From contig QHBK01000002.1 of assembly GCA_003244105.1 (NCBI GenBank), positions 180,112-215,462 of the forward strand: a DNA stretch of 35,351 nt, written 5' to 3'. The notes beneath the pieces are model-generated. The model searched no databases. It had not been told where the DNA came from and saw only the letters and a program-made list of their open reading frames with translations. Positions 1-35,351 of this stretch are shown here, piece by piece (the stretch's first letter is position 1; each line of letters starts with the position of its first letter). Origin of the DNA: Candidatus Eremiobacter antarcticus (GTDB lineage: Bacteria > Vulcanimicrobiota > Vulcanimicrobiia > Eremiobacterales > Eremiobacteraceae). Both the position numbers and the translations under genes were made by a program.

Positions 1-339
1 CACATGAACGTGCTGCTGGCCGAAGCGAACGTACCCTATTCGCAGCTGTTCGAGATGGATCAGATCAACCCGGAGTTCGAACACGCCGACGTGGCGCTCG
101 TGATCGGCGCCAACGACGTAACCAATCCGGCGGCTCGCAACGTCGCCAGCAGCCCGATCTACGGCATGCCGATCTTGGACGTCGATAAGGCTTCCAACGT
201 GGTTGTGCTCAAGCGCAGCATGAGCCCCGGCTTCGCCGGCATCGACAATCCCTTGTACGAGAACCCGAAGTGCACGATGCTGTTCGGCGACGCCAAGGAT
301 TCTGTTTCGAAGCTTGCTGCGGGTGTCGGCGCGGCCTGA
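1..339 (+). CDS. pntB: NAD(P) transhydrogenase subunit beta, C-terminal fragment (5' end outside window)
   Basis: This is the last 112 codons of the membrane-bound proton-translocating transhydrogenase beta subunit, which moves hydride between NAD(H) and NADP(H). The visible part is the cytosolic NADP(H)-binding domain III. It contains the family segment GANDVTNPAARNVASSPIYG (residues about 38-57) and the following YENPKCTMLFGDAK segment near the C terminus. The reading frame is open from base 1 with no credible internal start, so the gene begins before the window. It ends at TGA 337-339, and no strong terminator follows. The next gene lies on the opposite strand and converges on it. The identity is well supported by the highly conserved domain III motifs. 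Confidence 0.93.
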   Translation, partial: HMNVLLAEANVPYSQLFEMDQINPEFEHADVALVIGANDVTNPAARNVASSPIYGMPILDVDKASNVVVLKRSMSPGFAGIDNPLYENPKCTMLFGDAKDSVSKLAAGVGAA

Positions 340-360
340 CCGCGCATGTGCTAAACGGCG

Positions 361-771
361 CTAGTCGGTCCTCACTCTTGCTTCAGCGCGCTTCTTGGGT
401 CTCGGTCGAATGCCGGAACACAGCAGATCCATTCGCGTGATGCGACCGTCGCGTATGTCGCAGTAGAGTTGTTGCTCGACGACATACCACCGATCCTCAT
501 GCGATCGGGAGCGATAGCGAATCGCAAGACGATCCTGTACGGGCCGAATATCCGAATCCAGGAGCACCACGTGATCCGCGTCGCCGAACCCCTACGGAAG
601 TGTTCTGCTGCGCCTGCACCCTCCGCTTCGCGCAGGGCCGGGGGAACCAGCGCCCTGAACTTCGCATCGGGCGTGAAAACAGACCGGGATTTCAGCCCAG
701 TCGCGCTCGCGGAGCGCGTCGACAAAGCGCGCAGCAACTGCTTCCCCGTCAAGCGCATCTCTTACGACCAT
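361..771 (-). pseudogene. SnoaL-like / NTF2-fold protein, interrupted by two frameshifts
   Basis: No single frame covers this gene, but three pieces together read as one small NTF2-fold (SnoaL-like) protein. From ATG 771 the first frame gives MVVRDALDGEAVAARFVDAL and runs to about base 665. The next frame then supplies FRALVPPALREAEGAGAAEHFRR down to about base 590. The first frame then resumes with GFGDADHVVLLDSDIRPVQD and runs to the stop at 361-363. The second break falls in a short G run (CCGTAGGGGTTC on the minus strand, about 586-598), where one extra G would restore the family-typical order. The function of such proteins cannot be told from sequence, because the fold serves many enzymes and binding proteins. 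Either the gene is decayed or the assembly carries two single-base indels. Confidence 0.6.
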
Positions 772-790
772 GAGCGCACCTCCGCTGCGG

Positions 791-1318
791 CTAGATGGCT
801 TCGGTGACGATGTCCTCGTTCGTGTAGATGCAAATCTTGGCGGCGATCATCAAAGCTTCCCGCGCGATGTCGGCTGCAGTCATGCCGGTGTGGCGCAGCA
901 ACGCTTGGGCTGCGGCCTGCGCGTATGGACCGCCGCTGCCGATCGCTGCGACGTTGTCATCGGGCTCCACGACGTCGCCCGTGCCGGACAGCACGAAAAG
1001 ATGCTCGCTGTCGCCCACGATGAGGAGCGCCTCAAGGCGCCGCAAGTAGCGGTCGGTCCGCCACTCCTTGGCCAGTTCGACCGCGGCGCGAGTGAGATTG
1101 CCCCGGAATTCCGACAGCTTGCTTTCGAACTTGTCCAGCAGCGTGATGCCATCGGCTGCCGACCCAGCGAAGCCGGCCAACACCTTGCCGTCGCCGATGC
1201 GCCGAACCTTGCGCGCCTTGTGCTTCATCACGGTCTTGTCGAAGGTCACTTGGCCGTCGCCTGCGATCGCAAGATGCCCATCGCGACGGACTGCGCAGAT
1301 GGTCGTCGAACGCATCAT
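791..1318 (-). CDS. hslV: ATP-dependent protease subunit HslV (ClpQ)
   Basis: This is the proteolytic subunit of the HslUV protease, a proteasome-like N-terminal nucleophile threonine peptidase in the cytoplasm. The protein is 175 aa, normal for the family. It begins [20 protein letters not shown], and the Thr of the STTI motif (about residue 5) is the expected catalytic Thr1 after N-terminal processing. Other family signatures are [14 protein letters not shown] (residues about 20-33), [20 protein letters not shown] and the C-terminal [15 protein letters not shown]. The gene starts 19 bases after the trmFO stop, so it is the last gene of the topA-trmFO operon. Its ATPase partner hslU, usually the next gene, is absent here. 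A broken SnoaL-like gene follows instead. Confidence 0.95.
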
Positions 1319-1337
1319 GCGGGGCAGTATGCTTTCC

Positions 1338-2702
1338 TCATGCCAAAGTCATCTCGGACGTCGCACGGTCGGCCCTCAAGGCGGCCGCGATGGCGTCGAT
1401 GTCTCTCAGCGCCCGCTCGGCCATGCGCGCGCGCCGCAAACGCTTGTCGCGCACTCGGGCAGAAGCCGCAAGCGGCGCCATGTACGCGAACGTCACGTTT
1501 TGCGGCTGGAAATCCGGGCTCGTCGCATCGCCGAGATAAGAGAGCAGGCTGCCGAGCGCAGTCGTATTCGGCGCCACCAATGGCGCCAAGCCTGCGGCGC
1601 GCGCGCGGGCGTTGATGCCCGCCAACAGGCCGGTCGCAACCGCTTCGACGTAGCCCTCGCAGCCGCTCACCTGTCCGGCCACGAAGACGTTCGGCGCCGG
1701 CCGCAGCGACAAATCGGCCGCCAACACGCGCGGCGCGTCGACAAAGGTGTTGCGGTGCATCACGCCGAGACGGAGCCACTCGGATTTCGCAAGCCCTGGC
1801 AGTTTTCCGAAGACCGTCTTTTGCGCGGGCCACGTTAGGCGCGTCTGAAAGCCGACCAGGTTGTAGGCCGTGCCCGCCGCATTCTCGCGGCGCAGCTGCA
1901 CGACGGCATACGGCTTGCGATCGCCGCCGAGCCCGACGGGTTTCAGCGGTCCAAAACGCAAGGTGTCCACGCCGCGCCGCGCCATCTCTTCCACCGGCAG
2001 GCAGCCTTCGAAGAACGGCACGCGGCCGCGCGCTTGCTCCTCTTCGAATCCGTGCGGGGCATGTTTTTCGGCGTCGCACAGATCCGTCACGAGCTCCTCA
2101 TATTGCGGCCGATCGAGCGGGATATTGAGGTAGTCGTCGCCGCCTTTGCCGTAGCGCGAGCCGGCGAACACTGCTGACATGTCGATGGAATCCGCTGCGA
2201 CGATCGGCGAGGCAGCGTCGTAGTAATGGAGATGCGGGCGGCCGCACAGCTGCGCGAGGGCGGCGGTCAAAGGCTCTGATGCGAGCGGCCCGCACGCGAT
2301 CACCGTCGGCGCCGCGGGATCGAGCGAGCGCACTTCTTCGCGACGCAGCTCGATCAGCGGATGACCGGTGATCCGCTCTTCGATGAACGTTGCGAACGCG
2401 TCACGATCGACGGCTAGCGCGCCGCCGGCCGGCACCGCAGTCTCGCGAGCGGCGCTGATGACGAGCGAATCTAACCGGCTCAACTCTTCCTTGAGCAAGC
2501 CGACCGCGTTTTCGACGGAGATGGCGCGCAAGCTGTTGCTGCAGACAAGTTCGGCGAGCCGCCCGGTCTTATGGGCCCCGGTCTGCACGTGCGGGCGCAT
2601 CTCGCATAAGCGCACGGCCATGCCGCGCTGCGCCGCTTGCCAAGCCGCTTCGCAGCCGGCCAGGCCTCCGCCAATCACGAGCAACTCGGCGCGGGCGCTC
2701 AC
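1338..2702 (-). CDS. trmFO: Methylenetetrahydrofolate-tRNA-(uracil-5-)-methyltransferase TrmFO
   Basis: This is a folate- and FAD-dependent enzyme that makes m5U54 in the T-loop of tRNA. The N-terminal dinucleotide-binding motif [19 protein letters not shown] is followed by the typical [20 protein letters not shown] segment. The central [20 protein letters not shown] and the C-terminal [20 protein letters not shown] are also family hallmarks. I place the start at GTG 2702, one base after the TGA of the upstream VOC gene, because the FAD motif lies only a few residues on. This gives 454 aa, close to the 435-450 aa of known TrmFO proteins. A longer reading from 2747 would overlap the VOC gene. 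Gene order topA-trmFO-hslV is well known from Firmicutes, apart from the inserted VOC gene. Confidence 0.95.
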
Positions 2703-2703
2703 C

Positions 2704-3141
2704 TCAGAGAGTCCACTCCGGCGGAGGAGCTGTGGCGGTCGAGGCATCGATAGGACTCATCAAGCCAATCGCGATTCCATCCGGATCTTCGACGATCGCG
2801 TAACGCGCGCCCCAGAAGGCATCAAAGGGCGGCTGCAGGGCCCGATAGACGTCGCCTGTGAGTTCCTTGAAGCGCTGATCCACAGTCTCACGCTTGCAAA
2901 CACGGAACCCCAGCACGACCCTGCCGACGAGATCGGACCGTTGCGCCCAACCAGCATTCCACACCGGCGCGAAGCTCGGGCTGTCCAGCTCAACAAGAGC
3001 GCCGCTTTGAGCGCTGCTCGCTGCATGAAACATCTGCCCAGCCGAGTTCTCAAGCGGACGCGGAAACGCAATCCCCAACTGGCGGTAGAAACGCGGTGAG
3101 CGGCGCAGGTCGCTCGCGATGACGTTGACCTGGTCCAACAC
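2704..3141 (-). CDS. VOC-family (glyoxalase/bleomycin-resistance fold) protein
   Basis: A 145-aa cytoplasmic protein with the vicinal-oxygen-chelate fold. It opens MLDQVNVIASDLRRSPRFYR, the usual first beta-alpha unit in which a residue after F/Y starts the QLGI segment. It ends with the typical second-half signature YAIVEDPDGIAIGL. Only some of the classic metal-ligand positions are evident, so it could be a metal enzyme, a binding protein or a resistance-type sequestering protein, and the substrate cannot be assigned. Translation probably starts at GTG 3141, 30 bases after the topA stop. Its TGA is one base from the trmFO start, so it is embedded in the topA-trmFO operon and probably translated with it. 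Confidence 0.8.
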   Translation of the reverse strand: MLDQVNVIASDLRRSPRFYRQLGIAFPRPLENSAGQMFHAASSAQSGALVELDSPSFAPVWNAGWAQRSDLVGRVVLGFRVCKRETVDQRFKELTGDVYRALQPPFDAFWGARYAIVEDPDGIAIGLMSPIDASTATAPPPEWTL

Positions 3142-3171
3142 CGGGCTATCGTCTGGCGTCGCGTTGCTCCA

Positions 3172-5421
3172 TCAAGGGATGACGGGCTCGGCGCTTCGCG
3201 CCGGAGCGCCGTTGGCCGAGGGTGCCGGCAGCAGCCCGGCGACGGTGGCGGCGCCGGGCACGGCCGCTTCGCCCGCGGACGGCACCGGCTCGCTGAAACC
3301 ATGCCCGTGGTTACCGTCGACTGGACAGACGACTCGCCCGCCGCCGCGACCGATCTTGCGCACCAGAAACGACCCGCACTCGGCGCAAGCGGAGCCGACG
3401 ATCGGCTGGTCCCACGCGACGAAGTCGCAGGCCGGATATCGCTCGCAGCCGTAAAACGCCCGGCCGCGTTTGCTGCGCCGCTGCAGGATCCGGCCGCCGT
3501 CGCGCGGACAGACCACCCCTGCATCCTTGACGATGGGCTTCGTGGTCTTGCACTCTGGAAATCCGGTGCACGCGAGGAATTTGCCGAAGCGGCCGGTTTT
3601 TATCTTCATGGGGCGGTCGCAAACCGGACAGACCTCGTCCGTTTCGTCTTCGACCAACTCGACTTTGGGGAATGAGTCATCCGCGCGCTGCAGCTCCTCG
3701 GCGAAAGGAGCATAGAAGGTGCGGAGCAGCGAGACCCAGTCCTCGTGCGCTCCTTCGACGCGGTCCAGGCGGAGTTCCATCTGCGACGTGAAGTTCTCGT
3801 TGACGATCTGCGGAAACCACTGCGCAAGCATGTCGGTGACGACGAAGCCGATCTCTTGCGGAACGAACCGGCGGTCTTGCACTGTGACGTAGCCGCGGCC
3901 TTGGATGGTCTCGACGATGGCCGCGTAGGTGCTCGGCCTTCCGATGCCTTTCTCCTCGAGCGTCTTCACAAGGCTGGCTTCCGTGAAACGCGGTGGCGGC
4001 TGCGTCTCGTGCCTGTCCGGCGTGACCGCTCGCGGTTCGAGCGCTTGACCTTCGTTGACGTCGGGCAGATGCTTCCTGCGCTCCTCGTCATCCGATGCGT
4101 CTTCGTCTTTGGCCTCTTCGTAGATCGCGGAATGTCCGGCGAAGCGCAGAACGCTGCCGCTCGCTCGCAGCATGCAATCGCCCGCGGCGATGTCGACGGT
4201 GGTCTGATCGTAGACCGCGGGCGACATCTGGCTCGCGATGAAGCGCTGCCAGATCAAAGTGTAGATCTTCAGCGCAGGGCCGTCGAGATAAGGCTTGACT
4301 GAGTCGGGCGTGCGGGCAGCCTCGGTCGGCCGTATAGCTTCGTGCGCGTCTTGGGCGGTTTCCGAAACTTTGAACTGGCGGCCGCCGTGATATGCTTCTC
4401 CAAAGCGACCGACGATGTAATCGCGAGCCATGGCTTGGGCGGCTTCCGACAAGCGCGTTGAATCGGTCCGCATGTAGGTGATGAGACCGACGGTGCCTTG
4501 GTCGCCGAGATCGACGCCTTCGTAGAGGCCTTGAGCGAGCTGCATGGTCTTGCGAACGCGCATCTTGAGCCTGCGTGACGCTTCCTGCTGGAGCGTGCTG
4601 GTGGTGAAGGGGCTGCGCGCGAAGTCGCGCCGCTCCGTACGCTTGATCGCCTGCACCGAGAAGGACTCGCTCGCCAGGCGCTGCGCGAGCGCTTTGGCAT
4701 CGTCCTCCAGGGTAAGGTAGGCGCTCTTCGAGCCCACGGCTGCCGCGACGTCGTCCGGCAGGTTCAACTTCTTGCCGCCGACCGAGATGAGATCGGCGAC
4801 CAAGGTGTGGTCCCGGTCGTCGTGCCCTTCCGGCCAGAGCATCGCAGAAACGGTCCAGTACTCGCGCTTGACGAAGGCTTCGATCTCGCGCTCACGGTCG
4901 ACGATAAGGCGGACGGCCACCGATTGGACGCGCCCGGCGGACAAGCCGCCACGGATCTTGCGCCACAGGAGCGGAGACAGATTGTAGCCCACCAAGCGGT
5001 CGAGGATGCGTCGAGCCTGCTGTGCGTCGACGCGGTCGAGCTTGATCGTGCTGGGGTTCTTCAGCGCCTCTTGCACGGCGGTTTTCGTGATCTCGTGCAA
5101 CTCGATGCGCTGAGGGTTCTCGAGCTTGAGCAGTTCGGCCAAGTGCCACGCGATGGCCTCGCCCTCTCGGTCGGGGTCGGTAGCCAAGAACACGTGATCG
5201 TTCTTTTTGGCAGCTGCTCGCAGCTCTTTGATGACGTCGCCTTTGCCCTTGATGGTGACGTAGCTGGGTTGGAAGCCGTTCTCGACATCGACGCCCAAGC
5301 GGCTTTTCGGCAGATCGCGCACGTGGCCCACAGAAGCCAGCACCTGATAGCGCGAGCCCAAGAACTTCTTGAGCGTCCGCGCTTTGGCGGGCGATTCGAC
5401 GATGATCAGCGACTTGGACAC
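3172..5421 (-). CDS. topA: DNA topoisomerase I (type IA)
   Basis: Relaxes negative supercoils by single-strand passage. The N-terminal Toprim domain starts SKSLIIVESPAKARTLKKFL and carries ATDPDREGEAIAWHL. The catalytic tyrosine lies in LITYMRTDSTRLSE (about residue 315). GIGRPSTYAAIVETIQGRGY is the usual domain IV motif. Three C-terminal zinc-ribbon-like modules follow, starting CPVCDRPMKIKTGRFGKF, CPRDGGRI and CAECGSF. The third looks incomplete, and a proline/alanine-rich tail follows. I prefer GTG 5421 (749 aa), because GGAAAGG lies just upstream and the protein then begins like other TopA proteins. An ATG at 5448 would add nine residues. A consensus-like promoter lies at 5478-5507. The gene heads the operon with the VOC gene, trmFO and hslV. 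Confidence 0.96.
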   Translation of the reverse strand: MSKSLIIVESPAKARTLKKFLGSRYQVLASVGHVRDLPKSRLGVDVENGFQPSYVTIKGKGDVIKELRAAAKKNDHVFLATDPDREGEAIAWHLAELLKLENPQRIELHEITKTAVQEALKNPSTIKLDRVDAQQARRILDRLVGYNLSPLLWRKIRGGLSAGRVQSVAVRLIVDREREIEAFVKREYWTVSAMLWPEGHDDRDHTLVADLISVGGKKLNLPDDVAAAVGSKSAYLTLEDDAKALAQRLASESFSVQAIKRTERRDFARSPFTTSTLQQEASRRLKMRVRKTMQLAQGLYEGVDLGDQGTVGLITYMRTDSTRLSEAAQAMARDYIVGRFGEAYHGGRQFKVSETAQDAHEAIRPTEAARTPDSVKPYLDGPALKIYTLIWQRFIASQMSPAVYDQTTVDIAAGDCMLRASGSVLRFAGHSAIYEEAKDEDASDDEERRKHLPDVNEGQALEPRAVTPDRHETQPPPRFTEASLVKTLEEKGIGRPSTYAAIVETIQGRGYVTVQDRRFVPQEIGFVVTDMLAQWFPQIVNENFTSQMELRLDRVEGAHEDWVSLLRTFYAPFAEELQRADDSFPKVELVEDETDEVCPVCDRPMKIKTGRFGKFLACTGFPECKTTKPIVKDAGVVCPRDGGRILQRRSKRGRAFYGCERYPACDFVAWDQPIVGSACAECGSFLVRKIGRGGGRVVCPVDGNHGHGFSEPVPSAGEAAVPGAATVAGLLPAPSANGAPARSAEPVIP

Positions 5422-5477
5422 GCGGGCCTTTCCGCTCAGGACTGCCATACGGGACCGGCGCCCTCAGAGCGTTTCAA

Positions 5478-5507
5478 ACTATACACTAGGTTGTCAAGCG
5501 ATGTCAA
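5478..5507 (-). promoter_or_regulatory. Sigma-70-type promoter of the topA operon
   Basis: Read on the minus strand, a perfect -35 hexamer TTGACA (5507-5502) is separated by 18 bases from TATAGT (5483-5478). Transcription would start near 5470, about 20-50 bases before the candidate topA starts. A second TTGACA (5497-5492) lies inside the spacer but is too close to the -10 to work with it. The rest of the 5449-5726 intergenic stretch shows no gene. Its plus-strand half must contain the promoter of the cyclase gene, but I see no clear hexamers there. Confidence 0.7.
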
Positions 5508-5726
5508 AGGCGGGACAAGGACGTCGGCGGGATGCATGGCTACTTTAGGCTTCGGCTTGTTTGGATCTAATCAGCGCATAACGGAGGTTTCCGGCTCTGC
5601 GGGCAGGCTCCGCGCGTCGCGTGGCTATCATTATAAAGCGCTGAATTTGACGGCAGTGCGGCCGTCGCGGTCGCCGCCCCTCACTCACTCTAGGGTCAAA
5701 ACCTCAAATCAGGGAATAGGCGGCTG

Positions 5727-6527
5727 ATGTCCCCGCCACACGGCATAGAAGAACGGTTGGCCGTGCCTTTGCCATCGGGCACGGTCACTTTCTTGTTCAC
5801 AGACATTGAGGGCAGCACCCAACGTTGGGAAGCGCATCATGCTGCCATGGATGATGCCATCAAGCGGCACAACTCGCTCATGCGGTCCGCGATGAAGCAG
5901 CATGACGGCTTCGTGTTCAAGACGGTGGGCGACGCCTTCTGCGTGGCATTCGCGCGGGTTTCCGACGGCGTAGCCGCCGCGATCGACGCCCAAGACGCGC
6001 TCCAGAAGGGAGATTTTTCCGCGGTCGGGGGCCTGCGCGTTCGCATGGCCGTGCATGCCGGCGAAGCGTTCGAGCATGACGGCGATTACTTCGGGCCTGC
6101 TGTCAATCGCGCGGCGCGGCTCATGTCCGTCGGGCACGGCGGCCAAACCCTGGTTTCGGAGGCGACAAGGGCTCTGATCCGCAGCGATCTTCCGAAAGGC
6201 GTCGTCCTGACCGCTTTGGGTGCCCACCGTTTGAAAGACCTTCTCGAGGCTGAATCCGTCTGGCAGCTATCAACCGACCAAGCGGCCACCTCATTTCCGC
6301 CGCTCGCTGATCACTATTTTCGGGGCGGCCGGCATCGGCAAATCGCGGATTGCGGTCCAGATGGCGGCCGATATGCTCGATCGTTTCCCCGACGGAGTCT
6401 GGATAGCGGATCTTGCTCCCATCGCGGATCCGGATTCCGTATCGAGCGTGGTCGCCAAAGCCATCGAGATGAACCAATCAGAAGCGGAGCGGGTGGACGA
6501 GCTCATACCGCGCTGGCTCAAGGATAA
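5727..6527 (+). CDS. Class III adenylate/guanylate cyclase domain, N-terminal part of a broken cyclase/STAND-ATPase gene
   Basis: The first 175 residues are a class III nucleotide cyclase catalytic domain. FTDIEGSTQRWEAH contains the first metal-binding Asp, KTVGDAFCVAFARV the second, and GPAVNRAARLMSVG the transition-state Asn-Arg pair. So the domain looks catalytically complete. The domain ends with AHRLKDLLEAESVWQLS, after which the frame is wrong. The remaining residues, to the stop at 6525-6527, are out-of-frame translation of the ATPase that follows. In intact homologues this cyclase is fused to a STAND ATPase and TPR repeats as one long regulator. Here the fusion is cut near base 6300. 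The free cyclase domain might still be made, with about 80 meaningless C-terminal residues. Confidence 0.8.
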   Translation: MSPPHGIEERLAVPLPSGTVTFLFTDIEGSTQRWEAHHAAMDDAIKRHNSLMRSAMKQHDGFVFKTVGDAFCVAFARVSDGVAAAIDAQDALQKGDFSAVGGLRVRMAVHAGEAFEHDGDYFGPAVNRAARLMSVGHGGQTLVSEATRALIRSDLPKGVVLTALGAHRLKDLLEAESVWQLSTDQAATSFPPLADHYFRGGRHRQIADCGPDGGRYARSFPRRSLDSGSCSHRGSGFRIERGRQSHRDEPIRSGAGGRAHTALAQG

Positions 6528-7599
6528 GCGCTCGCTTCTGGTTCTTGACAACTGCGAGCACGTCGTCGAGCGCGTAGCACGCCTCGCAGACTCCATTCAT
6601 CGCTCTTGTCCGGAGGTGCGCATCGTCGCCACGTCGCGACAGGCGCTCGCGGTCGGCGGAGAAAAGCTGTGGCGCCTGCGATCCCTGGCGGTGCCGAGCA
6701 CGCATGCCGAACTCGACTCAGCCGCCGCCATACAATTCGGGGCCATCGCGCTCTTCGTCGACCGCGCGTCCCTTGTCGATCAGTCCTTCCGGCTCACCGA
6801 AGAGAGCGTGTCCGTGGTTGCTGACATCTGCCGGCGCCTAGACGGCATAGCGCTTGCCATCGAGTTGGCGGCCGCGCGGTTGAAGGTGCTGAGCGTCCGG
6901 AAGCTGGCGCAGAAACTGGACGAGCGATTCAAGATCCTCACGGGGGGCAGCCGCACTGCTTTGCCCCGGCAGCAGACGCTGAGGGCGCTCATCGACTGGA
7001 GTTACGACCTGCTCTCGCAGAAGGAGCAGATCCTTTTCAGCCGCCTTGGTATTTTCGCCGGCAGTTTTACTCTCGAGGCCGCGACGTCGGTCTGTGCAGA
7101 TCACGACATCGAGGAGATAGACGTCTTCGACCTCGTCGGGTCGCTTGCGGACAAGTCGCTCGTGGTGACGGGCGGCGACCAGGAACGCTATCACTTGCTC
7201 GAGTCCACGCGAGAGTATGCATTGGAAAGACTTTCCGCCAACGGCGAGCGCGAGCGCCTCGCACGCCGCCACGCCGAGCATTTTCTTTCGCTCGCCCGCG
7301 AAGCGGCGAATAGCTTCAACACGATGCCGCTGAATCGCTGGCTCGCCGGCGTCGAGATCGAACTTGAGAACTACCGGGCGGTCTTGGAGTGGGCGCTGAG
7401 AAAGGGGCAAGACACGGCCTTAGGCGGCGCGGTGGCAGCCGCGCTGGAATGTTTTTGGTGGCATGGCGGGGTCGAAGCCGAGGGCCGGCGTTGGATCAGC
7501 TTGGCCTTGGATCGAATCGATAAAGGCGAACACCCAGAAGAGACCGCTGCTTTGACGCATGCGCTCAGGCTCCTGACCTCGCGCTTGCTCTTTTCATGA
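6361..7599 (+). pseudogene. STAND/NB-ARC-type ATPase part of the broken cyclase fusion, truncated
   Basis: This frame carries the signalling-ATPase half that should be fused to the upstream cyclase. The Walker A motif (GAAGIGKS, coded by 6322-6345) lies before the first possible start codon at 6361, with no usable start upstream in frame. So this half cannot be made as a complete ATPase. Within the frame are Walker B (RSLLVLDNCEHVV), the sensor-like CPEVRIVATSRQAL, GIALAIELAAARLK, and a winged-helix segment LRALIDWSYDLLSQKEQILF. The protein stops after about 412 residues. The long TPR region that follows in most relatives is missing, so it seems damaged at both ends. About 30-40 residues usually lying between cyclase and Walker A are also absent. 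Confidence 0.7.
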
Positions 7600-7663
7600 A
7601 GCAGGCAGGAACCGAAGCGCAAAAGCGCTGAGTACGCGCCGAAATCAAAGGGGGGATGTGCTC

Positions 7664-7936
7664 GTGCCGCGATACATGATAGAACGCAACTTCAAGGACG
7701 GTTTATCAATTCCGATCACCGACGAAGGCGCCAAGAGCTGCGACAATGTCGTGCACAACAACGGAGACCTCGCCGTGACCTGGATCCATTCATATGTCTC
7801 CAAGGACAAGGCGAAGACGTTCTGTGTTTATGACGGCCCCAACGAAGAGGCCATTCGTCAGGCAGGTCAGCGCAACGGCCTGCCGGTTGACAACATCACA
7901 GAAGTGAGCGTCTTGGACCCCTACTTCTACCACTAA
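7664..7936 (+). CDS. DUF4242 (SCO4226-like) small protein
   Basis: A 90-aa protein beginning MPRYMIERNFKDGLSIPITD, the usual opening of the DUF4242 family, followed by AVTWIHSYVSKDKAKTFCVY and ITEVSVLDPYFYH. One family member, SCO4226 of Streptomyces, is a nickel-binding dimer with a ferredoxin-like fold. Whether this protein binds nickel is not visible from sequence, although His and Asp/Glu residues are available. I choose GTG 7664, because the purine run AAAGGGGGGA (7648-7656) sits about 7 bases upstream. A GTG at 7658 is too close to that run. It converges with oppF, and hairpins fill the 49-base gap. Confidence 0.85.
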   Translation: MPRYMIERNFKDGLSIPITDEGAKSCDNVVHNNGDLAVTWIHSYVSKDKAKTFCVYDGPNEEAIRQAGQRNGLPVDNITEVSVLDPYFYH

Positions 7937-7965
7937 GCCTCAAGGTCGACAGCGTCGAGGAATCC

Positions 7966-7984
7966 CGGATCGTGCGGCGATCCG
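7966..7984. terminator. Hairpin between convergent DUF4242 and oppF genes
   Basis: A perfect 7-bp inverted repeat, CGGATCG (7966-7972) / CGATCCG (7978-7984) with a 5-base loop, begins directly after the oppF stop codon. A smaller hairpin (TCGAC-agc-GTCGA, 7946-7958) lies next to the other gene. Neither has a T tract, so intrinsic termination is uncertain. The position between converging genes is what suggests the role. Confidence 0.4.
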
Positions 7985-7985
7985 C

Positions 7986-9053
7986 TTAGGCGACCGGCAC
8001 CGTGCGCGCTTTTGTCGTGGGACGGATCTCGGGTTGCTTTCCCCCCAGCTGCTCGACGGCATGGCACGCCACATAATGCCCGTCGTAGCTCTTGAACTCG
8101 GGCACCTCCGTTATGCAGCGTTCGAACGCTATCGGGCACCTCGTATGGAAGCGGCAGCCGCTGGGCGGGTTGACCGGCGAGGGGATGTCGCCTTGCAAGA
8201 TGATCCGCTCGCGGCGACCCTCGACTCGTGGATCGGGAATGGGAATGGCCGAGAGCAGCGACTGCGTGTACGGGTGCAGCGGCTGACGGTACAGCTCTTC
8301 ACGATCCGCGAGTTCCATGAGCTTGCCCACGTACATCACCGCGACGCGGTCGGAGATATGGCGCACGACCGACAGATCGTGGGCGATGAACAGATAGGTC
8401 AAGCCGAACTGGTCCTGTAGATCCTGGAGCAAGTTGACGACCTGCGCCTGGATGGAGACGTCCAGGGCGGACACGGGCTCGTCGGCGACGATGAACTTAG
8501 GGCTGACAGCGAGCGCCCGCGCGACGCCGATGCGCTGCCGTTGCCCGCCTGAAAATTCGTGCGGGTATCTGTTGGCATGGTACGCCGACAACCCCACCGT
8601 GCGCAGGAGGTCGTGCACCTTCGCGTCGACATCCTTGCCTCGAGCCAGCTTGTGGATATGCAGCGGCTCGGCGATGATGTCGCCGACCGTCATGCGCGGA
8701 TTGAGGCTGGCATAGGGATCCTGAAAGATGATCTGGATGTCTTTGCGGAGCCGCCGGACTTGGGCGCGGGTCATCTTCAGAATATTCTGGCCCTCGAAGT
8801 ACGCCGCGCCGGAAGTAGCCGGAAGCAGGCGCAGGAGCAGACGTCCCACAGTCGTCTTGCCGGATCCCGATTCGCCGACCAAGCCCAGCGTTTCGCCTGC
8901 GGCAATCGAGAAATCAACGCCATCCACCGCACGCACGTCACCGATGTGGCGCGAAAGCAGCCCGGCGTGGATCGGAAAGTACTTGTAGAGGTCTTGGACG
9001 GCGACCAAATCGGTCGTCGGTTCGGTCACCGGCGCCTCTTGCAGAACGCTCAC
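7986..9053 (-). CDS. Oligopeptide/dipeptide ABC transporter ATP-binding protein (OppF/DppF-like)
   Basis: A 355-aa ABC ATPase of the peptide/nickel importer class. It has Walker [20 protein letters not shown] (about residues 54-72), the Q-loop [19 protein letters not shown], the signature [15 protein letters not shown], Walker [14 protein letters not shown] and the switch His in [10 protein letters not shown]. The C-terminal oligopeptide-type region holds [15 protein letters not shown], a Cys-containing motif of the family. Its start overlaps the oppD stop by four bases (ATGA), so the two are translationally coupled and likely form a heterodimer. No permease or binding-protein gene lies nearby, so the substrate (peptide, nickel or other) cannot be named. 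Confidence 0.93.
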
Positions 9054-10111
9054 GGCTGCTTCTCCGCCATTGCCTGCGGGGTGGCAGCAACATCGCTCAG
9101 CGATACGCGCGGCGCGGTCTCGACTGCGATCGGGCGCTGGGACGCAGAGCGCTCATCATAAAGGAAGCAACGCGCCACGTGCCCGTCGCGGAAGTCGTAA
9201 AGTGGAACCGGGTCATCGCAAATGGGCATACGGTAGGCGCAGCGCGGAGCGAATGCGCAGCCGGGCGGCAGTCGCAGCAAGTTGGGCGGTTGCCCCTTAA
9301 TGGGCACGAGTCGCTCGTGGCCTTCGGCATCCAGCCGCGGCAGCGATGAGAGCAGCCCCTGCGTGTACGGCATCTTGGGCTGGTCGAAGATCTGCTGGGC
9401 TGTTCCGTACTCCACCATGTTGCCGCCGTACATAACCAGCACGTTCTCGCACACCTCAGCGACCACGCCCAGATCGTGTGTGATCAAGATGATTGCCGCT
9501 CCGGTACGCGATTGCATCTCGTTCATCAACTCGAGAATCTGCGCTTGAATAGTGACGTCTAACGCAGTCGTCGGCTCATCCGCAATCAAGACTTTGGGCT
9601 CGCATGAAAGCGACATGGCGATCATGACGCGCTGGCGCATTCCGCCCGAAAATTGATGGGGATAATCTTTCACGCGCTTGTCGGGCGAAGGGATGTGGAC
9701 CAGCTTAAGCATGTCGATGGTCTTTTCGAGCGCGTCGCGACGGTTGTAGCCCAAATGCAGCTGGATCGCTTCGGAGATCTGCTCGCCGACCGTGAGCACC
9801 GGGTTGAGGGAAGTCATGGGATCCTGAAAGATCATCGCGATGTCGTTACCGCGGATGTGGCGCATCTCGCTCTCGGATTTGGTCAGCAGATTCTGCCCGT
9901 CAAAGAAAATCTCACCGCTTTCGATCCGCCCCGGACGCTGAATCAGACGCATGATCGATAGGGCTGTCACCGACTTCCCGGAGCCAGATTCGCCCACGAT
10001 GCCGAGCGTCGTGCCGGCGTCGATGGCGTACGAAAGGCCGTTGACTGCTGTAACCAGACCATCTTCGGTTGCGAAGGTGGTCTTCAGGTTCTTTACTTCT
10101 AAGAGCGCCAT
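9050..10111 (-). CDS. Oligopeptide/dipeptide ABC transporter ATP-binding protein (OppD/DppD-like)
   Basis: The partner ATPase to the downstream gene. From ATG 10111 it reads [20 protein letters not shown] and is 353 aa long. Walker A is [20 protein letters not shown], the Q-loop [20 protein letters not shown], the signature [15 protein letters not shown] and Walker [14 protein letters not shown]. The C-terminal Cys motif is [18 protein letters not shown]. The frame is open further upstream to 10156, but that extension would overlap the end of secG and has no family resemblance. The gene begins 10 bases after the secG stop, as part of a dxs-secG-oppD-oppF transcription unit. Confidence 0.93.
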
Positions 10112-10121
10112 GCCGGCCGCG

Positions 10122-10436
10122 CTAGAAACCCGTAAGCGAAAGGACGGACACGACAACCACGAAGCTCACCGCGACCATTCCGGTCACGCGCTTGAGATTC
10201 TCTTCCATTCCCAAACGGCCGCGGTACGGCGAATCCACGCGGCCGCCGATGGTTCCCGAGAGACCTTCCTGTTTGGTGGTTTGAATCGCCAGCAGCACGA
10301 TCAGCGCAAACGCAAGCACGATCGCCAAGCCCACCAAACCGTGTGTCAGCCAGCCCGCGTGGTCCGCAATCCACGTATGCGGGGCCACCTGCGGCAGCGC
10401 TTGCGGCGGCGGGGTGGCTGCCAATAAGATAAACAT
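10122..10436 (-). CDS. secG: Preprotein translocase subunit SecG
   Basis: A 104-aa protein with two hydrophobic helices: HGLVGLAIVLAFALIVLLAI (about residues 36-55) and VAVSFVVVVSVLSLTGF at the very C terminus. Between them is the family-type polar loop QTTKQEGLSGTIGG. SecG sits beside SecYE and helps protein export. I start at ATG 10436, preceded by GGGAG about 9 bases upstream and lying 19 bases after the dxs stop. The frame extends further upstream, but only through dxs coding sequence. The N terminus is longer and more Pro/Ala-rich than in E. coli SecG. Confidence 0.85.
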   Translation of the reverse strand: MFILLAATPPPQALPQVAPHTWIADHAGWLTHGLVGLAIVLAFALIVLLAIQTTKQEGLSGTIGGRVDSPYRGRLGMEENLKRVTGMVAVSFVVVVSVLSLTGF

Positions 10437-10455
10437 TGCTTTCAATCTCCCTGGG

Positions 10456-12345
10456 TCATGAGCGAACGGGTGCGGGCAGAATACCGGCAAGCCGGGCTGC
10501 CAAACTTTCGGCCTGCAGTCCGAATTGCGCACGCTGCCGTGCCTGGCTGTCGTGCTGGACGAGGACGTTGGGAACGCCGATGCGCTCCACGCTCACTCCC
10601 AGCCCACGGTCCGAGGCGAACTCTACGACCGCCGAACCGAAGCCGCCTGCGAGCGAGTGTTCTTCTAAGGTAAGGAAGCGGCTGTGCGAGGCTGCCAGTT
10701 CAATGAGCAGCGTCTCGTCCAGCGGCTTGGCAAAACGCGCGTTGACGATTGTCGGACGTACCGCGCCTTCGCCCAAGAGGTCGTAAGCGTCCAGCACCAC
10801 ATCCACGGTGTTGCCGAATGCCAGAACGGCAACGCAATCGCCGTCGCGCAGCTTCTCCGCTTGGCCGTGCACGATGGGCGCTGGGCTCTGATCGTGCTTT
10901 CCACTCGTGCTTCCGCGCGGATACCGGATGGCCACCGGCGTTCCCAGTGAGAGCGCATGTTCGAGCATTGGCAGAAGCTCCGCCTCATTGCGCGGTGCCA
11001 TGACCGTCATCGTGGGCAGCGTCCGGAGATACGCAATATCGTACAGCCCCATGTGCGTTGGCCCGTCGTCGCCGATCAACCCAGCGCGATCCAGGCAGAA
11101 CACGACCGGCAGATTCTGCACCACGACATCGTGCACGATTTGATCGTACGCACGCTGCAGGAAGGTCGAGTAGATGGCCACCACGGGGCGCAGGCCTGCC
11201 GCGGCGGCCCCCGCCGCAAAGCAGACGGCATGCGCCTCGGCAATGCCGACATCGAAATATCGCTCCGGAAAACGTTTTGCGAACTTTGAGAGCTTCGTTC
11301 CGTCGGGCATGGCGGCGGTGATGCCGATAATGCGACGGTCGCGTTCCGCCACCACATTCAGCGCATCGCCGAAAACATCGGAGAAGGTCGGGCGAGCATC
11401 CGGCTTCTTCTGGATGTTTCCATTTTCAATTTCAAAGGCGCCGCTGACCCCGTGAAAGGTCCGTGCGTCGTCCTCCGCCGGACGATACCCGCGGCCTTTA
11501 ACGGTGCGAACGTGCAGCAAGACCGGACCGTCGAGCGCGAGTCCCGTTTCCAGGCCCTCAACGACTGCATCGAAGTTATGGCCGTCGATCGGTCCAATGT
11601 AACGAAAGCCCAACTCTTCAAAGATGACTGCGGTTTTCTCGGCGGGCGCCACGAAGCGCATCGCGGCGACTTCCGCAGTGGAGAGCGCTTTTCGGGCGGC
11701 GCCGCCGAACGGAATGTGCCCCAGAACGTCCTTCGTTTTCTCGCGGGCCATGTTCAGCAATGGTTTGCTGCGCAGAATTGACAAGTATGAAGCGATTGAG
11801 CCAACGTTCGGGGCAATCGACATCTCGTTGTCATTGAGGATCACCAGGAAATTGCTCTTGAGCTGGCCGGCATTGTTGAGCGCTTCGTAGGCCAGCCCCC
11901 CGGTAAGCGCGCCGTCGCCCATTACCGCAACCACCGAATAGTCTTCGCCGGAAAGATCGCGTGCTGTCGCCATGCCAAGCGCTGCTGACACACTCGTGGA
12001 CGCGTGTCCGGCGCCGAAGGGATCGTACGGGGACTCGGAGCGCATCGCAAATCCGGAGAGGCCACCGCCTTGCCGCAATGTGGAGAAACGATCGCGCCTG
12101 CCCGTGAGCAGTTTGTGAACGTAGGTTTGATGGCTTACGTCCCACACCAAGCGGTCGCGCGGAAGATCGAGAACCCGGTGCAGCGCCAGCGTCAATTCAA
12201 CTACGCCGAGATTGGGAGCCAGATGGCCGCCATTTTGCGCGCATGTGGCAATAAGCAGCTCGCGAATTTCGCTCGCAAGCTGGTCGATCTCAGCACGCGA
12301 TAGCGACTTGACTGCGGCCGGCGATTCAACTCGTTCGATGATCAT
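10456..12345 (-). CDS. dxs: 1-deoxy-D-xylulose-5-phosphate synthase
   Basis: First enzyme of the MEP isoprenoid pathway. It condenses pyruvate with glyceraldehyde 3-phosphate using thiamine diphosphate. The protein is 629 aa, normal for DXS. It has GGHLAPNLGVVELTLALH near the N terminus and the ThDP motif GDGALTGG...LNDNEMSIAPNVG (about residues 143-182). The transketolase-like pyrimidine domain carries YFDVGIAEAHAVCFAAG with its catalytic Glu, and DRAGLIGDDGPTHMGLYD follows. The last domain ends VQHDSQARQRAQFGL, a typical DXS tail. It begins with ATG 12345 and is the first gene of the dxs-secG-oppD-oppF cluster. The 80-base gap to the divergent PAP2-like gene must hold its promoter, but no clear hexamers are seen. 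Confidence 0.97.
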   Translation of the reverse strand: MIIERVESPAAVKSLSRAEIDQLASEIRELLIATCAQNGGHLAPNLGVVELTLALHRVLDLPRDRLVWDVSHQTYVHKLLTGRRDRFSTLRQGGGLSGFAMRSESPYDPFGAGHASTSVSAALGMATARDLSGEDYSVVAVMGDGALTGGLAYEALNNAGQLKSNFLVILNDNEMSIAPNVGSIASYLSILRSKPLLNMAREKTKDVLGHIPFGGAARKALSTAEVAAMRFVAPAEKTAVIFEELGFRYIGPIDGHNFDAVVEGLETGLALDGPVLLHVRTVKGRGYRPAEDDARTFHGVSGAFEIENGNIQKKPDARPTFSDVFGDALNVVAERDRRIIGITAAMPDGTKLSKFAKRFPERYFDVGIAEAHAVCFAAGAAAAGLRPVVAIYSTFLQRAYDQIVHDVVVQNLPVVFCLDRAGLIGDDGPTHMGLYDIAYLRTLPTMTVMAPRNEAELLPMLEHALSLGTPVAIRYPRGSTSGKHDQSPAPIVHGQAEKLRDGDCVAVLAFGNTVDVVLDAYDLLGEGAVRPTIVNARFAKPLDETLLIELAASHSRFLTLEEHSLAGGFGSAVVEFASDRGLGVSVERIGVPNVLVQHDSQARQRAQFGLQAESLAARLAGILPAPVRS

Positions 12346-12425
12346 GAAGGGCGCTCACGTTCGACGCGACCCCTAACAGACACTCTGTAGAAGGAAAACC
12401 CTCTCACAGCACGCGAGTAGGATTC

Positions 12426-13073
12426 GTGCTGGAGGAACCGGCCCCAATTTCGCCCGCGGTGGTGCTGCGAAGACGGCGCGATGTCTATCGCGATCTGGCT
12501 CGCATTCTCTCGACGATCTTCAATCCGTTCCTTACAGCGCTTGCCCTCTTCGTCATCCTGGCGCACGCCCGCGCGACCGACACGCTTGATTTCTGGCGGC
12601 TGCTCTTTCTGACCACCTTCTTCACCTCGCTGGGACCGATGCTCTACGTTTTCTGGCTCTATGCGACCGATCGCATTTCGGACTTGGATATGTCGGTTCG
12701 CAGGGAGCGCGAAACGGTCTTTGGCGCGTTCGTGGTCTTCTATACGTTGGGAACGCTGGTGCTGTGGCTGACGCATGCTCCTAAACTGCTGATCGCTTCA
12801 ATGGCCGGGTACACCCTCTCGACGGTCGTCGTGCAGTATATCACCCGTTATTGGAAGATCAGCACGCATGCGTTAGGGATCACCGCGCCGCTAGTGGCGC
12901 TCACGCTGCTCTACGGGCGGCAACCGCTGCCGTTCTTAATCCTCATACCGATGGTTTGCTGGGCGCGGATGTATCTGCGAGCGCACGACCTCTTACAAGT
13001 TGTGGCCGGCGCCGCGCTGGCCACGTTCTCGGTAGCGTTCTTCTTTTGGGCTTTCCATGTGGTCACGCTCTAG
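12426..13073 (+). CDS. PAP2-like integral membrane protein
   Basis: A 215-aa protein with about six hydrophobic segments, including FNPFLTALALFVILAH, FLTTFFTSLGPMLYVFWLYA and VVAGAALATFSVAFFFWAF. The segment RYWKISTHALGITAPLVAL (about 143-161) and RMYLRAHDLLQVVAGA (about 180-195) resemble motifs 2 and 3 of lipid phosphatases of the PAP2 superfamily. The usual motif 1 (KX6RP) is not evident, and the Asp of motif 3 is replaced by Gln. So it may be a divergent or inactive member. Translation likely begins at GTG 12426 after AGGA. It diverges from dxs, which raises undecaprenyl or isoprenoid lipid recycling as a speculative role. Its end overlaps the convergent murI end by 11 bases. Confidence 0.65.
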   Translation: MLEEPAPISPAVVLRRRRDVYRDLARILSTIFNPFLTALALFVILAHARATDTLDFWRLLFLTTFFTSLGPMLYVFWLYATDRISDLDMSVRRERETVFGAFVVFYTLGTLVLWLTHAPKLLIASMAGYTLSTVVVQYITRYWKISTHALGITAPLVALTLLYGRQPLPFLILIPMVCWARMYLRAHDLLQVVAGAALATFSVAFFFWAFHVVTL

Positions 13074-13839
13074 GGGCCATCGGTTCGCAAGCGGGTTCTA
13101 GTTCGCCGGTCAACACGCGCACGGCAGTGCGAAAAGCTTCGGGATCCGGTCCGTTGGTCACGTACCGCGTGCGCCCGAATCCAATGGCGCCGTTGGGCGG
13201 CAGCATCGCTGAGGCGCGCGCCGCCTGTTCGGAGGCCGGATCGATACGCAGAACCCCATCCCCGAGCGCGTCGGAGAAATGCGCATCCAGAAATGGATAG
13301 TGCGTGCAGCCAAGGATGACCCCGTCGATATCTTTGGGCAGTTTCGCGCAGACGGCCCCAACTGCAGCGCTCGCTTGCTGCGTGCCCGTTAGACCCGCTT
13401 CAACCAGCGGCACCAATGCAGGTGCCGCTACTTCGGTCACACGCACTCCCTCCATTCGCGCGCGCAACATCTGCGCGTAGGCCCCGCTCTTGACGGTGGC
13501 AGTAGTCGCGATAACACCGATGCGGCGGATCCCTGCGCGCTGCGCCGCCGCGGCGGCCGCATCGATAAGGTCCAAGATCGGCGCTCGCGAGGTGGGCCAA
13601 CCGAACGTATGACCGACGGCACACGATGTGTTGCAGCCCATGACGATCGCTGAAACACCGGCCTCGTTTAACCATGCGACGTTCGCGCCAAAAAGCTGCC
13701 CAAGCTCTTCGGGTTCGCGCTCCCCGTACGGCACGTGTGCCTGGTCGGCGAGAAACACGACATCTTGGTGCGGCAATCGCTCGCGCAAAGCACGCACTAC
13801 CGACAGTCCGCCCAATCCCGAGTCCAGCACGCCCAGCAT
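13063..13839 (-). CDS. murI: Glutamate racemase
   Basis: Makes D-glutamate for peptidoglycan. The protein is 258 aa. It has the N-terminal LGVLDSGLGGLSVVRALRER with the catalytic-site Asp and Ser, the first catalytic Cys in VMGCNTSCAVGH (about residue 72) and the second in GVILGCTHYPFLDAHF (about residue 181). AHVPYGEREPEEL and IGVIATTATVKSGAY are also typical. The start is ATG 13839, whose A is the last base of the amidase TAA, so translation is coupled. The product closes a three-gene cell-wall cluster (GerMN protein, amidase, murI). Confidence 0.95.
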   Translation of the reverse strand: MLGVLDSGLGGLSVVRALRERLPHQDVVFLADQAHVPYGEREPEELGQLFGANVAWLNEAGVSAIVMGCNTSCAVGHTFGWPTSRAPILDLIDAAAAAAQRAGIRRIGVIATTATVKSGAYAQMLRARMEGVRVTEVAAPALVPLVEAGLTGTQQASAAVGAVCAKLPKDIDGVILGCTHYPFLDAHFSDALGDGVLRIDPASEQAARASAMLPPNGAIGFGRTRYVTNGPDPEAFRTAVRVLTGELEPACEPMAPRA

Positions 13840-15677
13840 TACCGCTGACCGCTTCCCGCCGCAACGGGCGCGCCGGCGTACTCTCCGATCCCATCGGCGA
13901 TTGCTTTGGCGATCCGTTGCAGCCACGCAGAGGATTGCAGCAGCGCGAAGTCGTTGGGATTGGATAAGAACGCCGTCTCAATTAAAATTGCCGGCATCGC
14001 GGTGTGGACGACGACGTAGAAGTTATTCTTTATGATGCCGTCGTCTTTTGTCCCTAAATTAGCCGAGGTTAGACGATCGTGCACGGCCTGCGCAAGTTGA
14101 CGATCTTCGGTCTTATAGTAGTACGTCGTGGTACCGTTCGGAGCGTCGTTCACAAAACTGTTCACATGCACGGACACAAACAGACGCGCGCCCGTATTGT
14201 TGGCAACGTCTACGCGCGCTTGCAATTCTTCCTTTGCCGAGTCATTGGGCGCATAGACATCGATGTCGGTGGTGCGAGTAAGCTGCACCTGCCAGCCACG
14301 CACGATCAGCAGGGCCCGCAACCGTTGCGAAATATCCAGCGTGAGCGTTTTCTCACTCAGTCCGCCACGCTGCGCGCCGGCATCGCTTCCGCCGTGACCG
14401 GGATCCAGGACGATGAGGCGCGGATTGGTGGGAACGTACGTCTTGGCAGGCGCCGGCTTGAACTTCCAACCCTCGGAGGTTGGCGCAGCGGTTGCGACGG
14501 CATTGCCGCCGATACTTCCAGAACCGCTCCGCGCGAGCATATCGTCGTCTTCGTTGTGCGCCAACAGCGTGAGCCCGTCGGCTCCTGGATTCACATCCAC
14601 TAACTTCGGACCGGTCAGCGTCAGTGCCACGCGAACACTATCGCCGGAGACTTGATGCACGCGCAGGGACGTGACGCTCGGCGCGGTTTGCGTTTCGTCA
14701 CGTGGCGGCGCTTGCAGAGTAGCGCCATGAATATCGACATACCAACGATTATCCAAGAGCCGGTGCCACTCGAAGGAAGCATTTCCGCTGACCGCGATCC
14801 GCACCGAGAAACCGTCCTGCGATTGCGCCGCGTCCACGGCGGTCACCGCCACCACCGACTTCGGTGAAGCGGTTTCGACCGGCGACGGGCTCGGTGCGGG
14901 CGCGGCTGTCGCCGCCGCGACCTGACGCCCCCGTCCACCATTGATGGCAAGTTGAAAATCGTGATTGTTTTCCGAGGGCATTTCAGAAGCGTTCGCCCCG
15001 TCCGACAGAACGAAGGTCACCCGCGTTACCGGCGCGCGAACCGAGCCGCTTTGCTCGATACGGATCTCGTCGATTCCGCCCGCATGAACGCGCCGAGTCC
15101 GCTCCAGCGTTGATCCGACCCCATCGAATTGGTAAACGATGCGATTTCCCGAGCTAGCGATGAGCCGTCCCGCGAGCGGCACGCCCGCGTGCATAAGGAC
15201 TCGAGCCGCTTGTCCCCGGCTTTGAATATCGACCTCGACTTGCGATTGCAGAATGGTTTCGCCGCCGTCAATCTTCGGTTCGAATCCCACCGCGCGCAGC
15301 AGCGTGTAGAACGGCAGGTAGACTTCGCCGCCGCGCTCGTAGGGCGCAAAGCCCGCCTGCCCGGAAACTTCACCGGCGTCATAGCGCACGTCACCAAGCG
15401 CAAAGCTGATGATTTTTGGTTCGGGCGTCGTGAAAAGAATATAACGCTCTCCCGCCCCCCATGTGGTGGAAATTCCAAGGCGTGAAAGCAGCGTCTTGAA
15501 GCCGACGTCGTGCAAACCAACGACCGCGTCGTTCCCCTGGGCGCCGGCGTGGATGGCAATGCGCTGCCCCTCAAGCACGACTTGCGACACATTTTGCGCA
15601 TCTGCCGCGCACCAACAAAGTCCCGCTAGCGCGAGTGCGCTACCAATCCGAACGGCGAAGCGGCTTATCAAGCTCAA
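13839..15677 (-). CDS. N-acetylmuramoyl-L-alanine amidase with AMIN-type N-terminal domains
   Basis: An exported peptidoglycan hydrolase that cleaves between N-acetylmuramic acid and L-alanine. A signal peptide (FAVRIGSALALAGLCWCAADA) leads. About 210 residues of a stalk domain resembling copper-amine-oxidase-N/AMIN domains follow. Next are a Pro/Ala-rich linker, a second AMIN-like domain starting DGFSVRIAVSGNASFEWHRL, and a C-terminal Amidase_3 domain. The latter shows its zinc and catalytic residues: His in IVLDPGHGGSDAG, Glu in GGLSEKTLTLD, His in FVSVHVNSF, Glu in AILIETAFLSN. I prefer TTG 15677, which has GGGGGA 5 bases upstream. A reading from ATG 15713 would overlap the GerMN gene by 74 bases rather than 38. 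It is coupled to murI by a TAATG junction. Confidence 0.88.
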   Translation of the reverse strand: MSLISRFAVRIGSALALAGLCWCAADAQNVSQVVLEGQRIAIHAGAQGNDAVVGLHDVGFKTLLSRLGISTTWGAGERYILFTTPEPKIISFALGDVRYDAGEVSGQAGFAPYERGGEVYLPFYTLLRAVGFEPKIDGGETILQSQVEVDIQSRGQAARVLMHAGVPLAGRLIASSGNRIVYQFDGVGSTLERTRRVHAGGIDEIRIEQSGSVRAPVTRVTFVLSDGANASEMPSENNHDFQLAINGGRGRQVAAATAAPAPSPSPVETASPKSVVAVTAVDAAQSQDGFSVRIAVSGNASFEWHRLLDNRWYVDIHGATLQAPPRDETQTAPSVTSLRVHQVSGDSVRVALTLTGPKLVDVNPGADGLTLLAHNEDDDMLARSGSGSIGGNAVATAAPTSEGWKFKPAPAKTYVPTNPRLIVLDPGHGGSDAGAQRGGLSEKTLTLDISQRLRALLIVRGWQVQLTRTTDIDVYAPNDSAKEELQARVDVANNTGARLFVSVHVNSFVNDAPNGTTTYYYKTEDRQLAQAVHDRLTSANLGTKDDGIIKNNFYVVVHTAMPAILIETAFLSNPNDFALLQSSAWLQRIAKAIADGIGEYAGAPVAAGSGQR

Positions 15678-16164
15678 GATGTCCCCCGGGCAGCGCGTCC
15701 AGACGCCGGCCATCCACGCGAACGCTCACGGACGCTATTCCGGGAAGACCGGTCAGTGTCCAAACCAGCCCTTTGAACTCGCCGGTTTCTCCCAAACTTC
15801 CACCACTTTGCGATTTGACCTCAGGCGAAAGGTCCACGTCTGCATTCGAACCCGTAACGCGAACAGCACGGACATGCGTTCCCGCGGGGAAACGAATCGC
15901 TTCCACCGTCGGAGGCGGCCCCGCAACGGCTTGCACCGCGCCGTAGAGCGCCGCATTTTGCAGACGTTCGCCCGGCGTTTCGTCGCGGGCTTGCGGGCGC
16001 AGCGAAACCGGCCACGCAACCTCGCTGGTTCCGTCGTACTTGGTGTAGTAAACGCTAATGTGATCGCCCAATGGGCTCTTGGAACGCGCGGTTAGAAACA
16101 CCCACGCAGCTACTGCTACCACAATGAAGAGTAGCGCCAAGAAAACGATCCGCGAGTTTCTCAC
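15640..16164 (-). CDS. GerMN-domain membrane-anchored protein
   Basis: A 174-aa protein with an uncleaved-looking N-terminal helix (VFLALLFIVVAVAAWVFLTA, residues 7-26) and an extracytoplasmic GerMN-type domain. The domain runs from about HISVYYTKYDGTSEVAWPVS through LQNAALYGAVQAVAGPPPTV and AIRFPAGTHVRAVRVTGSNA to VWTLTGLPGIASVSVRVDGR. GerMN domains occur in spore-germination protein GerM and in lipoproteins near cell-wall hydrolases, and they are thought to bind ligands or wall components. The gene overlaps the amidase start and heads the GerMN-amidase-murI group. In Bacillus subtilis gerM also sits beside the racE glutamate racemase, so the link is old, but nothing here implies sporulation. 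Confidence 0.8.
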   Translation of the reverse strand: MRNSRIVFLALLFIVVAVAAWVFLTARSKSPLGDHISVYYTKYDGTSEVAWPVSLRPQARDETPGERLQNAALYGAVQAVAGPPPTVEAIRFPAGTHVRAVRVTGSNADVDLSPEVKSQSGGSLGETGEFKGLVWTLTGLPGIASVSVRVDGRRLDALPGGHLELDKPLRRSDW

Positions 16165-16241
16165 GGGCTCTTTTCTTCTGCAAGGTGCGAGAGAATGCCG
16201 CTTTGACGACCGCCCTGGCGTGGCCGATGCCGCTTTTGCAT

Positions 16242-16271
16242 TTGACGCCCAAGCGGACTCTGTGCCATACT
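16242..16271 (+). promoter_or_regulatory. Sigma-70-like promoter of the DEAD-box helicase gene
   Basis: TTGACG (16242-16247), an 18-base spacer and CATACT (16266-16271) place a transcription start near 16278, about 20 bases before GTG 16299. Longer candidate starts of the helicase frame lie upstream of or inside this promoter, so it also supports the GTG start. Confidence 0.5.
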
Positions 16272-16298
16272 GCGGCCAACCCTGCGCGATCTTTCGAA

Positions 16299-17519
16299 GT
16301 GCCGATCGAGCCGCGCCACTTTGAAAGAAAGACCACCATCTCTACATTTGAATCCCTCGGTTTGCCGCCGGCGCTTCTGCGCGCGGTGGCCGATCTCGGC
16401 TTTACAACACCCACCGCCATTCAGCTCGCGTCCATCCCACCGGCCCTTGCGGGGGCGGACGTTTTGGCCAGCGCCGAGACGGGCAGCGGCAAATCTGCGG
16501 CCTTCGGCCTTCCCATCCTGAACACGCTCATGAAGCTGCCGCGGCGCAAAACTCGCGCGCTCATTCTGGCGCCCACGCGCGAGCTGACCGAACAGATCTC
16601 GCGCCACCTGACCCTCTTGGCCAAGCACACGGACGTTCGCGTCGCCGCCGTCTACGGCGGGGTTGGCTTTGCACCGCAGCTGGATGCATTCAAGCGCGGC
16701 ACCGACATCATCGTCGCAACACCGGGCCGCCTGCTCGACCATCTGGCGCGCGGCACGGCCAACCTCGACGACATCTCGATCCTGGTTCTCGACGAAGCCG
16801 ATCGCATGTTGGACATGGGCTTCTTGCCTGTGGTTCGGCGCATCCGCAAGTACGTGCGCGACGAGCACCAAACGCTTTTTTTCTCCGCCACCTTTCCGCC
16901 GCAACTTTCGGGTCTGACACGCGAAATGCTTAAGAATCCCGTTCGCGTGGAGTTGGCAGCCAAGGCCGCGCCCGTCAGTACGCTGACGCAAACACTGTAT
17001 GCCACCGAGCAGCAGCATAAAACGGATCTCTTTCTGGAGCTGCTCAAGGACAACAAGATCTATTCTGCCATCTGCTTCACGCGGACGAAGTCGCGCGCGG
17101 ACCGGGTAGCTGCCGCTCTGAGCAAAAACGGGATCGCCGCCGACCTCATTCACGGTGACCGCTCGCAATCGCAGCGCACCCGCGCTTTGGCCGATTTCAA
17201 GCGTGGCAAGTCGCGGGTACTGGTGGCCACCGACATTGCGGCGCGCGGCATCGATATTATCGAGCTGGGTCACGTTGTGAATTACGATGTGCCGTTGGAA
17301 CCTGAAGACTACATCCATCGCATCGGACGCACCGCGCGGGCCCAGGCCACAGGCGATGCGATCACGTTCGTCTCTTCCGAAGAAGAGCCGCTAATTCGAA
17401 AGATCGAGTACATCCTGGGCGAGCGCCTCGAGCGCCAGCGCAATCCGCTCTTTCCCGAGGTAAGCTTCGCGCCACCGAAGCCCAGCGTCGTCTACCGCTC
17501 TCGCTCGCGACGCCGTTAA
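16299..17519 (+). CDS. DEAD-box RNA helicase (RhlE-like)
   Basis: An ATP-dependent RNA helicase, likely in RNA decay or ribosome assembly. All core motifs are present: Q motif GFTTPTAIQLASIPPAL, motif I ASAETGSGKSAAFGLPIL, Ia APTRELTEQ, Ib TPGRLLDHL, II VLDEADRMLDMGF, III FFSATFPPQL, IV AICFTRTKSRAD, V VATDIAARGIDI, and VI YIHRIGRTARAQ. The protein is about 406 aa from GTG 16299. It has only a short basic tail (PSVVYRSRSRRR), unlike the long tails of some RhlE proteins. The frame is open back to 16185, but that part has no helicase similarity and lies upstream of the promoter. Its stop is one base from the convergent stop of the exported protein at 17521. Confidence 0.93.
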   Translation: MPIEPRHFERKTTISTFESLGLPPALLRAVADLGFTTPTAIQLASIPPALAGADVLASAETGSGKSAAFGLPILNTLMKLPRRKTRALILAPTRELTEQISRHLTLLAKHTDVRVAAVYGGVGFAPQLDAFKRGTDIIVATPGRLLDHLARGTANLDDISILVLDEADRMLDMGFLPVVRRIRKYVRDEHQTLFFSATFPPQLSGLTREMLKNPVRVELAAKAAPVSTLTQTLYATEQQHKTDLFLELLKDNKIYSAICFTRTKSRADRVAAALSKNGIAADLIHGDRSQSQRTRALADFKRGKSRVLVATDIAARGIDIIELGHVVNYDVPLEPEDYIHRIGRTARAQATGDAITFVSSEEEPLIRKIEYILGERLERQRNPLFPEVSFAPPKPSVVYRSRSRRR

Positions 17520-17520
17520 G

Positions 17521-18411
17521 TTAAACCGGGATCAGTTCGTATCGGTGTTGTGGGAACGTCGCCGGATCGAACATCCAATCGGGAAGTTGCGCTGGAAACG
17601 AGACTTCGGAGATGCTCCATTTTCCTTCGCCGGAAAAATGCACCGGGAAGCGCACCACGTTGAAATGACCGTCGGCATCAACGTTTACAAGATGCCGGTC
17701 GATCAGCGCGGTATTGACGGTGACAAAATAATGGAACGCCAGGAGGCCGCGATCCACGAAGCGCTCGGCAATATAGCGCACGGGCAGCGACGTTTTCTTG
17801 TCGACCCACATTTCGCGCAGCACATGGTGTCCGGGGTCGCGTAACGGCGTCAACCCCAGATGATAGACCGCTTGATCGCGCGCGGTCGTATCGCCGAGAT
17901 CGACAATGCGGTAGGGGTTGTCGAAGGCGCGCACTGCGCCGATTTCCTTCAACTTCGATTGCGCAGGAGGCGGCTGCGGGGTTCCCATGGCTTCAAATAT
18001 GCCCGGCCGCTTTGAAGGTGCGTAGCGCAAACCGAAGTCTTCCACTGGAAAGTCATTAACGCGGTAGATGGTCGTAAAACGAATGAAGACGTTATCGCGT
18101 ACGATTTCCGGAGCTGCCTTGACGGGGGAGCCCGTGGAGTCGTCCAATTCGCGAACCAGTGAAGCTCCATCGCCGGTGCGCGCCGCTAGCCGCAACCGCT
18201 CCTGAAAGGACCCGTCGGTGCCGACCGACTGATTCTGAACCGTGAAGACGATGAAATCGGGCACCGGGAGCTCGCTAACGGCCGATCGCACGCGCCCGAA
18301 GAGTTCGCCCGGGGTTAAACCCGTGTCTTGCGCTGTTGCAGCGACTCGCGTGCAGGCAAACATTGCGGCACAAAACAGCGCGTGAACTGAGCAAGGGCGA
18401 TTGCGTTTCAT
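17521..18411 (-). CDS. Exported protein of unknown function
   Basis: A 296-aa protein that I do not recognise. It has a signal peptide (HALFCAAMFACTRVAATAQD, cleavage near residue 27) and then a soluble domain without obvious membrane segments. It contains ELPVPDFIVFTVQNQSVGTD, FIRFTTIYRVNDFPVEDFGL, REMWVDKKTSLPVRYIAERF and a C-terminal WMFDPATFPQHRYELIPV. The phrases about a W-V-D-K-K-T-S-L-P-V conversion and a following beta-rich end resemble outer-membrane lipoprotein-sorting-like folds (LolA-type lipid-binding cups). That is a weak inference. It is the last gene of a five-gene operon, 3 bases after the small membrane protein. Confidence 0.7.
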   Translation of the reverse strand: MKRNRPCSVHALFCAAMFACTRVAATAQDTGLTPGELFGRVRSAVSELPVPDFIVFTVQNQSVGTDGSFQERLRLAARTGDGASLVRELDDSTGSPVKAAPEIVRDNVFIRFTTIYRVNDFPVEDFGLRYAPSKRPGIFEAMGTPQPPPAQSKLKEIGAVRAFDNPYRIVDLGDTTARDQAVYHLGLTPLRDPGHHVLREMWVDKKTSLPVRYIAERFVDRGLLAFHYFVTVNTALIDRHLVNVDADGHFNVVRFPVHFSGEGKWSISEVSFPAQLPDWMFDPATFPQHRYELIPV

Positions 18412-18414
18412 GCT

Positions 18415-18774
18415 TCAGCGCCTTAGGACGATAGTACCGGTACGGGATTCGTAGATGTATTCGATGCAGAAGCCCACACAAGCGGCGACCACAAACACCA
18501 GCCACGGCAGACCGTAGCTATAGTGCGCGGCCCCGGTTAGCCGCAGCGCCATCAGCGCCGCGGCACCAAAAAAGCCCGGAGCCGTAATCGCGCAGTGCAC
18601 CTCGCGACAGTGCAAGAAATTTTGCGCGCAATACACTGCGTATAGTCCGAAGAGGCCCGTTGCCAGCCAGTCGCCCCAACGCTGACTCCTTCCATTCGCA
18701 TACCCATCCAGCGCGGAAACCAGCAGCGCGAGTGTGATGTTAAACCAGCGATTGTGAAACAATTGAATCCGCAT
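18415..18774 (-). CDS. Small integral membrane protein, unknown function
   Basis: A 119-aa protein with three or four hydrophobic stretches, for example FNITLALLVSALDGYA, WLATGLFGLYAVYCAQNFLH and GLPWLVFVVAACVGFCIEYIY. A Cys-rich segment, CAQNFLHCREVHCAITAPGF (residues about 49-68), joins two of them. It could bind metal or heme, or form disulfides, but no known motif is complete. The start ATG 18774 has AAGG 7 bases upstream and lies 9 bases after the lipase stop. It lies between the lipase and an unknown exported protein in the operon, which suggests a cell-envelope role. Confidence 0.7.
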   Translation of the reverse strand: MRIQLFHNRWFNITLALLVSALDGYANGRSQRWGDWLATGLFGLYAVYCAQNFLHCREVHCAITAPGFFGAAALMALRLTGAAHYSYGLPWLVFVVAACVGFCIEYIYESRTGTIVLRR

Positions 18775-18783
18775 CGAGTAGCC

Positions 18784-19965
18784 TTAATAAACTTGCGGAG
18801 CCGTACGGCAGTTTGTTCGGGCTCGCACGGCTGCGAACCGGTCACCTACCCATGGGAGCGCCTGCGCGAAAGAGGTCGGGAGCACCGTCGCGTGATTCGT
18901 TGCCCGGAACACATCGTACCATAAAGTGGCTCCATTGGAGCACAACGCGGCGCGCAGATCACTGGTGAGATCTTGCGGAACAATGGTGTCGCTCGAACCC
19001 TGGATCAGGAGCACGGGGACGCGGATCTGCAGATTGCTAGGATCATTTCGCACGAAAGCGTCGATTAAGGGCTGCAGGGGAGCATTTCTCTTGAAAATAT
19101 GCGACGGCACAATGGACGACCACGCCGGTTTCGCACGCAGCTCACCATCGCACATTTTTTGCAGGTCAGGCAGCAACTGCTGCATCTCCGGCGTCAGGAT
19201 TTCACCCAAATGCACACCCGGCTCATAGGTGCCAAAGCTTTGCAACATCAGCGCAAAGAGCGGAAAGGAACCTGACGGCTCGTTCTGCTGAAGCATTTGC
19301 TGGAAAAAACCCTCGATGTTCGACCCCGGAGCGTAGGCGACAGCTCCGCGCAATTGAAGTTCGGGCGTCCAACCGGGCGACCCGGCAGCGGCCCACAGTG
19401 CCGCATCGCCCCCTTCCGAATGACCCATCACAACCCAATTGGGGCCGATGCTCGAATCAATTTGCCGCGCCGCACGCACTGCGTCGGCCAAATCGTGCGA
19501 GTACGATTCACCCACAAAATACGGATGGATTCCGGGCGTGGATTGTCCTTCGTAATCGGTTTGCACTACCGCGTAGCCTTGCGAGACGAATGAGTCCATG
19601 AGCCGCTGCTCGCCATCAAGCCGCCGGTAGGTAGAGGGAGTGCACTGCGGCCCGTTACCCGTCGTGCCGTGGGCCCAACTGATGACGCGCCAACCTCCGG
19701 GTGGTGGCGTACCCTGCGGAATTGCAACCGTTCCGGAAACCGCAGTGTCTTCTCCGCGCGGCGAAACGCTATGATAGAGCACGAGCCAATTCGCCGCCGC
19801 ATGGGGCAACGCCGCGCCGACGACGAGAGGCCGCGCCCAAATAACATCGCCATGCTTCGCGTGAGGTAGCGGTGAAGGCGGCTGATAGAACGCATCATCG
19901 GGCGGCCCGATCGCGACCGCGCTTGCGAGTAGCATTTGGGCCGCTGCGAGCAGTTGCAGTATCAC
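18784..19965 (-). CDS. Secreted lipase/esterase (secretory-lipase-like alpha/beta hydrolase)
   Basis: A 393-aa exported alpha/beta hydrolase. The signal peptide is MILQLLAAAQMLLASAVAIG. The oxyanion region includes WRVISWAHGTTGNGPQCTPS, and the nucleophile elbow is VVMGHSEGGDAALWAA (Ser near residue 181). The acid is likely in VPVLLIQGSSDTIVPQDL and the His in RATNHATVLP. This arrangement, and SQGYAVVQTDYEGQSTPGIH, matches the secretory-lipase (LIP) family that hydrolyses acyl esters outside the cell. The start is GTG 19965, overlapping the TGA of the GNAT gene by four bases (GTGA). It belongs to the 20750-17521 operon. Confidence 0.85.
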   Translation of the reverse strand: MILQLLAAAQMLLASAVAIGPPDDAFYQPPSPLPHAKHGDVIWARPLVVGAALPHAAANWLVLYHSVSPRGEDTAVSGTVAIPQGTPPPGGWRVISWAHGTTGNGPQCTPSTYRRLDGEQRLMDSFVSQGYAVVQTDYEGQSTPGIHPYFVGESYSHDLADAVRAARQIDSSIGPNWVVMGHSEGGDAALWAAAGSPGWTPELQLRGAVAYAPGSNIEGFFQQMLQQNEPSGSFPLFALMLQSFGTYEPGVHLGEILTPEMQQLLPDLQKMCDGELRAKPAWSSIVPSHIFKRNAPLQPLIDAFVRNDPSNLQIRVPVLLIQGSSDTIVPQDLTSDLRAALCSNGATLWYDVFRATNHATVLPTSFAQALPWVGDRFAAVRARTNCRTAPQVY

Positions 19966-20411
19966 TTAAGTACCTTCCGAAGCTTGATGAGTCGCTCCAC
20001 CTCTTGGAAGCCGCAGGATTCGTGCGCCCTTAGCGATGCGTCGTTGTGCAATTCAGTATCGGAAGCAAGCTCTTTGAATCCGTGGTTGCGAGCCCACGCT
20101 TCGACCGCCTCCATGAGCCTACGTCCGACTCCTCGACCCCGCGCGACTGGCTCGACATACCATCCTTCGACGTGCGGCACCGGTCGCGATTCGCATCCAT
20201 CGGAGAATCCGCGCAAGGCAAGCTCGACAAACCCTACGGGCTTCCTTGCGTCGTCCTCCGCCAGGAATACCGCCTCGACAATCGAGCCTTCTCCTCCTGC
20301 GACGAACGCATGCGCTTCACGGGTGATCTCGCTTGCATCTTCGAGCGGCCATAGGCGGCAGCGCATCGCAGCCCACGCGTCCACATCCGCCGCCTCAACT
20401 GCGCGAATCAT
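19962..20411 (-). CDS. GNAT N-acetyltransferase, AAC(6')-like
   Basis: A 149-aa GCN5-related acetyltransferase. The order of segments resembles aminoglycoside 6'-N-acetyltransferases: an N-terminal MRCRLWPLEDASEITREAHA, then VAGGEGSIVEAVFLAEDDAR, GFVELALRGFSDGCESRPV, and HVEGWYVEPVARGRGVGRRL with the acetyl-CoA loop. ASDTELHNDASLRAHESCGF and EVERLIKLRKVL close the protein. These match the class of AAC(6')-I enzymes in which a Leu-Trp-Pro appears near the start. Substrate cannot be proved from sequence, and many environmental relatives do not confer resistance. The gene lies between the ABM-like gene (15-base gap) and the lipase (4-base overlap). Confidence 0.8.
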   Translation of the reverse strand: MIRAVEAADVDAWAAMRCRLWPLEDASEITREAHAFVAGGEGSIVEAVFLAEDDARKPVGFVELALRGFSDGCESRPVPHVEGWYVEPVARGRGVGRRLMEAVEAWARNHGFKELASDTELHNDASLRAHESCGFQEVERLIKLRKVLK

Positions 20412-20426
20412 CCATTGCCTCCCAGA

Positions 20427-20750
20427 TCAACCGCAGGTGCTTGGTAGCGACCAGAGATCGTCGACGACTTCCATCGCGATAACCGGCAATGTCGTGACGA
20501 GCGTCGCGCGGAAGGTTGCCTCATCTTCCGAATCGCCGGGCAGCGCGGGCGCTGTCGATTCCCAAGCCTCTCGCGAGGGCCATAGCGCAATCGCGCAATA
20601 CATGCCGTCCGGCTCGCGGTGGAGTCGCGACCCGTACGACTCCTTGACCGCGCGGATTTTCTCGGTTCGGATGTGCCAGATTTGCCGAAACTCCCCTTCC
20701 ATTTCAGGCTTGACACGCCAGCGGTAAATAACGGTAAACAACGCGTTCAT
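20427..20750 (-). CDS. Antibiotic-biosynthesis-monooxygenase-like (dimeric alpha/beta barrel) protein
   Basis: A 107-aa protein of the dimeric alpha/beta-barrel superfamily. It starts MNALFTVIYRWRVKPEMEGE, has the central FRQIWHIRTEKIRAVKESYG, then YCAIALWPSREAWESTAP, and ends with Cys-Gly. Its length and the strand-helix-strand pattern match ABM-type domains, which act as cofactor-free monooxygenases or binding proteins. No catalytic function can be deduced. I use ATG 20750 rather than the upstream ATG at 20783. It is the first gene of the minus-strand operon that continues with the acetyltransferase and lipase, divergent from dacB. Confidence 0.7.
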   Translation of the reverse strand: MNALFTVIYRWRVKPEMEGEFRQIWHIRTEKIRAVKESYGSRLHREPDGMYCAIALWPSREAWESTAPALPGDSEDEATFRATLVTTLPVIAMEVVDDLWSLPSTCG

Positions 20751-20846
20751 GACGCACCGATTTGCGGCCGCTGAAGCGCGCACCTAGTCAATGCTCGTCG
20801 CTTCGCGAGGGCAGGATGCGAAGCTCCATCATGAAAGAGCCCTTAC

Positions 20847-22478
20847 GTGTCCTCTCACAGGGCCCTGGTTTCAGGGTTTGTGTCCTTCGCGCTCGCAGCA
20901 TCACTCATGTTGCCGTTCACGTTTTTATCGAGAAGCTCGGCCGCGCAGACCCCCGCCGCGGCTGCCGCAGCCTTGCCCACGGCCATGCTTTCTGTGATGC
21001 ACAAACCGCGCTACGCTCATGCTTTCTGGAATCTGCTAGTGACCGATTTGACAACGGGGAAACCCGTTTATGCCCTGGCTCCGGATCGCTTGGCATTCAC
21101 GGGCTCGGTACGCAAGCTTTTCTCGGTCGGCCTCGCGCTAAACGCGCTCGGTGCGAACTACCGCTTCACGACCCCGGTGTACCGGCGCGGCTCCCTTGAT
21201 GTCAGAGGTTCGTTAGCGGGCGACTTGACTTTGGTTGCGGCAGGAGACCTTACACTGGGCGGACGGCGCGAAATCAATGGTCGAATCGCATTTACCAACT
21301 TCGATCACAACGACGCCAACAATCTGAACACGGCAATCCTAACACCGCAAGATCCCTTACGCGGGCTTGACGAGCTAGCGCGCCAAGTGCGCGCTTCCGG
21401 AATTCGGTCGGTGAACGATGTTGTGATCGACAACCGCCTCTTCGAAAAGTATCGCGTGCCCAACGGCAACCTCCTCATCACGCCCATTCTCGTGAACGAA
21501 AACATGGTCGATGTCACGGCCACGCCCACACAGGCGGGCAAAGTGGCGCATTTGGACTGGCGACCGAAAACAGCCGCGTTCGCAGTACGAAATGCTCTGA
21601 CTACTGCTGCACGAGGGCAACCAGCGGACATTTCGCTCTCTCACAACGGCCTGATGATATGCAACTGGCCTGCCCCCTGCACGGGCTTGGTCTCGGGTAC
21701 GATTCCAATCGGCTATAAAGCGCCGCTTTCAGCAAGCCCAGCCTTGGTGCGCACATTCCGCGTCGAATCGCCAGCGTCGTTTGCGCAATCGCGTTCATCC
21801 AAGCACTGGACGGGGCGGGCGTTCGCGTGCGCGCTTCGTTTGCGAGGAACGAATGCAGTCCGAAGTCTTCCGCCGCGTGGCAGCTATAGCCCCGGTACCC
21901 GCGTGGCCGCGCTCGTCTCCGCGCCGTACTCCGAATATGCCAAGTTGATCTTAAAAGTTAGTCTCAACCTGGGAGCAAACTTGAGTCTTTCGCTCTTCGG
22001 TCTTACGAAAGGACAGCGCACCATCGCCGGCGCTCTGGCTGCCGAACGAAAGACATTGGTCGGTACGATGGGAATTCCGCCGAAAGCATTCGACTTCCCA
22101 ACGAATGGCAGTGGCAGCCCGGACAGCCGGGCAGCGCCGCGCGCGACCGTCCAGATGCTCCTCGCAATGCAACGCGGTCGCAATGGCTCCGCGTACCGCG
22201 CATCGCTGCCGATCCTCGGTGTTGATGGATCCCTCGCCGCCACCGGCCGTTCGCTGCCTGCAAAGGGGCACGTATTCGCGAAGACCGGAACAACGATCGA
22301 CCAGACGGGCCTGAAGGCACAGGTTCTAGCGGGGTATATCGATGCCAAGAGCGGGCGGCATCTCGCCTTTGCGCTCTACGTCAACGACGCCGGTCCGCTC
22401 AAGAACATCGCGGATGTCGCCGAAGTGTTCGACGACGAAGCCCAGATCACGAATGTAATCTACGAGCAAGTACCGTAA
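20847..22478 (+). CDS. dacB: D-alanyl-D-alanine carboxypeptidase/endopeptidase, PBP4 type (DacB family), with an internal out-of-frame stretch
   Basis: An exported 543-aa class C penicillin-binding protein that trims peptidoglycan cross-links. After a signal peptide (VSFALAASLMLPFTFLSRSS), the SXXK motif is FTGSVRKLF (Ser nucleophile), SXN is in VSLNLGANLSL, and KTG is in HVFAKTGTTID. Flanking signatures are GDLTLVAAGDLTLGGR and YSEYAKLILKVSLNLGANL. Between about 21783 and 21886 the annotated frame reads a low-similarity, Arg/Ser-rich stretch (SRSSKHWTGRAFACALRLRG). The neighbouring frame reads the family-like AIAFIQALDGAGVRVRASFA. So two compensating indels appear here. The ORF stays open, with about 34 residues altered. 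The start is GTG 20847, but GTG 20880 could also serve. The OPT gene begins 16 bases downstream. Confidence 0.85.
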   Translation: MSSHRALVSGFVSFALAASLMLPFTFLSRSSAAQTPAAAAAALPTAMLSVMHKPRYAHAFWNLLVTDLTTGKPVYALAPDRLAFTGSVRKLFSVGLALNALGANYRFTTPVYRRGSLDVRGSLAGDLTLVAAGDLTLGGRREINGRIAFTNFDHNDANNLNTAILTPQDPLRGLDELARQVRASGIRSVNDVVIDNRLFEKYRVPNGNLLITPILVNENMVDVTATPTQAGKVAHLDWRPKTAAFAVRNALTTAARGQPADISLSHNGLMICNWPAPCTGLVSGTIPIGYKAPLSASPALVRTFRVESPASFAQSRSSKHWTGRAFACALRLRGTNAVRSLPPRGSYSPGTRVAALVSAPYSEYAKLILKVSLNLGANLSLSLFGLTKGQRTIAGALAAERKTLVGTMGIPPKAFDFPTNGSGSPDSRAAPRATVQMLLAMQRGRNGSAYRASLPILGVDGSLAATGRSLPAKGHVFAKTGTTIDQTGLKAQVLAGYIDAKSGRHLAFALYVNDAGPLKNIADVAEVFDDEAQITNVIYEQVP

Positions 22479-22494
22479 GCGAAAGGAAAACCGG

Positions 22495-24474
22495 ATGCAA
22501 GCAATGACGAAGCCGCCCGAAAATCGCGGCCTCGAACTGACGCTGCGCGGGATCTTGCTCGGCGCGGTTATCACGCTGGTTTTTACGGCCGCGAACGTTT
22601 ATCTGGGCCTCAAAGTCGGATTAACGTTTGCGACATCGATACCCGCGGCCGTTATCTCGATGGCGCTGCTGCGGTACTTGCGCAATGCGACCATTTGGGA
22701 GAACAACATCGTGCAAACCGTCGCTTCGGCGGCCGGCACGCTCTCATCGGTCATTTTCGTTTTGCCGGGATTGGTGATGGTCGGATGGTGGACGCATTTT
22801 CCGTATTGGCAATCCTTTGGTATCTGCGCCGCCGGTGGCATCTTGGGCGTCATGTACAGCGTGCCGCTTCGCCGCGCCCTGGTTACGCAATCCGATCTCC
22901 CGTATCCCGAAGGTGTAGCGGCCGCAGAGGTGCTCAAAGTCGGGACTGCTTCGCGTACCGGCGAAGCGGCAGAAGAGAATCGCGCGGGTCTTTTCGCCTT
23001 GCTGTGGGGTTCCATCGCGTCGGCAGCATTTGCCGCGGTGGTTGCGACCAACATTTTTGCCGGACAATTCGATCGGTATTTTCGCGTAGAAAGCGCGACC
23101 ACGGGTAGCAGCCTAGGACTTTCGCTCGCGCTTCTGGGCGCCGGGCACTTAATCGGCTTAACGGTCGGAATCGCCATGTTTGTCGGGCTGCTTATCGCAT
23201 ATGGGCTCGGCGTCCCGGTGTTCTCCATATTGCATCCCATGGCCGGCGATGCGTTGACGGTTGCAAACGCAATTCGCGCCGATTACGTGCGCTTCTTAGG
23301 CGTCGGCGTGATCGGCGTGGCGGCAATATGGACGATCGGAACGCTGGCCGCCCCGGTCTGGAACGGCGTGGCTTCAGCCCTTCAGGCATCCCGTCGCAAT
23401 TTGGCCGCCGGAGAAGACGGATTGCCCATAACCGAGCGTGATCTGCCAATTAAATTGGTGGCGCTCATCAGCTTGTTTTGCTTTCTACCGATCGCCGTCT
23501 TGTTGTGGTTATTTCTTTCAGGCGGATTGCTCTCATCCTTGATTGTGCCGCTGGTCATCGCCGGTATCATCTACATCTTCGTTGCGGGTTTTTTGGTTGC
23601 CGCAGCCTGCGGCTACATGGCGGGGCTCATCGGTTCGTCCAACAGTCCAGTGTCTGGCTTGGCAATTCTCTCGGTGATCGGTGCATCACTCTTGTTAGTC
23701 TTGTTTGCGAAGAACGCGAGTGTGGCGGCCGGCCCCTCGTTGGTTGCGTTCGCACTCTTCGTAACCGCAGTGCTAATTAATGTTGCCACGATTTCCAATG
23801 ACAACTTACAGGACCTAAAGACCGGCCAGCTAGTGAACGCGACGCCATGGCGACAGCAGGTGGCGCTGATCATCGGCACGATTTTCGGGGCTTTGGTCAT
23901 CCCGCCGTTCTTGGATTTGCTCAATGGAGCGTACGGTTTTGGTGGGCTGCACGGCCTCCCGGCGCCGCAAGCCACGCTCATTTCGACCCTTGCAAAGGGC
24001 GTGATTCAGGGATTCGACAAGTGGTACTTGATCGGCATCGGTGCGTTATTGGGCGCGCTGATCGTGATTATCGATGAAGTGTTGAAGCGCACGACGCGCT
24101 TCCGCCTACCGCCGCTTGCAGTCGGTCTGGGAATCTATCTGCCGGCGGTCACGACAGCTGCGGCGGTGGTCGGCGCATTTGCCGGTGCGCTTTACAATCG
24201 CTGGGTGGACCGAAAACCAAACGCCCCTGCTGCCCGGCGTTTAGGCGTTCTTATTGCGTCGGGGCTTATTGTGGGCGAAAGCTTGTTCGGCGTCCTATTA
24301 GCGGGTCTTATCGTTGCGCTGAAAAATCCCAGCCCCTTGGGAATTCCCTTCGTGGGTCCGGCGTTTGCGCCGTGGGCGGCACTTCTGGGCCTCCTGTTCT
24401 TCATCCTGATTCCCATTTTGCTGTATCGCTACAGCGCGCGGCACGCGGCAGAACTCAAGAACGTCTCGGCATAG
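22495..24474 (+). CDS. OPT-family oligopeptide transporter
   Basis: A 659-aa integral membrane transporter of the OPT/YSL superfamily. It opens LTLRGILLGAVITLVFTAAN followed by VYLGLKVGLTFATSIPAAVI, a very typical bacterial OPT N terminus. Other features are WENNIVQTVASAAGTLSSVI, LPYPEGVAAAEVLKVG, and the conserved MAGLIGSSNSPVSGLAIL mid-protein. About 14-16 hydrophobic segments are visible. These proteins import peptides, glutathione or metal chelates, but the substrate is unknown here. The start ATG 22495 has AAAGGA just upstream and the gene is 16 bases after dacB. This pairing suggests uptake of wall-derived peptides, which is an inference. Confidence 0.93.
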   Translation: MQAMTKPPENRGLELTLRGILLGAVITLVFTAANVYLGLKVGLTFATSIPAAVISMALLRYLRNATIWENNIVQTVASAAGTLSSVIFVLPGLVMVGWWTHFPYWQSFGICAAGGILGVMYSVPLRRALVTQSDLPYPEGVAAAEVLKVGTASRTGEAAEENRAGLFALLWGSIASAAFAAVVATNIFAGQFDRYFRVESATTGSSLGLSLALLGAGHLIGLTVGIAMFVGLLIAYGLGVPVFSILHPMAGDALTVANAIRADYVRFLGVGVIGVAAIWTIGTLAAPVWNGVASALQASRRNLAAGEDGLPITERDLPIKLVALISLFCFLPIAVLLWLFLSGGLLSSLIVPLVIAGIIYIFVAGFLVAAACGYMAGLIGSSNSPVSGLAILSVIGASLLLVLFAKNASVAAGPSLVAFALFVTAVLINVATISNDNLQDLKTGQLVNATPWRQQVALIIGTIFGALVIPPFLDLLNGAYGFGGLHGLPAPQATLISTLAKGVIQGFDKWYLIGIGALLGALIVIIDEVLKRTTRFRLPPLAVGLGIYLPAVTTAAAVVGAFAGALYNRWVDRKPNAPAARRLGVLIASGLIVGESLFGVLLAGLIVALKNPSPLGIPFVGPAFAPWAALLGLLFFILIPILLYRYSARHAAELKNVSA

Positions 24475-24881
24475 CCATTGGCGTAGAGCACGCAGGACGT
24501 AAGCTTAGTAACTTTTACGGCCTCAAACGGCTATCGTTTAAAAGGGGAAAGCCTGATTCCTTACCAGGTAATGAAAACAGTATGCTGGAGTCGGACGAAC
24601 ATACCGGATTGGTATGCTTTCACGCTGGACCTTGAAATGATCAGACCGCCTGGCCAGCAATCCGTCCGTTGCAGCCGGCGCACCTGAGGCCCCGCATGCA
24701 CAATGACGAAGGCCGCCCGAGCTTCAAGAACGGCGCGGTTTGTAGCAGTCGACCTAGGCGGGTTAGCAGCGCAAACATAGTGGGCCGCGTAGCGGTAGCT
24801 TAATGATCACGTGCAGTGGCGTTGTTCGGCGAGCGTTTTGAAACCGATTCGCATGCGATCTAGAACCTAAGGTTGCAATGG
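24475..24881. other. Non-coding gap after the OPT gene
   Basis: I see no gene, tRNA or clear terminator in these 407 bases. A weak inverted repeat (CTTTTA near 24510 and TAAAAG near 24537) lies about 40 bases after the OPT stop but has no T tract. The stretch converges between the OPT gene and the hydrolase gene and could hold transcription ends. Confidence 0.4.
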
Positions 24882-25889
24882 TTACCGGCCCCTTGAGGTC
24901 GTTTTTGCAACTTGGTCTATAAAATTACGCACATACCACATGGCGATGCGATTGTGAAATCCGTACGAGACTGTTTCGAACGAATGGTCGGCCCAGGGGA
25001 GCTCGACGTACTTCACCCTGATCCCGTCGCTGCGCATCGTGTCCCGGAGAACCTGCTGCAACTGAGGGTCGATTACGTGATCGCGGGCCCCTGCGAGCAT
25101 CAGCACCGGCGGCATTCCATGATGTACGACGTACCGCGGCGAGGCGGAGCGGTAGCATGCTGGATGTCTTTGCGGAGGTCCCCCGCAGAGATCTGAGGTA
25201 ATCTGGCGCGCATTGATGATATCGGGCTGCATGGGGAATTCATAGCCTAGTTTCAAATCAACGGGGCTTTCGTAGGTGATTATGCCACTGATGCGCTTTG
25301 GCCGAAGCGCGCCCGCGATCAGTGCGAGTTGTGCCCCCGAAGAATGTCCGAGCAGAATGAGTTTTCCGTCGCGAATGGCGTCGATTTGCCGCACTATTGC
25401 GTCCCGCTGCGCGGGCCACCGGAAGGCTGGCGAATGCGGATAGTCCAGCGCCCTGACATTGTAACCCCAGGAGGCAATTCTTTCGTTAAGCCGCGCGTCG
25501 TTTCGTGGCGAGCCGCGCTCCCATGCGCCACCATAGATTGCTAGCACCGTGGGCGCGTTCTGGGCTGCACTCCCTTTAGGTTCGGCAATTGGCCATGGCG
25601 TCAACAGAGCGCTAATCGGCACACGCGGACCGCGAAAAGCGTAAGCGGTCGGAGGAACCAGGGAACAGAGTAAAGACCCGCTGGCAAGAGCTATGGTGGC
25701 GCAACGCCAGCGGGACCGTGAGCGTAGCCCGCCCATTAAAATAGCTACATTGATGAGCGCCAGGAGCGGCCACAGCTCTGTAGCACCGACCGAAACCAAA
25801 AAAAGCGTCGGCACTGGCCCAGGAACGACAATCCAAATGGAAAGCGCGAATGCAGCTAGCGCGAGCGCAAGCACGTCCACCATACCCAT
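24882..25889 (-). CDS. Membrane-anchored alpha/beta hydrolase (carboxylesterase-like)
   Basis: A 335-aa protein with three or four N-terminal hydrophobic helices (VLALALAAFALSIWIVV, LWPLLALINVAILMGGL, CATIALASGSLLCSLVPPTA), then a catalytic domain. The oxyanion motif is VLAIYGGAWERGSP, the nucleophile elbow LILLGHSSGAQLALIAGAL (Ser), the acid in VLMLAGARDHVID and the His in LPWADHSFETV. This matches carboxylesterase/BD-FAE-type hydrolases. I place the start at ATG 25889, which overlaps the end of the upstream DoxX gene by 34 bases. A second ATG at 25883 is equally possible. A longer frame back to 26339 passes out of frame through DoxX and is not believable. Substrate unknown. Confidence 0.8.
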   Translation of the reverse strand: MGMVDVLALALAAFALSIWIVVPGPVPTLFLVSVGATELWPLLALINVAILMGGLRSRSRWRCATIALASGSLLCSLVPPTAYAFRGPRVPISALLTPWPIAEPKGSAAQNAPTVLAIYGGAWERGSPRNDARLNERIASWGYNVRALDYPHSPAFRWPAQRDAIVRQIDAIRDGKLILLGHSSGAQLALIAGALRPKRISGIITYESPVDLKLGYEFPMQPDIINARQITSDLCGGPPQRHPACYRSASPRYVVHHGMPPVLMLAGARDHVIDPQLQQVLRDTMRSDGIRVKYVELPWADHSFETVSYGFHNRIAMWYVRNFIDQVAKTTSRGR

Positions 25890-26227
25890 GCGATAAAAAA
25901 GAGTTGAATCGGAAGGCGGATGTAAAACGCCAGGGGAGTGCCGACATCGCGATAGAGCTGCGGATGGAGCGCCATCTGTAGATTCGCGGGAAATACGGCG
26001 ACCAACAGGGTGACTAATCCAACACCCGCAATCCGCCGAGTTCGGTGCAGCAGGACACCGATGCCGCCAAGTATCTCGCAGACCCCACTGATCTGCACAA
26101 GCGAGGCGTGCGCCGGCAGCCACGGCGGAACGATGCGAACGTAGAAACCGGCATGAGTGACGTGATTGGCGCCGGCAATTATGAAAAATGCGCCAAGCAA
26201 AATTGTTGCCACATTGAGGATGGTCAC
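25856..26227 (-). CDS. DoxX-family membrane protein
   Basis: A 123-aa protein with four hydrophobic segments: VATILLGAFFIIAGANHVTH, LVQISGVCEILGGIGVLLH, IAGVGLVTLLVAVFPANLQM and FYIRLPIQLFFIAWVWWTCL. GANHV and the Gly-rich second helix with GVCEILGG are typical of DoxX-like proteins. Related proteins act near quinone-linked oxidoreductases or in thiol stress, but no role is established for this one. The start is GTG 26227. The next gene overlaps its end, suggesting translational coupling. A long poly-G tract (minus strand) lies 39 bases upstream of the start. Confidence 0.8.
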   Translation of the reverse strand: MTILNVATILLGAFFIIAGANHVTHAGFYVRIVPPWLPAHASLVQISGVCEILGGIGVLLHRTRRIAGVGLVTLLVAVFPANLQMALHPQLYRDVGTPLAFYIRLPIQLFFIAWVWWTCLRSR

Positions 26228-26266
26228 TCGCCGGCCTTCGGCCGTGATGCTGTGTTGTTCCGTTTA

Positions 26267-26278
26267 CCCCCCCCCCCC
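26267..26278. repeat. Homopolymer tract of 12 C (12 G on the minus strand)
   Basis: Twelve consecutive C residues lie in the 230-base gap between the divergent DoxX and NicO-like genes. On the minus strand the run follows AT to make ATGGGG..., a start codon fused to the tract. Such runs are prone to slippage in replication and to miscounting in sequencing. Confidence 0.9.
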
Positions 26279-26457
26279 ATTGAGGTATCGAGATGGGACC
26301 ACGGGTATTGCACTCAAAATGTTTTTCGGCGCTGGTCACCTCCCGTGGCTGCGAATCGCAGGCGGCGCCGAAGCAATCAATCCCTTAACTGATCTTCGAT
26401 ACGATTGGTTAGATCTGCAATCCAAATGAACCACCCGGACGTTGTAGTCCTATACAA

Positions 26458-28083
26458 ATGCCGAATAAATGTCTTCGCGTACGATTCTTTGCCTGCCTGA
26501 TCTTCTCGCTGTTCCTGGGAGGCGTTCTAGGCGCACCTGCAAACGCGCACCCTCTCGGCAATTTCACGATCAACCACTTAGCCAAAATTCAGGCGAGCGC
26601 ACAGAGATTACGCGTGCATTACGTGCTTGATCTGGCCGAGATTCCCACGTTTCAAATCATGCACCAGCGCGCTCCGGCCGGGAACTGGACTCCGAAGGTC
26701 ATGCAGGCGTGGGCTGATTCCGAAGTTAGTCTTGTACAGACGGGGCTGCAAATCGCAAGCGATGGAGAGGCACTGCAATTGCACTCTCTGGGTGCAAAGG
26801 CGCGAACGCGGCCGGGAGCCGGCGGCCTTGCGCTCCTCTATTGGGTTGGAGATTTTACCGCGGACTTAGGCCAGCCGGCTAAGCGCGCGATCAGCATCAG
26901 TGACCATGTTTACGAAGACCGCCGCATCGGCTGGAAGGATATCGTCATCCTCCCCCAGAGCGAGCCCACCCACGAACTACTCATGTATCCAAGTGCGCTT
27001 CTGGGATCACCACGCACGATCACGAGGGCTTCTTTCAAAATCAGTTCCCTCGGCAAGATCTCCGCCATCCAAAGCGACTCCGCCACCGTCCAGCAACAAC
27101 AGAGTACGAGCTCGATTGTGAGTCAGACGTTGCTCTCACAGATGTTTTTGCGGACGGACCAAGGACCGCTTTGGATCCTGATCACGATCCTTGCCGCCTT
27201 TGGGTTTGGCGCATTGCACGCTATAGAACCGGGACACGGCAAAGCGTTGCTTGCCTTTACCCTGGTCGGAGCCCGCGCAACTACAAGGCAGGCTACTATT
27301 TTGGCCGCCTCGCTGACTTTCGCCCATACGATCGGTGTTATTCTGCTTGGCGTTGTCCTATTTTTCGTGACGGGCTTTGTCCCGGAAACAATTTATCCAT
27401 GGATCACGCTTGCGTCCGGCGTAGCCATTGCGATCATCGGCGGACGCGCTTTGGCGCGCTATATCCGCGGTGTGCGACCTTTTTCGCACGCGCATGTCCA
27501 CGAGCACGAACATGCCCATCCACACGAGCATCCCCACATGCACGCTCACGGTGTCGCGCGCTCCCACGCGCACGGGCACGATCATAACCATCCGGTCGCC
27601 GACAATCAGGCATTGACCCACACCCACAGCGGCACGGCGCACTCACATCTCGTCCCCGGCCATCAACCCCTAAACTTTGGCAGCGCCATTTGGGCGGCGT
27701 TGAGCGGCGGCATCGCGCCCTGCCCAGCCGCTATCATCCTGTTGATCGCCGCCGTGAACTCGCATCGCATCGGCTACGGGTTGCTCTTGATCGTTATCTT
27801 TGGACTGGGCTTAGCCTCCGTGCTGACCGGACTTGGATTGGCGGTTGTGCATGGCGCTGCATGGATTTCGAGTAATGCAAAATACGAGCGGATTGTGCGT
27901 TTCGGACCGGTAGCGTCGGGTCTGCTTATCTCAATTATTGGTTCGGTGCTGCTCGGACAGGGATTCGTCCAAATCGGCGTCCACACCAGCGCGTTACTCG
28001 TCAGCGCGCTCGCGCTTGCCGCAATAGCGGGTTATGCGTTTAGCGCAAATCACACCCATCGCACGGTTGCGCAAGCAGCATGA
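26458..28083 (+). CDS. NicO/RcnA-family nickel/cobalt transporter with exported N-terminal domain and His-rich loop
   Basis: A 541-aa protein. A signal peptide (FFACLIFSLFLGGVLGAPANA) is followed by about 200 residues of an extracytoplasmic domain starting HPLGNFTINHLAKIQASAQR. Two transporter halves follow. The first has GFGALHAIEPGHGKALLAFT (residues about 251-270), the second ALSGGIAPCPAAIILLIAAV (about 413-432). Between them, residues about 342-402 form a very His-rich cytosolic or periplasmic loop (HVHEHEHAHPHEHPHMHAHG). NicO/RcnA proteins move Ni2+ and Co2+, and the E. coli member exports them. The N-terminal domain and loop suggest metal capture. Direction of transport here is not known. 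The TGA overlaps the next gene start by four bases. Confidence 0.88.
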   Translation: MPNKCLRVRFFACLIFSLFLGGVLGAPANAHPLGNFTINHLAKIQASAQRLRVHYVLDLAEIPTFQIMHQRAPAGNWTPKVMQAWADSEVSLVQTGLQIASDGEALQLHSLGAKARTRPGAGGLALLYWVGDFTADLGQPAKRAISISDHVYEDRRIGWKDIVILPQSEPTHELLMYPSALLGSPRTITRASFKISSLGKISAIQSDSATVQQQQSTSSIVSQTLLSQMFLRTDQGPLWILITILAAFGFGALHAIEPGHGKALLAFTLVGARATTRQATILAASLTFAHTIGVILLGVVLFFVTGFVPETIYPWITLASGVAIAIIGGRALARYIRGVRPFSHAHVHEHEHAHPHEHPHMHAHGVARSHAHGHDHNHPVADNQALTHTHSGTAHSHLVPGHQPLNFGSAIWAALSGGIAPCPAAIILLIAAVNSHRIGYGLLLIVIFGLGLASVLTGLGLAVVHGAAWISSNAKYERIVRFGPVASGLLISIIGSVLLGQGFVQIGVHTSALLVSALALAAIAGYAFSANHTHRTVAQAA

Positions 28084-28883
28084 TTTTTGCGAGCGCGTTT
28101 ACAGTCTATGCACTGGGATTGCGCCATGGGGCCGACCCAGACCACCTAGCGGTCATCGATAATCTTACCCGCAACTCAATTGCAAGGAAGCCGATTCTGA
28201 GCCGGTTTGTTGGTACGCTCTTTGCGGGCGGCCATACGATCATGGTTTTGGCAGTTGCCGCGCTCGTCGGCTACCTGGGGTCCCGGTTCGCTAGCCATGC
28301 GGTATTGGTCGAGAAGATTGGCACGTGGATTAGCATCGTTGTCCTGCTGGTCATTGCGGGCTTGAACATACGGCAACTCTGCCTTGGTCAAACCGATCGA
28401 CTTTCCGGTGCGAAGACGCGTTTGCTTCCAAAATTCTTGCGTAACGGTCAGAGCCCGTGGCTAGCTGTGCCAGTCGGTCTGCTCTTCGGCTTCGGTTTTG
28501 AGACGTCCAGTCAAGTGGCCGCCTATGCGGTTGCCTTTGGGGCGGACGCGGGAGTGATCGGAGCGCTCATCGTTGGTTCGATGTTCTGCGCCGGCATGAT
28601 CACGACCGACACACTGGACTCGATTCTCCTTCACCGGCTGGTTTCGTACCGCGGCGGGCGTCTACCACGCGTCATGCGCGCCTGGCTTTGGTCCGTCACC
28701 ATCTTCGCCGTCGCGGTTGCGGCCTACGAACTCTTACAGTTTTTCGGATTCACATCACCCGTCCCGGATATTTCGGTAAGCGCAATCCTGGTCGCCAGTC
28801 TGCTTGCTGTATTCGTCTGGGTTTTCTACACAACTCGAACAATTGGTGTCGAGTTACCCACCCCAATGGAGCAACTACCATGA
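28080..28883 (+). CDS. HoxN/NixA-type (NiCoT) nickel permease
   Basis: A 267-aa membrane protein of the NiCoT family. The signature HX4DH is in LRHGADPDHLAVIDNLTRNS (His16, Asp21, His22), which is essential for Ni/Co uptake in characterised members. Other matches are GTLFAGGHTIMVLAVAALVG in helix III and GLLFGFGFETSSQVAAYAVA followed by GMITTDTLDSILLHR. About seven or eight hydrophobic helices are present. It begins at ATG 28080 inside the preceding stop region (ATGA) and ends with an ATGA overlap onto the DUF4331 gene. So two nickel transporters of different families and a DUF4331 protein are translationally linked. Nickel supply to a [NiFe]-hydrogenase or urease is a likely purpose, but neither enzyme is in the window. 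Confidence 0.92.
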   Translation: MIFASAFTVYALGLRHGADPDHLAVIDNLTRNSIARKPILSRFVGTLFAGGHTIMVLAVAALVGYLGSRFASHAVLVEKIGTWISIVVLLVIAGLNIRQLCLGQTDRLSGAKTRLLPKFLRNGQSPWLAVPVGLLFGFGFETSSQVAAYAVAFGADAGVIGALIVGSMFCAGMITTDTLDSILLHRLVSYRGGRLPRVMRAWLWSVTIFAVAVAAYELLQFFGFTSPVPDISVSAILVASLLAVFVWVFYTTRTIGVELPTPMEQLP

Positions 28884-29743
28884 ACAACCTCTTGCGCACG
28901 CTCGCGGGATTCTTGGCCGTTTCTGTGCTCGCTGTCGCGTTCTCGTTTTATTCGAGCCGCGCCGCGCGCAGTTCCGACCATCAAGACTCACCGACCGTCG
29001 TGAACAACCCCATGGAAGATATTACCGACATGTATGTCTTCCCCGATTCGCAGACGCCCGGTAACGTCGTCTTCGCGGTGAACTTCTGCCCGCTCATCGG
29101 CGCAGGATGCCCATCGAATCCAACCTTTGACCCCAACGTTCTCTACCAAATCAAGATCGCAACGGGGTACGGAAGCGCCACGCCGGACTACAAAGAGCAC
29201 ATTGTCATCCAAATGAAGGCTAACACCGCGGGGACGAATCCAACCTTCACAATCTACGGACCGGGTGCGCCCAATGAAGTCGCTACGAGTAACACGCTAG
29301 TGGCGACCGCAGGGCAGACCCCCTACAACCAGACCACCACGCTTGGCAACGGCATCAAAGTCTTTGTCGGGCCGCGGCACGATCCGTTCTTCATCGACTT
29401 GGGAGCGCTTTTCAAGATCCTTCCCGACCGCAACTACAAGGATCCGCAAAAAGATACCAGCCCGATGACGAATCCGAAATTCACGTCGTTCAACTTCCCT
29501 AGCGGAGCCGCGCCCGTAAAGGACGTGACCGGGACGCCGTATACGGCCAACAACATGCCGGGCGGGCCACCGGCAACAGCCAGCTCACTCGGTTGCAACA
29601 TTCAAATGCCCACCAACACCGTTGCACCGTTTGACGTGGAGTCGTTCGTCATTTCGGTTCCCAAGACGATGCTCGTTCCAGCCGGACAAGCCCTCGGGCC
29701 CGTGGGCATTTGGGCTACCACATCCACGCCGACCGGATCTTAG
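28880..29743 (+). CDS. DUF4331 protein, N-terminal half, exported
   Basis: A 287-aa exported protein with a signal peptide (LAGFLAVSVLAVAFSFYSSR). It matches the first half of DUF4331: SSDHQDSPTVVNNPMEDITD followed by MYVFPDSQTPGNVVFAVNFC, then VGPRHDPFFIDLGALFKILP and FDVESFVISVPKTMLVPAGQ. It stops right after LGPVGIWATTSTPTGS. In usual DUF4331 proteins (about 450-500 aa) this point continues into the QVDRMGRPA region. The function of DUF4331 is not established. It starts at ATG 28880, overlapping the permease stop, with GGAG at 28867-28870. The gene that follows encodes the missing half. Confidence 0.88.
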   Translation: MNNLLRTLAGFLAVSVLAVAFSFYSSRAARSSDHQDSPTVVNNPMEDITDMYVFPDSQTPGNVVFAVNFCPLIGAGCPSNPTFDPNVLYQIKIATGYGSATPDYKEHIVIQMKANTAGTNPTFTIYGPGAPNEVATSNTLVATAGQTPYNQTTTLGNGIKVFVGPRHDPFFIDLGALFKILPDRNYKDPQKDTSPMTNPKFTSFNFPSGAAPVKDVTGTPYTANNMPGGPPATASSLGCNIQMPTNTVAPFDVESFVISVPKTMLVPAGQALGPVGIWATTSTPTGS

Positions 29744-29756
29744 GAGAACATTCAAT

Positions 29757-30329
29757 ATGAAACATTATCTCGCTGGAGTGGCTCTCGCAATCGCCGTTTT
29801 CGGTTTTGCGGCTTGCGGCAATAACAATGCCGGCACTCTCTTTCCCGGCGTGAAACCCGGAGTCTATCAACAGGTGGAGTTATGGGGGCGCCCCGCCGTC
29901 AAGGAAGGTCTCGAAGTGTTCAACGCCCACGATGCCACCAACCGCTCGGAACCGTACAGCGACCCAACGCTATCGGCGAACGTTTCGAACTTCATGACGA
30001 CTGTCGCTGGCCGGGATGCGACGACGTCCGCAACCGTCACGAAAATTCTCAGCACGAATGAAATGGTCGTCAACCTGTCGCAAAGTGCGGTGACCGCCGC
30101 ATACTTGGGGGTTGAAACGGGCGGAGCACTTGGCCGCAGCAAATTCGGCGGCCGCGCGCTCAACGACGATGCCGTTAGTCTTGACCTGGGCGTAGTCTTT
30201 GGAAACACCCTCGCGAAGGTCGGGGCAGTCTCCGATGATTTCAAAGAGCACCCCTGCTTGACCACCGACAACGTGGGTCCACAGAATCCCAATAACGGAC
30301 CGTTCCCCTTCCTCGATCCGCCGGTCTAA
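29757..30329 (+). CDS. DUF4331 C-terminal half as a separate lipoprotein
   Basis: A 190-aa predicted lipoprotein: MKHYLAGVALAIAVFGFAAC with a lipobox ending at Cys20. The mature part corresponds to the second half of DUF4331: QQVELWGRPAVKEGLEVFNA at the start, GRSKFGGRALNDDAVSLDLG, then a C-terminal NNGPFPFLDPPV. It starts 14 bases after the first half, with AGGAGA at 29742-29747 overlapping that gene's stop. Together the two proteins rebuild one DUF4331 domain. They may assemble outside the membrane, with the C-terminal half lipid-anchored. The TPR gene begins 10 bases downstream. Confidence 0.82.
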   Translation: MKHYLAGVALAIAVFGFAACGNNNAGTLFPGVKPGVYQQVELWGRPAVKEGLEVFNAHDATNRSEPYSDPTLSANVSNFMTTVAGRDATTSATVTKILSTNEMVVNLSQSAVTAAYLGVETGGALGRSKFGGRALNDDAVSLDLGVVFGNTLAKVGAVSDDFKEHPCLTTDNVGPQNPNNGPFPFLDPPV

Positions 30330-30339
30330 ACCCGGAACA

Positions 30340-31662
30340 ATGCGGCTACGGACGTCCCTGATCCTAATGGCGAGCGCGGTTGTCGCGCTCGCCATTTGGC
30401 CGCTTCTTACCGTTCTTGGTGGGCCGGCCCCGGCAGCAATGATGACGCCGGCGCCCGTGCTCGCCGACTATCTGGGCCGCGACAAAACGATTGCACTCGA
30501 AGAGAGAATTGTGAGGCGCGACAAGAACGATCAAATTTTTCGACGCTCACTCGCAGCGCAGTACTTGCAGCGCTTCCGAGAACAAGGCGACATCGGAGAC
30601 GTTGCGCGCGCGCAGGAGATGGCTGAACAATCCATTGCTCTGCAGCCACAACTCAATACCGCCGCACGCATGGCCTTGGCTTCGGCGTACTTGAACTATC
30701 ATAACTTTCACGCAGCACTGGCTTCCGAGAAACTTGCATACGCAGCCGAACATAACCCGGCCGCGCTGACGCAGGAAGCGTCGATTCTTATGGAGCTTGG
30801 TAAGTACGCCGCTGCGGAAAATATCTTAAAGCACCCACCGACGGCTCGCGCACAAAATCCGGCCTGGAACGCGGTTCAGGTCCGCTACGAGGAACTTACC
30901 GGACATCTAGCAGATGCCCGCGCTCTGCTGGCGCAGATCATTCCCTCCATCGACGCTAATTTGTACGAGCCCGCATATGACCGCTCGTGGTTCCACATGC
31001 GCGCAGCGCAACTCGCTTTCGAGGCCGGGGACGATGCCGCCGCCCAACGAGAATTTAGCGAATCATTGAAAATTTTTCCAACAAATTATATGGCGCTGTT
31101 ATGGCAAGCGCGTATGTATCGCGCACACAAGCAGTGGCAATTGGCCCTCGATGCCGCGAAGCGAAGCGCCAATCTCTATCCAATTCCCCAGGTGCTCGGA
31201 TATGAAGCGGATTCCGAGCGCGCGCTCGGCGATCTCCGCGCAGCGAGCGAAACCGATGCGCTCATCTTGGCTGAGCAAAAGCTTTTCAACGTTCAGGGTG
31301 TCAACGACCGTCTGCTGGCCAATTACTTCGCGCAGCGTCACGTGCATCTCGACGATGCCCTTCGAGCCGCGCAAGACGACTATCGTAAGCGCGGCGACGA
31401 AATCTATGCCGACGACACGATGGCCTGGGTCCTGGCTACCACAGGGGACTGGCGACAGGCGCGCATCTACGCTATTCGCGCAACGCGCTGGAACACGCAG
31501 GATTCAGAGGTTCAATATCATGCCGGCGTTATTGCCCTGCACATGGGCAAGATCGAAGAGGGAAAGCGTAGGCTCGGGTCTGCCCTTGCTGCCAACCCTG
31601 AATTCGACGCTTTTGATGCTGACGATGCGCGTTCGAAGCTTGCGACACTTAGCAAAGTTTGA
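30340..31662 (+). CDS. Exported or membrane-anchored TPR protein
   Basis: A 440-aa protein with an N-terminal hydrophobic segment (SLILMASAVVALAIWPLLTV) followed by about eight degenerate tetratricopeptide-like helix pairs. Examples are RAQEMAEQSIALQPQLNTAA, AQREFSESLKIFPTNYMALL, QLALDAAKRSANLYPIPQVL and GVIALHMGKIEEGKRRLGSA. TPR domains act as scaffolds for protein partners. Its place 10 bases after the DUF4331 halves in the same operon suggests it helps assemble or hold that pair or the transporters. There is no enzyme motif. Its TGA shares one base with the ATG of a short truncated ORF. Confidence 0.85.
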   Translation: MRLRTSLILMASAVVALAIWPLLTVLGGPAPAAMMTPAPVLADYLGRDKTIALEERIVRRDKNDQIFRRSLAAQYLQRFREQGDIGDVARAQEMAEQSIALQPQLNTAARMALASAYLNYHNFHAALASEKLAYAAEHNPAALTQEASILMELGKYAAAENILKHPPTARAQNPAWNAVQVRYEELTGHLADARALLAQIIPSIDANLYEPAYDRSWFHMRAAQLAFEAGDDAAAQREFSESLKIFPTNYMALLWQARMYRAHKQWQLALDAAKRSANLYPIPQVLGYEADSERALGDLRAASETDALILAEQKLFNVQGVNDRLLANYFAQRHVHLDDALRAAQDDYRKRGDEIYADDTMAWVLATTGDWRQARIYAIRATRWNTQDSEVQYHAGVIALHMGKIEEGKRRLGSALAANPEFDAFDADDARSKLATLSKV

Positions 31663-31781
31663 TGAGACCGCTCACACTCGCGTTGATCGCAGTCACGGTT
31701 TTTCTCGCGTTCATGCGCAAAGCCCGTCAGGGCTCATGTGATAGGACTTTCCCTGTGCTCCTCGGCCGCCTCTGCCGTTAA
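31662..31781 (+). pseudogene. Short leader-like ORF, probable remnant of the next operon gene
   Basis: An ATG overlapping the TPR stop by one base (TGATGA) opens a 39-codon frame. It begins MRPLTLALIAVTVFLAF, which looks like the start of a signal peptide, then turns into RKARQGSC and ends at TAA 31779-31781. Reading the +1 neighbour at about 31710 gives VHAQSPSGLM and then a stop. So this seems to be the beginning of a lost exported or membrane protein, not a functional gene. A HupE/UreJ-like protein would fit the context, but that is a guess. Confidence 0.35.
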
Positions 31782-32049
31782 CGTTCGCGAAGCGATTTGC
31801 TCTAAGAGCTTTTATCCGAAAGCAACGCGTAAGATGAACGTGTCAAGGGCTTTGCAAAGGGCGTCCCCAATCCGATAGCCGTGAGCGGATCAATCTTGCC
31901 AGCGCAATAGCAACCGTCGTGGTTGTGTGGATAGCAGCGCGCAAACGGAAAAACGACGATTAGCCTATAACTTTGTTCCGTCCTTGGCGGCCTTGCCTTG
32001 CGGGTCTAAGAGAAGGCGAGTTTCAGCCGGCCTCGCTGTAAGGCAGGCT
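31782..32049. other. Non-coding gap between the nickel operon and the cupredoxin gene
   Basis: I find no gene here. In one frame DERVKGFAKGVPNPIAVSGS is open for about 25 codons without a start, which could be residue of a lost gene. No terminator with a T tract is visible. Confidence 0.35.
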
Positions 32050-32397
32050 TTACTTCACGACCTTGATGGTCAATACCATCTTGGCATGGCCCGCGCCGCA
32101 AAACACTGCGCACCGTGCGACGAATGTACCGGTCCGGGTCGGCGTGACGTTCACCATCGCTGGCTTTGGTCCGATGCTTACGACATTATTGACGCCGAGT
32201 TCCGGAATCGTTATTCCATGCATGCCTTGCGTGCCCACAAAGCGTAACTTCGTGCGTTGGTGCAGTTTTAGGGTGATCGTGGATGGTACGAATGCGAAGT
32301 TACGCGCCGTCACATTGATTTGAGATGTCTTTGCCGTAGCTGGAGCGGCGGCTAATGCTCCTAAGGCGAGTGCGCACGCAAATGATAACAGTTTCAT
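32050..32397 (-). CDS. Exported CuA-type cupredoxin (cytochrome oxidase subunit II-like domain)
   Basis: A 115-aa exported protein. A signal peptide (LLSFACALALGALAAAPATA) is followed by a single cupredoxin domain. The ligand set of a CuA centre is visible: His60 in GTQGMHGITIPELGV, and Cys96, Cys100, His104 and Met107 in CAVFCGAGHAKM. The residue between the cysteines that is usually Glu is Val here. Such a stand-alone CuA domain could carry electrons, deliver copper or be a partner of an oxidase, but no oxidase is present. The start ATG 32397 has AAGAAAGG upstream. The frame open to 32436 has no signal-peptide sense, so I reject it. Confidence 0.85.
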   Translation of the reverse strand: MKLLSFACALALGALAAAPATAKTSQINVTARNFAFVPSTITLKLHQRTKLRFVGTQGMHGITIPELGVNNVVSIGPKPAMVNVTPTRTGTFVARCAVFCGAGHAKMVLTIKVVK

Positions 32398-32763
32398 GAT
32401 GGCCTTTCTTAACGGAGCCGAACGCGCGGTCCGCACTGATTTGAGCGTGCGCGATCTCTCCCGGCCTCATTGTTGCACCGCTGTGCTTCAAAATGCGACA
32501 CCTTTTGTAACAACGCACGTGAAAAGCGCTCCGGTGGCAAATGAAAACACCCGAGACCTCTCCGGCGCAATAGGGGCTCATTGGTTGACACAAGCCCGGA
32601 GCGGTTGCAATTCCTATTCGGGCCAATCAGCCGGTATCGCCATTTGCTTTACTAAACACTTGGCACATCGGGATTTTCGAAGAGCCCCGTAAGCCTAGAA
32701 ACTCCGCAAGCAAAAGTTGTCGATAAGGCTATGCCTGCATTTTCCAACGACCGCATTACCCGG
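32398..32763. other. Intergenic region upstream of the cupredoxin gene
   Basis: This 366-base stretch separates two minus-strand genes and should contain the cupredoxin promoter. I do not see a convincing pair of promoter hexamers on the minus strand. A plus-strand TTGACA occurs near 32584 without a good -10. There is no credible gene. Confidence 0.35.
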
Positions 32764-34242
32764 TTATTTTAGCGTTTCGACAAATGCCGCGACGTCTCGA
32801 ACGTCTTTCTCCGTCAATACACTTGGATAGAGGGCAGGCATCGGGGGCGCCGGTTTCTTGATCCACAAGATAACTGCCGCTTCATCTTTGCGTATATGCT
32901 CGCTTCTGAGCGGCGGCCCGGTCCCACCTTGTCCAGAGGCCCCGTGACATGATGAACAGTTTTGAGCGTAGATCTGCTTCCCATGCGCGAGATCGGCTAG
33001 GGCTGGGTGCGGCACCTGCGCTTCCGCAACGACGGGGGCTGATAGCGCGGCGGTTGGATTCGGCGCGGATGTTTGCGTTACCGCGGGGGTGCTTGCAACG
33101 GCCGGTGCGGCTCCGGCTACTTTCTGCAAAGGAAGCGTCCACCACAGCATGTAGCGCCAAGCTGGTTGAGAATTTTGCGCCATCGCCGATTCCAGAAAGA
33201 GATGAAGGTACGGAGCGACGTGGTAGGTGAGATCAATATTTCCACTTTGGCTTTGGGTGCCTAAGCCGTCATTCTGAAACTCCTTACGGAATGCGGCAAG
33301 AGCCTTGTCCCCGAGCGGTTTGTAAAGCTCTATCGTGGCGTCCGTGCTATGGGCACTCCCAAGTGGAGCTCCAATCGCATCTTGTCCGGCATTCGCGTCG
33401 TATGCCATCTGGTACATGGCAAAAATTCCAGGCATATGGCCAACGGGATCTCTTTGCAAATACGGCGTGATTGATGAATACTGATCGAAGCTGCCCTCGG
33501 GAAGCGGGAACGACCCGCGAGAACCCATGAGGCCGTATTCCAGCGGCTGAGTTGGATTTGCATGCGCAACCCGCCACTGCACGGTTTTTTCTATATTTTG
33601 TCCCCACGCGCTCGCCCCCGAAAGATCGCTGCTGTCGCCGAAATATCCGATCTCGGCATCCAAGGAATTCTTGACGTAGTTGAACTTCGCACCCCAACGA
33701 TTGCCGTCGAGCTGGTAAGCATGTTCTCCGACGGTAATCTCCGGGGTCGCGAACGAAGCCAAATCAAACCATTGGCTCAAGGGCGAGGCGGTAGTACCAG
33801 GCATCTTTCCAACGAATAAGTGCCCGTCACGATTGAGCAGGTTGTTGAACGTGATCCACGCGGTATCGATTCCGCCAGGTTGCCCGGCTTGAACGATCCA
33901 TTGTTGAAAATGGAAGGTAACATTCTTATCAAACGCGCCTGCAGCATGTATCGCAAGATTCCCGAATTCCGTCCTATGTGGCTCATTGGGATCTTGCGAG
34001 TCGTAGTTTGCGCTTTCGCCGATCCAAAAAGGCGTTGAACGGTGAAGCACGTGGGGATCAAGGGATGCGTAACCCGTGCGCTGGAGATAGCGGCCATAAG
34101 CGTTTAATGCGGGCACCTGCGTATGGCAGACCTCGCACCTCATTCCATAGGATTGCGCAAAGGGCGGCATCGCCATCGCCGTACCAATAGATGCTAATAA
34201 AAAACCGCCGACTGTAAAAAGCGCACGGAAAAAGCGGTTCAT
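32764..34242 (-). CDS. c-type cytochrome protein with CXXCH near both ends and a porin-like middle
   Basis: A 492-aa exported protein: signal peptide FFRALFTVGGFLLASIGTAMA, then a heme site CEVCH (residues 36-40). About 330 residues follow that look like beta-barrel strands (FGNLAIHAAGAFDKNVTFHF, WGAKFNYVKNSLDAEIGYFG, IDLTYHVAPYLHLFLESAMA). An Ala/Pro/Thr linker (about 375-415) then leads to a C-terminal cytochrome c domain with CSSCH (429-433) and a likely distal Met468 in PPMPALYPSV. The outer part resembles outer-membrane channel proteins, and the last 75 residues resemble class I cytochromes. A role in moving electrons across the outer membrane is an inference. It sits upstream of, but apart from, the cupredoxin gene. 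Confidence 0.8.
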   Translation of the reverse strand: MNRFFRALFTVGGFLLASIGTAMAMPPFAQSYGMRCEVCHTQVPALNAYGRYLQRTGYASLDPHVLHRSTPFWIGESANYDSQDPNEPHRTEFGNLAIHAAGAFDKNVTFHFQQWIVQAGQPGGIDTAWITFNNLLNRDGHLFVGKMPGTTASPLSQWFDLASFATPEITVGEHAYQLDGNRWGAKFNYVKNSLDAEIGYFGDSSDLSGASAWGQNIEKTVQWRVAHANPTQPLEYGLMGSRGSFPLPEGSFDQYSSITPYLQRDPVGHMPGIFAMYQMAYDANAGQDAIGAPLGSAHSTDATIELYKPLGDKALAAFRKEFQNDGLGTQSQSGNIDLTYHVAPYLHLFLESAMAQNSQPAWRYMLWWTLPLQKVAGAAPAVASTPAVTQTSAPNPTAALSAPVVAEAQVPHPALADLAHGKQIYAQNCSSCHGASGQGGTGPPLRSEHIRKDEAAVILWIKKPAPPMPALYPSVLTEKDVRDVAAFVETLK

Positions 34243-34318
34243 CTCAACTCAACCTCGGTTTCACGCATCTTGTGTGCCCGGTAGCATACATAATGCACGT
34301 TTAGCTTCCCGCTATTCT

Positions 34319-34328
34319 TTGCATGCAA
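34319..34328. promoter_or_regulatory. Palindrome TTGCATGCAA upstream of the cytochrome gene
   Basis: A perfect 10-bp palindrome lies about 80 bases upstream of the cytochrome start, in a 273-base gap (34243-34515). Its position would suit a small operator, but I recognise no regulator motif. Nothing else stands out in the gap. Confidence 0.25.
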
Positions 34329-34515
34329 GCATAACGATCTCCTTCTGCGACTCCTAAAAGGCGGCGAACGGGAAGGGCAAGATCCAACGACCTAATTTTA
34401 CGAATGTTTTGGGTTGCCAGGCGCAATTAGTCGCACCCCGCTGAGAAGGAAACTTCGCTTTGCAATCGAGGGGCTCCACAGGCGTTGATCAAAGTGTTCT
34501 CGCTCGTGCGAATCC

Positions 34516-34938
34516 TCAGGGCGTGGTCCGGCGTTCGATGTAATGCTTCATCTCTTGCAGCAGCGCGTCCATGGTTCGGTTTGCGAGTGACTTGCCGATC
34601 GCGCGATCGAACAGCCGGCCGAGCACACCACCAGGCGGCGTATACGAACCCTCAAGAACGAGCAGCGAGCCTTTGCCCTCTCGCCTAACGGTCAGCACCG
34701 CCCCGAAAGGCGGAAACAAACCGAAGCGTGGATTCCACATAAACGAAACCGCCGCATGACGGCGCACAAGGCGTGTCCAGTCGTCAAGCAGGCTGTAGCG
34801 TGCTTCTACGGACGCGGAAGCGGATCCGATTCCTGTGACCTTGAGGCGCGGCGACCTCTCTTTGAAAAATGAGTCAACGTTGCCAATAACCCGTTCATGC
34901 GTAGTGCCTACGCTCACTGTTCGGACGATTTCGGTCAT
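34516..34938 (-). CDS. SRPBCC-family (polyketide cyclase/lipid-transport fold) protein
   Basis: A 140-aa protein with the SRPBCC pattern. It begins MTEIVRTVSVGTTHERVIGN (first strand and helix) and continues KVTGIGSASASVEARYSLLD. The segment AVLTVRREGKGSLLVLEGSY then TPPGGVLGRLFDRAIGKSLA leads to the long C-terminal helix MDALLQEMKHYIE. This fold binds hydrophobic ligands. No ligand is suggested by the sequence or by neighbours. It starts at ATG 34938, and no other gene lies close enough to form an operon. Confidence 0.8.
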   Translation of the reverse strand: MTEIVRTVSVGTTHERVIGNVDSFFKERSPRLKVTGIGSASASVEARYSLLDDWTRLVRRHAAVSFMWNPRFGLFPPFGAVLTVRREGKGSLLVLEGSYTPPGGVLGRLFDRAIGKSLANRTMDALLQEMKHYIERRTTP

Positions 34939-35096
34939 GCGGCCTGAACATGCTAACCTTAGTTTCGGATTCCTCTACTAAAGGTACTTGCCTGTTCGAT
35001 GCCATGGGCTAAGTGTCGTTGTTAAGCTCAGCAATTAAGTCGCGAGCGCACGAAGCTTCGCAATTTCTCTTTGAAACTTAGGTAGTAAAGTCGAGC

Positions 35097-35123
35097 GGGA
35101 AGTTGGGAAGTGGGAAGTTGGGG
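35097..35123 (+). repeat. G-quadruplex-type motif made of short GGGAAGT(T) tandem units
   Basis: Four G runs are separated by short loops: GGG (35097-35099), GGG (35105-35107), GGG (35112-35114) and GGGG (35120-35123), with AAGTT, AAGT and AAGTT loops. This meets the standard G3+ N1-7 quadruplex rule. It is also a tandem repeat with a 7-8 base unit, like short tandemly repeated sequences in some bacteria. Confidence 0.7.
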
Positions 35124-35127
35124 CTGT

Positions 35128-35233
35128 AGTCCAAAAATCAAAACAACGACCTGCGAAGTCCAAGAATCCACTTCAACCGCTTGCGAAGTCCAAAAATCCA
35201 CTTCAAGCCGTTGCCGAAGTCCAAAAATCCACT
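35128..35233. repeat. Four imperfect tandem repeats, period 29-31 bases
   Basis: The core AGTCCAAAAATC starts at 35128, 35157, 35187 and 35218, so spacing is 29, 30 and 31 bases. The consensus also includes CACTTCAA and a CCG-TTGCCG-like spacer shared between copies 2 and 3. Each core holds the inverted pair GAAGT and ACTTC. The last copy diverges after its core. No gene fits the region convincingly. Confidence 0.8.
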
Positions 35234-35325
35234 CGCCCACTCCAGTTACGCTGTCTGCAACTGTGGATCTTTAGCCGTGCAGCATTCTGCCTGGAATCTC
35301 AGCCGGGCTTTGCTTAGGTTCGGTG

Positions 35326-35342
35326 TTGGGGTCTTCCCCCAA
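35326..35342. terminator. Possible hairpin at the window end
   Basis: TTGGGG (35326-35331) and CCCCAA (35337-35342) form a 6-bp stem with a 5-base loop, followed by GATTTTACG. It could end a transcript entering from the repeat region, but no gene is seen upstream on the plus strand. Confidence 0.25.
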
Positions 35343-35351
35343 GATTTTACG

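Follow-up and report, generated by a model that had tools for sequence, protein, structure and literature searches.

Little is known about how bacteria scavenge nickel beyond the cytoplasmic membrane. The closest described systems are the Ang-1 and Ang-2 anglerases, exported beta-sandwich domains fused to HupE/UreJ-2 permeases (structure 9GCE), which were found by the His at their mature N-terminus. Purified Ang-1 binds copper (Kd 74 nM) and nickel (220 nM), Ang-1 and Ang-2 both hold copper more tightly than nickel, and cobalt did not stabilise the anglerase tested (PMC12537917). An N-terminal NH2-X-X-His forms the ATCUN site for copper and nickel, which binds Cu(II) (PMC7701195). Further related systems are RcnA, the Ni/Co exporter of the NicO family, the NiCoT permeases (HoxN/NixA/NhlF), and the NikMNQO/CbiMNQO systems with DUF4198, which like the locus described here combine a metal-specific permease with an extracytoplasmic helper.

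In this study we characterize five genes from a 35,351-nucleotide stretch of DNA of Candidatus Eremiobacter antarcticus (the window, meaning this whole stretch). They are one version of an unnamed module that pairs exported proteins, predicted to carry metal-binding His at their mature N-terminal ends, with varied Ni/Co permeases. In common with the anglerase permeases, an exported domain with a mature N-terminal His (predicted here) is fused to a nickel permease; the Ang-1 beta-sandwich is a candidate fold for it. Their domain is fused to HupE/UreJ-2 and ours to NicO, so that the protein would work like them without being a member, and only the window module adds DUF4331 and TPR partners. Neither NicO nor TPR occurs as a word in the text of PMC12537917.

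Operon layout and exported domains

The first-pass annotation had placed five tightly spaced genes at 26458-31662, and coordinates and Pfam matches bear this out. There is a 4-base ATGA overlap between the NicO and NiCoT-like genes, another 4-base overlap between the latter and the DUF4331 N-half, a gap of 13 bases between the two DUF4331 halves and one of 10 bases before the last gene, which is matched by TPR families (Pfam). The genes and the sites within them are as follows:

26458..28083, + strand: NicO-family permease with signal peptide, anglerase-like exported domain of ~200 aa, His-rich loop and PF03824 transmembrane domain
26548..26550, + strand: His31, the first residue of mature NicO as predicted (ANA/HPLGNFTINH, slash marking the cleavage), with A30-H31 invariant in two alignments
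27487..27648, + strand: His-rich loop of NicO, residues 344-397, read from the sequence; pLDDT about 40 in the model
28080..28883, + strand: short, divergent NiCoT-like permease (P0002) with motifs HX4DH, GFETSSQ and GMITTDTLDS
28880..29743, + strand: DUF4331 N-half, exported, predicted soluble; N-halves as a group are without lipobox
28973..28981, + strand: S32-D33-H34 at the predicted mature N-terminus (ARS/SDH), an ATCUN-type XXH motif, placed by a register test on 151 relatives
29757..30329, + strand: DUF4331 C-half, a separate lipoprotein
29805..29816, + strand: lipobox FAAC (Cys20) of the DUF4331 C-half, read from the sequence
30340..31662, + strand: TPR protein with an N-terminal hydrophobic anchor or signal; accompanies most module copies

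Two transporter families had been named from their motifs, and these motifs are all present: HGADPDH (HX4DH) in the permease, and ALHAIEPGHGK, GGIAPCPAA and the His-rich loop in NicO. Both proteins belong to PF03824 (39.4 bits for NicO and 68.0 bits for the NiCoT-like permease, cut-off 27.7; Pfam), but neither reaches its subfamily cut-off in NCBIfam. NicO scores 114.8 bits against RcnA (PRK10019, cut-off 195), and the 267-aa permease 83 bits against NiCoT (TIGR00802, cut-off 333), though its signature motifs are present. The latter therefore resembles the NiCoT proteins in HX4DH and further signature motifs and differs from them in being shorter and far under the cut-off. Similarly, NicO shares the PF03824 transmembrane domain and the His-rich loop with RcnA, but it stands in another gene context and adds an exported domain of ~200 aa with an N-terminal His. 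Given this anglerase-like domain and the missed cut-off, there is no support for the earlier view of NicO as a plain RcnA-type exporter.

Mature N-termini were predicted by a simple -3/-1 cleavage rule rather than by SignalP. All module NicO proteins whose N-terminus is intact have a small residue at the end of the signal peptide and His directly after it, and in most of them the junction reads AxA/HPLGNFTINH; among exported-like proteins of the same loci the background of His at position 1 or 3 is about 2% each. For the NicO of the window, AlphaFold gave a model that is moderate overall (mean pLDDT 76.7, pTM 0.50), with residues 41-200 of the N-domain mostly above a pLDDT of 85. When this model was searched against 350,542 PDB chains with Foldseek, the top match was 9GCE, the Ang-1 domain from a HupE/UreJ-2 permease, with prob 1.00, an E-value of 2.2e-3, rmsd 8.3 and a TM-score of 0.52 normalised to the target; the runners-up had prob <= 0.41. 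Helices placed between strands 2 and 3 match what has been published for Ang-1. Because hhalign of NicO against HupE N-domains gave 3% probability and no convincing sequence similarity, the anglerase link rests on the fold and the N-terminal His; the likeness is structural and architectural, and homology is not proven. Anglerases have so far been described only on HupE/UreJ, and the anglerase-like domain predicted on NicO would carry the concept over to another permease family.

Both DUF4331 halves are members of PF14224 by profile (cut-off 27; Pfam), the N-half with 96.7 bits starting at profile position 1, the C-half with 40.5 bits over positions 248-421. The window version differs from the family in that it is divided over two exported proteins, of which the C-half is a lipoprotein. 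A conserved S-D-H stands directly after the signal peptide. When the His is placed at mature position 3, the -3/-1 rule fits 97% of 151 DUF4331 sequences, compared with 2-45% in alternative registers. DUF4331 proteins that are not exported start with M-S-[NH]-H, which becomes X-X-His once Met is removed. The His has been lost in one paralogue clade (e.g. L063, L067, L068, L083), most of whose members are without an adjacent permease.

A lipobox was found in 98 of 102 separate C-halves, in 5 of 104 N-halves (mostly internal chance matches) and in 6 of 73 fused proteins. On a tree of 148 N-domains, where phyla form near-single groups (a quick search with many open forks), the state changes between split and fused at least 6 times. 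Since the C-halves carry their own lipoprotein signal and the state has changed so often, we rejected the split as a mere frameshift. A full-length relative was modelled at pLDDT 92 and pTM 0.88; this model had no PDB match at E <= 1e-3, and no solved relatives were found by profile. DUF4331, for which neither sequence nor fold gave a match among solved structures, differs in this from the NikMNQO/CbiMNQO systems with DUF4198. DUF4331, PF14224 and HPLGNF are not mentioned in the literature searched, which covered few subscription journals, so that this absence is weak evidence of novelty.

Conservation of the gene set and its permease partners

PF14224 is present in 68 of 149 genomes and 34 of 70 genera of the window's phylum. 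We annotated 75 DUF4331 neighbourhoods of this phylum with purpose-built profiles. Most NicO-linked loci have the order NicO-NiCoT-DUF_N-DUF_C-TPR, NicO-DUF_N-DUF_C-TPR-NiCoT or NicO-DUF_N-DUF_C-TPR, and the five-gene set recurs across dozens of genera. As the same order is seen in many genera, it is not due to chance, and a genus-specific oddity was rejected. One further locus (L115) is 99.99% identical to the window and was not accepted as an independent copy. A Ni/Co permease lies within 4 kb at 26 of the 43 DUF4331 loci that are flanked by 4 kb or more in each direction; about 40% of the loci with complete flanks have no adjacent permease. In the window's own MAG, 5/6 NicO-superfamily proteins are found in DUF4331 loci (3/4 without the suspect contig end, see below), and a random 10-kb stretch would contain such a protein in about 2% of cases.

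A genome scan and samples of further phyla showed that DUF4331 with TPR, fused or split, occurs beside various Ni/Co permeases in at least 8 phyla, including culturable cyanobacteria and Streptomyces. The partner is NiCoT in the window's phylum, NicO in Cyanobacteriota (11/11 complete loci), Chloroflexota and Actinomycetota, HupE/UreJ in Armatimonadota, Gemmatimonadota, some Bacteroidota and Pseudomonadota, and CbiM-CbiQ-ABC ATPase in Armatimonadota. In Gemmatimonadota, HupE_UreJ_2 stands beside the pair at 12 of 17 complete loci. Annotated plasmids carry related sets as well: DUF4331-TPR-'nickel transporter' in Streptomyces, DUF4331-(TPR)-HupE/UreJ in Lichenicola and Comamonadaceae, and DUF4331 with HupE/UreJ without TPR in Rhizobium. 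Solitary DUF4331 genes were seen in Methylocystis, one Streptomyces and one Rhodobacteraceae. The link between DUF4331 and permeases is hence strong, but not universal. The idea of a functional module would have been refuted had the genes been adjacent in this genome only, or DUF4331 and TPR mostly beside unrelated genes; instead, it receives strong support, as the order is conserved across genera and phyla and the two stand mostly beside Ni/Co transporters.

Many Bacteroidota loci and some Gemmatimonadota loci hold a TonB-dependent receptor inside the cluster. TonB receptors are common in these phyla, which makes this weaker evidence than the permease link. Neither TPR nor TonB is mentioned in a comparative survey of nickel systems (PMC2667541).

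Proposed mechanism, metal and direction

We consider it somewhat more probable than the alternatives taken together that these genes form an envelope module that captures nickel, or a divalent metal resembling it, and passes it inwards. Points that weigh against this reading are the copper binding of Ang-1 and ATCUN sites, module-bearing genomes with neither NiFe-hydrogenase nor urease matches, DUF4331 loci without a neighbouring permease, the moderate NicO model and its Foldseek E-value, the lack of convincing profile similarity between NicO and HupE N-domains, the absence of riboswitches from the window and 15 loci, and the paralogue clade that has lost the His. Metal capture by the exported parts had been proposed from the outset, and the predicted N-terminal His motifs and the fold match of NicO to Ang-1 support it. 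The anglerase-like domain of NicO might bind metal through its mature N-terminal His and hand it over to the attached permease, with the NiCoT-like permease as a possible second entry through the inner membrane. The two DUF4331 halves, one free with an S-D-H site of ATCUN type and the other lipid-anchored, could re-form one domain that would collect or buffer metal on the outer side of the cytoplasmic membrane. The TPR protein may tether DUF4331 either to the permease or to a receptor in the outer membrane. As hypotheses from the first-pass annotation, DUF4331 and TPR might form a physical complex and the His-rich loop might act as a buffer. DUF4331 would gain a concrete and testable function, and in uncultured soil bacteria the module might be used as an indicator of metal demand. 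A wider proposal, which we offer tentatively, is that DUF4331 and TPR are an unrecognised nickel-delivery device outside the cytoplasm that is independent of the transporter. It would have a fold lacking solved relatives and an N-terminal ATCUN site, would plug into at least 4 inner-membrane Ni/Co permease families and an outer-membrane receptor, and would have the anglerase on NicO as its partner in the window.

As to the metal, nickel is our best guess, with copper and cobalt as alternatives. There is a positive, if modest, association with NiFe-hydrogenase or urease. In the window's class, DUF4331 is found in 24/29 genomes with hydrogenase or urease vs 36/88 others (Fisher 9e-5; kinship and genome size uncorrected), and by genus in 15/18 vs 15/30 (p = 0.03, likewise uncorrected for kinship and genome size). 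This association, and the fact that the neighbouring NiCoT, HupE/UreJ and CbiM/Q permeases are Ni/Co families, speaks against copper as the physiological metal of the same architecture. Such a capture or detoxification module based on N-terminal His and ATCUN sites seems unlikely to us, even with the tighter hold of Ang-1 and Ang-2 on copper (PMC12537917), the binding of Cu(II) by ATCUN sites (PMC7701195) and a weak DsbD_2-type profile match of NicO in its favour.

Uptake of cobalt for cobalamin appears quite improbable. It would be in line with the CbiM-Q-O neighbours in Armatimonadota, the TonB receptors in Bacteroidota and several module-bearing genomes that have neither NiFe-hydrogenase nor urease matches. 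However, fused CbiM-PDGLE is typical of nickel ECF systems, an Rfam search of the window and 15 module loci found no riboswitch, cobalamin riboswitches included, but only an unrelated Flavo-1 RNA, and the tested anglerase was not stabilised by cobalt (PMC12537917).

Concerning direction, we infer import rather than export from the nature of the interchangeable partners, which belong to importer families or are TonB receptors, and a TonB receptor inside the cluster favours import. A module for metal efflux or tolerance, with RcnA-type export through NicO and DUF4331/TPR acting as a sponge in the periplasm, would fit the transmembrane family that NicO shares with RcnA and its His-rich loop, but is improbable given the exported capture-like domain on NicO, its score under the RcnA cut-off, the replacement of NicO by the importer families HupE, NiCoT and CbiM, and the pairing with TonB receptors.

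Provenance of the contig

The window ends at the end of its contig C2 (215,462 bases). From ~9.0 kb to this end it differs at 2 positions in 26 kb from contig C39 of MAG G092 (QHBJ01000032.1), an Antarctic bin of a different family. Between 8.1 and 9.0 kb there are about 160 mismatches to C39, and upstream of 8.1 kb the two are syntenic with only about 65-76% identity. Either a chimeric contig or a transfer in the very recent past accounts for the near-identity of the last 26-27 kb. Because of this near-identity to another Antarctic MAG, a second copy in the window's genome and its hydrogenase context are unsafe, and the chimera test led us to drop the statement that this genome has two operon copies. 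On the tree of 148 N-domains the window's DUF4331 groups with sequences from genomes of that other family. The operon itself is real, but its host is probably a G092-type organism, in which neither hydrogenase nor urease was found. Along the window the G+C content shifts from 0.63-0.64 to 0.59.

Origin of the distal part of the window

Contig C39 of MAG G092, an Antarctic bin (QHBJ01) that belongs to another family, is near-identical to window positions 8101-35351, with 2 mismatches over the last 26 kb. Upstream of 8.1 kb the identity is only ~65-76% with synteny kept, and the G+C content falls from 0.63 to 0.59. Either a chimeric contig or a very recent transfer explains the near-identity together with the upstream divergence. 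Two further genes were noted in the window and its MAG, the second lying downstream of the operon:

G000 (window's MAG), contig C12, 15465-17021: open frame of 598 aa encoding the large subunit of a [NiFe]-hydrogenase
Window 32764-34242, minus strand: protein of 492 aa whose C-terminus carries a cbb3-type cytochrome c domain

DUF4331 proteins with other N-termini

DUF4331 N-halves in which the conserved S-D-H motif is replaced, by SFxxQDSP or STDLQDT, occur in neighbourhoods L063, L064, L067, L068, L083 and L113 and as second copies in L107 and L108. With the exception of L064 they form one paralogue clade, whose members mostly have no adjacent permease.

Short DUF4331 proteins without a signal peptide (L073, L077, L078, L091, L101, L199, L200, L203, L204) begin with M-S-N-H or M-S-H-H, so that after Met removal His would again be residue 3. 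Some of their genes adjoin HupE or NiCoT-like genes (L199, L204, L101).

Module variants at other loci

L173:2529-3527: NicO-type N-domain without permease (VNA|HPLDN), Armatimonadota
L196:5704-12934: DUF4331-TPR-nickel transporter-DUF4331, Streptomyces plasmid module
L191:10555-10908: short, exported-looking His-rich ORF, Bacteroidota module

The Armatimonadota gene directly follows TPR, and the C-terminal end of its product looks like a single membrane anchor. Next after the Streptomyces module comes a sortase gene. The His-rich ORF stands between TPR and a TonB receptor.
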